Source: Akkermansia muciniphila (GTDB lineage Bacteria; Verrucomicrobiota; Verrucomicrobiia; Verrucomicrobiales; DEV007). From it: a DNA stretch of 54,354 nt. The position numbers were made by a program, and so were the translations under genes. Below, piece after piece: positions 1 through 54,354 of this stretch; within the stretch, counting starts at the first letter, position 1, and each line of letters opens with the position of its first letter. Under the pieces are notes generated by a model. It ran no database searches and was not told where the DNA came from. It worked only from the letters and a program-made list of their open reading frames with translations. Location: contig CAMCXS010000040.1 of NCBI GenBank assembly GCA_945883495.1, positions 1 to 54,354 of the forward strand, written 5' to 3'.

Positions 1-185
1 AGGAAACATATCCAGACTATACCCTCTATCTGGCCATTCCCTCAGACACCCACGAAACGTTCTTTCGGCAGCCGATTGTCCAGCGCGTCATCGCACGCTA
101 TGGTATCAATTTGATCGTCTGCAACATCCCCGAACGAACCATCGAACAATGGATACCCGCGAAGCCTACGAGCGAGCCATCCTGA
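1..185 (+). CDS. xisH: XisH-family protein, C-terminal part (5' end outside window)
   Basis: The frame beginning at base 3 is open from the window edge to a TGA at 183-185. Its translation has the typical XisH tail: YLAIP, then ETFFRQPIVQRVI, then INLIVCN and EQWIP. XisH is known as a fdxN-element excision controlling factor from heterocyst-forming cyanobacteria, but xisH-xisI pairs are widespread in bacteria without such elements, and the protein has a restriction-endonuclease-like fold. The reading frame overlaps the start of xisI by 37 bases, the usual arrangement of the pair. Only about 60 residues are visible, so the N-terminal catalytic region cannot be assessed. The family call is by motif memory. 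Confidence 0.75.
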   Translation, partial: ETYPDYTLYLAIPSDTHETFFRQPIVQRVIARYGINLIVCNIPERTIEQWIPAKPTSEPS

Positions 186-487
186 CGGTCCTGGAAGATC
201 ACCTTCCCCGGATTCCGCAGCCCGGGCTCCAAGTCACCTTGGTCAAGGACCGGGAAAACGGCCATTACCAGATCGTGCATTCCGGTTGGCAGCAGGGAAC
301 CTATTCCTACGGCTCCGTCCTTCACATCGATCTGACCCCAGACCACAAGGCCGTGGTCCTCCACAACGGCACCGAGGCGATGATCGCGGACGATCTCCAC
401 GAGGCCGGAATCCCGAAACAGGACATCATCCTCGCCTTCCTTCCCCGGTATGCCCAGGAGGCGTCGGGGTTCGGGGTGGGGAATTGA
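149..487 (+). CDS. xisI: XisI-family protein
   Basis: 112 residues, the normal XisI length. The sequence follows the family pattern: an N-terminal helix with YERAILTVLEDH, then the strand block with DRENGHYQIVHSGW, then VLHIDLTPDHK, then HNGTEAMIADDLHEAGIPK and a C-terminal aromatic/glycine tail. XisI is the partner of XisH; in cyanobacteria both are needed for fdxN element excision, but the biochemical role outside those is not established. It starts inside the end of xisH (37-base overlap), which implies translational coupling. No excision element or flanking direct repeats are visible here, so a recombination role in this organism is not supported by the sequence. Confidence 0.85.
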   Translation: MDTREAYERAILTVLEDHLPRIPQPGLQVTLVKDRENGHYQIVHSGWQQGTYSYGSVLHIDLTPDHKAVVLHNGTEAMIADDLHEAGIPKQDIILAFLPRYAQEASGFGVGN

Positions 488-573
488 CGGTCGTTTGGAC
501 GTGAGCTAAGGCGGCGCCCGGGCCCGGACCGGTCCCCGCGCCGAAGTGACAATCTGACGTGGAGCCCAATTCA

Positions 574-644
574 CGTAGGCCGGACATTCCTGTCCGGCCA
601 ACAACCATCCACGGGAAAGGCCAGACAAGAATGTCCGGCCTACG
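574..644. repeat. Imperfect hairpin repeat (REP-like)
   Basis: Two 26-base arms, 574-599 and 619-644, are reverse complements with only two mismatches and enclose a 19-base loop. The core reads GTAGGCCGGACATTC on the left and its complement on the right. It lies in the 298-base stretch between xisI and the next gene, which otherwise shows nothing recognisable. It has no T-run, so a simple intrinsic terminator is less likely than a dispersed palindromic repeat, although it could still end xisHI transcripts. A hairpin of similar design occurs at 47774-47793. Confidence 0.8.
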
Positions 645-785
645 GAGAGAAGGCGAGTCAGTAAGCGACAGTTAAGCAGGTTGATTGTTGAGTGCTTAGG
701 GTTGTCAGTCTACTTGGCCCATTTCACGACAGACGGATTCACCTTCACGATCACGGCGTTACCCGTTACACTTCGAGCTTCTACT

Positions 786-1343
786 ATGATGAAGGCCACC
801 CTATCTATCCTGTTGGCAGTTCTTTTCGTTGCGATTTCTCACGCTGCGTCGGACACGGACGTCACGATTCTTGCTGCGACCAGCGTTGAGATCAGAGACG
901 ATCAGGTCACGATTATCGGCCGCGCTACTACGCGAAGTAGAGTGGTGGTGTCGGACGAACCCGGAGACTTCCTTGGGCGATCAACGCGATGGATTGAGGC
1001 ATATTCAGAAAATGTCGCCCTCGTGATCAATCGACCCTCACTCCACTGGAATGGTCCAGATGGCGAGGAGAAGGCCAAGTATCGGCGAATCACAGAAGAC
1101 GGATGGCAGATGACCCTCGATGCCGCAAAGGATCTTCGGGCGGGCAAGCAAGTTGGCCGCATCGGTTACTATCAGCCGACGATCACCATCGCAAACTCGA
1201 CGATTGTGAAGATTGAAGGCACTGGCTACTTGTATCCCAAGCGCGTAGTCGAAGAGGCAGAACGAGCCGGCGCGGGCCGCCCCGTGGTTGAGCCGGAGAG
1301 TGCCGACAAACTGAGACTGGAAGCGGAGGGGCGCTCCCGGTAG
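786..1343 (+). CDS. Hypothetical exported protein
   Basis: 185 residues from the tandem ATG ATG at 786. The first 20 or so residues (MMKATLSILLAVLFVAISHA) form a clean signal peptide ending in SHA, so the mature protein would start at ASDTD. A longer frame exists to a TTG at 681, but its extra residues precede the signal peptide and look non-coding. The mature part alternates short beta-strand-like segments (VTILAATSVEIRDDQVTIIG) with charged loops and ends in a Glu/Arg-rich tail. I do not recognise a family. There is no clear ribosome-binding site. It stands 54 bases upstream of a small membrane-protein frame on the same strand. Confidence 0.6.
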   Translation: MMKATLSILLAVLFVAISHAASDTDVTILAATSVEIRDDQVTIIGRATTRSRVVVSDEPGDFLGRSTRWIEAYSENVALVINRPSLHWNGPDGEEKAKYRRITEDGWQMTLDAAKDLRAGKQVGRIGYYQPTITIANSTIVKIEGTGYLYPKRVVEEAERAGAGRPVVEPESADKLRLEAEGRSR

Positions 1344-1397
1344 CGGTGCCTGGCGCTATCGTTGGCTCGTTGACAAGAATCACGCAAAGCTGCCCCA

Positions 1398-1793
1398 ATG
1401 ACCTCCTCGCGGATCTTCCGCATTTACTATGTCCTTCTGTTCAGCGCAGGAGTAACGGACTTTGTGTTTCGACCCTTGGTTCTCGGATTCCTTGGCCCGG
1501 CTTGCCTTCTGAGCCTTGCCCGGCCAGAGGATGCTGTCCGGCGAGTGCTTGGCACGCCTTGGATCGGAACGTGTTTTCTCACGCAATTCGTGATCGGCGC
1601 CTTAATGGTATGGGCGGGACAGCTACGCCATGCCGCTGCGGCGGTTATCCTAGTTGGAGCGGTCTATTGTTGGCTTTGTGACTGCATCCTGATCTCAACC
1701 CTCGCGTCCCGCACGCCGGCCCCTGGACGGGGAGGAGTCCAGAGGCCGGGTTCGGGAGATGAGCAGGGAGGTAGGTTGGGGAGGAAAACTTAG
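1398..1793 (+). CDS. Possible small integral membrane protein
   Basis: 131 residues. Three hydrophobic stretches are visible: about residues 8-40 (YYVLLFSAGVTDFVFRPLVL and onward), 52-70 (GTPWIGTCFLTQFVIGALMV) and 77-97 (HAAAAVILVGAVYCWLCDCI), followed by a Gly/Arg-rich soluble tail of low complexity. No family is recognised. The frame overlaps the stop codon of the convergent minus-strand gene by 4 bases. The hydrophobic pattern favours a real gene, but the tail looks like read-through into non-coding sequence, so it is called with caution. Confidence 0.45.
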   Translation: MTSSRIFRIYYVLLFSAGVTDFVFRPLVLGFLGPACLLSLARPEDAVRRVLGTPWIGTCFLTQFVIGALMVWAGQLRHAAAAVILVGAVYCWLCDCILISTLASRTPAPGRGGVQRPGSGDEQGGRLGRKT

Positions 1794-2425
1794 CGGACCG
1801 GAATCGCTCGATACACCGGGACTTCGCGGGTGGGAGTCACGACTACCGGGCGGCGGGAGCGCGTTCCGGTCCAGGGATTGTCTTCGTCAAAAATGCTGGG
1901 GCGATTGTAGCCGAATCGGGGATCCACGCCGCGGGAGGGACGGCGGTATCCGGCTTGGACGTTCCAGGAATCGAGCGTTCGTTCCATGCGGACGATGATC
2001 CCGTCCATGCTGGCCAACAGGTCGAGGGCTTCTCCGAGGCAGCGGCGCGAGTGTCGCCCGTATCCGCCATCGACGAGGAGTTCTTCCAAGTGATGCACTT
2101 CGCGGTGCAAATCCGCCAACGTCTCGCGGAAGCAATTGCAGTCCGTCTCGCCGTCCTCGGCCATCTCTTCCACATGATGGGCCAAATCTTCGATCTCCGC
2201 GGCGTCGCAGAGGACATGACGGAGAAGGGGAGAGCCGCCCAGATGGTAGCGGAGCTCGTCGTTGAGGCCGTCGGCGAGGTTTTGCAAGTCTCGGGACATC
2301 CGGATGAGGTTGCCGTAGCAAGAATCGGCCTGGGCGGCAATCGGCCAACCGGAGATCCCGGCGAGAACCAGGGCGAGCCACGTCGCGGAGGTCGAACGGA
2401 AACGGGAGGGGGAGCGGGGAATCAT
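1790..2425 (-). CDS. Hypothetical exported His/Glu-rich helical protein
   Basis: 211 residues from the ATG at 2425. The frame is open to 2506, but a signal peptide (arginine-rich start, TWLALVLAGISGWPIAAQA, cleavage before DSCYG) begins only at 2425. The mature N-terminus is helical and heptad-like: SCYGNLIRMSRDLQNLADGL, then AEIEDLAHHVEEMAEDGETD and LADLHREVHHLEELLVDGGY. Four cysteines lie in this helical part (SCYG, VLCD, DCNCF), suggesting disulfides or metal binding. The C-terminal third is Arg/Pro-rich (RRPSRGVDPRFGYNRPS). Similar short periplasmic helical proteins are common in PVC bacteria, but no function is known to me. It is convergent with the frame at 1398-1793. Confidence 0.6.
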   Translation of the reverse strand: MIPRSPSRFRSTSATWLALVLAGISGWPIAAQADSCYGNLIRMSRDLQNLADGLNDELRYHLGGSPLLRHVLCDAAEIEDLAHHVEEMAEDGETDCNCFRETLADLHREVHHLEELLVDGGYGRHSRRCLGEALDLLASMDGIIVRMERTLDSWNVQAGYRRPSRGVDPRFGYNRPSIFDEDNPWTGTRSRRPVVVTPTREVPVYRAIPVR

Positions 2426-2528
2426 GGGTTCCGGTGGCACTGTTGGGGCGCAGACGCGGCCCGCCTTGGCGCTTGCGCGAGATTTTCCGGAAGGCGAGGC
2501 GGCCACGCCTCGTGCTCCCCGGAAGCCA

Positions 2529-2681
2529 ATGTTCCGCCGTTTCGTTCCTCTTCTCCTCGTCGCTCTCAGCCCGCTGCTGGCGCCCCGGTTGTTGGCGGCG
2601 GCTCAAAGCCCGGACGCGGAGATCGGTCCGTTCTTGGAGGAACATTGCTTTCGCTGCCACGTCCTCGCGCCCGGCCGTTAG
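2529..2681 (+). pseudogene. Remnant of a planctomycete-type cytochrome (PSCyt1/PSD1) N-terminus
   Basis: A 50-residue frame starting at ATG 2529 has a perfect signal peptide (MFRRFVPLLLVALSPLLAPR and LLAAAQS) followed by IGPFLEEHCFRCH and then stops after LAPGR. In PVC bacteria this exact order (signal peptide, short helix, E-x-H-C-x-x-C-H heme site) opens the large DUF1553/DUF1549 cytochrome-like proteins of about 800-1100 residues. Here everything after the heme site is missing. The remnant ends 17 bases before the ceramidase-like gene. A real 50-residue peptide cannot be excluded, but a truncated gene is more likely. Confidence 0.55.
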
Positions 2682-2698
2682 CTCAATCTTCTCGTTCC

Positions 2699-4213
2699 AT
2701 GCTCCTGATTCGCCGATTTGTGCTTTTGATCGCCGCTGGGTGCGGCTGTGGCCTCCTGTGTTTCCAAGCGCGAGCCGAGCTGCGCGCTGGCGTGTCCAAA
2801 GTGGATATAACGGATCGAGCCGCCGGGCCGGTAAACGATCCCTGTTTTGCCAAGGCGCTGGTGCTCGAACGCGACGGCTTGCGGATCGCGTTGGTCTCCG
2901 TCGATGCCGTGTCGATTGGCGAGATCGGCCGGATCGGCAATGATTTTCTAGGCACCGTTCGCCAGGCAGTGCAGCGTGAGGCGGGAATTGCTCCCGACGG
3001 CGTGTTGGTGAATGCGAGTCACTGCCATGGCACGGTGAGGATGGACACGGCGGCGTTGGTGATCCAGGCGGTGAACGAAGCTGCGAACCGCCTGGAACCC
3101 GTGCGGGCGGGTGCGGGCTCCGGTTTTGAGGACCGGGTCAGCGAGAACCGGCGGCTCAAACTCAAGGACGGGTCGGAGGCGGACATGCGGCGAGCGTACG
3201 CGATGCCATCGGACCATCAGATTGCCGCCGTGGGTCCGATCGATCCGCAAATCGGCCTGTTGAGGCTCGATCGGGTTTCCGACGGGAGGGCGATGGCGTT
3301 GCTCTACAACTTCGCCTGCCATCCCATCATGAACCCGCCGGGGAAGGGGAGTTCCGCGGACTATCCCGCGTACGCCTCGCGGTTGATTGAAGAGGCGTTG
3401 GGGCATGGGGCGCTTGCTTTCTTTGTGCAAGGATGCGGTGGGGACATCAATCCGGTTCGCTACAAGGAGGTGAACGCACCGCCGGATGCCGAACCCTTGG
3501 GAAACCTTCTTGGTCTGAGTGTGTTGCGGGCTGCCCGGGGCATTCGGGCCGAAGAAAATGGGGAGCTGAAAATTCGACGAGAGGTTGTCGAGCTTCCGCG
3601 AGCCCAGGACTACGAATTCCGGATCAAGGCCATTGAGGCGAAGCGGACGCAATTGGTGACCTCCTTGCAGCCGACGAACATCAATTTCAAAGCGTTTCTT
3701 CCGATGTTGATTGAGGAGAAACTTTCGCCGGACGCGCCGTCGCACTTCGTGCAGAGTTATCTGCACGAGCGGACGATGCAGCGAGAAACTCTCAGCCAAT
3801 TTGATGCGGATCGTCGTGCCAACCTGGAGCGTTATCGATCCAACATAGACGTGATGGAGGAGTTGACCCGGTTGAATACGAATCTGTCGTTGCTCCGCCG
3901 CCACTTGGAGCAGACGAAGGCAGCCGCGACGCCGACGCTTGCCGTGGAAGTCGTAGGCTTGCGGATTGGTGATTTCCGGCTCGTGACCTTCCCCGGTGAA
4001 GCCACGGTTGAAGTGGGGCTAAATATTAAGCAGGCGAGCGGACATCCTCATGCCTTCGTGGCCGCCTATACCAACGGCTACATTTACTACGCTCCCACGG
4101 CGGAGCAACGCCGCAACTCCGGCTACGCACAAGAGGATTGCGATACTCTTGTTGCTCCCGAATGGCAGGCCATCTTTGAGGCCAGAGCGGTGGAGATATT
4201 GGAAGGACTTTGA
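2699..4213 (+). CDS. Neutral/alkaline ceramidase-like secreted hydrolase
   Basis: 504 residues from the ATG at 2699. The same frame is open upstream to 1955, but that extension is antisense to another gene, while 2699 begins a signal peptide (IRRFVLLIAAGCGCGLLCF, then QARA before ELRAG). The mature sequence follows the neutral/non-lysosomal ceramidase pattern: ELRAGVSKVDIT, ALVSVDAVSIGEIG, the His-rich NASHCHGTV, NFACHPIMN, SSADYPAYASRLIEEA and FVQGCGGDINPVRY. In that family these segments supply zinc-binding histidines and the active-site serine; substrates are N-acyl amide lipids, but PVC genomes carry many divergent copies, so the substrate here is open. The C-terminal third contains a helical Arg/Glu/Leu insertion. 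It lies between two gene remnants and has no clear ribosome-binding site. Confidence 0.75.
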   Translation: MLLIRRFVLLIAAGCGCGLLCFQARAELRAGVSKVDITDRAAGPVNDPCFAKALVLERDGLRIALVSVDAVSIGEIGRIGNDFLGTVRQAVQREAGIAPDGVLVNASHCHGTVRMDTAALVIQAVNEAANRLEPVRAGAGSGFEDRVSENRRLKLKDGSEADMRRAYAMPSDHQIAAVGPIDPQIGLLRLDRVSDGRAMALLYNFACHPIMNPPGKGSSADYPAYASRLIEEALGHGALAFFVQGCGGDINPVRYKEVNAPPDAEPLGNLLGLSVLRAARGIRAEENGELKIRREVVELPRAQDYEFRIKAIEAKRTQLVTSLQPTNINFKAFLPMLIEEKLSPDAPSHFVQSYLHERTMQRETLSQFDADRRANLERYRSNIDVMEELTRLNTNLSLLRRHLEQTKAAATPTLAVEVVGLRIGDFRLVTFPGEATVEVGLNIKQASGHPHAFVAAYTNGYIYYAPTAEQRRNSGYAQEDCDTLVAPEWQAIFEARAVEILEGL

Positions 4214-4362
4214 CCGCCTGCATCGTTTCGTCTTCAACGAGGCGGCTCTCGGAAATCGGGGGCGTCGAATCTACTTTCGGCGAGGGACCAACGACGCACT
4301 CATCGCTCTCGAACAGCGTCACACCGTAGCGGGTGTGATCCATTGTTCCCCGCGCCGACCAG

Positions 4363-4497
4363 AAGGCGGGCGGTCAGCTCCCGAGCACTGAACGGCTTCA
4401 CGACATCATCTTCCTCGCCAGCCCGACCAGGTGATCGCCCCTCCGTCTGCAGGGCGAAGAAGATGTTGTCCGCGATGGACGGCTCAGCCTCGTAGTG
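4363..4497 (-). pseudogene. Internally deleted response-regulator remnant
   Basis: On the minus strand, 4497 to 4363 encodes YEAEPSIADNIFFALQTEG followed, after about six residues, by AGEEDDVVKPFSARELTARL. The first piece matches the beginning of an OmpR-type receiver domain (normally V-E-D-E-P-x-I-A-D-N); the second matches its end (normally G-A-D-D-Y-x-x-K-P-F-S-x-R-E-L). The roughly 70 residues between them, including the phospho-acceptor aspartate, are absent, and the frame then breaks into stops. No DNA-binding domain follows in any frame. It fills most of the 270-base gap between the ceramidase-like gene and the large heme protein, and its first codons overlap the last codons of that protein. 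Confidence 0.55.
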
Positions 4498-7400
4498 ATT
4501 GCAACCAAGCAACGAGATCGACCAATTCTTGGGCGCTGAGGACGGCGGCGAGGCCGGGCGGCATGAGGCTGGTGGTCATTTCCTCCCGGCTTGCGATTTG
4601 GTCCTTCTTCACTGGTTGACTGACGCCGCCGGGCATCCGGATGGTGAGGTCCGTGCTGGTTTCTCCCGTGACGAAACCGGCGAACGAAGAATTGTCCTTG
4701 GTCTTGATGATCACGCCCTGGAAGCCGTGGCTGATGGCGGCGCTCGGGTAGAGAATGGCTTCGTAGAGACCTTCCTTGGAAAGCTTGCTGCCGATTCCCG
4801 AGAGGGCGGGGCCGAACTCGATCCCGGCCGAGCCGACTTTGTGGCAGGTGATGCAGGTGGCTTTGCTGAAGGCGGCCTTGCCGTGATCGGGATTGCCCTT
4901 CATGGCGAGGAGCTCGGCCACTGGGGGCAGGCTTTCGGTGCCGAGGGCGGCGGGCACCTTGAACTTCGTCTTCGCCGCATTGCGCAAGCTCTCGTCCGTG
5001 GAGCGCGAGAGGGCCGTGGCCGCCAGGAAGTGGAGATCCGCTGGAAGCTGGCCGCTCTCGGAAAGCTTCACGAGCTCCTGACCTCCGCCCAGGGAAACGG
5101 CGAGCGAGGAGACCAGCTCACGGCGCAGTTCGGGGGTGAGTTCCTTGCGAGTCAACTGCCCGGAGAGCAGCTTCACGGCGGGGTTGTCGGCCACTTTGCC
5201 GATGGCCCGGATCAGGGAGACGGCTTGGTCCGGCTTGGGCGCCTTGGTGGCCTGGGAGAGAATGCGTCCCGAAGCTGCGGAGTCGCGGAGGAGAATCCGG
5301 GCGGCGTTGATCGCTTCCTCGCTTTCCGGAGCGGCGGAAATGACTTCGACGACCTCGGTTTCGAAACCGGGCAAGTTGAGCTTCTCGATCAAATCGATCA
5401 ATTCCGGCCGGCCACGCAAGGGCGCCAGCAGGGCATCCAAACGCGCGTTTCCGCCTTGAATCTTGGCGACGCCTTCGCGGCCGAGCAAACCAGCGGCGGC
5501 CAGGGCCACCTCTGGGGAACCTTCCTTGAAAATCTTCGCGTAAGCCGCCTGTTGCGCAGCGGTATCGGGTTGGAAATGGATCGCCCGGATCAAGCCCGGA
5601 TTTTTGGCCCCGTCGCGCAGGACGAGCTCGGCGATTTTCCCAGCGGAAACCTTGGCCCGGCTGCGCCAGACGATGTCATCGTGCGGCTTGGTCAACACGG
5701 CGAAGCGGGCGTTCCAATGCAGGTCCGCGCCGATCCCCAGCGCTTCCAGATACCAGCGATCCTTGCCGTCATACTTCTGCGCCAGCGCGGCCCAGAACGT
5801 ATCGGCCGCCGGTCCCGAGAGGAATCGCACTGCCAGGCACATTTCCCGGAGGACGGCGGGATCGCGTTCGTTATCCAGAGCGACGCTGAGTGGGGTGAGG
5901 AAGCCGTTTACGAGTTCCGGGTCATCGGCAATGCGTTGGGGTCCGCCGAAGAAGGCGCGCCAAGCGCGAATCGCGGTGATGCGGAGGTTCGGGTCCGCGC
6001 CGAGCAAGGTTTCCGTCATGAGTTGCGGGAAGCCGTCGCGATCCACGCTGGAGGCGAGGAGCCAGAGGGCGCGGGCGCGGAGATAGGTGGGCGCCTGGGT
6101 ATTGCGGAACAGCGAATGCATCGCTGGGATGGCCGATTTGCCGGAAGATGCGAGCTTTTGCCAAGCGAGGTAACGGGCGGACTCGTTCGGCGATTTGATG
6201 GCTTCGACCGCGCCTTCGATGGAATCAAAGCGATAGGCCGGGACCGCCATCTTCTTGTTGCCTTTGGGCGCCACGCGGAATATCCGGCCGCGCTCCAGAT
6301 CGGCCATGCCATGTCCGCCGACGCCGGGATCGTACCAATCCGCCACGATGAGCGATCCGTCGGGCGCCACGGCCACGTCGCTGGGGCGGAACCAGGGATC
6401 GTTGTTGGTCTCCAGGATGTTCAGGACTTCGGCGCGGTAACCGGCTCCCGAGGGTTTCGCGGGATAAGCGCGGACGACGTTGGGACCGGCGTCGCAATGA
6501 ATCGGCTGTCCGCGGAAGGCCGCTGGGAGCAAGGAACCTTCGTAGACGCAAATGCCGGTCGGGGAGCCTGCGCCGGTTTGCAGGAGATTGGGGACGACGC
6601 CGGGGTCGTTGAGGTGCCAGTGACGGAGGGGGATTTCCTCGTTCATTCCGGGGCGTGGATCGCGCCAACCGGCCCGGGTGATTTCGTCTTTGTAGCCGTA
6701 GTTCCCGTACTCCATGACGTAGTTGATGCGGACGCCTTTGTTGCCGTCATCGTCGTTGTCCGACTGCCAGAGCGTGCCGAAAGAATCGACGGCGACTTCC
6801 CAGTTGTTGCGGAAGTTCCAGCCGAGGGTCTCGACGTGGGTGCCGTCCAGATCACAGCGGAAGACCATGCCTTCTTGGTAAGGCAAGTTGCCGCCGCGGA
6901 CTTCACGTCCCGCGAGATCGATGATCACCTTGCCGGACGGATCGCAGAGTTGGGTGGCGGCGTTCCCGAAGTTGAAATAGAGCTTCCCATCCGGACCGAA
7001 GTGGAAGGCGTGGATCCCGTGGTCGTGCTGGCTGCCGCCGATTTTGGTGAAGAGGACTTGTTTGCTGCCCGCGTCCGCCTTGCTGTCGCCATCGCGGTCG
7101 AAGAGGCTGAAGACTTCATCGCCGCAGGAAATGATCACGCGATCGCCGAGGACGCAGATGCCATGGGCGCTATCGACATCGTGGCCCTGGTAGAAGACCT
7201 TGGATTGGTCCGCTTTGCCGTCGGCGTCATTGTCTTCAAGGATGAGGATTCGGTCGCCTTCGGGGCGTTTGCCCTGGTTCTTACGGTAATTGACGACTTC
7301 GCAAACCCAGACGCGGCCGCGGTGATCGACATCGATGGCGCTGGGACTCAGGAGGGCGGGTTCGGCGGCGAAGAGTTGGGCTTCCAGCTCGGGATGGACC

Positions 7401-8620
7401 TTGAGCGAGGCCAAAGCCTGGGACGGGAGGTGGGGATCGAGCGGTTTCGGGGCCGGTACTGGCGTCGCCACCGGAGCTGGAGCCGGCGCGGGAGCCGCGG
7501 GCGTTGGCTTGGCCGCCACGGGAGGCTTTTTGGGGGGCTCGGGCATGACCTTGGGCTTGGCATCGGCGTTTGCCTTGGCTTGCGGAGCTGGGGCAGCGGC
7601 CGGTTTGGGTTCGGGCTTGGGGCCCCCGTATTGGACCGCCAGCTGGGTCAATTCGTCGCGGGTCGGGCGAGTGGTCTCGATGCCGTTAGCGGGGATTTCC
7701 AACCCAGCGGTCCAAGCGACGCCGTTGAGGACGCACTTGCGGAAATTGTCTTCTTCGAAGTTCCAGTGGAAGTGGATACCGGTGAAGCCGAAGCCGCGGC
7801 CTTTGCCATATTCCTCGGAGCGCTCGTAAGCCCAGGCGACGTGTTGCGGATTGCCGTCGGCGACGGCCTTGCGGACGGCGGGGTTTCCGGAGTGTGGGCC
7901 ATCGGGGCGATTGAGGGTGCTGGCGGGGGCTTTCGCCGAAAGGATCGGGGTGACGCCCTTGAGATCACCAACGAAGCGCATGTGATAGTACCACTCATCC
8001 TTGATCTTGAACGGCTTGAGGCCGCGCGACACCGGGTGGCCCGGGAAGCTCACGAAGTCCGGTTCCCAGGTGGGATTCACCGACCAATTCGCCTCGAAAA
8101 ATCCGCCCATCCATTGGAGCATTCCTTTGGCGGAGGGACCGACTGGCACCTCGACGGCGTAGTGGAGGCAAGCCAAACCGACGCCTTGCCGCATCAGTTT
8201 GTCGAACTCAGGAACATGCTGATTCACAAGGTGACCGTTGCCGCCCGAGCAAAAGATGACCACCGTGTCCGCCCCGGCGAAGAACTCGTCGGGATTGGCC
8301 GGCCAATTGATCGAGTAACGGGTATCGAGCTTCTCGTCGGGGTAACGGTCCTGGAGATACTTGCCGATGAGGCGGCACCCGGCGGCGTACTCGTGCTCGC
8401 CGAACCCGTGGGACTTCTTGTGGGAGACGAAGCAGATGACGGTGCGGTCGTTCTCCGCCGGAGCTGGGGCGGGAACGGCGGCCGGAGCGGGAGCGGGAGC
8501 GGGAGTTGGCGCGGGGGCGGCGCCCGGTTTGGTTTGAGCCGGAGCGGCCTGAGGGGCCAGCAGAACCAGCCCCAGGGCAAGCAGGGCGGTCAGGAAAGTC
8601 GGGGCTTTGGGCAAAGACAT
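4484..8620 (-). CDS. ThuA-like / PVC beta-propeller / HEAT / c-type heme fusion protein
   Basis: 1378 residues from the ATG at 8620; the open frame continues to 9700, but MSLPKAPTFLTALLALGLVL is a signal peptide and upstream sequence is antisense to another gene. Order: signal peptide (to about 29), Pro/Ala linker, ThuA-like domain (about 58-305, with VICFVSHKKSHGFGEHEYAA and GVGLACLHYAV), a second Pro/Ala/Lys linker, a membrane-bound-dehydrogenase-like beta propeller, HEAT-type helical repeats, and a C-terminal cytochrome c domain with C-I-T-C-H at 1256-1260 and a candidate axial Met at 1353 (SLMPPG). ThuA domains are linked to oxidised sugar (3-keto-trehalose) metabolism; the propeller-heme module is typical of planctomycetes and verrucomicrobia and is thought to do periplasmic redox chemistry. 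Probably a periplasmic sugar-oxidising enzyme; substrate unknown. Confidence 0.88.
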   Translation of the reverse strand: MSLPKAPTFLTALLALGLVLLAPQAAPAQTKPGAAPAPTPAPAPAPAAVPAPAPAENDRTVICFVSHKKSHGFGEHEYAAGCRLIGKYLQDRYPDEKLDTRYSINWPANPDEFFAGADTVVIFCSGGNGHLVNQHVPEFDKLMRQGVGLACLHYAVEVPVGPSAKGMLQWMGGFFEANWSVNPTWEPDFVSFPGHPVSRGLKPFKIKDEWYYHMRFVGDLKGVTPILSAKAPASTLNRPDGPHSGNPAVRKAVADGNPQHVAWAYERSEEYGKGRGFGFTGIHFHWNFEEDNFRKCVLNGVAWTAGLEIPANGIETTRPTRDELTQLAVQYGGPKPEPKPAAAPAPQAKANADAKPKVMPEPPKKPPVAAKPTPAAPAPAPAPVATPVPAPKPLDPHLPSQALASLKVHPELEAQLFAAEPALLSPSAIDVDHRGRVWVCEVVNYRKNQGKRPEGDRILILEDNDADGKADQSKVFYQGHDVDSAHGICVLGDRVIISCGDEVFSLFDRDGDSKADAGSKQVLFTKIGGSQHDHGIHAFHFGPDGKLYFNFGNAATQLCDPSGKVIIDLAGREVRGGNLPYQEGMVFRCDLDGTHVETLGWNFRNNWEVAVDSFGTLWQSDNDDDGNKGVRINYVMEYGNYGYKDEITRAGWRDPRPGMNEEIPLRHWHLNDPGVVPNLLQTGAGSPTGICVYEGSLLPAAFRGQPIHCDAGPNVVRAYPAKPSGAGYRAEVLNILETNNDPWFRPSDVAVAPDGSLIVADWYDPGVGGHGMADLERGRIFRVAPKGNKKMAVPAYRFDSIEGAVEAIKSPNESARYLAWQKLASSGKSAIPAMHSLFRNTQAPTYLRARALWLLASSVDRDGFPQLMTETLLGADPNLRITAIRAWRAFFGGPQRIADDPELVNGFLTPLSVALDNERDPAVLREMCLAVRFLSGPAADTFWAALAQKYDGKDRWYLEALGIGADLHWNARFAVLTKPHDDIVWRSRAKVSAGKIAELVLRDGAKNPGLIRAIHFQPDTAAQQAAYAKIFKEGSPEVALAAAGLLGREGVAKIQGGNARLDALLAPLRGRPELIDLIEKLNLPGFETEVVEVISAAPESEEAINAARILLRDSAASGRILSQATKAPKPDQAVSLIRAIGKVADNPAVKLLSGQLTRKELTPELRRELVSSLAVSLGGGQELVKLSESGQLPADLHFLAATALSRSTDESLRNAAKTKFKVPAALGTESLPPVAELLAMKGNPDHGKAAFSKATCITCHKVGSAGIEFGPALSGIGSKLSKEGLYEAILYPSAAISHGFQGVIIKTKDNSSFAGFVTGETSTDLTIRMPGGVSQPVKKDQIASREEMTTSLMPPGLAAVLSAQELVDLVAWLQSLRG

Positions 8621-8749
8621 GGGCGCAACCTGCCGATTCCGCCCCATCTTGTCAATGCGGGGCAGCGGCCGCTTGATCCGATCGCGGGACCGGGGTAACA
8701 ATCGAGGGCGACTCGGCCCGCCAGCCAGTCCATCCGTAAACGTTGCTCC

Positions 8750-9685
8750 ATGACCCCTCTGAGCGTCCAAAAATCCGTTGTGATCCAGGCCAGCCTCGAC
8801 CGGGCCTATGCCTCGGTCCGCAGCTTTCGCGATTGGGTCAAATGGTGTTCCTGGCTGGCGATTCAGCCCGACTGCGAGCGGCACTTTCTTCAGGACAACG
8901 GCGGTTTCGCCTGGGAGGGCGTGGTGGCCGGGGAGTGCCGGGTGGAGGTGGTCCACGAGGATGGGCCCCGTTCCTTGCGCCTCAAAATCAGCCGCCTCCA
9001 ACCTTGGAAGTGGCAGGGGGAATTGGAATTCAAGTTCCGTGATTTGGGCGGGGGCCAAGGGAGCGAATTGACGTGGACCATCGAGGGAGGTCTCCCGTAT
9101 GCCCGCCTTCGCGACGCGGAAAGAGCGGCGGCGGAACTCCGGAGCGAAGCCGATTTGGCTCTGGCGCTGCTCCGCAGCTTCGTGGAGACGGGGGCCGCGC
9201 CGTGCAAACTGGAGACTCCGGGCCGGGTGCTTTATCCGGGCGGCCACTACCTGGGGCTGCGCTGGAAGGGAGCGATCACGGAAATCCCAGCCGCGATTCC
9301 CGCTGCGTTCGGAAAGCTGACGGACTGGATGAAGGATCATCGAGTCGCCGCCTTGGGGCCGCGGGCTTTGTTCTGTCAGGAGTGGGAGGTTGCCAGAGGA
9401 ATCTGCGAGGTGACGCCCGCCATTCTCGTCGGGAAAGGGACGGTGAAAGGACGATTGCCTGCCGGATTCGCCACCTTCAACGTGCCGCCTGGCAGAGCGG
9501 AGCTGGTACGTTTGGCCGGCCCCTATGCCTTCTTGCCCCTGGCTTGGTCCGCCGCCAAGGCGCGGGTGGATGCGTTGGATTTGGATCCGTCGAGCGCAGC
9601 GGAGCCATTCGAGATTTACGAGAACAGCCCGAGCAAAACGCCACCGGGTCAGCTTTCCACCGCGGTTTACGTTCCTGTGAGATAA
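8750..9685 (+). CDS. SRPBCC domain fused to GyrI-like ligand-binding domain
   Basis: 311 residues. Residues 1-145 have the polyketide-cyclase/SRPBCC (START-like) pattern: VQKSVVIQASLDRAYASVRS, FRDWVKWCSWLAIQPDCE, then GECRVEVVHEDGPRSLRLKI and SELTWTIEGGLPY. Residues about 150-311 resemble a GyrI-like effector-binding domain (GHYLGLRWKGAITEIPAAIP, then GICEVTPAILVG, and the end FEIYENSPSKTPPGQLSTAV, matching the typical E-x-Y-x-N-x-P-x-x-T-P-x-x-x-L-x-T-x-I-x-x-P finish). Both folds bind small hydrophobic molecules. There is no helix-turn-helix, so it is not itself a transcription factor. It is divergent from the heme-protein gene (129 bases) and convergent, 15 bases apart, with the L,D-transpeptidase. 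Confidence 0.75.
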   Translation: MTPLSVQKSVVIQASLDRAYASVRSFRDWVKWCSWLAIQPDCERHFLQDNGGFAWEGVVAGECRVEVVHEDGPRSLRLKISRLQPWKWQGELEFKFRDLGGGQGSELTWTIEGGLPYARLRDAERAAAELRSEADLALALLRSFVETGAAPCKLETPGRVLYPGGHYLGLRWKGAITEIPAAIPAAFGKLTDWMKDHRVAALGPRALFCQEWEVARGICEVTPAILVGKGTVKGRLPAGFATFNVPPGRAELVRLAGPYAFLPLAWSAAKARVDALDLDPSSAAEPFEIYENSPSKTPPGQLSTAVYVPVR

Positions 9686-9700
9686 GATCGGGCGCGCCAC

Positions 9701-10447
9701 TCAAGCCCCGTTCCAGGAGCGATGGACGCTGACCTGCGTGCCGAACTGGGTGTGGTCGAAAATCATCTCCGCCACTTGATACGGAAGGCGAATGCAGCCG
9801 TGCGAAGCTGGATACCCCGGAAGGTGGCCGGCGTGGGTGCCGTAGGGGGTGGTCCCGAGACGCATCCAGAAGGGCATACCGACGTGGTAGAGATTCGAGA
9901 TCTTGCCGGTGCGGACTCGCTCGCTCATGGTGAAGGTGCCCGTGGGAGTGCTCATTCCGGCGCGAGCGGAAGAAACGGGAGTGGTGATGGCGATCTTTCC
10001 GTTCACCAAAAGGTAAGCCTTCTGCTTATTGAGATCCACCACCATCCGGGAGTTTGGGCCGTTCCATTGCGAAAGAATGCGCTGATTCACGATGACCTCG
10101 GACATGGGATAGGTCTTGGGCTTGACCCACGGCGAGCCGACGGGGACCGATCCGCTCTTGGCGGGGAGAACCGGCGGTTGGGCGGGCTTTTTCGCCGTCG
10201 CCGTTTTTGGCGTTACCGGCTTGGCCTTAGAGGCACCAGGCTTGGAAGAAGACGGCTTTGGCGCGAACGGATTTTGAAACGGAGAAGGGGCAGGGGCGAT
10301 CTTCACCGCTTTTGGAGGCGTCTTTGATGTGGATTTCTTCGGGCCCGTTTCCGCGGTCAGGGACAGGGCTGGAGTCAAGGCCAGAGCCAAGCAGGCGTGT
10401 AGCCCCCAGCGAAATGGCTTTGAGATGTGCGTGGCTGTGTATTTCAT
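9701..10447 (-). CDS. L,D-transpeptidase (YkuD domain)
   Basis: 248 residues. A signal peptide (GLHACLALALTPALSLTA) is followed by a Lys/Pro/Ala/Ser-rich spacer (about residues 35-105), suited to crossing the periplasm. The catalytic YkuD domain occupies about 120-245: RMVVDLNKQKAYLLVNGK, TPVSSARAGMSTPTGTF, and the active-site block with GTHAGHLPG (His205/208) and SHGCIRLP (His216, Cys218). These enzymes form 3-3 peptidoglycan cross-links or attach proteins to peptidoglycan. Length and architecture are normal for an exported ErfK/YbiS-type enzyme; no LysM domain is seen. It stands alone and is divergent from the aldehyde dehydrogenase gene. Confidence 0.92.
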   Translation of the reverse strand: MKYTATHISKPFRWGLHACLALALTPALSLTAETGPKKSTSKTPPKAVKIAPAPSPFQNPFAPKPSSSKPGASKAKPVTPKTATAKKPAQPPVLPAKSGSVPVGSPWVKPKTYPMSEVIVNQRILSQWNGPNSRMVVDLNKQKAYLLVNGKIAITTPVSSARAGMSTPTGTFTMSERVRTGKISNLYHVGMPFWMRLGTTPYGTHAGHLPGYPASHGCIRLPYQVAEMIFDHTQFGTQVSVHRSWNGA

Positions 10448-10571
10448 CTCAGAAAATGTAATCGGAATCGCAAGTTCCGCGCAGCAATTTTCTATTCCGG
10501 CGTTTCAACGTCTCGCCTTTTCGCTCTTCGTGCTGGCCGGGCTGCGGATTCTGGTTCTACTTTTGCCCCTT

Positions 10572-12053
10572 ATGAAGGAAAAGCCTTCCCCCCCGTCCAG
10601 ATCCGAGCTGAACTTTGGCCACGCCCTGGACTATGCCCCAAGTCTGGAGACGACGCCAGTCCCCCTGCGCAAGCGCTACGATTTGTTCATCGACGGCGAG
10701 TTCGTCCTGCCAGGGGATGGCAAAACATTCGACACGATCAATCCGGCAACCGGGAAGAAGCTGGCTACCTTGGCGGAGGCCGGCCCGGCTGATCTCGACC
10801 GCGCCGTCGAGGCCGCCCGGCGCGCCTTGCGCGGTCCCTGGGGATCCCTGGCTCCCAAAGAACGCGGCAAGTATCTCTTCCGGATCGCCCGGATGATCCA
10901 GGAGCGCTCCCGGGAGCTGGCCATTTTGGAAACGATGGACAACGGCAAGCCGATTCGGGAGACCCGGGACATCGACTTGCCACTCGCCGCCGCCCATTTT
11001 TTCTACCATGCCGGCTGGGCGGACAAACTTGCTTACGCGTTTCCCGGGCGGAACCCGCGGCCCATCGGCGTGGCCGGGCAGATTATTCCCTGGAATTTTC
11101 CACTCCTGATGATGGCCTGGAAGATCGCTCCCGCTTTGGCCTGCGGGAATACAGTGGTTCTCAAGCCGGCGGAGACGACATCCCTCACCGCGCTCCACCT
11201 CGCCGAAATTTTCCAAGACGCGGGCTTGCCCAAAGGGGTGGTCAATGTCGTCACTGGCGACGGCTCGCTCGGGGAAAAAATCGTCCATCACCCGGGCGTC
11301 GATAAGATCGCTTTCACCGGCTCCACCGCCGTCGGCAAGGCGATCGCCAAAGCCGTGGCCGGAACGCCGAAGAAGCTGACGTTGGAGCTAGGAGGCAAAG
11401 CTGCGCACATCATCATGGACGACGCTTCGCTCGACGAAGCGGTCGAAGGAGTCATTAACGGAATCTACTTCAACCAAGGTCACGTCTGCTGTGCGGGGAG
11501 CCGTCTCCTGGTTCAGGAAGGGATCCATGATGCAGTGGTCACCCGGTTGCGTCAGCGTTTGCAGACGTTGCGGGTCGGTGACCCGCTGGACAAAAACACC
11601 GACGTGGGAGCGATCCACTCCGCGGAGCAGTTGGCCAAGATCAAGGAGCTTGTCGCGTCTGGCGTCGCGGAAGGGGCATCGTTGGAGCAGAGCGATTGTC
11701 CTTTGCCAGAGGGAGGAGGGTTTTGGTTCCGGCCGGGCTATTTTACCGGCGTCTCACCGTCTCACCGCATCGCCCAGGAGGAAATCTTCGGTCCCGTGCT
11801 CAGCATTCTCACCTTCCGGACGCCCGCGGAAGCGATCGAGAGGGCTAACCACAGTATGTATGGTCTAAGCGCCGGGATCTGGACGCAGAAAGGAAGCCGC
11901 ATTCTGAAAATGGCCGGACAGCTGAAAGCGGGGGTCGTTTGGGCCAACACCTACAACAAATTTGATCCCGCCAGTCCATTCGGCGGATACAAGGAAAGCG
12001 GATTTGGCCGGGAGGGCGGGTTGCAGGGGCTCTCGGCCTACGTCCGGATCTAA
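10572..12053 (+). CDS. NAD(P)-dependent aldehyde dehydrogenase
   Basis: 493 residues from the ATG at 10572; the same frame is open to a GTG at 10329, but 10572 gives the normal family length. The Rossmann/catalytic fold is complete: GQIIPWNFPLLMMAWKIAPA, VLKPAETTSLTAL, the FTGSTAVGK nucleotide loop, the general base Glu272 in LELGGKAAHI and the nucleophile Cys306 in NQGHVCCAGSR, then EEIFGPVLSILTF and PFGGYKESGFGREGG. It oxidises an aldehyde to a carboxylic acid in the cytoplasm; the sequence is of the general ALDH1/2-like or betaine-aldehyde type and does not fix the substrate. No partner gene is adjacent; its end is 10 bases from the convergent sulfatase end. Confidence 0.93.
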   Translation: MKEKPSPPSRSELNFGHALDYAPSLETTPVPLRKRYDLFIDGEFVLPGDGKTFDTINPATGKKLATLAEAGPADLDRAVEAARRALRGPWGSLAPKERGKYLFRIARMIQERSRELAILETMDNGKPIRETRDIDLPLAAAHFFYHAGWADKLAYAFPGRNPRPIGVAGQIIPWNFPLLMMAWKIAPALACGNTVVLKPAETTSLTALHLAEIFQDAGLPKGVVNVVTGDGSLGEKIVHHPGVDKIAFTGSTAVGKAIAKAVAGTPKKLTLELGGKAAHIIMDDASLDEAVEGVINGIYFNQGHVCCAGSRLLVQEGIHDAVVTRLRQRLQTLRVGDPLDKNTDVGAIHSAEQLAKIKELVASGVAEGASLEQSDCPLPEGGGFWFRPGYFTGVSPSHRIAQEEIFGPVLSILTFRTPAEAIERANHSMYGLSAGIWTQKGSRILKMAGQLKAGVVWANTYNKFDPASPFGGYKESGFGREGGLQGLSAYVRI

Positions 12054-12063
12054 GGGTTATGGT

Positions 12064-13590
<1,527 letters not shown>

Positions 13591-13730
13591 GGCAAGGACG
13601 GGACCTCCTCAGAGTGACATGCCCGGGTGCCGGATGACAAGACTGAGTTGGAGGCAAGGGCTGAGCCGGAGCACATCCGTAAAAATGAGAATTTAATCTT
13701 AGAAAGAACAACAAATATGAAATTCATTCT

Positions 13731-13759
13731 TTGACGAATTGAGTCGCATTAAGTATAAA
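13731..13759 (+). promoter_or_regulatory. Sigma-70-type promoter of the pilin-VWA gene
   Basis: TTGACG at 13731-13736, a 17-base spacer, and TATAAA at 13754-13759, preceded by about 50 bases of A/T-rich sequence that could act as an UP element. This matches the sigma-70 consensus at 5 of 6 and 5 of 6 positions in an otherwise GC-rich region. A start site about 7 bases beyond the -10 box falls at or next to the A of the ATG at 13767, so the transcript would be leaderless. Position and match are direct; activity is inferred. Confidence 0.7.
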
Positions 13760-13766
13760 TACCATA

Positions 13767-15704
13767 ATGTTAAATCCTCGCCACCGCCCTCCCCGTTCCT
13801 CTTGCGGAGCCTTTTCTCTGCTCGAGGTCCTCGTTACCATCGCCGTGCTTGGCATCCTTGCCATCGTGGCGGTGGAATCCACGACTCGTCTCCGTGAAGG
13901 AGCGACCGCGACCAAGCTCGATTCCGACGTCGCCGCCATCAACCAATCCATCAAGGTCTACTTGGCGAATGGCGGAAACTTGGATGGAGTCACGGATCCT
14001 GCTGCGGTCTTGGAAAAACTGAAGACTCGCCGGGAGGCATCTGATGCCGCGGCGTTTGCGGGATTCCGGTCGGACATGATTGATCAGCGGGTGGTTCCCG
14101 TGTTGCAAACGGTGGCCGAGGCCGCCCAGAGGACTCCCCGAGCGGTTTGGAACGCCACCGCCAAGCGATTTGACATGGCCCAGCAAGGCGCGGCAGGCGT
14201 GGCTCGATTTGAACTCGACGCTGCGGCGGGGCGCGCGGACCATGGGGTCGAAAGTCGGGAGGCAGGTGCCGTGGCGCTCAACCGGGGCGATGGTTGGATT
14301 TGGAACTATGAAGACGCAGCGCCCCCGGTGCTGAGTGGACCCGGAACGATTCCGGTGACGACCCCAACGCCGCTGGTTCCCGCGGCGCCAACGCCTCCCG
14401 GCCGTCTGCAGGCGCCGGTCTTCAGCACCCCCGGGGGAACGTATCGCTACAACACCTTTCCGGATACCGTTACGATTACGAATCCAAGCGGCACCGGCCA
14501 AATCATGGTGGGCCGCTCGTGGACGGCGGATGGCGTGCAATGGGAAGCCTATACAGGACCCGTTACGATCGAACCTGGCAGCCACCTTTTGGCTTTTGTG
14601 CAGTCGCCCGGTGGGGAGTATACTGACAGCGTAGCGTCGAGCGGAACCTACGAGCTGGAGATCATCGAGCTCGAAGCGCCCAGGATCGAGCCGAGCGCCA
14701 GCTTGATGGATCTGGATAGCAACCAGACGGTTTCCATCCAAATCGTCAACCCGAATCCTTCCGATTACCGGAGTTATGTGGAGTATGCGCTTTCTGACGG
14801 GAATTATGTTCGCTATGAAGGGCCGTTATCCATTTCGCCATCGAGCCATGCAGCCGGATTTGAAATTGCAGCGCGGGTGGTGCCAAGTATGCGCGGCTTT
14901 GAGGCAAGTGAGCCGGTGACCCGTTGGTTGCCCGTTAAGCTGCGGCCTCCGCTCATCGACAAGAAGCAAACGGGAGCCATCTTTGATATCACTCTCTTTG
15001 ACCGGAATCCGGCGAACGTAGGGACACTGCGTTATCTCATCCAAGACCTCCGCACGGGTACCCGGACTGCATGGCAAGATTATTCTGCTGCCTTCGCCAT
15101 TGATGGCAGTCTGTATGGGAAAGGTTTTGAGGTGGTCACCTATGCCGCGACGACGAGCACTCGCCACCTGGATAGCTCCGAAAGCAGTGCTCAAGGGCGG
15201 AGCTTCTTCGGGACACAAGTCGCGGACCGGGCGATCTTGGTTCTCGATGTTTCTGGGTCGATGGCTTCAAACGGGCGTCTCACCAGTCTGAAAGCGGAGG
15301 CCAAGCGATTGCTTTCCGCGATGCCGCAGGATGGTAAGATTTCGATCATCTCATTCTCGAGCAAAGCGAAGCTTGAGTTTGCCTATCAAACAACCACCTC
15401 GTCCAAAATCACCCAAGCTCAGGGCATCATTGATTCCCTGAAAGCTTCCGGCTTAACCAACTACTCGGAGTCGCTAAACATGGCCTTGGGGATCGTGAAA
15501 GCGAATCCCGATGTGGAACAAGTCGTGTTTCTGTCTGACGGGGCGCCGACGACCGGAGACACTTCCACCAACGGCATTCTGCGCATCGTGGACTCGATCG
15601 CCGCTCTGAAGGTGGCAGTCTCTCCGATCGGCTACCAGATGACGACGGATGCCGAGCGCAAGCTGATTCAACGCATGAAAGAACGGGGAACGCCCACATT
15701 CTGA
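13767..15704 (+). CDS. Modular type IV pseudopilin with C-terminal von Willebrand A domain
   Basis: 645 residues. A type III (prepilin) signal at residues 1-35 has a basic start, then GAFSLLEVLVTIAVLGILAI; processing before Phe would put Glu at the expected +5. Residues 36-190 are a pilin-like globular part, 211-300 and 301-390 are beta-sandwich repeats resembling chitobiase C-terminal domains, 393-485 a third more divergent one, and 486-645 a VWA domain with the metal site D494-x-S-x-S (LDVSGSMAS), Asn/Ser in GLTNYSESLNMAL, and Asp591 in LSDGAPTTGD. Modular VWA pilins are known as minor, tip-located adhesins in some Gram-positive type IV pili. Here it is probably a pilus-tip or type II-secretion-like adhesin. 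No other pilus gene is nearby. It is followed 5 bases later by a lipoprotein gene. Confidence 0.85.
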   Translation: MLNPRHRPPRSSCGAFSLLEVLVTIAVLGILAIVAVESTTRLREGATATKLDSDVAAINQSIKVYLANGGNLDGVTDPAAVLEKLKTRREASDAAAFAGFRSDMIDQRVVPVLQTVAEAAQRTPRAVWNATAKRFDMAQQGAAGVARFELDAAAGRADHGVESREAGAVALNRGDGWIWNYEDAAPPVLSGPGTIPVTTPTPLVPAAPTPPGRLQAPVFSTPGGTYRYNTFPDTVTITNPSGTGQIMVGRSWTADGVQWEAYTGPVTIEPGSHLLAFVQSPGGEYTDSVASSGTYELEIIELEAPRIEPSASLMDLDSNQTVSIQIVNPNPSDYRSYVEYALSDGNYVRYEGPLSISPSSHAAGFEIAARVVPSMRGFEASEPVTRWLPVKLRPPLIDKKQTGAIFDITLFDRNPANVGTLRYLIQDLRTGTRTAWQDYSAAFAIDGSLYGKGFEVVTYAATTSTRHLDSSESSAQGRSFFGTQVADRAILVLDVSGSMASNGRLTSLKAEAKRLLSAMPQDGKISIISFSSKAKLEFAYQTTTSSKITQAQGIIDSLKASGLTNYSESLNMALGIVKANPDVEQVVFLSDGAPTTGDTSTNGILRIVDSIAALKVAVSPIGYQMTTDAERKLIQRMKERGTPTF

Positions 15705-15709
15705 ACCAA

Positions 15710-16168
15710 ATGAAAAACTCGATCTTTGCCCTGCCTGCCACGTTCGCGGCGATTCTGTCGCTCACCGCCTGCAATCCGGATGATCCCTCGGCCAGCACGT
15801 CCGGTTCTGGGGTTCCCACCCCCGCTGAGGTGGAGAGCAAACTCAAGTCCCTGGAGCAAGATTTGACCCGGGTCCTGGCCGTCGTCGAACCGTTGCAGGG
15901 AGACCCCGAGGCGCAAATGCAGCACCTTGTCGAAGATGACCAGTTTGCGGAGTTGATTGGCGACCACGTCGCCGAGTTTGAAGAACTGGCTACTTCCTTG
16001 CAGTCGATGAGCGACGAAGAGAAGCAGGAGTACACGGGCACCATTGGGCCGGTGATTGATGCCCTGGAGCAGCGGATGAAGGAGATTTGCTCCTGCGGTC
16101 CGGTGGCCGAGGATACGCTCGCTCCGCTTTTCGCGGCGGCTCAGGAAGCGTTGAAGGCAGCCCTCTGA
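15710..16168 (+). CDS. Small lipoprotein, unknown
   Basis: 152 residues. The signal peptide ends in a lipobox, LSLTAC, so Cys21 would be lipidated; the next residues NPDD (Asp at +4, none at +2) are compatible with outer-membrane sorting. The mature part is acidic and helical, with heptad-like VESKLKSLEQDLTRVLAVVE, HVAEFEELATSLQSM and IDALEQRMKEI, ending in a Cys-Ser-Cys (ICSCG) pair. It lies 5 bases after the VWA-pilin stop and 37 before the exonuclease-ligase start, so it probably shares the pilin promoter and may be a partner of the pilin. No family is recognised. Confidence 0.75.
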   Translation: MKNSIFALPATFAAILSLTACNPDDPSASTSGSGVPTPAEVESKLKSLEQDLTRVLAVVEPLQGDPEAQMQHLVEDDQFAELIGDHVAEFEELATSLQSMSDEEKQEYTGTIGPVIDALEQRMKEICSCGPVAEDTLAPLFAAAQEALKAAL

Positions 16169-16205
16169 GTTGCCAGCGTGGCTCCCCAGACGTTTCTTGG
16201 GGAAG

Positions 16206-18893
16206 ATGGCACAAACTCCAATCCAGGTTGAGTTCCGGCGCGGTGTGTACCTCCCGGAACTCAACTTTTGGCTTGATCCCTGGGAGGGCCGGGACCGTGC
16301 CTTCGTCTCGCACGCTCACGCGGATCACGTGGCGCCTCACCGGGAAATCCTCTGTTCTTCGGTCACCGCTGGGTTTCTCGCAAAACGCTTCCGGCCGCGC
16401 GGAGAAATCTGTTCCCTGGCGTTTGGAGAGGTGATGGAGCGGGACGGATTCCGCTTCCGGCTCTGTCCGGCGGGCCATATTTTGGGATCGGCGCAACTCC
16501 ACCTGGAGCGGTTGAGTGACGGAGCGTCCCTCCTTTACACTGGGGATTTCAAGCTCCGCGCCGGGGTGACGAGCGAAGCGGCGGAGGCCTTGGCGGCGGA
16601 CACCCTGATCATGGAGACGACCTACGGTCTCCCGCGCTATCGGTTCCCCGCTTCGGAGTCCGTGTTGGCGCAGATGGCGGCGTTCGCTGCGGAAAATGTC
16701 GATGAAGGCGTGGCCCCGATGTTCGCCGCCTATTCTTTGGGCAAAGCGCAAGAAGTGATGCTGGCGCTAGGCCAACGAGTCCCGGAGCTGCGGTTTGTCC
16801 TGCATGACTCGGCGGCGCGGATGACCCAAATCTACGAAGAGATGGGCTACGCCATGCCTCACTGGGAAGTGCTCGGAGCGTCCACCAGCTGCAGCGGCAA
16901 AGTGGTCATTGCTCCGCCCTCGGCGATCCGTTCTCAGCAATTGCGCAAGGTGAAGCCGCGCGTCACGGCGATGGTAAGCGGGTGGGGAATTGATCCGGCG
17001 GCGCGCTTCCGTTATCAAGTGGACGAGGTGTTTCCGCTCTCCGATCACGCGGGCTACGACGATCTGCTCCGGTATGTGGAGATGGTGAATCCGGCGGTGA
17101 CTTTGACCTTGCACGGTTTCGCTGCGGAGTTCGCCCGGGATCTGCGGGCGCGAGGCCGGGAGGCTTGGTCCATCAGTGGACAGAATCAGCTGGAACTCTT
17201 CGGGCACGACGGAGGAGAGCCCACGGACGCAACGGTCACACCATCGGCTGGCGGCGAGTTTGCGGCTCTCTCCGCGACGGCGGAAGCGATCCGCAATGCC
17301 CCGGGCAAAACGGGGAAGGTGGCCTTGCTGGCGGATTACCTCCGGAGTCTGGACGATGATCAGATCGCCTTGGCATTGACCTTTTTGTCCGGGCGGGCCT
17401 TTGGGCGGACCGAATCGGTGCGGGCCTTGCAAACGGGTTCGATGATTCTGCGGCGTGCCGTAAGCCAAGCAACCGGGCTTTCCGAAGTGGAGATTCGAAC
17501 GATCGGCGCTGGCCAGAACGATGGACCACGGACCGTCCGGCTCTGTCTCGAGGGACGCGTTGCCCCGCAGCCGTGGGCGCTGACCGAAGTGCGCACCTTG
17601 TTTGAGACTTTGGCGGCGGCGCGCGGGCCGGTGGAAAAAACGACCGTTCTTGCCGAGGCATTGCGGCAGTTGCATCCCCAGGAAGCGGCTCTGCTGGCGG
17701 GGATCTTGGGCGGCGAGTTGCGGATCGGCGTGCAGGAAGGGATGCTGGAAGAGGCATTGGCGCGGGCTTTGGAGTTGCCTCTCGGGGACGTCCGGCACGC
17801 CCGGATGTTGCTCGGTGATCTGGGGGCGACGGCTCGGCTGGCCCGGGACGGCGTGAGTGCCTTACGCGAGGCCGGGGTGACGCCGTTTGTTCCTGTCACC
17901 TCCATGCTGGCCAGTCCGGCGGAGACCGCGGGTGAGATTTGGGAGCGGTTGGGCAGCGGGGGCGGAGTTTGGCTGGAGGACAAGTTCGATGGGATCCGCG
18001 CCCAGCTGCACCGGGTTGGCGACCGGGTGGAGATCTTTTCCCGGGATTTGCGGCCCATTCATAGGGAATTTCAAGAGCTGCTGGAGCCGGCGCGACTGCG
18101 TTTGGGGGCAGATGTGGTGCTCGACGGCGAGATCGTGGCGCATAGCGAAGGACGCCGCCTGACCTTTCACGACCTGCAAAAGCGACTGGGAAGAAAACGG
18201 GATGGCGATCTCTTTTTCGGTCCCGAGGTGCCGGTGCGATTCGTCGCTTTCGATCTGCTTTGGAAAGACGGCGAGACGCTGTTGCACATTTCTTTGGCGG
18301 AGCGGAGAGCGCGCCTGGATGCGTTGGCCTTGGAGCCGCCGTTTGAACCGCTTGCGGTGGTGCGCGCCGGGTCCGAGCTGGAGATTGAGAGCGCGTTTCA
18401 ACTGGCCCGGCGCCGGGGAAATGAAGGGCTGATCGCGAAAGACGGAGACTCCGCTTACGCTCCTGGGCGCCGGGGGATGGCATGGCTCAAACTCAAGAAG
18501 GCGATGACCACGCTCGATTGTGTCGTGGTCCGGGCGGAGGAAGGGCACGGCAAGCGCAGCCATGTGCTCTCGGACTACACCTTTGCGGTCCGGGACGAAG
18601 CCACCGGGCGCTTGGCCGTTCTCGGCAAGGCTTACTCCGGACTGAGCGACGTCGAAATCGAAGAGCTCACCGCCCATTTTCTGGAGACGACGGTGTCCAA
18701 AGAGCGCCGGGTTCGAGAAGTCGTGCCGGAGATCGTGCTTGAGATCGCGTTTGACTCAATCCGTCCGAGCAAGCGGCACGACAGTGGGTTGGCGTTGCGC
18801 TTTCCACGGATCAAGGCCATCCGCCGGGACAAAACGGTCGCGGATATCGATACCCTGGCCTCGGCGCGGAAACTGGCTGGGCTTGCGACGTAA
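16206..18893 (+). CDS. MBL-fold DNA exonuclease fused to ATP-dependent DNA ligase
   Basis: 895 residues from the ATG at 16206 (a TTG at 16170 is also possible). Residues 1 to about 335 are a CPSF73/SNM1-like metallo-beta-lactamase nuclease: HAHADH at 36-41, AGHILGSAQ around His91, TGDFK with Asp114, METTYG and DHAGYDD. Residues about 355-895 are an ATP-dependent DNA ligase: helical N-terminal DNA-binding domain, adenylation domain with nucleophile Lys593 in LEDKFDGIRAQLH, LDGEIVA, AFDLLWKDG, and an OB domain with KKAMTTLDCVV. In many bacteria separate exonuclease and ligase genes accompany the Lhr-Core2 helicase and a metallophosphoesterase in a repair operon; here the two are one chain and the helicase and phosphoesterase are absent from the window. 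Presumably it acts in DNA end repair. Confidence 0.92.
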   Translation: MAQTPIQVEFRRGVYLPELNFWLDPWEGRDRAFVSHAHADHVAPHREILCSSVTAGFLAKRFRPRGEICSLAFGEVMERDGFRFRLCPAGHILGSAQLHLERLSDGASLLYTGDFKLRAGVTSEAAEALAADTLIMETTYGLPRYRFPASESVLAQMAAFAAENVDEGVAPMFAAYSLGKAQEVMLALGQRVPELRFVLHDSAARMTQIYEEMGYAMPHWEVLGASTSCSGKVVIAPPSAIRSQQLRKVKPRVTAMVSGWGIDPAARFRYQVDEVFPLSDHAGYDDLLRYVEMVNPAVTLTLHGFAAEFARDLRARGREAWSISGQNQLELFGHDGGEPTDATVTPSAGGEFAALSATAEAIRNAPGKTGKVALLADYLRSLDDDQIALALTFLSGRAFGRTESVRALQTGSMILRRAVSQATGLSEVEIRTIGAGQNDGPRTVRLCLEGRVAPQPWALTEVRTLFETLAAARGPVEKTTVLAEALRQLHPQEAALLAGILGGELRIGVQEGMLEEALARALELPLGDVRHARMLLGDLGATARLARDGVSALREAGVTPFVPVTSMLASPAETAGEIWERLGSGGGVWLEDKFDGIRAQLHRVGDRVEIFSRDLRPIHREFQELLEPARLRLGADVVLDGEIVAHSEGRRLTFHDLQKRLGRKRDGDLFFGPEVPVRFVAFDLLWKDGETLLHISLAERRARLDALALEPPFEPLAVVRAGSELEIESAFQLARRRGNEGLIAKDGDSAYAPGRRGMAWLKLKKAMTTLDCVVVRAEEGHGKRSHVLSDYTFAVRDEATGRLAVLGKAYSGLSDVEIEELTAHFLETTVSKERRVREVVPEIVLEIAFDSIRPSKRHDSGLALRFPRIKAIRRDKTVADIDTLASARKLAGLAT

Positions 18894-18894
18894 C

Positions 18895-18980
18895 CGGAAT
18901 CAGGGGATGGGGCGCGGCCAAACGTGGGCACACGCGGGTTCCGCTGCCCGGAACGGCCGTGAACCGGGGGGCTGATTCCG
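18895..18980. terminator. Possible bidirectional terminator between convergent genes
   Basis: The 87-base gap between the ligase and rmlB contains inverted 9-base arms CGGAATCAG (18895-18903) and CTGATTCCG (18972-18980), enclosing a second small hairpin GTTCC/GGAAC. There is no T-run on either strand, so termination is a guess from position and symmetry. Confidence 0.3.
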
Positions 18981-20048
18981 TCAGGCGGTGCCAAGCCGCT
19001 GCCCTGCATAGGTGCCGTTCTCAATGGCAACGATCCAGTCCTCGTTATCCAAATACCATTGCACAGTTTTGCGAAGGCCGGTTTCGAAACTCTCCTTGGG
19101 GCTCCAACCGAGGTCAGCTTCGATCTTGCGGCAATCGATGGCATAGCGCCGGTCGTGTCCGGGGCGGTCTTTGACGAACTCGATAAGGTCGTCTGGAGAA
19201 TTGGTCCGCAACTCGGGATTGACTTCGTGGATCAAGGAGATGACTTGACGGACGACATCGATGTTCTTCATCTCGTTTTTGCCGCCGATATTGTAGGTCT
19301 CTCCGCTCTTGCCCTTGATTAAGGCGAGCACCAAACCGCGGCAATGGTCTTCTACATAGAGCCAGTCGCGAACATTGCTGCCATCGCCATAGACCGGCAG
19401 CTTTTCGCCGTGCAGGACCTTGCGGATCATCAGGGGGATCAGCTTTTCCGGGAACTGGTAGGGGCCGTAATTATTGGAGCAGTTCGTCGTGACGATATTC
19501 AGGCCGTAGGTGTGATGATACGCCCGGGCGAGGTGGTCGCTGCCGGCCTTGGAGGCGGAATACGGGCTGTTTGGGGCGTAGGGGGTGGTTTCGGAGAAGG
19601 CGGGATCTTGCGGGCCCAGCGAGCCGTAGACTTCGTCCGTGCTCACGTGCAGGAAGCGCACCGAGGCGGGAGCGGACGCGCGGGCATGCTCGCGGAAGGC
19701 ATGAAGCGCCTGGAACGTGCCCACGAAGTTTGTCATGATGAACTCTTCGGGGCTGTCGATGGAGCGATCCACGTGGGATTCCGCCGCCAAGTGCATCACG
19801 TGATCGATCTGGTGCTTGGTCAGCGCCTGATGAAACGCGGCGCGATCGCAGACGTCCGCTTTGACGAAGGTGTAGCGTGGGTCGGTGTTCACGCCGCCCA
19901 GGTTTTGCGGATTGCCGGCGTAGGTGAGCTTGTCGTAGTTCACCACCTTGTTCACTTCGATCCCGAGCTCCGTCTCGGCGCGGGTCAACAGGTAGTGAAC
20001 GAGATTGGAGCCAATGAATCCGGCTCCGCCGGTGACGAGGATGCGCAT
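18981..20048 (-). CDS. rmlB: dTDP-glucose 4,6-dehydratase
   Basis: 355 residues from the ATG at 20048; 22 upstream codons in frame are dropped because [20 protein letters not shown] is the standard start with the NAD-binding GxxGxxG. Also seen: [36 protein letters not shown] (the family T-D-E), the catalytic [10 protein letters not shown] (Y-x-x-x-K), [32 protein letters not shown] and [11 protein letters not shown]. It makes dTDP-4-keto-6-deoxyglucose, the precursor of rhamnose and other deoxysugars. It is the last gene of leuS-rmlD-rmlB, 67 bases after rmlD; rmlA and rmlC are not in the window. Confidence 0.96.
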
Positions 20049-20115
20049 GAACGTGAACTGGTTGAGTGAGGTAACGGGTTGCGGCAAACTTATGGTCCGC
20101 CGAGTCTGGGGCAAA

Positions 20116-21027
20116 TCAAAGTTCGCTCGCTTGGAGGGAAGCGGACAAATCGTTTTCTACGTAGTCGGCCACCGCGTCTTGCCAGGGGCGGGGTTTTTCC
20201 CCACGCAAGGCGGCGTAGCGATCGCAGCAAAGAGTCGAATGGATGGGACGGCGAGCTTTCCAGCCGGCTTTGGCGGCCAGCGCTTCCATCGTGGTTTCCC
20301 CTAGCTGGGTGGTCTTGAGGGGCAAACCCGCTTTCACCGCTTGGTCCAGCGCACATTGCCCCCAGTCGTGCCAGGATGCCTGGCCCGAATTGCAGAAATG
20401 CAGAACCCCCCGAGCCTCCCGGCCGTGGAAGGCCAGAAACACGATCGCTTCGGCGGCATCCGTGACGCCCGTCGGACTGCCCCATTTGTCGCTCACCACA
20501 CTGAGGGTGTCCGACTTCATCGCTTGGCGGACGACCCAGAGCGGAAACCCTCCCGCCGCGGATCCAAACAGCCAAGATACCCGCAGGGCCAAGTGATCCG
20601 GGGAAGCGGCCAGGAGTTTCTGCTCTCCCAGTAGCTTAGACGCCCCATACGCGCCGATTGGCCCGGTCGGGTCCTCCTCCCGGTATGGGGCGGTTTGCGA
20701 ACCGTCGAAGACGTAATCGGTGCTGATGTGAATCATCCTCGCGCCGCCCTGGGCCGCGACTTTGGCCATCACGCCGACGGCGTGGCCGTTGACCTGATTC
20801 GCTTTGGCCGGGTCGGTTTCGCAGGCATCGACGTCAGTCCACGCCGCGCAGTTGATCAGGAGGTCGAAGTTGCCCGCCGCGTCCAGAGCGGTACGGATCG
20901 CGAGGTCAGTTTCCAAGTTCATTTCGCTCCGGCTCAGCGCGATGACTTCGCAGCCGGGATGCTGCCGCAACCGGAGGACGCAGAGCTTTCCGAGGTTGCC
21001 ATTGGCTCCAACGATGAGGGCTTTCAT
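20116..21027 (-). CDS. rmlD: dTDP-4-dehydrorhamnose reductase (RmlD-like)
   Basis: 303 residues. Visible motifs: [19 protein letters not shown] (NAD(P)H binding), [38 protein letters not shown], then [14 protein letters not shown] with Tyr-x-x-x-Lys, and LRVSWLFGS. This is the last step of dTDP-L-rhamnose synthesis. Position 4 bases after leuS and before rmlB suggests co-transcription. The C-terminal [15 protein letters not shown] corresponds to the family's RPxxSxLxxxK end. Because rmlC is missing from the neighbourhood, other SDR reductases of the same family remain possible but less likely. Confidence 0.92.
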
Positions 21028-21031
21028 GCGT

Positions 21032-23608
21032 TCAGTTGGCGACGATATTGACCAGCTTCTTCGGGACCACGATGACTTTGCGCACGGTTAGTCCTTCGAG
21101 GTGTTTCTTGATCCCTTCGCAGGCGATCGCGAGTTCTTCACAGGTCTTTTGCGGGCAATCGGGCGCTACGCGGATGCGGTCGCGGAGCTTGCCATTCACC
21201 TGAACGACCATCTCGATCTCGTCTTCGATGAGACAGGCTTCGTCGTGCTTGGGCCAAGGATGATAGGCCAAATTCGCGGGGGCCACCGCGTCGCCAAAGC
21301 GCTCGTGGAGCATCTCGTTCAACTCGTCCGCCATGTGGGGGGCGAATGGATTGAGCAGTTGCACCAAGGTGGCGACGACGGACGCCGGGCGTGGATCATC
21401 CTTACCCAGTTCGTTGGTGCAAACCATCATTTGCGAGATCGCGGTATTAAAGCTCATCGATTCAATATCGCTCGTCACCTTTTTGATGGTTTGGTGCAAA
21501 ACCTTGAGTTGCGCCTTCGTCGGCGGAACGTCGGCGATCGAGGACGACGGAATCCAGCGGCCTTCTTGATCTTCCTCCAGCACGAGGCGCCAGACCTTGG
21601 CCAGGAAGCGGTTCACGCCCTCCACGCCCTTGGTGGACCAAGGCTTCACTTGTTCCAGCGGACCCATGAACATTTCGAAGAGGCGCAATGAGTCCGCGCC
21701 AAATTCTTCGACGACATCATCAGGATTGACGACGTTGCCCCGGCTTTTCGACATCTTCTGACCGTCTTCACCGAGAATCAGACCTTGATTGACCAGCTTC
21801 TGGAAGGGTTCCCGGGTCGAGACGTGGCCCAGGTCGTGAAGAACCTTGTGCCAGAACCGCGCATACAACAGGTGCAACACGGCGTGCTCGGTCCCACCGA
21901 CGTAAAGATCGACGCCCCCGGACTTTCCGCTGCCATCGCCCATCCAATAAGCCTCCGCCGATTTGCTGGCGAAGCGCTGGAGATTGCGCGCATCGGTATA
22001 GCGTAGATAATACCAACAGCTCCCCGCCCACTGCGGCATCGTATTGGTTTCGCGCTTGGCCTTTTTGCTATAGCGAATCCAATCGGTGGCTTTGGAGAGC
22101 GGTCCCTCGGGAGAACCGGTGGGCTTGAAGTCGTCCAAATCCGGAGCCAGCAACGGGAGTTCGGATTCCCGCAGCGCTTCGTGGAGACCGTCTTTCCAAA
22201 CGATCGGGAACGGTTCGCCCCAGTACCGTTGGCGGCTGAAGAGCCAGTCGCGCAGCTTGTAATTGATCTTGCGGCGGCCCTTCCCGTGGGCTTCGAGCCA
22301 CGCGATCATGAGGTCCTTCGCCTTTGGGGTCGGCAAGCCGTCCAAAAAGCCCGAGGATTTGGCCACGCCCGATCCAGTGAAGCATTTTCCCGCGAAATCA
22401 GCGGGAGCCTGGACCACTTCGATAATCGGCAAATCAAACTGTTCGGCGAAGGCGTGGTCCCGGTCGTCGTGAGCCGGCACCGCCATGATCGCGCCCGAGC
22501 CGTAGGACATGAGAACATAGTCCGCGACCCAGACGGGGATGCGAGAGCCATTGACCGGATTGCTGGCATAACCACCAGTCGCCACGCCCGTCTTTTTCGG
22601 CGTCGCCTCGGTGCGGTCCATGTCGCTCTTGGCGGCGGTCTCCTTGCGATAGGCCGCTACCGCTTCTTGCTGCGCCTGGGTGGTGACTTCATCGACCAAT
22701 GGATGTTCCGGCGCGAGTACTAAATAGGTGGCGCCAAAAAGCGTGTCGGGGCGGGTGGTGAACGCAGTCACTTCGTGCTCTTTGCGGCCTCCTTGGCGTT
22801 TGACAATGAAGGTCACTTCCGCGCCTTCGGAGCGCCCGATCCAGTTGCGTTGCAGCAGCTTGATCGATTCCGGCCAATCGAGGTCTTCCAGCTCGTCGAT
22901 GAGCCGTTGGGCGTAGGCAGTGATCCGGAGGTTCCACTGCCGCAAGGGCCGGCGTTCGACGGTGTTCCCCTTCGATTTCCATTCCTCGACCTCTTCGTTC
23001 GCTAAGACGGTGCCGAGATCCGGGGACCAGTTCACCGGGACTTCCGCGACGAACGCCAAGCGCACCGCGTCGATCTGTTCCCGGGTCCATCCACGGGCTA
23101 CAAGCTCGGCAACGGGGCGGGCTTTCTGGGTCGCTTCGTCGAAATAGGAGTGATACAGCTGGAGGAAAATCCACTGGGTCCAGCGCACGTAGTCGGGATC
23201 CGTGGTGTTGACTTCCCGTTGCCAATCATAAGAGAATCCGAGCCGTTTTAGCTGCGCTCGGAAGTTGTTGACGTTCTGCTCCGTGGTGACTCGCGGGTGT
23301 TGCCCGGTTTTGATGGCGTATTGCTCCGCCGGCAAGCCGAAGGCGTCCCAGCCCATGGGATGGAGGACGTTGAAGCCCTGCATCCGCTTGTAACGGCAGA
23401 TGATATCCGTGGCGGTATAACCTTCCGGGTGGCCGACGTGCAGACCGGCTCCCGAGGGGTAGGGGAACATGTCTAGGCAATAATACTTCGGCTTCGAGGC
23501 ATCGAACTCGGTGTCGCCAGGATTCGGCGTCGCGAACGTTTGTTCCTCGTCCCAGCGGGCTTGCCACTTGGGCTCAAGGGTTTCGAAGGGGTAGCGGTGT
23601 CGGGCCAT
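21032..23608 (-). CDS. leuS: Leucyl-tRNA synthetase
   Basis: 858 residues from the ATG at 23608, which gives the canonical start [17 protein letters not shown]; an in-frame extension to 23710 is ignored. Class I signatures are the HIGH-type motif HVGH at residues 57-60 ([17 protein letters not shown]) and KMSKS in [17 protein letters not shown]. The CP1 editing domain is present ([20 protein letters not shown], with the conserved T-rich and [15 protein letters not shown] segments), as is the C-terminal anticodon-binding domain ending in [13 protein letters not shown]. Length is normal. It charges tRNA-Leu in the cytoplasm. It heads a minus-strand group with rmlD and rmlB and is divergent from rdgB (188 bases). 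Confidence 0.98.
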
Positions 23609-23706
23609 TTCGGGTGAAAATCTGGGGTTGAGGGTTTGAGGGGCGGAGCGGTTTCTGGGTCCCAACATCCGGCGATCGATGGCAATGCTTCGCAGCCTCT
23701 CCACCA

Positions 23707-23727
23707 TCAACTCTCAACTCTCAACTC
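23707..23727. repeat. Three perfect tandem copies of a 7-base unit
   Basis: The unit TCAACTC occurs three times without a gap in the leuS-rdgB intergenic region. Such short tandem arrays vary in copy number; no function can be read from it. It lies about 100 bases upstream of leuS and 70 upstream of rdgB, so it could fall within either promoter region. Confidence 0.75.
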
Positions 23728-23796
23728 GGAAATGCCCGCAAAGGGCAGCGAAATCGGGAGCTTGTCCACGCGATTTTTGCCGCCATCGTGTCCGCA

Positions 23797-24387
23797 ATGC
23801 CTCGTCTCGTCGTCGCCACCCACAACACCCACAAAACCGCGGAGATCCAAGCCATCCTCGGAGACCGCTTCGCCAGTTACCTCGATCTCACGAGCTTTCC
23901 TGAAATCGAGCCTGCCGTCGAGGACGGGGAGACCTTTGAGGACAACGCCCGGATCAAGGCGCTTCACGCCGCGCGGTTCCTACCAGACGATGTCGTTCTT
24001 GCGGACGATTCCGGGCTCGAAGTCGATGCCCTCGGCGGCGCTCCTGGAGTTTACTCGGCCCGCTACGCCGGTCCCAAAGCCACCGACGCCGCGAACCGGG
24101 AGAAGCTGCTCACGGAACTTGGGGACGAGCCACGGCGTTCCGCCCGCTTCCGCTGCGTCCTCGCGCTCGCGCAAGCCGGTGAGGTGACCCACCTCGCCAG
24201 CGGCGCCGTGGAGGGGGAGATCCTTCTGGGGGAAGAAGGGGAGGGCGGCTTTGGCTATGACCCGCTGTTCCGTCCCCTGAGCCACCAAGCTTCATTTGGC
24301 GTGCTGTCGGCTGAGATGAAGAATGCCCGCAGTCATCGGGGCAATGCGCTGCGGGAGCTGGTTCGCCTCCTCGACCTCACCGTGTGA
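23797..24387 (+). CDS. rdgB: Non-canonical purine NTP pyrophosphatase (RdgB/HAM1)
   Basis: 196 residues from the ATG at 23797 (a GTG nine bases upstream is in frame). Family motifs in order: LVVATHNTHKTAEIQAIL, EDGETFEDNARIKALHAA, the catalytic LADDSGLEVDALGGAPGVYS, RYAG, GEEGEGGFGYDPLF and a late SHRGNALREL. It hydrolyses ITP, dITP and XTP to the monophosphates and keeps them out of nucleic acids. Length is typical. Its last 11 bases overlap the end of the convergent lipoprotein hydrolase gene. Confidence 0.96.
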   Translation: MPRLVVATHNTHKTAEIQAILGDRFASYLDLTSFPEIEPAVEDGETFEDNARIKALHAARFLPDDVVLADDSGLEVDALGGAPGVYSARYAGPKATDAANREKLLTELGDEPRRSARFRCVLALAQAGEVTHLASGAVEGEILLGEEGEGGFGYDPLFRPLSHQASFGVLSAEMKNARSHRGNALRELVRLLDLTV

Positions 24388-26146
24388 CCGGCTCCGCGGG
24401 AAGTCCGGCATGGATTCGCAAGATCCGCACTGCTTCTTCAATCCCAGCTGGATCCTTAAAGCTGCTGTGGCCGGACGGCACGATCAATTCGGACGCCGCC
24501 CCCTCCAGGTGCGAACTCCAGTATTCGACAACGCCATCGGAGCTGTTCGGGGTGTCCCCTCTGCCGCGGTCGCCGATGACGCTGTGGAAAATCACGTCGG
24601 TGCGCATTGGCGAAACAGCCAGCGCTTCAATCATCGGCGCACCCGGTTTGAGGGATTGAATGGCGGTCCATTCTCTCCGAGGCTGGACCTTGAACACGGG
24701 CTCATCTCCCGAGAGGCTCACGGCCGTGGCCCAAAAGACGTTTTGGGGCAGTGCGGCTGCGCGTGAAGCGAGTCCGATCACCCCGTTCTCCGCCAAGTGG
24801 GCACCTCGATGAGGCGTGGAGTAGAATAGAAGGCGACGCACAGCCGGATCTGGCCGGAAAAACGCCTTGTGGAGGAGCCGAGCCTTTTCTTCGGCAGTGA
24901 GATTGAGTTCGTCCAGAGACCGGCTGCTCAGTTCATTCCAGAGATGGTCCTCAATGTCCGTGGCCAGAGTCCTGGCGAGCACGCCGCCCATGCTGTGACC
25001 GATGACGACCACGTTCCGGGACAGGGGATGCCGGCCTTGAGGATCGAACTTGGCTCGCAGATCACGAAGTTCATCCCGAATCAGGGCTGCTGAATCGATG
25101 ATCGGGTAGCTGCTCGGATAGCTGAACGTCATCAGCTGGTACCGCAGCGCGAGGTCGGGATCCTCGTGGATTCGCGGGATCGTGTCTCGCCAGATGATCG
25201 GCACGGACACCAATCCGTGGATCAACAGTACCGGGATACGCTCCGGGTCATACGGCTCGGTCAAGTCGATGCCTGCGATCGCGGCGCGCCTTTCGGCGTC
25301 GAAAAAGCCGCCCAGCCCTCGGAGCCATTCATTGCGGCCGGCGAAGTTGATCGCCAGCGGCGCGGAAAAGTCCGCAGCGACCGGGTAGGTGCGATTTCCG
25401 GCGCGGACGCTCTGTTCAACTAGTGGATTCCGCAGAGAGAGCATTACGCCGTCCGGGGAGACCGAGTCCAAGGTCATCGTCGTTGCTGCGTGCAATCCGC
25501 GAGGCGCGTAGAACCGCATCTCGGCAGCTCGTTCCGGCCGTTGCTCGCGGACCCCGACGAAAGCGGCGCCCAAGCCGGACCGGCCGCGAGGAGTGATGCC
25601 TTTGATGCCCGCGGACCGTGCCGCGATGAGCTTGTCAAAGTAGCCGGGCGGGTAGGTCGAGTCCTCGGACCACCGGACGCGGATGAGCCGCTCTTCATGC
25701 GGAACGGCCGAAAGTGGTTGGCCTGCGGCATCGGAGGCTTCCCGCCAGAGCTCGGCGAATCGGGCCAAGGAGTCGTTGTGGAGCGTCACAAGTGCTTCCG
25801 TCGCTTCGGGCGTAACGGTCGTTCCTGAAATGAGAAGCTCCCACGACTCCAGAGCCGCCGCTAAGTAGTGGCCTCCCGCGTGGGCCCGGTTCGTCGGGCT
25901 GGAATCGTCCGCGTCACCTGCCGCCCGCAAAACGCTGGTCGTGGCTCGGCCAAACGAAGAGAGCAGTGCCTCCGAGGCTTGGCCCAGCTGACTGGCCGCG
26001 GTGACGCCTTCGCGAACCATCGCTTTCGGATCGAAGCGGACATTGACCGTGGAGCATGACGCCAGGGCGACGCTGACCGCCAGGAGCAGGCAGCGCTTCA
26101 GGGCCGCCGGAGCGGCGGTTGCTCGGGAAAGTGTCGTCAGCTCCAT
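24377..26146 (-). CDS. Lipoprotein alpha/beta hydrolase
   Basis: 589 residues. Signal peptide with lipobox VALASC (Cys30-31 region), then an N-terminal helical domain of about 250 residues and an alpha/beta hydrolase core: IPVLLIHGLVSVPIIWRD (oxyanion region), LMTFSYPSSYPI, the nucleophile Ser385 in VVVIGHSMGGVLART, FYSTPHRGAHLAENG, and a late SDGVVEYWSSHLEGA and VPSGHSSFKDP that offers the catalytic His. The core resembles PGAP1/lipase-type esterases; substrate unknown. It probably sits in the inner or outer membrane facing the periplasm. It is the last of three minus-strand genes (inhibitor, TraB/GumN-like, hydrolase; gaps 94 and 78 bases). Confidence 0.85.
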   Translation of the reverse strand: MELTTLSRATAAPAALKRCLLLAVSVALASCSTVNVRFDPKAMVREGVTAASQLGQASEALLSSFGRATTSVLRAAGDADDSSPTNRAHAGGHYLAAALESWELLISGTTVTPEATEALVTLHNDSLARFAELWREASDAAGQPLSAVPHEERLIRVRWSEDSTYPPGYFDKLIAARSAGIKGITPRGRSGLGAAFVGVREQRPERAAEMRFYAPRGLHAATTMTLDSVSPDGVMLSLRNPLVEQSVRAGNRTYPVAADFSAPLAINFAGRNEWLRGLGGFFDAERRAAIAGIDLTEPYDPERIPVLLIHGLVSVPIIWRDTIPRIHEDPDLALRYQLMTFSYPSSYPIIDSAALIRDELRDLRAKFDPQGRHPLSRNVVVIGHSMGGVLARTLATDIEDHLWNELSSRSLDELNLTAEEKARLLHKAFFRPDPAVRRLLFYSTPHRGAHLAENGVIGLASRAAALPQNVFWATAVSLSGDEPVFKVQPRREWTAIQSLKPGAPMIEALAVSPMRTDVIFHSVIGDRGRGDTPNSSDGVVEYWSSHLEGAASELIVPSGHSSFKDPAGIEEAVRILRIHAGLPAEPVTR

Positions 26147-26224
26147 GGCTCAACCTCAGACGGATGCGCAAAGCTTGCCCCTTTCAGCTCGGAAGGAGAG
26201 GAGGTTCTGACGAATTCTCCCGAG

Positions 26225-27430
26225 CTACGACCGACGCAGCAGGCTCGCGAAATCAATGATGCGGCGGCTCGTCTCTTTCACCGGTTTGTAGCCGAGGGCA
26301 ATAACTCTCCGTTCCAGGTCGGGCAGGTGCGCAGCGCCCCAAGGGATGAAAATCTCCGTGTAGTCCCCCGCAGATTCGGCGAAGATCTCCATGAGGCGGT
26401 CGTTGCGCTGCTTGAGAAGACCTTGGACGATTAAGTCTTGGAACTCCATGGCGGTCATGTCATCGGGAAGCTTGAACATGTCAGCCAGGTTCACCTGCTC
26501 CAAGGACGAGAGCAGGGCCACGAGACGGGAGCGATGCTCGGGCGAGAGTTCTTGGATATCGATATCGGCACGGCGAAAATCGACGCCCGCTTCGGTCCAA
26601 TCATCTATGGAGTCGGCTTCGTTGCGGGGATTGGGCCGAGCGTCGAAGCCCACCGCCTGATCAATTAAGCCGAGTTTCGCGGCGAATGATCCGTAAATTT
26701 CACCCGAGGCAAAGGACTCGGGCAATAGGCTCTGGGCATCGCTCACTCCTTCCACGAGAACGAGTCGGCGGCCCTCGGCGGGACTGGCGATGTTTCGGTT
26801 CAGGGTTTCGTAAAAGCTGCGGTCCCCAATATGAGCCATGCCCACGAGATGGACATGCCGACCGTCCTTCATAAAGATTCGTTCCTGCAAATCGACGCCC
26901 TGGGGGGAGAGGCGCACGTAGCCAGCGGAGAGGTCATGGATCAAGTGGACCAGCCCCAGATAATTCACTGGCAGAGAGACGATTAGTGCAAGTACGCCGG
27001 CCACGCTCATCGCGAGACAATGCCGCCAGTGAAAGTTGGGCCGGCCGGCCAAAGTGGCATCCCGAAGCGCCGTCACGAGGTAGATCCCGGCGAGAACGGC
27101 CAAGAGCAGGTCGAGCACGAGACAGGCCGAGCGCAAATCCATCCGCTCAAGGAGTGGCCAGCCGAACGCAAGGCGGCTCGTCGAAATGGCCGCCGCGCCC
27201 AAGATAAAACGCTTGGGAAGTGCGGCGTATAGCGTGGCGACGACCATCCAGCCCGAGATGAATAGCCCCAGGAACAAACTGCTCAGCGAGGTCTGGAGTA
27301 GGAAGTGGGCCTCATGGCGGAGATCGGCAATCAACGTCCATGCAGAGAGACCGAGGAAGGAAGCGGCGAACACCAAGTTCCAAGTCCGAGCGGAGCCGTT
27401 GGTCGCGGCGCTGGGGATCGCGTTTGTCAT
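26225..27430 (-). CDS. Membrane protein with TraB/GumN (TIKI-like) domain
   Basis: 401 residues from the ATG at 27430 (an in-frame GTG lies three codons upstream). The first 180 residues contain about four membrane spans (LVFAASFLGLSAWTLIADL, LFLGLFISGWMVVATLYAAL, LVLDLLLAVLAGIYLVTAL, LAMSVAGVLALIVSLPVNYL). The C-terminal 220 residues have the TraB/PrgY/GumN pattern: VHLVGMAHIGDRSFYETLNR (first G-x-x-H), LVLVEGVSDAQ (conserved E-G) and IFIPWGAAHLPDLERRVIAL (second G-x-x-H). In TIKI proteases these residues bind metal. A membrane-anchored metalloprotease-like role is inferred; the topology is unusual for the family. The gene downstream is the lipoprotein hydrolase. Confidence 0.75.
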   Translation of the reverse strand: MTNAIPSAATNGSARTWNLVFAASFLGLSAWTLIADLRHEAHFLLQTSLSSLFLGLFISGWMVVATLYAALPKRFILGAAAISTSRLAFGWPLLERMDLRSACLVLDLLLAVLAGIYLVTALRDATLAGRPNFHWRHCLAMSVAGVLALIVSLPVNYLGLVHLIHDLSAGYVRLSPQGVDLQERIFMKDGRHVHLVGMAHIGDRSFYETLNRNIASPAEGRRLVLVEGVSDAQSLLPESFASGEIYGSFAAKLGLIDQAVGFDARPNPRNEADSIDDWTEAGVDFRRADIDIQELSPEHRSRLVALLSSLEQVNLADMFKLPDDMTAMEFQDLIVQGLLKQRNDRLMEIFAESAGDYTEIFIPWGAAHLPDLERRVIALGYKPVKETSRRIIDFASLLRRS

Positions 27431-27524
27431 AATGCGCACCCTGAGCTTGGCGAAATCGGCTGTCGTTTACAAGCTCAGGATGAAATTGTATGAGCGGAGC
27501 CTTGCCGCCGGTTGGCTACGGCGT

Positions 27525-27977
27525 TCAGCGCACCACGACGTCGAATGTCACCGTCTCCGCTTCGCTGTCGAGACCGGTTCCGGGCGGGATGCGCGCCCAT
27601 TGAATTTGATGTCGCCCCGGATGACGGGCGAAATAGGTTTGAGTCAAAGTGCCAGGAACGCCCACCATCCCGAATGGCGTGTCGCTTCGGCTAATGGTCG
27701 CATTGCCTACCTTGGCCAGTACGCCTCCCAGTCCGCTGCGCTCCTCCCAGCGATAGCCGGTGGAAGCACCGTTTTCCACGAGCCGGATCGTGACCGTCTG
27801 CCCGGCTGTCACAGCAATCTCTTTGTTGGCATCAGCCTCAGTCAAAGTGAGGCCGGCTTCCTGATGATGCAAAACAACGGGGCGAGGGGGCTGCTTCGGA
27901 GAAACGCAGCTGGCCAGGGCAATGGCTGCGGCGCCGAGAAGCGGAAGCAGGGCGGTGGACGGGATGTGGCGTTTCAT
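27525..27977 (-). CDS. Chagasin-family (I42) protease inhibitor lipoprotein
   Basis: 150 residues from the ATG at 27977; an upstream ATG-like start at 28019 precedes the signal peptide and is dropped. Signal peptide and lipobox IALASC give a lipid-anchored protein. The mature domain has the I42 pattern: GQTVTIRLVENGASTGYRWE (the N-x-T-G-Y-x-W inhibitory loop), then a mid loop FGMVGVPGTLTQTYF, and an ending QIQWARIPPGTG followed by a beta strand. Chagasins inhibit papain-like cysteine proteases. No such protease is in the window, so its target is unknown. It heads the inhibitor/TraB-GumN/hydrolase group. Confidence 0.8.
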   Translation of the reverse strand: MKRHIPSTALLPLLGAAAIALASCVSPKQPPRPVVLHHQEAGLTLTEADANKEIAVTAGQTVTIRLVENGASTGYRWEERSGLGGVLAKVGNATISRSDTPFGMVGVPGTLTQTYFARHPGRHQIQWARIPPGTGLDSEAETVTFDVVVR

Positions 27978-28019
27978 GCGGAGCAAAGTGTCGTTAGCCC
28001 GAGCCGAACCGTGGGTCAA

Positions 28020-28330
28020 TCGGAAAAGGTCCTGACCAGGGCTGCGATGATTCCCTTAGACAAAAGGAACAGGTCCATTTGAGCGAGCTGCCACCTTCTC
28101 GCGGATTGATGGCCAGCGGCATTTTCAAAAACGAGATTAATTATGGAAAATAATATTCTAGTTGCAAATGCTCTTCATGGAATTTATTGTTTTTTACTTA
28201 ATGCGACGCGGAGGCACGAAGCTTCTCAGCGATGCAAGTCCGCAATCACTCGGTCCTGCGAGGGCCTGGATGGTCTAGGCCAGCCGGGAATGTGATGCCT
28301 CTTTCATCTAATCCACACCGCGTAGAAGCC
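28020..28330. other. A/T-rich divergent intergenic region
   Basis: About 310 bases between the chagasin-like lipoprotein (minus) and the first polysaccharide gene (plus). Roughly 28115-28200 is strikingly A/T-rich compared with the surroundings and holds a possible promoter (listed separately). The remainder shows no gene, RNA or repeat I can recognise. The compositional change begins here and continues through the polysaccharide locus. Confidence 0.6.
28162..28190 (+). promoter_or_regulatory. Possible sigma-70 promoter for the polysaccharide locus
   Basis: TTGCAA at 28162-28167 and TATTGT at 28185-28190, 17 bases apart, in the A/T-rich stretch about 140 bases upstream of the first glycosyltransferase start. 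Each box matches four of six consensus bases, so this is a weak prediction supported mainly by spacing, composition and location. Confidence 0.4.
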
Positions 28331-29494
28331 ATGAGCAGAACCCAAGCGCTCCTTGATCACAAACACCGCTCCCTGAAGAGCGTCATGAACTTTGCCACTC
28401 AACTTGAAGGCGGAGGCGCCCAGATGGTGGCGGCTCAGCTTCGTTCGGGCTTCCTGGCGCTCGGCTTTGAATCTTCGTTGCTCTCGTTTCTCTATGAGAA
28501 GCGCAGCTTTGAGCTGCCAGGGCCAAAGCCGAGCATCCTTGTCGGGAAAAAGCCTGGTCTCTTTGGCCTGCCTCAGCTGCTCGTTCGGATCATCCAGTTG
28601 CTTCGCCAGGAGCGTCCAGATGTCGTGCTTTCGCACTCTGTTTACACCAATCTCTTCGTCTTGCCCGTCGCGGCCATACTAGGCATTCCGCACCGGATCA
28701 CAGTCCAGCACAACGAAACTCAGGATGTAAGCCCGATATTTCAGCTCCTCTACGCGCTCTTCCACATGTTTCGGATCAACACGCATACGGTATTCGTCTC
28801 GGATGCTTCGTATGAGAGCTACCTTCGCAAATACCGTTGCTTCCAGCGCGACTCATCCGTCGTCAAGAATCTGATATCGTTGAACTGGCGCAGCGCTGAT
28901 CTCAGCGTCCTTGAATCATTGAACTTAAGACCGGGCGAGAGGATTCTCTTTTCCGTGGGCAGGCTGAGTCGCCAGAAAAATCATGCTGTTCTCGTGGAAG
29001 CAATGAAGCGAGTGAAGGGATGCAAGCTCATTATCGCCGGGGAAGGCGAACTCCGCCCCATATTGGAAGAACAAATTCAACAGGCAGGGCTCGAGAGCTC
29101 CGTAATCTTGGCTGGCGAGATCCCTCGGGAGAAGATCGTTGCTCTCTTCGGGACATGTGACATCTTCGTCATGCCTTCGTTGTATGAAGGCCGCTCTCTG
29201 GCAATGCTGGAAGCGGTACAAGCGGGGTGCTCAATCGTGGCATCCCGAATTCCAAGCTTCGAAGAGATTTTTGCGGATTGTCCGAACGACATTGCCCTCT
29301 TTGATGTGAATTCTTCAGAGGAGCTTGCGCAAACAATTCTGAGCGCAGTGGCCGAGCTTCCCGCTTGGCGCAGTATCGAAGAGCGGGTCAAAATCCTTCA
29401 GAGTAGAGCCGATGACTCAGAGAAGGCGATCAACGTGCAGCTTTGCAGATCGTACTGTGAGAACATTGGCTGGTCTTCGTGCTCGGCGCAGTGA
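28331..29494 (+). CDS. GT4-family glycosyltransferase
   Basis: 387 residues from the ATG at 28331; the frame is open to 28232 and ATG 28385 is an alternative, because none has a clear ribosome-binding site. The N-terminal half contains FATQLEGGGAQMVAAQLRSG (acceptor-side glycine loop) and DVVLSHSVYTNLF. The C-terminal GT-B donor domain has ILFSVGRLSRQKNHAVLVEA, LIIAGEGELRPILEEQIQQA, and the E-x7-E signature region in SLYEGRSLAMLEAVQAGCSI. It transfers a sugar from a nucleotide-sugar donor in polysaccharide assembly at the cytoplasmic membrane. Donor not predictable. First gene of a plus-strand run of five. Confidence 0.9.
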   Translation: MSRTQALLDHKHRSLKSVMNFATQLEGGGAQMVAAQLRSGFLALGFESSLLSFLYEKRSFELPGPKPSILVGKKPGLFGLPQLLVRIIQLLRQERPDVVLSHSVYTNLFVLPVAAILGIPHRITVQHNETQDVSPIFQLLYALFHMFRINTHTVFVSDASYESYLRKYRCFQRDSSVVKNLISLNWRSADLSVLESLNLRPGERILFSVGRLSRQKNHAVLVEAMKRVKGCKLIIAGEGELRPILEEQIQQAGLESSVILAGEIPREKIVALFGTCDIFVMPSLYEGRSLAMLEAVQAGCSIVASRIPSFEEIFADCPNDIALFDVNSSEELAQTILSAVAELPAWRSIEERVKILQSRADDSEKAINVQLCRSYCENIGWSSCSAQ

Positions 29495-29540
29495 TCAGAC
29501 GATCTGGACCTACATACACAATTTCGAGCGCAAAATAGAT

Positions 29541-30695
29541 ATGAAACAGGATTGCCAAGAAGTGAGAAAGATCTGGGTGGCGGGACTGCGCGGAATTCCG
29601 AGTCTCTCCGGTGGTGTGGAACAGGTGGTCGAACGGCTTTACCCGCAGCTTAAGGAGCTGTGTGAGGAGCAGGAGATGAATGTGGCCATCACCATTGCCA
29701 ACCGTAGCCAATACTTCCCTAAGCGCATTGAGTCATTTGGATCGCTCCAGCTTCGCTACCTTTCCTCGCCCGACCTCAAGGGGTTTGAATCGCTATTGCA
29801 CTCCGGATACTCCCTGTGGTCCGCATTCAAGGATCGAGCGGACGTGATCCATCTTCACGCGATTGGAGCTTGGATCTGGGCGCCGATTGCACGCCTTTTG
29901 GGACTTCGGGTTTGTCTTTACCACCACGGAAACGATCACTTGCGGGGCAAATGGGGCTTTGCTGCCCGGATGTTCCTGCGGAGCTCGATGCACTTTGGAT
30001 CGTTGTTTGCCCACCGGGTGTATTTACTAAATCCCGTTCACATGGCGAACCTCCCTCTGATCGAGAAGAAGAAGATCCGGATCGTACCGAACGGGATAGA
30101 TTGTGAGGACGGAGTTAAAGAAGACGTACCAACAACGGTGACGATGAAAAACTTCCTCTTCGTCGGGCGGGTGACTCCTGAGAAGAATGTAATGGAACTT
30201 ATTCAGGCTTTCAATTTGCTGTGTAAAAGGAGAAGCAATGTTCCGAAACTTCGCGTCATCGGGCCTCCTGCGCACGGAGAAGAAGCCTACTTTGAGAGTT
30301 GCAAAGAAGAGGCCGCCAAAAATCCGCTGATTGAGTTCACGGGTCCCTTGCCGCCTGCCAAGGTCAAGGAGTATTACCGCCCAGAGGCAGTGCTCACGCT
30401 TCTTTCATCAATTGAAGGCATGCCGATGGTGGCTCTTGAAGCTGTTGCCGGCGGTTGCCGGTTGCTCTTGAGTAACATTCCAGAGCACGAGGTTTTCGAG
30501 AAGAACTTTGCCGCGAGTCGAGTAGATCCCGCAAACAAGGAAGAAATTGTCAAAGCGATGCAGGAAATGATCGACACATCCCACAACTCCGACCATATTA
30601 TGAAAAATCGTGATGTATTAAAGAAATATCATAATTGGGAAAACTCGGCGATGATTCTCAGGGATGACCTGAAGGCGTTGCTGGCAAGCAAATGA
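29541..30695 (+). CDS. GT4-family glycosyltransferase, DUF1972/rhamnosyltransferase-like
   Basis: 384 residues from the ATG at 29541. The start KIWVAGLRGIPSLSGGVEQV is the DUF1972-type N-terminus found in several rhamnosyl- and galactosyl-transferases (G-x-P-x-x-x-G-G-x-E). Donor domain: IRIVPNGID, FLFVGRVTPEKNVMELIQAF, KLRVIGPPAHGEEAYF, and LLSSIEGMPMVALEAVAGGC with the E-x7-E motif. A rhamnosyl role would fit the upstream rml genes but is inference. It follows the previous gene by 46 bases; its stop overlaps the next start as ATGA (30692-30695), implying coupling. Confidence 0.9.
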   Translation: MKQDCQEVRKIWVAGLRGIPSLSGGVEQVVERLYPQLKELCEEQEMNVAITIANRSQYFPKRIESFGSLQLRYLSSPDLKGFESLLHSGYSLWSAFKDRADVIHLHAIGAWIWAPIARLLGLRVCLYHHGNDHLRGKWGFAARMFLRSSMHFGSLFAHRVYLLNPVHMANLPLIEKKKIRIVPNGIDCEDGVKEDVPTTVTMKNFLFVGRVTPEKNVMELIQAFNLLCKRRSNVPKLRVIGPPAHGEEAYFESCKEEAAKNPLIEFTGPLPPAKVKEYYRPEAVLTLLSSIEGMPMVALEAVAGGCRLLLSNIPEHEVFEKNFAASRVDPANKEEIVKAMQEMIDTSHNSDHIMKNRDVLKKYHNWENSAMILRDDLKALLASK

Positions 30696-31855
30696 TTCAG
30701 TTTTTCATCATCGTATCCGTTCCAGTGGGGATCGCTCTGCAAGGGATTGTGGAGGCGCAAAGCCGGGCCCTTAGCAATGTCTTTCAATATGGCCCGGTCG
30801 TCTTCGTGGCGCTCTACGGATTGGCGTGCCAAGCGGCGGTGAAGTTCTCCAAACATCCGGAGCGTCTCAGGGGGCCTAGTCCTTTGATGTTGGGCTTGTT
30901 TCTCGGTTTTGCCGTAACCACATGCTTTAGCTTACTTGCAAGTGGTCTCGACCTTCGTCCCGGTGGTGTAAGGGATACGATGATTGTAGCGGTTACGTTT
31001 CTGGCCATGTCGGCTCCACTGCGTTGGACATTTACGCACTATCGATACTTTGCTTGGATTCACTGTTTTAGTTTCATCATTCTGAGCTTCATCCGATGCG
31101 GCAGTCCTGCGGACTTGAATGTTATTGAGGGAGACTCACCATGGGAACACCACACGCTCGGCTTTGTTCTCCCGGTCTGCTTTCTCTTTGCCTTTTTTGC
31201 CAAGGACATACCACTCATGGGGCTTTCGGCAGTTCTCTCTATCCTGGCGATGAAGCGCGTGGCGATTATTGCTTTGGTGATCGTCCTGGTCGCATCCTTC
31301 ATCTCGTTGTCCGCAAGGCCTAGGGTCGTGATTTGCCTCGTCTTGGGAGTGATAATGTTCCTGGGCTCTCACTACTTGGATTTGATTATTGACTTCCTCA
31401 ACGATCTTGTTCCCGAGTTAAAGGAATTTCGGGACATCTTCTCTGGGCGGGGACCATTGGTGCAGACTGTCCGGGAGTCCGCTTATGCGGATGCAGGTTG
31501 GATCAATGTCCTTTTTGGCAACGGGCCTGGTTTCGCTTCCAAATTGGCGGTGGAGATTCTCAGCGAAGACCTAAAGCACATCCACAACGACTACATCCGG
31601 ATCTTTCTGGATTATGGTATCGCTGGCTCCATCTTCTGGCTGGCGGTCCTCTCGAGATTGGCCTCTTTAAGCAAGCTTGGATTCTGTCTCGCCCTGTATC
31701 AGCTGATTGTCTTCTCGACAGACAACACATTTGTCTATTACCCGCATTTGGTGACACTCTATTTGTTTGCGAAGCTTTACGATCACCCAGAGAGGGCTTG
31801 TCTAACTGCCAGGCGGCAAGCCCCGCCTGTAGTGCATCTCGCGCCTGCGGTTTAG
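30692..31855 (+). CDS. Wzy-like O-antigen polymerase / O-antigen ligase-type membrane protein
   Basis: 387 residues, about ten membrane segments: FFIIVSVPVGIALQGIV, VVFVALYGLAC, LMLGLFLGFAVTTCFSLLAS, DTMIVAVTFLAM, FAWIHCFSFIILSFI, LGFVLPVCFLFAFFA, AVLSILAM, IIALVIVLVASFISL, VVICLVLGVIMFLGSHYLDL, YGIAGSIFWLAVLSRLASLS. A soluble loop carries LFGNGPGFAS and HIHNDYIRIFLDYGI, the H-N-x-Y motif typical of Wzy_C/O-antigen ligase proteins. It polymerises or ligates undecaprenyl-linked units in the periplasm. The start overlaps the preceding stop by 4 bases. Polymerase versus ligase cannot be separated from sequence alone. Confidence 0.85.
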   Translation: MIQFFIIVSVPVGIALQGIVEAQSRALSNVFQYGPVVFVALYGLACQAAVKFSKHPERLRGPSPLMLGLFLGFAVTTCFSLLASGLDLRPGGVRDTMIVAVTFLAMSAPLRWTFTHYRYFAWIHCFSFIILSFIRCGSPADLNVIEGDSPWEHHTLGFVLPVCFLFAFFAKDIPLMGLSAVLSILAMKRVAIIALVIVLVASFISLSARPRVVICLVLGVIMFLGSHYLDLIIDFLNDLVPELKEFRDIFSGRGPLVQTVRESAYADAGWINVLFGNGPGFASKLAVEILSEDLKHIHNDYIRIFLDYGIAGSIFWLAVLSRLASLSKLGFCLALYQLIVFSTDNTFVYYPHLVTLYLFAKLYDHPERACLTARRQAPPVVHLAPAV

Positions 31856-31890
31856 CGGTAGAAGTTTGTGATTCTTAGGTAACGGCAAAA

Positions 31891-33093
31891 ATGAAAACAG
31901 TGGCGTCTACTATGCATTCCCGAAGTAGCCAGATATCTGCGACTCGACTCGTAGTCACAGGCGATCGCAACTTTTTGACTCAGAAGCGCATGTCAATGCT
32001 TTTCGACGGGCTCGAAGAGCTCGCAGGATCGCTTGAACGAGTGCCTGTGGACAATCTGTTTGACTCGAGATGGCTCAAGCAGACGGCGAAGGAGATCTGC
32101 AAGAGGCTTCCGATCTCGATCACTACAACTGGCAAAGCGAGTGGTATGCGCAAGAACGCCGCCTCATACATCAAGCAGTCGCGCGCTTGTGAGCGCAAGC
32201 TTCGTAGTCTCAGAGAAGTGCCTGACTTCGTCTTTCATCTGTTTGGCTTGTATTGTCCATTTTGGGATAATTTTGACGTGCCGTTCTCAATGTATCTCGA
32301 CTATACCATGGCGCTTGCTCATCGCACATGGGAGCCGTGGGCGCCATTTGCCAACAAGGGGGATTTGCAAGCATGGATGGATTGCGAAGCGGTAGCTTAT
32401 CGGAACGCGGCGCGGATCTTTACCTTCAGTGGTCTCGTGAAGCGATCGCTGATTGAGGACTACGGGGTGGCTAGCGATAAAATTGTCGTGGCAGGCGCGG
32501 CCGGGCAATTCGCTAAACCTTACGAGGGCTCAAAGTCGTTTGGGCAGCTTCGATTGCTGTTCAATGCCACTAATTTCGAGCGAAAGGGCGGAGACTTGGT
32601 CTTAGAGGCATTCAGCAAAGTGCGGACTGAGATCCCGATGGCTGAATTGGTGGTGATAGGCGGCGAGGAGGATGCGGAAGCGGCCCCGGGCGTGCAGCAT
32701 CTGGGGTTTGTCTCTGGATTGAGAGCCATGGAGGAGCTATTTCTGAGCTGCGACATTCTGCTAGCCCCGGCTCGGTGTGAGCCTTACGGACAATTTCTGG
32801 TGGAAGCCGCTAACTACGGCCTGCCGAGTATCGTTTCGGATCGAGGCGGTATGAAGGAGATTATTGAACATGAGGTCAATGGAGTCGTTCTCCCTGATCT
32901 CTCCAGTGATTGCCTCGCTGACGCCGTGATCGCTCTGCTCCGTGATCCCGCACGGCTTGAGGCCTACTCTCGAGCGGGACGGGAGAAGGTGAGGACGCAG
33001 TTGAACTGGTTGACTATCGCAGATCTCATGTTTCATGAGATCCAAGGGGCGATCGCAACCTCCCGCCATCCTGCGTATCACTCAGCCGCCTAG
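31891..33093 (+). CDS. GT4-family glycosyltransferase
   Basis: 400 residues from the ATG at 31891, with AGGTAA about 9 bases upstream as a plausible ribosome-binding site. The N-terminal half is divergent: VVTGDRNFLTQKRMSMLFDG, DFVFHLFGLYCPFWDNFDVP and a Tyr/Trp-rich FSMYLDYTMALAHRTWEPW. The donor domain is canonical: LRLLFNATNFERKGGDLVLE, AELVVIGGEEDAEAAPG, and APARCEPYGQFLVEAANYGL with the E-x7-E motif. The N-terminus resembles glycosyltransferases with an ATP-grasp-free, long acceptor domain often seen in cyanobacterial and PVC capsule loci. Donor and acceptor unknown. It is followed by 130 bases with two hairpins. Confidence 0.88.
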   Translation: MKTVASTMHSRSSQISATRLVVTGDRNFLTQKRMSMLFDGLEELAGSLERVPVDNLFDSRWLKQTAKEICKRLPISITTTGKASGMRKNAASYIKQSRACERKLRSLREVPDFVFHLFGLYCPFWDNFDVPFSMYLDYTMALAHRTWEPWAPFANKGDLQAWMDCEAVAYRNAARIFTFSGLVKRSLIEDYGVASDKIVVAGAAGQFAKPYEGSKSFGQLRLLFNATNFERKGGDLVLEAFSKVRTEIPMAELVVIGGEEDAEAAPGVQHLGFVSGLRAMEELFLSCDILLAPARCEPYGQFLVEAANYGLPSIVSDRGGMKEIIEHEVNGVVLPDLSSDCLADAVIALLRDPARLEAYSRAGREKVRTQLNWLTIADLMFHEIQGAIATSRHPAYHSAA

Positions 33094-33112
33094 TCAAGAG
33101 GTAAGCTGGAAT

Positions 33113-33179
33113 GCCTCCGGCGGCTCCGCCAGCCAGAGGCCCGCAAGGCTCTGAGTGCGCAGCGGATACCGCCAGAGCC
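33113..33179. repeat. Two adjacent hairpins between glycosyltransferase and flippase
   Basis: First, an imperfect palindrome at 33113-33140 with GCCTC/GAGGC outer arms and a GGC/GCC-rich inner stem. Second, perfect 7-base arms GGCTCTG (33147-33153) and CAGAGCC (33173-33179) with a 19-base loop. They are G/C-rich in an otherwise A/T-leaning locus. No T-run follows, so they may be repeat elements, mRNA-stability hairpins or an attenuator; the sequence does not decide. Confidence 0.5.
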
Positions 33180-33223
33180 ACATTTCTCAGGTGTGCCCTG
33201 ATCTCCTAGATGCAGATTAGTCG

Positions 33224-34711
33224 ATGTCACAAGCACAAGGTCTAAAATCGAAAGTCCTGAACGGGGGAATCCTGCTGACGCTTCGTAGCTTAGTCGCGGC
33301 AGCGATTTCGCTTGTCACGGTGATTGTGATCGCCCGAAGTCTTGGGCCGAAGAATTATGGGATCGCCACCGTGTCGATTGGGATTCTGTATTTCCTCACT
33401 TGGACGTTGCGTTTAGGATTGCATACTCACTTAGTTCGTGCTCCGGACCTTCCGGAGACTGGACCTCGTCAGGTATTGTCTTTCTACAACGCCTTCGGTG
33501 GTTTGCTTTGTGCTTGTCTTTGGCTTGTTGCTCCACTGGCAGGTAAGTTTACCGGGCAGGTGGAAGTGACACAGGCGCTCCGTGTCCTTGTGCCGGTGAT
33601 TTGGTTGGATCTGGTCGGCATGGTAGCGATATCCATGCTTGAGCGAAATCTTCAGTTTGGGCGTGTCGGAGTGATCGAGTCCGTCTCTCAATTGGGAAAT
33701 TGTGCGCTTTCGATTGGGCTCGTGCTGGGTGGTTGGAGTTACTGGGGCCCTGTCGTTGGCACTCTCTTCCAGTACTCTTTGCAAGCCATCCTTGCGCACT
33801 TTTTCTATCCCATAAACTGGCGTTGGTGCTGGGACTCGGGCTTTCTTAAGCCGGCGTTACGCTTTGGGCTGGCCTACTCGGGAGCGGATTGGATTGCGAA
33901 CTGCAAGAGTTTGCGAATTAGTGTTCTGGTGAGTGGTATCGCTGGTATTGAGGCCGCAGGTATTGTGGGTATGGCGAACCGATTTGCCGATCAGATGTCG
34001 ATGCTTCGGCTGGTGGTGCGGCGAATGTCGATTAGTGTCATGTCTAAGCTGTTGGAAGAGCCGGATGCTGCGAGGCGGGCGGTAAGCCGCGGTATGGTGT
34101 ATCAGGCACTCCTTGTTGGTCCAGTCTGTGCTGGCTTCTCCTGTGTGGCCCTTTGGGTGATTCCCTTGTTCTTTGGGGCCGAGTGGGTACTGAGCGCAAA
34201 GATCTTCCCCCTTTTTGCTCTGGGGGCGTTGGTCAGCTCCCTTTTTGATCTCCATGCTGCAGTTCTTCACGCCGCCGGGAAGAACGGGGATGTGGCCAAG
34301 GGCAATCTTCTCTATGTCGGTTTGCTTTGGTTGGGAGGAGTCGTGTTGCTTCCTCCTGCTGGGCTCTGGGGCTACGGGGTGTCAGAGCTTCTTGCGCTTC
34401 CGGGGTTCGTTGTCATTCACAATGCGTTCAAACGGTCTTATGGTGCTCCGGACTATTGGAAGGCCTTGTGGGTAGCTCTTGCGGCGATCCCGCCTTTGGT
34501 AGCCAGCTTCTTTCTCTCTCCACTTCCGGCATTTTCTGTATTCATTCTGAGCTATGGAATGCTATTCCGTCTCAATGCTGAGTTACGGGCGTGCATCCTA
34601 GAATTGTCTTCTATCGTCCTCCGTAAGCGCTCTCGGTCAACAACCTCTGCTTGCGCGGATCAAGCGAGTGCTGGCGCTTCGGGAGACTCCCAGCTAGAGT
34701 TGGGCGCCTAA
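33224..34711 (+). CDS. Wzx-like polysaccharide flippase (MOP superfamily)
   Basis: 495 residues with about twelve to fourteen membrane segments throughout, for example SLVAAAISLVTVIVIARSLG, LLCACLWLVAPLAGKF, GNCALSIGLVLGGWSYWGPV, LLVGPVCAGFSCVALWVIPL, LLYVGLLWLGGVVLLPPAGL and ALAAIPPLVASFFLSPLPAF. Short arginine-rich cytoplasmic loops (ARSLGPKNYG, MLERNLQFGRVG) match the oligosaccharide-flippase pattern. It would move undecaprenyl-linked repeat units across the inner membrane. The C-terminus is a soluble Ser/Ala-rich tail. Together with the polymerase at 30692 it points to Wzx/Wzy-dependent assembly. Confidence 0.9.
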   Translation: MSQAQGLKSKVLNGGILLTLRSLVAAAISLVTVIVIARSLGPKNYGIATVSIGILYFLTWTLRLGLHTHLVRAPDLPETGPRQVLSFYNAFGGLLCACLWLVAPLAGKFTGQVEVTQALRVLVPVIWLDLVGMVAISMLERNLQFGRVGVIESVSQLGNCALSIGLVLGGWSYWGPVVGTLFQYSLQAILAHFFYPINWRWCWDSGFLKPALRFGLAYSGADWIANCKSLRISVLVSGIAGIEAAGIVGMANRFADQMSMLRLVVRRMSISVMSKLLEEPDAARRAVSRGMVYQALLVGPVCAGFSCVALWVIPLFFGAEWVLSAKIFPLFALGALVSSLFDLHAAVLHAAGKNGDVAKGNLLYVGLLWLGGVVLLPPAGLWGYGVSELLALPGFVVIHNAFKRSYGAPDYWKALWVALAAIPPLVASFFLSPLPAFSVFILSYGMLFRLNAELRACILELSSIVLRKRSRSTTSACADQASAGASGDSQLELGA

Positions 34712-34826
34712 TCTCGAAGCGCTTACAGAGGCCATCAGGCACCGTCATTGAATTTTGGCGGTCTCGGTGCTACCCAGAGAATAGGATCGCCGAAAGGGGG
34801 CTTCGAGTAAGAAGCCGTGCGTTTGA

Positions 34827-35825
34827 TTAGGAGAGTCGAGATGACTTGGCGACCTGCAGGGGGCACAGGAGTCCGCTGATGACCTTGCGAATTTGGCTAC
34901 TTCTAGAGAGGACTGCTTCGTAACGGTTGGCGCCGAAATAGCGTACAAATAAGATTGTTATGCAAAGCCGGATGTAGCCCGCCGTGAGCCTAAGGTTTGG
35001 ATCGTAGCTAACTGCTTTGCGCAGTAGACGAGATGATTCGACGTGGGCACGATGTTTGCTTTGAACCGGCTTCCAGCTTAGGCAGAGATATGCTCTGGCG
35101 TAGCTCATGGAGCGATGGCTGACTTTTCGGCTGTCTGCTGAAGAAAAGGTTTTGTCGAGTACGTTCTGGAAGGACTTTTCAAGAACGCTCCAGTTGTTGG
35201 AGAGGCTCGCTGGGTGCTGACGATAGTAGACGAGGGCTTCGTGAATAACTTGGAATGGATACCGATCGGCGATCCGGAGCCACATATCCCAGTCTTCGAT
35301 TCCAGTTGTGGCCGGGTCAAAGAGACCTAGCTGTTTAAAGCAACAACTGCGGACCATGGCGTTGCTCCCGCATCCGATGAAATTGTGCATGACAAGCTCC
35401 GGCCATACCATGCCCTGGTTGAAATAGCGGCGAGTCTTCCCTGTTGGCTTGCCATGTTGATCAATGTTTGCCAGCCACGAGTAAACGATGGCGCAGTCAT
35501 CGTCCTTGTCGAGAATCGCAATTTGTTTAGAAAGTTTGCTAGGATGCCACAGGTCGTCCGAGTCGAGAAAGGCGATGTATTCGCCCTGGGCGACGGCGAT
35601 TCCGGTGTTTCGTGCAATCGAAGGCCCTTGATTCGGTTGCGTGATGAGTCGCAGTCTGGAGTCGCTGATGTTGGCGGCGAACCAAGCCTCCGTGCCGTCC
35701 GTGCTGCCATCGTCGATCACGATTACCTCAAAGTCCTGGAAATCCTGTTCAAGGACGCTCTGAAGAGTTTCGGGGAGATACTTCAAAGAGTTGTAGGATG
35801 GAATGATGATCGAAACTCTAGGCAT
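34827..35825 (-). CDS. GT2-family glycosyltransferase
   Basis: 332 residues from the ATG at 35825, preceded by AGGA at a 7-base spacing; an in-frame extension to 35975 lacks such support. GT-A signatures: PRVSIIIPSYNSLKYLPETL, FEVIVIDDGSTDGTEAWF, and the metal-binding EYIAFLDSDDLWHPSKLSKQ (D-x-D), then TGIEDWDMWLRIADRYPF with the E-D-W-D catalytic-base region. The C-terminal 90 residues are Arg/Ser-rich and weakly hydrophobic (YIRLCITILFVRYFGANRY). It is the only glycosyltransferase of the locus on the minus strand, convergent with the flippase and divergent from galE. Confidence 0.9.
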   Translation of the reverse strand: MPRVSIIIPSYNSLKYLPETLQSVLEQDFQDFEVIVIDDGSTDGTEAWFAANISDSRLRLITQPNQGPSIARNTGIAVAQGEYIAFLDSDDLWHPSKLSKQIAILDKDDDCAIVYSWLANIDQHGKPTGKTRRYFNQGMVWPELVMHNFIGCGSNAMVRSCCFKQLGLFDPATTGIEDWDMWLRIADRYPFQVIHEALVYYRQHPASLSNNWSVLEKSFQNVLDKTFSSADSRKVSHRSMSYARAYLCLSWKPVQSKHRAHVESSRLLRKAVSYDPNLRLTAGYIRLCITILFVRYFGANRYEAVLSRSSQIRKVISGLLCPLQVAKSSRLS

Positions 35826-35950
35826 AAGAAGATCCTGTGTATGCGTTTCCTTGATGCGCATAATATAGAGCAGTTCCGGCAAAGCGAAAGTAGTTTCGTT
35901 TTTTACAGGGAAACACATACGATGCTGCTGGAGAAGTTGCATCGAGATAT

Positions 35951-35966
35951 TCCCGCCCAGGCGGGA
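35951..35966. promoter_or_regulatory. Perfect short palindrome upstream of galE
   Basis: TCCCGCC and GGCGGGA separated by two bases, in the 256-base region between the divergent GT2 and galE genes. It could be an operator or a small hairpin; nothing else in the sequence tells which. It is about 115 bases before galE and 125 before the GT2 start. Confidence 0.35.
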
Positions 35967-36081
35967 TCGTTTCATTGGATGAGGGGCTCAGCGTTGCGGC
36001 GACGTTCGTGGAGGAAGATTCTGGCTTTCCGAAGAGTTTTTGCTTTCCAAAGTGCTGTTTTGGGGCTTTGTTTGCGGCGTC

Positions 36082-37086
36082 ATGAGAATTTTAATCGCCG
36101 GTGGGGCCGGATACATTGGAAGTCACTGCGTCCGGTTGCTGGGTTCCGCTGGACATGATGCGGTGGTGGTTGACAACTTGGTATTTGGACATCGACGGGC
36201 GGTTGATTCCAGGGTTCCCTTCTATGAGGCAGATTTGGGAGATGCGGACGCAATGGCGGAGTTGCTGATTCGCGAGAAGATCGACGCGGTGATGCATTTT
36301 GCCGCATTTGCTTATGTTGGTGAGTCGGTGCATCGTCCATTGAAGTATTACCTAAACAATGTTGCGGCAACACTCCACTTGCTCGATGCGATGCAGCGGG
36401 CGGAGGTTCATCGATTTGTGTTCTCCAGTACTTGTGCGACATTTGGTGTTGTCGAGAGTCTTCCTATTGTGGAGAATTTACCCCAATGCCCGATTAATCC
36501 TTACGGGCAGACGAAGCTGGATGTGGAGGTCGCATTGCGGGCACTGTGTGCGTCGGAGGGCTTTTCTGCCGCTGTTTTTCGTTACTTTAACGCGGCGGGC
36601 GCTGCCGAGGATGGCTCAATTGGGGAAGATCATGATCCCGAATCGCACTTGATTCCGTTGGCGATAGGCGCGGCGCAAGGGAAACGTCCGGCATTAAAGG
36701 TTTTTGGGATGGATTATCCCACGCCGGATGGCACTTGCCTCCGCGACTACGTCCACGTGGACGACCTCGCACGTGCTCACATCGCGGCTCTGTCATTGCT
36801 TCAGACGCCGGGACGGTTCGTGGATTACAATCTTGGAACCGGCACACCGACTTCCGTCCTGGATGTGATTGGCGCCGTTGAGGAGATAACTGGATTGAAG
36901 GTGCCTTGGGATCCAGCTGAGCGTCGGGAGGGAGACCCTCCTGCTCTGTATGCAGATAGCTCTAAAGCGCGCGCTGAGTTGGGTTGGGTGCCCAAGTACA
37001 CGGATATCAAGGCAATTGTGGAGTCCGCCTGGAGGTGGCATCAGAGCCATCCGGAGGGGTATGCGTCACAGATTGCGACTCCTTAA
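36082..37086 (+). CDS. galE: UDP-glucose 4-epimerase
   Basis: 334 residues from the ATG at 36082 (a TTG at 36040 would add 14 residues; the ATG gives the standard start). Motifs: MRILIAGGAGYIGSHCVRLL with the NAD-binding GxxGxxG, AVMHFAAFAYVGESVHRPLK, FVFSSTCATFG, NPYGQTKLDVEVAL (Tyr-x-x-x-Lys), YFNAAGAAEDGSIGEDHDPE, HLIPLAIGAA and GTCLRDYVHVDDLARAH. These are the bacterial GalE signatures. It interconverts UDP-glucose and UDP-galactose and so supplies galactose units to the polysaccharide locus it closes. Length is normal. Confidence 0.95.
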   Translation: MRILIAGGAGYIGSHCVRLLGSAGHDAVVVDNLVFGHRRAVDSRVPFYEADLGDADAMAELLIREKIDAVMHFAAFAYVGESVHRPLKYYLNNVAATLHLLDAMQRAEVHRFVFSSTCATFGVVESLPIVENLPQCPINPYGQTKLDVEVALRALCASEGFSAAVFRYFNAAGAAEDGSIGEDHDPESHLIPLAIGAAQGKRPALKVFGMDYPTPDGTCLRDYVHVDDLARAHIAALSLLQTPGRFVDYNLGTGTPTSVLDVIGAVEEITGLKVPWDPAERREGDPPALYADSSKARAELGWVPKYTDIKAIVESAWRWHQSHPEGYASQIATP

Positions 37087-37106
37087 GGTGGAGAGGCGAG
37101 TTACGG

Positions 37107-37146
37107 GCTGAATCGAGGAGGTATTTCCTGAGTTGCTCGATTCAGC
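37107..37146. terminator. Hairpin between convergent galE and response-regulator gene
   Basis: Perfect 11-base arms GCTGAATCGAG (37107-37117) and CTCGATTCAGC (37136-37146) with an 18-base loop, spanning the stop codon of the minus-strand regulator. Position between two converging genes suggests a bidirectional terminator or transcript-end stabiliser; there is no strong T-run. Confidence 0.55.
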
Positions 37147-37789
37147 TCCAGTCACCCGTTTTGACCCAGCTCACGGCCCGGTGCACCAGCTCCGTGGCGT
37201 CGCGCAGGCCGAGCTTCTCCTTGATGTGGGCACGGTGGGCGCCGATGGTGCGGACGCTGATGTTGAGCTTTCCGGCAATGTCGCGGCTACCGTGGCCCTC
37301 GCCGATCATGCGGAAGATTTCCAGTTCCCGATCGGTCAAGCGGCTGACCGGAGTGTCCCCGCCTTTCCGCGGGTTTGAAAATTCCTCGATGATCTTGCTG
37401 GAGACTTTGGGACTGACGAAAATTCCACCTTGCAGCACCGCTCGCACCGCTTCGATGAGGCTTTCCGGCGCTTCTTCTTTCATGACATAGCCACGCGCTC
37501 CGGCTTTGAGAACCCGGCCAGCGTAGAGCGACTCTTCATGCATCGAGACGACGATGATGCGGAGTTGGTCGTTGATGGCGCGGAGGTCTTTGATCAGTTC
37601 CAAGCCGTTTTTGTCGGGCAAACTGATGTCCGCGAGCACCAGATCCGGCGGATCCAAGAGGCAGATGGCAATGGCTTCCGCAGCGGTGCCGACGTCTCCA
37701 TGGATGCGGAGGCCGGGCTCCAGACTGAGCAACTGCACCAGTCCGCGCCGCATGATGGGGTGGTCATCCACGATGAGAATGCGTTTCAT
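37142..37789 (-). CDS. NarL/LuxR-type response regulator
   Basis: 215 residues from the ATG at 37789. Receiver domain at 1-120: RILIVDDHPIMRRGLVQLL, phospho-acceptor Asp in DLVLADISLPDKNGLELI, RIIVVSMHEESLYAGRVLKA and GARGYVMKEEAPESLIEAV. DNA-binding domain at about 148-215: LTDRELEIFRMIGEGHGSRD followed by a LuxR helix-turn-helix with GKLNISVRTIGAHRAHIKEK. It is the output regulator of the operon; its start overlaps the stop of the preceding kinase gene by 4 bases, so the two are almost surely cognate. Confidence 0.95.
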   Translation of the reverse strand: MKRILIVDDHPIMRRGLVQLLSLEPGLRIHGDVGTAAEAIAICLLDPPDLVLADISLPDKNGLELIKDLRAINDQLRIIVVSMHEESLYAGRVLKAGARGYVMKEEAPESLIEAVRAVLQGGIFVSPKVSSKIIEEFSNPRKGGDTPVSRLTDRELEIFRMIGEGHGSRDIAGKLNISVRTIGAHRAHIKEKLGLRDATELVHRAVSWVKTGDWS

Positions 37790-39192
37790 GCCTTCGAGGT
37801 CTTTTCTTCCGCGGGCCAAGGCACCGTTACCCGGATTTCGGTTCCTGAGCCGGGGGCGGAGTGAATATCGAGTTCCCCCCCAAGGATCCGGGTGCGGTGA
37901 GTCATGGTGACGAGGCCCATGCCGGAGGAACGCGCCTCGCTGCCGATGCCCTGGCCATCGTCGCGAATCACAAACAGAAGGTGATCGGCCTCAATCGCGA
38001 GCTCAAGTTCGATCTGGCTGGCCTTCGAATGCCGGGCGGCGTTGCTCACTGCTTCTTGGGCGATCCGGTAGAGATGCACGGATACGGATTCTGGCAGTTT
38101 CGGCATGTCCTCGCAACGGACGGTGCAGGAAATCCCGAAAGAGCGTGAGGTGCGGTCCACAAGTTCGTCAAGGGCGACCGGCAGACCTTCCAGTTGGAGC
38201 ACGGCGGGGAAAAGGCCGCGCGAGATGTCCCGGGCGCGGGCGTTCGCGTCCGCGATGAGCGAGGCTAGCGCTTCAAGGGCTTCGGTCTGTTCGCGTTGGT
38301 TTTCCGCGAGCCGTTGTTCGATGGCTTTTAGAAAGCAGCCGGCGCCCGCCAGTTGTTGGCACAGATCGTCGTGGATGTCCTGGCCGATGCGGCGTTGTTC
38401 GGCCTCGGCAGCATCGCTCAGCTGTTGTTCCAGGCGGACTTCGTGGGTAACGTCGTTGGCGCATACGATGACGCGGCCTGTGGTGCCTGGGGCCGAAGCG
38501 AGAAAGCGCAGCCGCACCGCCAAGGCGATTTTTTCGCCGGAGGCCTTGTGACACCAGGCGGAGAATTCCGCGAGATCCCGCGTGTTCGAGCGCTTCTTGC
38601 CGCTCAAGTATTTGGTGACGGCCGGGCAGAGCTTGGCTGCAAGGGAGCCGATGGCCTGCTGCGCGGGCAAGCCGAAGACCTGTTCCGCGCCGGCGTTCCA
38701 GCTGCGGACCACGCCTGCTTCATCGACAAGGAAGACAGCGTCGTGAACGTTGGCTAAAATCTCCGCCTGCAGTTGCAACTGCCGCTCGATCCGTCCCCGC
38801 TCGGCGGCATAACGTATGGACCTGCGCAAGGCTGCCTCTGAGTAAGCAGATTTGTCGAGGTAATCGAAGGCCCCAGCCCGCAGCGCGGCTTGATCCAGAT
38901 CGCCCCCGCCCGCGCCGGTGAGCATGATCACTGGGCGATGCAGTCCGTCCTGCTGAATCAGTTCCAAGAGCCGCAAACCGTTCTCCGCCCCGAGCCGGTA
39001 ATCCACGAGGTAGACGTCGTGGCGGCCTTGCCGGAGCGCTTGGAGGCCGTCATCGAAGGTGCGCGCCCAAGAGAGCTTGAATTCGCCGTCGTCCGATGGC
39101 GCCAAGTAGGATTCGATGAGCACGAAATCGTCCTCATCGTCGTCGATGAGAAGGACGTCGGCCGGAGCGGCGCTCGCGACTGGGGCGGACAT
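37786..39192 (-). CDS. Receiver-PAS-histidine kinase (HisKA_3 type)
   Basis: 468 residues. An N-terminal receiver (about 10-130) with VLLIDDDEDDFVLIESYL, acceptor Asp in DVYLVDYRLGAENGLRLL and AGAFDYLDKSAYSE; a PAS domain (about 145-270) with ILANVHDAVFLVDEAGVVRS and W-N-A-G-A-E; then a NarX-type kinase: phospho-His in RIGQDIHDDLCQQLAGAG, N-box in HLYRIAQEAVSNAARHSKA, and ATP-lid glycines in IRDDGQGIGSE and SSGMGLVTMTHRTRILGG. No membrane segment, so it is cytoplasmic. It probably phosphorylates the LuxR-type regulator encoded next, while its receiver may take phosphate from the upstream kinase (inference). Confidence 0.93.
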   Translation of the reverse strand: MSAPVASAAPADVLLIDDDEDDFVLIESYLAPSDDGEFKLSWARTFDDGLQALRQGRHDVYLVDYRLGAENGLRLLELIQQDGLHRPVIMLTGAGGGDLDQAALRAGAFDYLDKSAYSEAALRRSIRYAAERGRIERQLQLQAEILANVHDAVFLVDEAGVVRSWNAGAEQVFGLPAQQAIGSLAAKLCPAVTKYLSGKKRSNTRDLAEFSAWCHKASGEKIALAVRLRFLASAPGTTGRVIVCANDVTHEVRLEQQLSDAAEAEQRRIGQDIHDDLCQQLAGAGCFLKAIEQRLAENQREQTEALEALASLIADANARARDISRGLFPAVLQLEGLPVALDELVDRTSRSFGISCTVRCEDMPKLPESVSVHLYRIAQEAVSNAARHSKASQIELELAIEADHLLFVIRDDGQGIGSEARSSGMGLVTMTHRTRILGGELDIHSAPGSGTEIRVTVPWPAEEKTSKA

Positions 39193-39205
39193 TCTCGGTT
39201 TGGTC

Positions 39206-39631
39206 TCAGCTCTGCGGCGGGAGTTTTACGGTCTCTAGCCAATAATCGATGACACGTTTGGCCACCTCGGTGAGTTCTTGAAATGAGCTGGGCTTGGTGA
39301 TAAAGGAGTTCACGCCCAAATCATAGCTGCGGAGGACGTCTTCATCCGCGCTGGAAGTGGTGAGCACAATAATCGGAATCCGGCGCAAGGCTTGGTCCGT
39401 CTTCAGCTCGGTGAGCGCCTCGTAACCGCTCATTCGCGGCATGTTCAGATCGAGCAGGATCACGCCTGGCAGGCTCTTGCGGGAGCTGTCGAGGTATTCC
39501 AAAAGTTGACGGCCATCCTCCACAAACTGAAAGGCCCCTTGGTACCCGGCTTCCTCAAAGGCTTCTCGAGTCAAGAGGCGGTCGTCGGGGTCATCGTCGG
39601 CCAGGATGAGGATGGTGCGGGATTGGGTCAT
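39206..39631 (-). CDS. Stand-alone receiver protein (Rcp1/CheY-like)
   Basis: 141 residues, a single receiver domain without output domain: TILILADDDPDDRLLTREAF, acceptor Asp in PGVILLDLNMPRMSGYEALT, IPIIVLTTSSADEDVLRSYD and the Lys of NSFITKPSSFQELTEV. This subtype with D-D-D-P-D-D and N-M-P is typical of receivers paired with phytochrome-type or PAS kinases. Its start overlaps the preceding kinase stop by 4 bases and it lies 13 bases before the receiver-PAS-kinase gene, so it probably shuttles phosphate between them. Confidence 0.95.
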   Translation of the reverse strand: MTQSRTILILADDDPDDRLLTREAFEEAGYQGAFQFVEDGRQLLEYLDSSRKSLPGVILLDLNMPRMSGYEALTELKTDQALRRIPIIVLTTSSADEDVLRSYDLGVNSFITKPSSFQELTEVAKRVIDYWLETVKLPPQS

Positions 39632-40773
39632 GATTCGGGGGGCGTCGAGGGTTGCCGGAGGGGAAGCTCAACGAGAAACCTAGCGCCAACTCCCGGTTCG
39701 CCAAGAGCGGTGATGGTTCCGTGGTGCAACTCCACGATCTTGCGGCAAATCGCCAGACCCACGCCGGTCCCTTCGTATTCGTTGCGGCCATGAAGCCGCT
39801 GGAAAATCCCAAAAATGCGGTCCGCGTAGCGCGGTTCAAAGCCGATCCCGTGATCGCGAAACTCCAACGTCACCTTGCCCAAGACCGGCCTCATGGCGCT
39901 CACCGTAATTCGCGGCGTCTCGCCCGGCCGATGGAACTTCAAGGCGTTGCTCACCAAGTTTTGGAAGAGCTGCCCCATTTGCGACCGGTCCGCGTGAATC
40001 GAGGGCAGGGGAGTGGTCCGCTCGATGGTCGCACCGGTTTCGCCAATCGCGATTTCCAAATCCTCCAGCACGGTCGTCAGTACTTGGTTGAGATCGACTT
40101 CCTCGGCCGGGACCTGGTGCATCGAGACGCGGGAAAAGGTCAGCAAATCCTCGATCAAGCCCTGCATGCGGTGGCTCGCGTCGGTCATCCGTTGCAGGTA
40201 GTCGTTCCCTTTCTCATCGAGGGCGGTGGCGCAGTGTTTGCGAAGCCGCTCCCCAAAGGCGGTGATCTTACGCAGCGGTTCCTGGAGGTCGTGGGAGGCG
40301 ACGTGGGCGAAGTTGCGCAGATCCGCATTGCTGCGTTCCAGATCGGCGGCGTAACGGCGTAGCTCGTTGTCCGCGCGAGTACGTTCCGTTGTATCGACAA
40401 TGGAACTGACCACGAGCAGACCTTCGGGAGACGGTACCGGGGTGAGGCCGATTTCCACTGGGAACTCCGAGCCATCCTTGCGCCGGGCGTGGAGGTCGCG
40501 ACCCGCCCCCATGCCTCGCTGGCTGGGCTGCTTGGCAAACCCTTTGCGGTGATGGACGTGTGCCGAGCGGAAGCGTTGCGGGACCAAGTCTTCAATCCGC
40601 AGCCCGATGAACTCCTCCCGGCTGTAGCCAAACATGCGCTCCGCTTGCGGGTTCACGAGCACGACCGAGCCTTGATCGTTGACGACAACGATCCCGTTGG
40701 GCGCGGCTTCGAAGACAAGTCGGAACACTTCGTCGTGGTCGTTTAAACTCGCGGTCGGACCGGACTTCGACAT
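39628..40773 (-). CDS. PAS-domain histidine kinase
   Basis: 381 residues. One PAS domain (about 12-125): VFRLVFEAAPNGIVVVNDQG, VLVNPQAERMFGYSREEFIG and DGSEFPVEIGLTPVPSPEGL. A coiled linker (RADNELRRYAADLERSNADL) leads to HisKA with phospho-His in FAHVASHDLQEPLRKITAFG, then HATPase_c: QLFQNLVSNALKFHRPGETP, LEFRDHGIGFEPRYADRIFG, and YEGTGVGLAICRKIVELHHG. The S-H-D-L-Q-E-P-L box is of the phytochrome-like kinase class. Cytoplasmic, no membrane segment. It lacks an obvious chromophore site. First of the kinase genes, 61 bases after the stress proteins. Confidence 0.95.
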   Translation of the reverse strand: MSKSGPTASLNDHDEVFRLVFEAAPNGIVVVNDQGSVVLVNPQAERMFGYSREEFIGLRIEDLVPQRFRSAHVHHRKGFAKQPSQRGMGAGRDLHARRKDGSEFPVEIGLTPVPSPEGLLVVSSIVDTTERTRADNELRRYAADLERSNADLRNFAHVASHDLQEPLRKITAFGERLRKHCATALDEKGNDYLQRMTDASHRMQGLIEDLLTFSRVSMHQVPAEEVDLNQVLTTVLEDLEIAIGETGATIERTTPLPSIHADRSQMGQLFQNLVSNALKFHRPGETPRITVSAMRPVLGKVTLEFRDHGIGFEPRYADRIFGIFQRLHGRNEYEGTGVGLAICRKIVELHHGTITALGEPGVGARFLVELPLRQPSTPPES

Positions 40774-40834
40774 CCGGCTCTACTACCACTCGGTTGAAGT
40801 TGCGTCATCAGGTTTTGGCCGGTGAATTGCCGCG

Positions 40835-41758
40835 TCAGAACTTCAGCGAAGGCACCCACGGTTCTTCTTCCGGATGCACCGACAGGACCGAGCAGGGGGC
40901 GTCGTGGATCATGTATTCCGCCGTGGCGCCCGTTTGTCCGGCATCGAACGGTTCCCGCCGCCGTCCGCCGAGGATCACCAGATCCGCATGAACTTCGTTG
41001 AGGTAGCTGAGGATGCCGCTGCCGCGATTGTAGTTCTCCCGAATCGCGATCCGGGCGGCCAGTCCGCCGAAATCCGGCAATTCATCCAACACGAAATCGG
41101 CGACTTGGCGCTCCACCCGGCTTAGGTAATCCGCGACTTGGGCGGACGAAACATCCAGTTCCCCCGTGGTCAAAGCGGAAACCTTCCAGGCAGGGGCATA
41201 AACGTGGAGCACATGCAACTCGCCGCCGTCCGCCTTGACGATCTCCGCCGCTTGTCGGATGGCGCGACGGCAACCTGGCGTGAGATCGACCGTGACCACC
41301 ACGCGGCGAAAACCTCCGGTATGGCCGGACCGGACGAGGAGCGTTTCACACGGCGCATGCCGGATGCAACTGGAGGCGAGGGTGCCCAACTGCCGGGAGT
41401 CGCGGTGCGATTCTCCCTGCGCGCCGAGGACGAGAAGCGAGGCCTGCTCCCGCTTCGCCAAGCGGATGAGCTGCACGAATGGGTGGCCCGAGAGCACTTT
41501 GAGTTCCAAACTGGGCACGGTCCGGGTTCCCAGAGTTTCTAGGCAGAACCGGTCCAAGCGCATTCTTTTGCCGGCGAGCACTTCCTCTGGTCCCAACCCG
41601 GTGTAGCGGCAGGCGGCGGAGAGGAGTTCGTCGTGGAACACGTGGGCGATCACGAGGTGGGCGCCTTCCCAAGTGGCCAGTCGCCCTGCTTCTTCGAGTG
41701 CGGCGGCGCTGGGCGCGGAGAAATCGACCCCGACGACAATGGCGGAAAACTCATTCAC
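40835..41758 (-). CDS. Tandem universal stress protein (USP)
   Basis: 307 residues from a GTG at 41758 that overlaps the upstream stop as GTGA (41755-41758); a longer in-frame start at 41806 would overlap that gene by 52 bases and is less likely. Two USP domains: the first with IVVGVDFSAPSAAALEEAGR and a canonical ATP-binding loop G-2x-G-9x-G-T (VLGAQGESHRDSRQLGTLAS); the second with RRVVVTVDLTPGCRRAIRQA and a degenerate loop (ILGGRRREPFDAGQTGAT). Such proteins bind nucleotides and act in stress survival. Translational coupling to the next USP gene and to the kinase cluster suggests they report to or are controlled by the kinases. Confidence 0.92.
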   Translation of the reverse strand: MNEFSAIVVGVDFSAPSAAALEEAGRLATWEGAHLVIAHVFHDELLSAACRYTGLGPEEVLAGKRMRLDRFCLETLGTRTVPSLELKVLSGHPFVQLIRLAKREQASLLVLGAQGESHRDSRQLGTLASSCIRHAPCETLLVRSGHTGGFRRVVVTVDLTPGCRRAIRQAAEIVKADGGELHVLHVYAPAWKVSALTTGELDVSSAQVADYLSRVERQVADFVLDELPDFGGLAARIAIRENYNRGSGILSYLNEVHADLVILGGRRREPFDAGQTGATAEYMIHDAPCSVLSVHPEEEPWVPSLKF

Positions 41759-42672
41759 GACGTAATGGAGGAGGGCGCCCGGACGAGCAACGCGCTGCCG
41801 GGGCATTGGTGAAGGACGCGTTCTGCAGTGGTGCCGATAAGCGCCTCGCGCAGACCGGAACGGCCGTGGGTTCCCATGATCAGGAGCGGCGCCGCCAGAT
41901 TCTCGGCGAACTCGACGATCCCCCGGGCGGCGCTGAAGTTTTGGGTCAGCGAAAATTGGACGCGGCGCGGCTTGGCTCGCTCCTGGTAGTCCGCGGCGAA
42001 CTCACGGAGCCGGGTCAGGTGACTGGCGTCGATCCTCCGCAATGTTTCCGGATCGAGCACGGCTACGGAGTATGGTTCCAAACCGGAAGCGGTGGCCAGG
42101 TGAGCGTAGTAATCTCCGGCCGGGGGTTCGTTATGGATCACGTGAATCTCCAGATCTTCGCTTTCCGCGATAGCCAGGGCATGCTCCATTACTAATTCCG
42201 AGGCGGCCGAGTAATCGACGCACGCCACGATCGTCTGCGGCGGATTCGCGGATGGATTCACGAGCAGTACAGGCGTTTCCGCCTGCCGCACCAGGATGCC
42301 GGCCAGGGTGCCGAGCCGCCGGTTGGGGTGGGTATTGCCACGAGTGCCGGTGACGAGGAGGTCCGCCGCGAAGCCTTGAGCCAGCCGGGTGACATCCCGC
42401 GACGGGCTGCCGGTGTGAACTCGCAGCTCCACTGGCAACCCGGCTGGGATCGCCTGGGCCGTCCATTCGCCCAGTTGCCGTTCCAGCGCCGTTTGGAGGA
42501 TCTTGGGATTTCCGTGCAGTTCCTTGGCAAAGAGTTGCACCGCGTCCTCTTCGGCGACATGGATCGCGAGGATCTGGGCTCCGCTGCGTTGTGCGATCCG
42601 GCCCGCCCCGCGCAACGCCTGCCGCGAAGGTTCCGAAAAATCAATGGCGACGGCGATGCGCTGGTATTCCAT
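41755..42672 (-). CDS. Tandem universal stress protein (USP)
   Basis: 305 residues, two USP domains of about 150 each. First: RIAVAIDFSEPSRQALRGAG and a loop G-2x-G-8x-G-T, one residue shorter than canonical (VTGTRGNTHPNRRLGTLAG). Second: TIVACVDYSAASELVMEHAL and a canonical G-2x-G-9x-G-T (IMGTHGRSGLREALIGTTAE). So in the two neighbouring proteins the intact ATP loop is in opposite halves. It is the first gene of the minus-strand signalling operon, divergent from the secreted protein at 42837 (164 bases), where a shared regulatory region could lie. Confidence 0.93.
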   Translation of the reverse strand: MEYQRIAVAIDFSEPSRQALRGAGRIAQRSGAQILAIHVAEEDAVQLFAKELHGNPKILQTALERQLGEWTAQAIPAGLPVELRVHTGSPSRDVTRLAQGFAADLLVTGTRGNTHPNRRLGTLAGILVRQAETPVLLVNPSANPPQTIVACVDYSAASELVMEHALAIAESEDLEIHVIHNEPPAGDYYAHLATASGLEPYSVAVLDPETLRRIDASHLTRLREFAADYQERAKPRRVQFSLTQNFSAARGIVEFAENLAAPLLIMGTHGRSGLREALIGTTAERVLHQCPGSALLVRAPSSITS

Positions 42673-42836
42673 GAATCGGTTCTGGTGAGCGGCCTGAAGC
42701 CGGACCCTTGTGGATACTCTCGCGGAAAGATGGCCGAAGTTCTCCGCGCATTTTGGCGTAGAGAAACCGGCGGTTGCGCCAGTTGGGCGATTCCATGCTT
42801 GCGGGAAGGCGAGGAATCGGGATACCTTCCGGGTCG

Positions 42837-43763
42837 ATGCAGCCCCGCACCCACTTTGCCACCGCGCTCCTTTCGCTTAGCCTGGCTTCGGCGGGCGTCG
42901 CGGAGAATGAGACCACCCAGAGCGACGAGATCGCCAAGATCTTCGCGGAAGCCCTGGCCCATGCTTCCCGGCCGCAAGGACCGGAACTGGACCGCAATCG
43001 GGGCTTGATCTCCTTTGATGTCGCGCACGCCAATTACGAGAAAGGGCCGCACTGGGGCCGGTGGCGTTGGCCGGAGTTCACCGGAGATCGCTGGGGGATG
43101 TATCAGGTGGAAGTCACCTACGTGTCCGTGGTCACCCGCATGGGCATGCAGTTCTCCTTCGGCGAGCACAAGGCCAAGGGCTATCTCCCCCAGACCGGCT
43201 CCATGGAATCCGAGAAAACCGTGGTGCTCGATCGCATCTATCTTCCGGACACCTTGACCTATGCCGTGAGCGCTCTGACCGGGGACGATAGCAATGGCGA
43301 AACCTTCCGCCTCCGCCGCATCGATCTCCGTCCCGCTCCAGAAGGCGACGAAGTGAGTCAAGATTTTGATGGAGCGGTCACGTTGTCTGCCAGTAAGGCT
43401 ACGACCTTTTCCCGCAAAATGCGCTACGAGCCCAAGCCAGAGAAGAACTGCCTCGGGTTCTGGACCGAAGCCGCCGATTGGGCCGAGTGGCGTTTCTCAG
43501 TCCACGACGGCGGCAAGTTCACCGTCCAACTCCACCATGGCTGCGGCCCGGGGAATGAAGGGAGCCAGGTGGATGTTTGGATCAACGACCAAAAGCACAC
43601 CTTCACCGTGGCCGACACAGGCGGGTTTCAATCATGGAAATCCGTGGATCTCGGAGTCGTCGAGTTGACTGAGGGCGATCACCGGGTGGTCATCAACCCG
43701 GTCACGAAGGCCAAATCAGCCGTGCTCGACGTGCAAAAGTTGGTACTGGTTCCTCAAGGGTGA
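42837..43763 (+). CDS. Secreted protein with carbohydrate-binding-like beta domains
   Basis: 308 residues from the ATG at 42837; the frame extends to 42774 but the signal peptide (HFATALLSLSLASAGVA, cleaved before ENETT) starts here. Two beta-rich halves: about 50-165 (ISFDVAHANYEKGPHWGRWR, YQVEVTYVSVVTRMGMQFSF, VVLDRIYLPDTLTYAVSAL) and about 185-308 (CLGFWTEAADWAEWRFSVHD, KFTVQLHHGCGPGNEGSQVD, GGFQSWKSVDLGVVELTEGD, HRVVINPVTKAKSAVLDVQK). The second half looks like a CBM6/35-type or DUF5077 sugar-binding domain (W-x-E-W, G-x-x-G-S-x-V, and the L-x-x-G-x-H-x-v-x-i-x-P ending). No catalytic motif is seen. Similar proteins accompany DUF1080 proteins in PVC genomes, and one follows here. Confidence 0.7.
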   Translation: MQPRTHFATALLSLSLASAGVAENETTQSDEIAKIFAEALAHASRPQGPELDRNRGLISFDVAHANYEKGPHWGRWRWPEFTGDRWGMYQVEVTYVSVVTRMGMQFSFGEHKAKGYLPQTGSMESEKTVVLDRIYLPDTLTYAVSALTGDDSNGETFRLRRIDLRPAPEGDEVSQDFDGAVTLSASKATTFSRKMRYEPKPEKNCLGFWTEAADWAEWRFSVHDGGKFTVQLHHGCGPGNEGSQVDVWINDQKHTFTVADTGGFQSWKSVDLGVVELTEGDHRVVINPVTKAKSAVLDVQKLVLVPQG

Positions 43764-43850
43764 GCGAGTTGTTCGTTGATCGGCGGGGCGGCCCAGAGCT
43801 GGTGCTTCATTGACACGCGTCGCGATCTCCATTGACCCGTCGTGGCCCTA

Positions 43851-45878
43851 TCACCGCAGCCCCGGGATGTTCAGGTCAATCGCGTAAAAGCCGGTGCGGG
43901 CCGTGGCGAACAGGGTTTTGTTTTCCGGGCCGCCGAACTTGCAGTTCGCTGGGGATTCGGGGCAGGGGATTTCGGCGACTTTTTCTCCGGCGGGTGACCA
44001 GATGGAAATGCCGCTGTCCACTGTGAGGTAGATGTTCCCGGCGATATCGACCGCCATGCCGTCGCTGAACGAGGGAGCGAAGACGCGCTGTTTCGCCAGC
44101 ACGCCCGGGCTTTTTACGTCCCAGGCGAAGATTTGTTTCTCGGCGGTATCGGCCACGTAGAGCGTTTTCTGATCGGGAGAAAGGACCACGCCATTGGGCT
44201 TGGTGACCTCGGCGGTGGCCAGGGTGATCTTGTAGCCGCGGTTCACGTAGTAGACGGATTCCTTCTCCAATTCCCGGTCGCCGCCAGCGTTGCCGTACCG
44301 GGGATCGGTGAAGTAGAAGCCGCCTTGGCCATCAAGGACGAGGTCGTTCGGGCTGTTGAGGCGTTTGCCTTCGAACTTGCTGACGATCGGTTTGAAGGTG
44401 TCGCCGGTCTGCCGGGTGATGATGCGATTGGTCCCCTCGCAGGCATACAAGTCGCCGCCGGGCACCCAGAGCAAGCCGTTGGCGCCGCCGGTGTTTTCGC
44501 GCCAGACGCTGATCTCGCCGGTCTTCGGATCGTAGACATGGGTCCGGTTGTTCGGGATGTCGTTGAACCAGATCCGGTCGTCGGGGCCACGAGCAGGGCC
44601 TTCGGTAAATTTGTAACCTTCGCCGAGTTTGCGGAACGCGGCACCTTCCGGCACCACCGGACCGGTGATCGCGGCCGGGATTTCGGGGACCGGGCGGCTC
44701 GCTGGGGTTTCGAGGAGTTCAATCGACTTGAACTCGATGTCCATGTCCTGCCCGCCATGCATCTGGACCCCGAGCCGTCCCTTGCGCGCTCCGGTCGCAT
44801 CGATGATATCGGCGGTTTTGACCCCGTTCACGTGGACGACAAGGCGCGGGCCGTGGGCGGAGACGACCATTTCCGTCCACTCGCCCACTTTATAATACTT
44901 CTTCACGGCTTCCGCCGCCGGTTGCACCACCCAGGAGCGTCCCAGCGTTTCGTAAAGCCCGCCCACGTCCTTGCCGCTGGCATCGATCTCGGCCTGGAAC
45001 CCTTTCACGGCGACTGCGTGATCCACGGGTTCGGCGCGGAAGTAAAACCCGCTGTTCCCGGAGATCGACCGATACACGATCTTTGCCGTGAAGTTCTCAT
45101 ACTCGCCATCCGCCAGGAGGATGCCGTGCTTGGCTTCGGAAGCGGGGCTCGTGCCTTTGAGGATGCCATCGACGACCTTCCACTCGCCCCCGGCGGTGGG
45201 CGTCCAACCGCTGAGGTCCTTGCCGTTGAAGATCGGCTTCCAGGTGCTCTCGCCCAGCTCCTGGATCTTGATGTTGCGCCAACTGGTTTGCGGACCGTCG
45301 TCGCGCTTGCCGACCCCGTGGACCTGGAGCGCAATGAACCCTTTCTGCGTCACGGGATCGACCAAATCCGCGGCCGGCACGCCGTTGACCCACGTGCGGA
45401 TGGAATCGCCGATCGCCTCGACGCGGTAGTGATTCCACTCGTTCTGCTTGAAGGCGTAACGGGCTTCTGGGCGGAATTCGAGCGGGTAGATCCAACCACG
45501 ACGGCCTTCGTCGAAGATTCCGCCGGACCAGCCGCGCTGGCTGGGATCGATCTCCATCTGATAGCCGTGGACCTGGCCCTTTTTGTAATCCGGCAAGCTG
45601 TTGGAACGGAACTGAATCCCGGCGTTCAGGGTGGGATCGATGCGGAACTCGACCTCGAGGATGAAGTCGCTGTAGTCGCGTTCGGTGCAGAGGAAACTGT
45701 TGGGCGTGTTCGGGACCGCCGTGCCGACAATGGCGCCGTCTTTGACCTCATAAGTGGCCTTGCCCCCGCGTTGCGTCCAGCCTTGAAGCGAGGTTCCGTT
45801 GAAGAGAGGCGTCCAGTCGGCTGCTTGGGTCACGCAAGACAGAAGAGCAAACACCAGAATCACAAGAAAAAGGGGCAT
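43851..45878 (-). CDS. Two DUF1080 (3-keto-disaccharide hydrolase-like) domains plus SMP-30/gluconolactonase domain
   Basis: 675 residues from the ATG at 45878 (a TTG 36 bases upstream is in frame). Signal peptide MPLFLVILVFALLSCVTQA. Domain 1, about 22-210: WTPLFNGTSLQGWTQRGGKA, SDFILEVEFRIDPTLNAGIQ. Domain 2, about 215-400: WKPIFNGKDLSGWTPTAGGE, FTAKIVYRSISGNSGFYFR. Both have the DUF1080 L-F-N-G-x-x-L-x-G-W start. Domain 3, about 420-675: a six-bladed SMP-30 propeller with EGPARGPDDRIWFNDIPNNR, LNSPNDLVLDGQGGFYFTD and VLSPDQKTLYVADTAEKQIF. DUF1080 members hydrolyse 3-keto-glycosides; SMP-30 proteins open sugar lactones. The combination suggests breakdown of oxidised sugars in the periplasm (inference). 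Confidence 0.87.
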   Translation of the reverse strand: MPLFLVILVFALLSCVTQAADWTPLFNGTSLQGWTQRGGKATYEVKDGAIVGTAVPNTPNSFLCTERDYSDFILEVEFRIDPTLNAGIQFRSNSLPDYKKGQVHGYQMEIDPSQRGWSGGIFDEGRRGWIYPLEFRPEARYAFKQNEWNHYRVEAIGDSIRTWVNGVPAADLVDPVTQKGFIALQVHGVGKRDDGPQTSWRNIKIQELGESTWKPIFNGKDLSGWTPTAGGEWKVVDGILKGTSPASEAKHGILLADGEYENFTAKIVYRSISGNSGFYFRAEPVDHAVAVKGFQAEIDASGKDVGGLYETLGRSWVVQPAAEAVKKYYKVGEWTEMVVSAHGPRLVVHVNGVKTADIIDATGARKGRLGVQMHGGQDMDIEFKSIELLETPASRPVPEIPAAITGPVVPEGAAFRKLGEGYKFTEGPARGPDDRIWFNDIPNNRTHVYDPKTGEISVWRENTGGANGLLWVPGGDLYACEGTNRIITRQTGDTFKPIVSKFEGKRLNSPNDLVLDGQGGFYFTDPRYGNAGGDRELEKESVYYVNRGYKITLATAEVTKPNGVVLSPDQKTLYVADTAEKQIFAWDVKSPGVLAKQRVFAPSFSDGMAVDIAGNIYLTVDSGISIWSPAGEKVAEIPCPESPANCKFGGPENKTLFATARTGFYAIDLNIPGLR

Positions 45879-45995
45879 AGGTTTGAGTGGAATGGAAGAA
45901 ATGGGATTCGTCAAGCTTTCGAAAAAGCATGGTTAACATGCTCCGAATTTCCACTCGCGCCCACGTTCCCCTGAACTATAGTCTGTGCCCCTGAC

Positions 45996-47747
45996 ATGTT
46001 CGACTCTCGCTCCACCACCACCGAGGAACGCATCGCCGGCGTCCTTGTCCCCGTGTTCGCTCTGCGGCGCCAAGACGATCTTGGCATTGGCGACGTGACG
46101 GCTCTGCGCCAATTGGTGGATTGGTCCGCGGACTGCGGGCTCGGCTTCATCCAGTTGCTGCCGGTGAACGAGATGGGGCGGGACAACAGCCCCTACAACG
46201 CGATCAGCTCGGTGGCGCTAGAACCGCTGACGCTGGACACCTCCCCGGGCGCGATTCCGGAGCTGACGGTGGCGGAATACGAGGCGGCGGTGGCCGGATA
46301 TGATTTGGCGGCCTTGCGGGCGGACGGGGTGAAGTATGAGCAGGTGCGGCGCTTGAAGCTGGATCTTCTTTGGCGCGCGTTTGGCAAGTTCCGCAAGGAT
46401 CACTACTGGCATGGCACGGCGCGGGAAGGCGCGTTCCTCCAATTCTGCGCGGCGGAACGTCACTGGCTTTACGATTACTGCCGCTACCGCCTCTTGCTCG
46501 ATATGGAGGAAGGGCGCGAGGATTGGGAACATTGGTCCCCGGAATACCGCACCACGGAAAAGGCCTGGGCCTTCATCGACAACCTTTTGCAAAAGGAGCG
46601 GGAGAAGACGGAGTTCCAGCTCGCTTTTTACGCCTACGTCCAGTTCATCGCTCAAGAACAGTGGGATGCGACCGCCGCGCACGCCCGGAAACGCGGGGTG
46701 AAATTGATGGGGGACGTTCCTTACGGCGTGAGCCGCTGCAGTTGCGATGTCTTCGCGAACCGGCAATTCTTCGACTTGGAATGGTTCGGAGGCGCGCCGC
46801 CAGAGAGCAATTTCAAGGACGATGACTTCGTGGTCCGCTGGGGCCAAAACTGGGGGATCCCGCTGTATCGGTGGGACGTCATGGCCAAGGACGACTACGC
46901 CTGGTGGCGCCAGCGCATCAGCAAGCTTTGCCGCTTCTTCGACATCTTCCGGATCGATCACGCCCTCGGCTTTTACCGGATCTACAGCTTCCCGTGGCGC
47001 CCGGACCGGAACTCGGAGTTTCTTCCTTTGTCGATCGAGGAAACCATGGGCCGCACGGGTGGACGGGTTCCCGGATTCCAACCCGGTCCGGACGACACCT
47101 CGGAAATGGCGGAACGCAACCGCATGCTGGGCGAGCGCTATTTAAAGGTGGTGCGGGAAGCGGCAAACGGTTCCGCCGTGGTCGCCGAGGATCTGGGCAT
47201 GGTCCCGAAGTACGTCCCGGAGAGTCTGCTTTCCATCGGCCTGGCTGGGATGAAGGTGCCGCAGTGGGAAACGCTGGATAACGGCGAGTTCCGCGATCCC
47301 CGGGAGTATCCCTGGCTTTCCCTGACCACCTACGCCACCCACGACCACGAGCCGGTAAAAACTCAGTGGAACCGGGCACGGGAGAGAGTGCTCCAGCACG
47401 GGAACGATGGGGAAGGGTGGGAGCCGCGCCGCTTCCTGGAACGTCTCGGGCGGCTGGCGGGGATCGATGTCCATCACCAGGGCATCCCGGAATTCAACGA
47501 CTCCGTGCGCGAGCATCTCCTCAAAGCGCTTTTCGCGGCCCGGTCCCGTTACGCATCGGTCATGATCACCGATTTGTTCGGGCTGGAGGAGCGGTTCAAC
47601 GTCCCCGGATTGCTCAGTGATCGCAACTGGTCCTACCGGCTCCCAATGATGGTGGCGGAGCTTTCCGCCGAGCCGCGTTGGCATCATGCCTGTGAAGGCG
47701 TGAAAAATCTCCTAAAAGAGACTAGCCGCCTCGCCGTCACGGCGTAA
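45996..47747 (+). CDS. malQ: 4-alpha-glucanotransferase (amylomaltase, GH77)
   Basis: 583 residues, within the bacterial range. Visible: GVLVPVFALRRQDDLGIGDV, LGFIQLLPVNEMGRDNSPYN (family S-P-Y), KLMGDVPYGVSRCSCDVFAN, the nucleophile Asp in DIFRIDHALGFYRIYSFPW, the acid/base Glu in AVVAEDLGMVPKYVPESL, GMKVPQWE and the third acidic residue in TTYATHDHEPVKTQW. The enzyme transfers glucan chains in maltodextrin or glycogen metabolism in the cytoplasm. No other glycogen gene is close. It is divergent from the DUF1080-SMP30 gene and 96 bases upstream of mdh. Confidence 0.95.
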   Translation: MFDSRSTTTEERIAGVLVPVFALRRQDDLGIGDVTALRQLVDWSADCGLGFIQLLPVNEMGRDNSPYNAISSVALEPLTLDTSPGAIPELTVAEYEAAVAGYDLAALRADGVKYEQVRRLKLDLLWRAFGKFRKDHYWHGTAREGAFLQFCAAERHWLYDYCRYRLLLDMEEGREDWEHWSPEYRTTEKAWAFIDNLLQKEREKTEFQLAFYAYVQFIAQEQWDATAAHARKRGVKLMGDVPYGVSRCSCDVFANRQFFDLEWFGGAPPESNFKDDDFVVRWGQNWGIPLYRWDVMAKDDYAWWRQRISKLCRFFDIFRIDHALGFYRIYSFPWRPDRNSEFLPLSIEETMGRTGGRVPGFQPGPDDTSEMAERNRMLGERYLKVVREAANGSAVVAEDLGMVPKYVPESLLSIGLAGMKVPQWETLDNGEFRDPREYPWLSLTTYATHDHEPVKTQWNRARERVLQHGNDGEGWEPRRFLERLGRLAGIDVHHQGIPEFNDSVREHLLKALFAARSRYASVMITDLFGLEERFNVPGLLSDRNWSYRLPMMVAELSAEPRWHHACEGVKNLLKETSRLAVTA

Positions 47748-47773
47748 GACGTAAAGCGACGAGTCTGACGTAG

Positions 47774-47793
47774 CGGAATTCCCAGGAATTCCG
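47774..47793. repeat. Perfect 9-base hairpin in the malQ-mdh spacer
   Basis: CGGAATTCC and GGAATTCCG separated by CA, preceded by TCTGACGTAG. A 10-base direct repeat GACGTAAAGC also occurs at about 47749 and 47823 on each side. The core with TCTGACGTAG plus a palindrome resembles the hairpin at 574-644, suggesting a dispersed repeat family. It may also act as a terminator for malQ, though no T-run follows. Confidence 0.6.
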
Positions 47794-47843
47794 ATTATCC
47801 TCCATCAGAATCCTTCACACCCGACGTAAAGCACGACAAACTC

Positions 47844-48833
<990 letters not shown>

Positions 48834-49075
48834 GCCCGGGCGGGAGGAGAGGGTGGACGGGCTCTGACCGGCGTCGTCCTGCAGAAGCAGGGGAGCCGCG
48901 TTTTGTCCCCGTGTTGTGCGGATTGCGCCGGTGAGGTTGAGCGGCGCCTTCATGGTGATCAGGATGGTCCTCGCCAGGCGATCGATTGAGGCACTGTTAG
49001 ATTGCGTGACGAAGTTGTCACCGGCTTGCATTGGTAATAATTTCTCACCTTTGCATTCTCTGCGGCGCCCACACC

Positions 49076-52000
49076 ATGAATCGCCGCATCTCCCTCCCGC
49101 TCTTCTCTGGCATTCTCCTCCTCCTCAACTTCGGAGCCGCTCCTGCCTGGAGCCAGGTTTCGTTCACGGGGAGTTACTCCCAAAACTTCGATGGACTCGG
49201 CACCGGAACAAATTTGGCTTCGTTGACCGGATGGAGCCATCATGGTTCTCTCGGCGGTGACAACCTTTCGTGGACGTCCACGATCCCTGCATCCGGAACG
49301 CCCTCCGCCGCTACTGCTGGCACCACCAACAACACCCTTACGGTCAACTCCTCTGCCGCCTCGGCTACGGCCCGAAGCAACACGGTCGGCTACAACTTCG
49401 CACTCTCCGGCTCGTCGGATCGCGCCATCGGCACCTCGCCGACCAGCGGAGGGGGCAACGTTTTTCAGTTGCGTCTGACGAACTCTACGGGTGCGGCCCT
49501 CTCCGGAATTCAGATTTCCTACACGATCCGCCGTTTCACCGCAGTCTCCTCGGCGAACGAACTCCCCGGTTATTGGCTTTTCTACAGCACCAACAACGGA
49601 TCCACCTGGACCAACGTCAGCGCTCTCAATCCCGTCCTTTCCGGCGGCACCGTCAACGTCCCCAATTCCGTCGGGGTCACGAATGTTCCCTTGACGACGG
49701 TCACTTTCCCCACCCCGGTGGCCAATGGTGCCGAGATCCGCTTGCGCTGGATCGATGACAACGCCGACCAAACATCCCCCGACCAGATCGTCGGTCTCGA
49801 CAACGTCTCCATCCAATCCGCCGCCAGCAACACGCTTCCGACCGTAGCGCTTACGGCTCCCACGGCGGGCGCCACCTTCGACGCCCCTGCCACCGTCAAC
49901 CTCACCGCCACGGCCGCGGATTCTGACGGAACGGTGAGTAAGGTCGAGTTCTTCCAAGGCGCGACCAAGCTCGGTGAAGACACCACCGCGCCCTACGAGT
50001 TCGCCTGGACGAATGTCTACACCGGCGCCTACTCCCTGACCGCCAAGGCCACGGACAATCTGGGAGGCGTCACGACTTCCGGCGCGGTGAACATCGCCGT
50101 GACCAACACGGACAATTCCGCCCCCACCGTGGCCCTCACATCCCCGGCGAATGGCGCCACGATTCTCACCACCAGCACCACCCTCAGCGCCACGGCGGCG
50201 GACACGGATGGCACCATCACCAAAGTCGAGTTCTTCCGCGGCACCACCAAACTGGGCGAAGACACGACCAGCCCCTACAGCTTTGACTGGACCGGCATCA
50301 CCACCGGTTCCTACACGCTCACCGCCGTGGCCACCGATAACGATGGTTCCACCACCACTTCCACCCCGGTCAACATCACGATGTTGGTCCCCGTCACCTC
50401 CACCGTGATCGCCAAGGGCGCGGCTTGGAAATATCTCGACAACGGCACGGACCAAGGCACTGCCTGGAAGGAAGTCGCTTTCGATGACAGCGCTTGGGCT
50501 TCCGGTCCCGCGCCGCTCGGCTACACTGATGCCCACATCGTTACCACGGTCAATTCTCCTGCGGCCCCGAACCGCTACATCACCACGTATTTCCGCCGCA
50601 CCTTCAATCTCACGGGCGCCTCGGGCATCCAGTCTCTCAATCTCAACATCCTTCGCGACGACGGCGTGGTCGTTTACATCAACGGCACCGAAGTGGCCCG
50701 CCAAAACATGCCCACGGGCCCGATCACCTATCTCACCAACTCCTCAAGCATCGTCGATGGCGCCGCCGAGACCACCTACAACCTCAGCGCCGCGTCGCCG
50801 CTTCCCACGCTCATCGATGGCCCGAACGTCATTGCAGTCGAACTCCACCAGCGGGATGCCACCAGCAGTGACCTTGGCTTCGACCTGGAACTGATTTCTC
50901 TCGCCCTTCCCGGCACCCCGCCCACCGTGACCCTCACCGCTCCGGAAGAGGGCAGCACTTACGATGCCCCGGCCACGATTCAACTCTCCGCCGACGCCAG
51001 CGACTCGGACGGCTCGATCGCGAAGGTCGAGTTCTTCCAAGGCACCACCAAGATTGGCGAGGATACGACCGCTCCCTACGGGTTCACCTGGTCGAATGTT
51101 CTCTCGGGAACGTACTCGGTGACCGCCGTGGTCACGGACAACACCGGCAACACCGCGACTTCTCCCGCCGAAGACGTCATCGTCACCAACGTCGACAACT
51201 TGGCTCCCACGGTGGCCCTGACCGCTCCGGCCAACGGCGCCACGATCCTGACGACTTCCACCACCCTGACGGCCACCGCCTCCGATTCGGACGGCGCGGT
51301 TACCAAGGTCGAGTTCTTCAGCGGCGCCACCAAGCTGGGTGAAGACACCACCAGTCCTTACTCCTTCAATTGGACCGGCCTGAGCACCGGTTCCTACACC
51401 CTCACCGCAGTGGCCACGGACAATGACGGCGCCACGACCACTTCCGCCTCCGCGAATGTCACCGTCGCCCTTCCCATCACGTCCACCCTGATCGCCAAAG
51501 GTGCCACTTGGAAATACCTCGACAACGGCACGGACCAAGGCACCGCTTGGAAAGAACCTGGTTTCAACGACACCGCCTGGGCCTCTGGTCCGGCTCCCCT
51601 CGGCGGCGGCGATGCCCACATCGTCACCACCGTCAATATCGGCCCCTCCGGCGCCCGTTACATCACCACCTACTTCCGCCGCTCCTTCAACGTCACCGGT
51701 GCCGGTGCCGTGCAAAGCTTGTCCATGAACATTATGCGCGATGACGGCGTGGTGGTTTACATCAACGGAACCGAGGTCGCCCGCCAAAACATGCCCGAGG
51801 GTTCCATCAATTACCTCACGGATACGCCGGACATCATTTCTGGCTCGGCGGAAACAACCTACTTCCCATCTACCGCCAGCCCGCTCCCCACTCTCAACGA
51901 AGGGACCAACGTCATTGCCGTGGAACTGCACCAACGCGATGGCGCCAGCAGCGACCTCGGGTTCGACATGGAGCTCATCTCCTTGGCTCTGCCTGGAACT

Positions 52001-54354
52001 CCGCCCACCGTGGCTCTGACCGCTCCGGCTCAAAACGCCACGTTTGACGCCCCGGCGTCGATTCAACTTGCGGCCAACGCCACAGATGACGACGGCACTG
52101 TCACCAAGGTCGAGTTCTTTGCTGGCCAGGACAAGTTGGGCGAGGACACTACCGCCCCTTATACGTTTGATTGGACCATGGTGCCTCAGGGCTCCTACAC
52201 CTTGACTGCCCGGGCCACGGACAACTTCGGGCTCGTTGCCACCAGTGGCTCGGTGACCATCACCGTCAATCCGCCGAACACGCAGCCGCCGGTGGTTGCT
52301 GTCACCGCCCCGGCCAACGGCGCGGCCTTTATCGCTCCAGCTACGATCAGCCTGGCCGCAACTGCCAGCGACCCCGACGGCACGGTTGCCAAGGTGGAGT
52401 TCTTCAACGGTTCCACCAAACTCGGCGAGGATACCTCGGCGCCCTATTCCTTCACTTGGAGCAACGTCGCCATCGGCACCTACACGCTGACCGCTCGCGC
52501 CACGGACAACCTCACTGCCGCTGCCACCTCGGCCTCGGTGAATGTCACGGTGAACCCAAATCAGCCGCCCACCATCGCCTTGGCCTCCCCAGCGGATGCC
52601 GCCACCGGCTTGGGCTCCAGTGGGCAGGTCACCCTCACCACCACCGTCACCGATCCCGAAAACGAAGCGCTCTCCGTCACCTTTTACGGAAGACCGAAGT
52701 CCGCTCCCGCAGGGGCCGACTTCACCCTGATCACCATCCCGGACACCCAATTCTATTCGGAGAACAGTGGCGGTTCGCGGTTCGCCCTGTTTGAAAGCCA
52801 AACAAACTGGATCGTCAGCGCTCGCGATACGCTCAACATCCCTTTCGTCGCCCACATGGGGGACATGGTGCAAAGCGGCGATTCCGTGGTCCCCGAGTGG
52901 ACGCGCGCTAGCCAGGCCATGAGCTACCTGGAAAACCCCACCACCACCCAGCGCACCATGGGCATCCCCTGGGGCGGGGCTCCCGGGAACCACGACGGCG
53001 GCGGCACCACCTGGAATACTTATTTCGGTTCCAATCGTTGGCTCGGCAACGGCCGCACCTATTTCCAGGGGAACTACAACAACAGCAACACGAACAATTA
53101 CCAGTTCTTCAGCGCTGGCGGCCTCGACTTCATCGTCATCAATTTCGCCTACAACTCCAGCACCGCAGGCAATCAGGCCGTCATGGATTGGGCGGATGCC
53201 CTCCTCAAAGCCAACCCGAATCGCCGCGCCATCATCACCAGCCACTGGCTCATCGGCACCAGTTTCCCTCCCGCCCAATCCTCCTGGGGCGGCCACGGCC
53301 AAGCCCTCTACGACAACCTCAAGGACAATCCCAACCTTTTCCTCATGCTCTGCGGCCACATCCACGGTGAAGGTCGCCGCGCCGATACCTTTGAAGGCCG
53401 CACCGTTAACACCGTCCTCCAGGATTACCAATCCCGGACCAACGGTGGCGATTCCTGGCTCCGCTACTTCACCTTCAAGCCCGCCGAGAACAAGATCTAC
53501 GCCTACACCTACAAGACCAACAGTGGCACCTTTGAGACCGACGCCGACAGCCAGTTCACGCTCGACTACAACATGGCCGCCAGCGCGCCTTGGGTCGCTC
53601 TCGGCACAGTCAGCGTGCCGGCCGGGGAAACCTCAGCGTCCGTCACCTGGACCGGCCTGAGCAGCAACGCCGAATACGAGTGGTATGCCGCTGTCACTGA
53701 CGGCGTCACCCCAGTCGGCAGCGCCACCCGCACCTTCACCGCCAACGGCAACGCCGCGCCCGTGGTCGCTTTGACTTCCCCGGCCAACGGCGCCACCGTC
53801 AATCACCCCGCCACGGTCACCTTGACCGCCTCCGCCTCCGATATCGACGGCACCATCGCCCGGGTCGAGTTCTACAGTGGCGCGAGCAAGCTCGGTGAGG
53901 ACACCACCGCACCATTCAGCTTCGACTGGACCTCAGCGGTCGGTTCTCACACTCTCAGCGCCCGCGCCATCGACGCCCAAGGAGCGACGACCGATTCGTC
54001 CGCCGTTACGATTACCGTTACCGAGCCGTTGATTGCGATCACTCCAATCGTCGCCGGGAACACTGGCGGCTCCGTCAGCGGAGGCGGCAATTACGCAGTG
54101 GGCCAGAACGCCACCTTCACCGCCACGCCCATCGCGGGCTACTCCTTCCGCGGTTGGAGCGTCAACGGCGCGCCTGCTGGGATCACCAATCCGCTTGTCA
54201 TCGCCGTCACCGCTGGCATGACGGTCGAGGCCACCTTCACCTACAGCTTGCAACTCCTCCACCTCGCCGATGGCGAAGCTGGCTTGCTTGCTCCGGACAC
54301 GGCTCCGTTCCTCGCCGCCTTGGTGGATCAGTTCGACGGCACTCATCCCAACAC
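49076..54354 (+). CDS. Very long exported Ig-repeat protein with calcineurin-like phosphoesterase and 5'-nucleotidase-like domain (3' end beyond window)
   Basis: Open from the ATG at 49076 to the window end, at least 1759 residues. Signal peptide to about residue 26 (LFSGILLLLNFGAAPAWSQ). Then an N-terminal beta domain (27-255), Ig-like repeats 1 and 2, a galactose-binding-like module (about 442-613, with VYINGTEVARQNMP and NVIAVELHQRD), Ig 3 and 4, a second such module, Ig 5 and 6, a calcineurin phosphoesterase (about 1205-1490: TIPDTQFYSE, HMGDMVQSGD, GNHDGGG, ITSHWLIG, CGHIHGEGRR), a fibronectin-III-like segment, Ig 7, a bacterial repeat (GYSFRGWSVNG), and at the edge LLHLADGEAGLLAPDTAPFL, the start of a 5'-nucleotidase-like domain. 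Every Ig copy carries a variant of KVEFFxGxTKLGEDTTxPY. Probably an extracellular phosphate-scavenging or nucleotide/phosphoester-degrading protein. Confidence 0.9.
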   Translation, partial: MNRRISLPLFSGILLLLNFGAAPAWSQVSFTGSYSQNFDGLGTGTNLASLTGWSHHGSLGGDNLSWTSTIPASGTPSAATAGTTNNTLTVNSSAASATARSNTVGYNFALSGSSDRAIGTSPTSGGGNVFQLRLTNSTGAALSGIQISYTIRRFTAVSSANELPGYWLFYSTNNGSTWTNVSALNPVLSGGTVNVPNSVGVTNVPLTTVTFPTPVANGAEIRLRWIDDNADQTSPDQIVGLDNVSIQSAASNTLPTVALTAPTAGATFDAPATVNLTATAADSDGTVSKVEFFQGATKLGEDTTAPYEFAWTNVYTGAYSLTAKATDNLGGVTTSGAVNIAVTNTDNSAPTVALTSPANGATILTTSTTLSATAADTDGTITKVEFFRGTTKLGEDTTSPYSFDWTGITTGSYTLTAVATDNDGSTTTSTPVNITMLVPVTSTVIAKGAAWKYLDNGTDQGTAWKEVAFDDSAWASGPAPLGYTDAHIVTTVNSPAAPNRYITTYFRRTFNLTGASGIQSLNLNILRDDGVVVYINGTEVARQNMPTGPITYLTNSSSIVDGAAETTYNLSAASPLPTLIDGPNVIAVELHQRDATSSDLGFDLELISLALPGTPPTVTLTAPEEGSTYDAPATIQLSADASDSDGSIAKVEFFQGTTKIGEDTTAPYGFTWSNVLSGTYSVTAVVTDNTGNTATSPAEDVIVTNVDNLAPTVALTAPANGATILTTSTTLTATASDSDGAVTKVEFFSGATKLGEDTTSPYSFNWTGLSTGSYTLTAVATDNDGATTTSASANVTVALPITSTLIAKGATWKYLDNGTDQGTAWKEPGFNDTAWASGPAPLGGGDAHIVTTVNIGPSGARYITTYFRRSFNVTGAGAVQSLSMNIMRDDGVVVYINGTEVARQNMPEGSINYLTDTPDIISGSAETTYFPSTASPLPTLNEGTNVIAVELHQRDGASSDLGFDMELISLALPGTPPTVALTAPAQNATFDAPASIQLAANATDDDGTVTKVEFFAGQDKLGEDTTAPYTFDWTMVPQGSYTLTARATDNFGLVATSGSVTITVNPPNTQPPVVAVTAPANGAAFIAPATISLAATASDPDGTVAKVEFFNGSTKLGEDTSAPYSFTWSNVAIGTYTLTARATDNLTAAATSASVNVTVNPNQPPTIALASPADAATGLGSSGQVTLTTTVTDPENEALSVTFYGRPKSAPAGADFTLITIPDTQFYSENSGGSRFALFESQTNWIVSARDTLNIPFVAHMGDMVQSGDSVVPEWTRASQAMSYLENPTTTQRTMGIPWGGAPGNHDGGGTTWNTYFGSNRWLGNGRTYFQGNYNNSNTNNYQFFSAGGLDFIVINFAYNSSTAGNQAVMDWADALLKANPNRRAIITSHWLIGTSFPPAQSSWGGHGQALYDNLKDNPNLFLMLCGHIHGEGRRADTFEGRTVNTVLQDYQSRTNGGDSWLRYFTFKPAENKIYAYTYKTNSGTFETDADSQFTLDYNMAASAPWVALGTVSVPAGETSASVTWTGLSSNAEYEWYAAVTDGVTPVGSATRTFTANGNAAPVVALTSPANGATVNHPATVTLTASASDIDGTIARVEFYSGASKLGEDTTAPFSFDWTSAVGSHTLSARAIDAQGATTDSSAVTITVTEPLIAITPIVAGNTGGSVSGGGNYAVGQNATFTATPIAGYSFRGWSVNGAPAGITNPLVIAVTAGMTVEATFTYSLQLLHLADGEAGLLAPDTAPFLAALVDQFDGTHPN
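49838..51999 (+). repeat. Tandem duplication of a roughly 1083-base module inside the Ig-repeat gene
   Basis: The block Ig-Ig-galactose-binding-like occurs twice in a row, about 49838-50915 and 50919-51999; the equivalent TGATCGCCAA positions are 1083 bases (361 codons) apart. The protein segments YLDNGTDQGTAWKE, RDDGVVVYINGTEVARQNMP and SSDLGF recur almost unchanged. Two further Ig copies without the sugar-binding module follow to about 52560. The duplication preserves the frame and is recent enough to be obvious by eye at both DNA and protein level. Confidence 0.88.

Follow-up and report, generated by a model that had tools for sequence, protein, structure and literature searches.

Fusions of a metallo-beta-lactamase (MBL) nuclease with an ATP-dependent ligase of the LigB type have been described before. 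According to the accessible text of PMC10140301, the fusion in Opitutus terrae was first noted by Ejaz and Shuman in 2018, and the same text reports 13 nuclease-LigB fusions from Antarctic Dry Valley metagenomes. The ligase module of one of these Antarctic fusions, expressed separately, used ATP to join nicked DNA, while the nuclease module proved insoluble. That text describes the exact role of the LigB/Lhr/phosphodiesterase/nuclease pathway as not known. Our literature search, with most subscription journals outside its coverage, brought up no further paper that we recognised as treating the fusion beyond PMC10140301, and nothing on loss or decay of the fusion's ligase half. The fusion itself is already published, and the gene described here adds another lineage.

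The window is a 54,354-nucleotide stretch, the entire contig C40, from a DEV007 genome of the Verrucomicrobiota. It carries a single gene that encodes both enzymes, with the following features:

16206..18893, + strand: fused nuclease-ligase gene, 895 amino acids (translation, Pfam, NCBIfam, orthologues)
16206..17210, + strand: beta-CASP metallo-beta-lactamase nuclease domain, residues 1-335 (TIGR04122, catalytic residues, AlphaFold2 model, fold comparison)
16311-16328, + strand: HAHADH, residues 36-41
17181..17237, + strand: flexible interdomain linker, residues 326-344 (pLDDT below 50, length varies among orthologues)
17259..17762, + strand: DNA_ligase_A_N, residues 352-519 (Pfam)
17904..18497, + strand: ligase nucleotidyltransferase domain (DNA_ligase_A_M), residues 567-764 (Pfam)
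17982-17984, + strand: Lys593, the adenylated lysine in EDKFDG
18558..18833, + strand: ligase OB domain (DNA_ligase_A_C), residues 785-876 (Pfam)

Translation of the window gives an 895-residue frame whose sole stop is the terminal one, and the frame is open further 5', reaching 907 residues if counted from a TTG at 16170. A first-pass annotation, made from the sequence, had proposed that nuclease and ligase form a single polypeptide, with an intact HAHADH motif in the former and a complete ligase with its adenylated lysine following it. All three points hold: there is no internal stop, including between residues 335 and 355, where one had been named as a finding that would refute the proposal; HAHADH occupies residues 36-41; and EDKFDG contains Lys593 within a region that carries three Pfam ligase domains, each above its gathering score. 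RMMBL, at residues 274-315, falls slightly under its Pfam cut-off (19.8 versus 21.6 bits). In NCBIfam, the TIGR04122 exonuclease model matches residues 12-323 with 230.9 bits (curated cut-off 325), and the TIGR04120 ligase model matches residues 359-890 with 298.9 bits (curated cut-off 400); similarity to ATP-dependent ligases covers residues 351 to 891. By domain content, i.e., RMMBL/beta-CASP plus A_N, A_M and A_C on one chain, the protein belongs to the published MBL nuclease-LigB fusion class.

An AlphaFold2 model built with 30 orthologues has a mean pLDDT of 85.6 and a pTM of 0.51. Since pLDDT drops below 50 at residues 326-344, each half is well predicted and their mutual placement is left unfixed by the model. 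The linker is ~20 residues long in the window protein and longer in some relatives. Residues 350-893 resemble archaeal DNA ligases (3rr5, Z 40.7, 540 aligned residues), with an rmsd of 10.6 A that presumably reflects domain movement; this half also matches structures of ligase IV and of its Artemis complex. Residues 1-332 resemble beta-CASP nucleases (2xr1, Z 30.5, 3.4 A, 324 aligned residues), with TTHA0252 and CPSF73 matching at Z between 28 and 29.

The one-protein state is widespread in Verrucomicrobiota. Both congeners carry an intact fusion with 79-80% identity in the same gene neighbourhood, and in a draw of 288 genomes from the phylum, 26 have an intact fusion, several of them in single-contig assemblies. 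One of these single-contig genomes, G181, encodes a fusion 44% identical to the window protein over residues 5-890. Because the gene is intact in the congeners and in 26 of 288 genomes, it is not an assembly error. In a scan of named genomes, all 79 loci kept are matched across the junction; they are the best of 257 confirmed stretches, a choice that biases the set toward fusions; 78 of them bear Verrucomicrobiota names, and one is named simply as a bacterium. These independent assemblies refute an assembly or annotation artefact, which we consider practically impossible. Among 95 genomes of the order, the window's included, 38 have a TIGR04120 match of at least 269 bits: 37 fusions, one of which (G035) loses its nuclease end at a contig end, and the separate canonical gene of G005. 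The fusion occurs in several families and orders. Evidence for a common and already characterised fusion had been named as a second ground for refutation. Half of this holds: the fusion is common, but characterisation extends only to the ligase module of one relative.

Separate genes are found as well. Of the 65 matched genomes in the phylum draw, G162 was dropped, having a short ligase match only, and 13 of the remaining 64 carry canonical genes: both enzymes in 11, and just the nuclease in G267 and G176. The plasmids among the matches (20 of 418 records listed) were matched in two or three pieces, and nuclease and ligase are separate genes in the six that were inspected.

Upstream of the fusion, on the same strand, lie two genes and an inverted repeat:

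13767..15704, + strand: 645-residue VWA-domain protein with a pilin-type N-terminal (N-methylation) motif (neighbour only)
15710..16168, + strand: gene for a 152-residue putative lipoprotein with a lipobox-like LTAC, 37 bases upstream of the fusion
16183..16203, + strand: inverted repeat TCCCCA-N8-TGGGGA, covering the probable ribosome-binding site and lying two bases 5' of the start codon

The description of the gene as following a pilin and a lipoprotein gene is accurate in the sense of these VWA/pilin-type and LTAC proteins. The lipoprotein gene and the fusion share a strand and are possibly co-transcribed. In both congeners, as in the window, the order is VWA/pilin-like gene, small lipoprotein gene, and fusion, followed on the other strand by two sugar-nucleotide genes and leucyl-tRNA synthetase. 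We compared ten fusion stretches, nine of them from relatives (among L067-L072 and L074-L077), and the order is kept only in the congeners, L067 and L068; a functional tie between the fusion and its two upstream neighbours is thus not supported. The core of the repeat, allowing up to one mismatch, occurs once per genome and always at this position in the three genomes of the genus that were searched, and is absent from eight other genomes searched. Compared with shuffled sequences, RNA folding of the repeat gives z-scores of -3.05 in G001, -1.07 in the window, and 0.02 in G002, i.e., folding is clearly better than in shuffles only in G001. The repeat may be a translational or operator element. 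A promoter and terminator scan of the window found sites no more numerous than in shuffled sequence, and a tRNA search of the window came up empty.

The first-pass annotation had tied the gene to a set that includes an Lhr-Core helicase and a phosphoesterase (MPE), had correctly found both missing nearby, and had advised looking elsewhere in the genome. Homologues of both are there. The best match to the helicase is an 851-residue Lhr-Core homologue on contig C20 (656 bits to TIGR04121, curated cut-off 850), and that to the phosphoesterase is an MPE homologue on contig C1 (106 bits to TIGR04123, curated cut-off 150). These homologues rule out loss of the two partners from the window genome and, together with co-occurrence in relatives, support the proposed link. 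The four activities do not form a side-by-side gene cluster in this genome, being spread over C40, C20, and C1.

Co-occurrence was scored in 66 high-quality genomes of the order, as raw counts that ignore kinship. The fusion is present in 32, and in 31 of these both partners accompany it; the exception, G085, has neither. Both partners are also present beside two fusions cut by contig ends and in G005 with its separate nuclease/ligase pair. Of five nuclease-only genomes, two have both partners and three have neither; one genome with a nuclease fragment has neither; and of the 25 genomes without either half, 24 lack both partners and the other carries both. In this table, a 191-bit helicase match in G044 was scored as absent and G035 was scored as a fusion; G087, first scored as a cut fusion and actually a truncated ligase, lies outside the 66. 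In this order, the set is dispersed but mostly retained in the same genomes. In the single-contig genome G094, the fusion, Lhr-Core, and MPE are unlinked, at 0.06, 5.83, and 7.70 Mb. In other families and orders, a gene row of fusion, Lhr, and MPE is found in G103, G111, G171, G181, G224, and G354; the Lhr of G103, G171, and G181 was found only with a wider search, having been missed when three candidates per genome were scored.

In the phylum draw, both partners accompany 20 of 27 fusions (one of them cut by a contig end) versus 0 of 21 nuclease-only genomes (Fisher p 8e-8); neither Lhr-Core nor MPE reached the thresholds used in 6 of the 26 genomes with an intact fusion. For these counts, a 249-bit match in G348 and a long-form match in G363 (a 1481-residue frame) were scored as no Lhr-Core. 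The thresholds were 1e-120 and 1e-45 for Lhr, and 1e-12 and 1e-10 for MPE. Once kinship is allowed for on the nuclease tree, where 8 independent pairs are available, ligase status shows no significant association with Lhr or MPE (median p values of 1 and 0.5).

The gene product is probably two enzymes of a four-activity Verrucomicrobiota repair set (Lhr-Core, MPE, beta-CASP nuclease, and LigB), with the nuclease cleaning and the ligase then sealing. The basis observed for this pathway consists of the predicted folds, the intact active sites, the Lhr-Core and MPE homologues, the co-occurrence, and the fusion-Lhr-MPE row in some relatives. It is the known partners and the co-occurrence that lead to the pathway reading; from there we infer the order of the steps and the hand-over between active sites. 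The Lhr-Core helicase and the MPE endonuclease would open and incise damaged DNA, the nuclease half would clean the DNA end, and the ligase half would seal the nick. By holding the last two enzymes on one chain, the flexible tether could raise the odds that the same molecule seals what it has trimmed. Such trimming and sealing by one molecule is plausible. Several observations weigh against the pathway: the partners are unlinked here and in G094, 6 of the 26 intact fusions in the phylum draw have neither partner by the thresholds applied, the nuclease-only genomes of the order are mixed, the association with ligase status lacks significance over independent pairs, and all four components score under their curated cut-offs.

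Ten catalytic positions of the nuclease half, D24, H36, H38, D40, H41, H91, D114, E137, H281, and H303, are identical in all 157 sequences compared. The set comprises 102 full and 8 partial fusions, 32 nuclease-only orthologues, and 15 canonical separate genes, with loci cut by contig ends left out. His200, at first a candidate catalytic residue, is conserved in 154 of the 157. The metallo-beta-lactamase/beta-CASP catalytic residues of the window protein are the same in all 15 canonical separate sequences.

One residue of this series bears on the substrate. In beta-CASP nucleases, motif C is His in the RNA-type form and Val in Artemis/SNM1. It is His303 in every one of the 157 sequences, as would be expected if the nuclease half cut RNA, or RNA within DNA, and removed ribonucleotides, primer remnants, or R-loop RNA before the ligase seals. 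The nucleases among the 50 fold matches listed, to which the fold evidence is limited, likewise process RNA, examples being archaeal CPSF, Thermus TTHA0252, and CPSF73, and the title of one study has the Mycobacterium smegmatis Lhr, of the long form, preferring 3'-tailed RNA:DNA hybrids. However, sequence searches match human SNM1A (1e-9) and Apollo (7e-5) as well as CPSF (best 6e-10), and the genetic linkage in bacteria is with DNA enzymes. We regard this RNA-directed reading as improbable, though RNA and RNA in DNA stay among the candidate substrates.

Many relatives carry the nuclease half alone, which must therefore have a job of its own. The 32 nuclease-only orthologues are scattered among the fusions, requiring 12 changes on the tree, at least 8 of which are unavoidable given its well supported branches. 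On a quick tree, gathering all nuclease-only sequences into one clade is rejected (p-AU 1e-133), and so is gathering all fusions into one. This scatter favours a different account of the fusion, in which the two halves act in different reactions, the fusion has little meaning for the mechanism, having arisen through loss of the stop between neighbours and persisting because it is harmless, and the nuclease is selected while the ligase is an often-lost passenger. The arrangement of the canonical genes fits such an origin, since the exonuclease and ligase genes of Ideonella overlap by 4 bases. In addition, apart from the fusions, the 95 genomes of the order gave a single TIGR04120 match above 100 bits, to the canonical, separate gene of G005, and none of them yielded a ligase of the fusion type lacking the nuclease. 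Against a passenger ligase, all 41 full fusions that were compared retain K593, R598, R613, E642, E740, K762, and K764, and the one-protein state extends across several families and orders. Moreover, constraint is similar on both halves among congeners: dN and dS versus G001 are 0.121 and 1.175 in one half and 0.131 and 1.402 in the other, so that dN/dS is ~0.1 in each, and by this measure both halves are under purifying selection. On balance, we consider a passenger ligase unlikely.

With the canonical separate genes as the only outgroup, the fused ligase halves form one group with a support of 100. The simplest history is that the fusion arose once, long ago, and that the ligase half was then lost several times. 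Alternatively, fusion may have recurred, or genes may have been transferred. Haloarchaeal ligases, once added, fall among the fusions on long branches, and the fused ligases then form one group in only 37% of bootstrap trees; in the nuclease tree, the gene of G015 is placed among those of another family.

Eight fusions are partial: three are cut by contig ends, one ends at an unreadable base, and four end otherwise. Four truncated or catalytically altered ligase halves, from three lineages, were found in G363, G301, G087, and G293, which also favours the passenger account. In G363 and G301, the adenylated lysine is replaced by R and L, respectively, and the motif III glutamate by T; both ligase halves stop directly behind motif V and lack the OB domain. 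In G087, the lysine is kept, motifs III, IV, and V are altered, and the end point is the same. Lastly, the ligase half of G293 extends no further than the DNA-binding domain, and searching every frame of a 9-kb stretch did not turn up the rest. G087 and G293 have both Lhr-Core and MPE; neither was found in G363 and G301 at the thresholds used. Between G363 and G301, the ligase halves share 57% identity, with a pN of 0.28 versus a pS of 0.73; they are apparently still constrained, although synonymous sites are saturated. It is possible, though less likely than not, that in some Verrucomicrobiota the ligase half decayed more than once, with similar end points, to a catalytically dead DNA-binding platform for the nuclease. 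If so, the fusion would be an intermediate: what began as a repair ligase would become a pseudo-ligase clamp on the nuclease, and in the end the nuclease would stand alone.

That the ligase half is repeatedly missing or decayed while the nuclease stays intact argues that the nuclease does not depend on the ligase. Of the two parts, the pattern of loss singles out the uncharacterised nuclease, rather than the ligase, as the one retained. Fusions, nuclease-only forms, and pseudo-ligase forms are natural constructs for asking which activity matters.

How, then, does the locus compare with known systems? The closest are the fusions of O. terrae and the Antarctic metagenomes, which, in the accessible text on them, have the same domain order, with the nuclease N-terminal to the LigB ligase. 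The Antarctic genes, like the window gene, lie outside a four-gene row (PMC10140301, as far as its accessible text goes); in O. terrae, by contrast, the four activities stand in a row, whereas in the window genome the partners are on other contigs.

Homologues of all four members of the bacterial ligase-associated DNA damage response set (TIGR04120-TIGR04123) are present in the window genome. In the canonical set, nuclease and ligase are two genes; here, they are one. A long, fully supported branch separates both halves of the window protein from the canonical bacterial pairs, and all four components of the window genome, unlike members of the canonical set, score under the NCBIfam curated cut-offs.

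In haloarchaea, a homologous ligase and a beta-CASP nuclease annotated as an "mRNA 3'-end processing factor" adjoin on three plasmids inspected. These are two genes with the ligase first, an order opposite to that of the fusion. The haloarchaeal pair groups with the fused side of both trees on very long branches, which makes the grouping uncertain.

In eukaryotic end joining, Artemis and DNA ligase IV also bring a beta-CASP nuclease to an ATP-dependent ligase, held together non-covalently. In the window protein, the connection is covalent, the nuclease is N-terminal, and motif C is His, so that the likeness to Artemis-DNA ligase IV is one of analogy only.

A damaged ligase half is seen in four relatives that carry the fusion of a beta-CASP metallo-beta-lactamase nuclease with a LigB-type ATP-dependent DNA ligase. 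In the fusions of genomes G363, G301, G087 and G293 (stretches L223, L224, L060 and L225, respectively), the nuclease residues are intact, and the ligase half has either been cut short or is missing residues needed for catalysis. The window's own genome also holds a second, decayed ligase sequence, on contig C64:

L064 about 2883-3062, (-) strand, degenerate remnant of a second fusion-type ligase

The remnant spans ~60 residues around the adenylation motif, with 55% identity and an internal stop. In the fusion of another relative, G181, a similar short peptide (GDATPSSR...) is present in three linkers, a pattern that resembles several in-frame insertions of a repeat element:

L226 7269-10409, (-) strand, G181 fusion gene

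Just before the start codon of the window's fusion gene lies an inverted repeat:

16183-16203, inverted repeat over the fusion gene's likely ribosome-binding site

Across the three genomes of the genus that were searched, this repeat occurs as a single copy per genome, at the fusion gene only. Elsewhere in the window, two very long open frames are mutually antisense, of which probably just one is a gene:

4484-9700, (-) strand, open frame of 1738 aa
4499-8698, (+) strand, open frame of 1399 aa

The Lhr-Core helicase and the phosphoesterase (MPE) are of two kinds within this order. In G060, G091, G066 and G011, the helicases score ~1000-1100 bits, and the MPE directly adjoins the helicase in the first three; in G000, G063 and G067, by contrast, helicases score ~650-690 bits, and MPE scores are also lower. 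Short tandem repeats (L006 363-1410; DAETQG and TPKPKA in two frames) lie directly 5' of the Lhr-Core gene.

A homologous pair of ligase and nuclease genes is found on three haloarchaeal plasmids (L232, L233 and L234), adjoined on L233 by a UvsE gene; there, however, the order is reversed, with the ligase preceding the nuclease.
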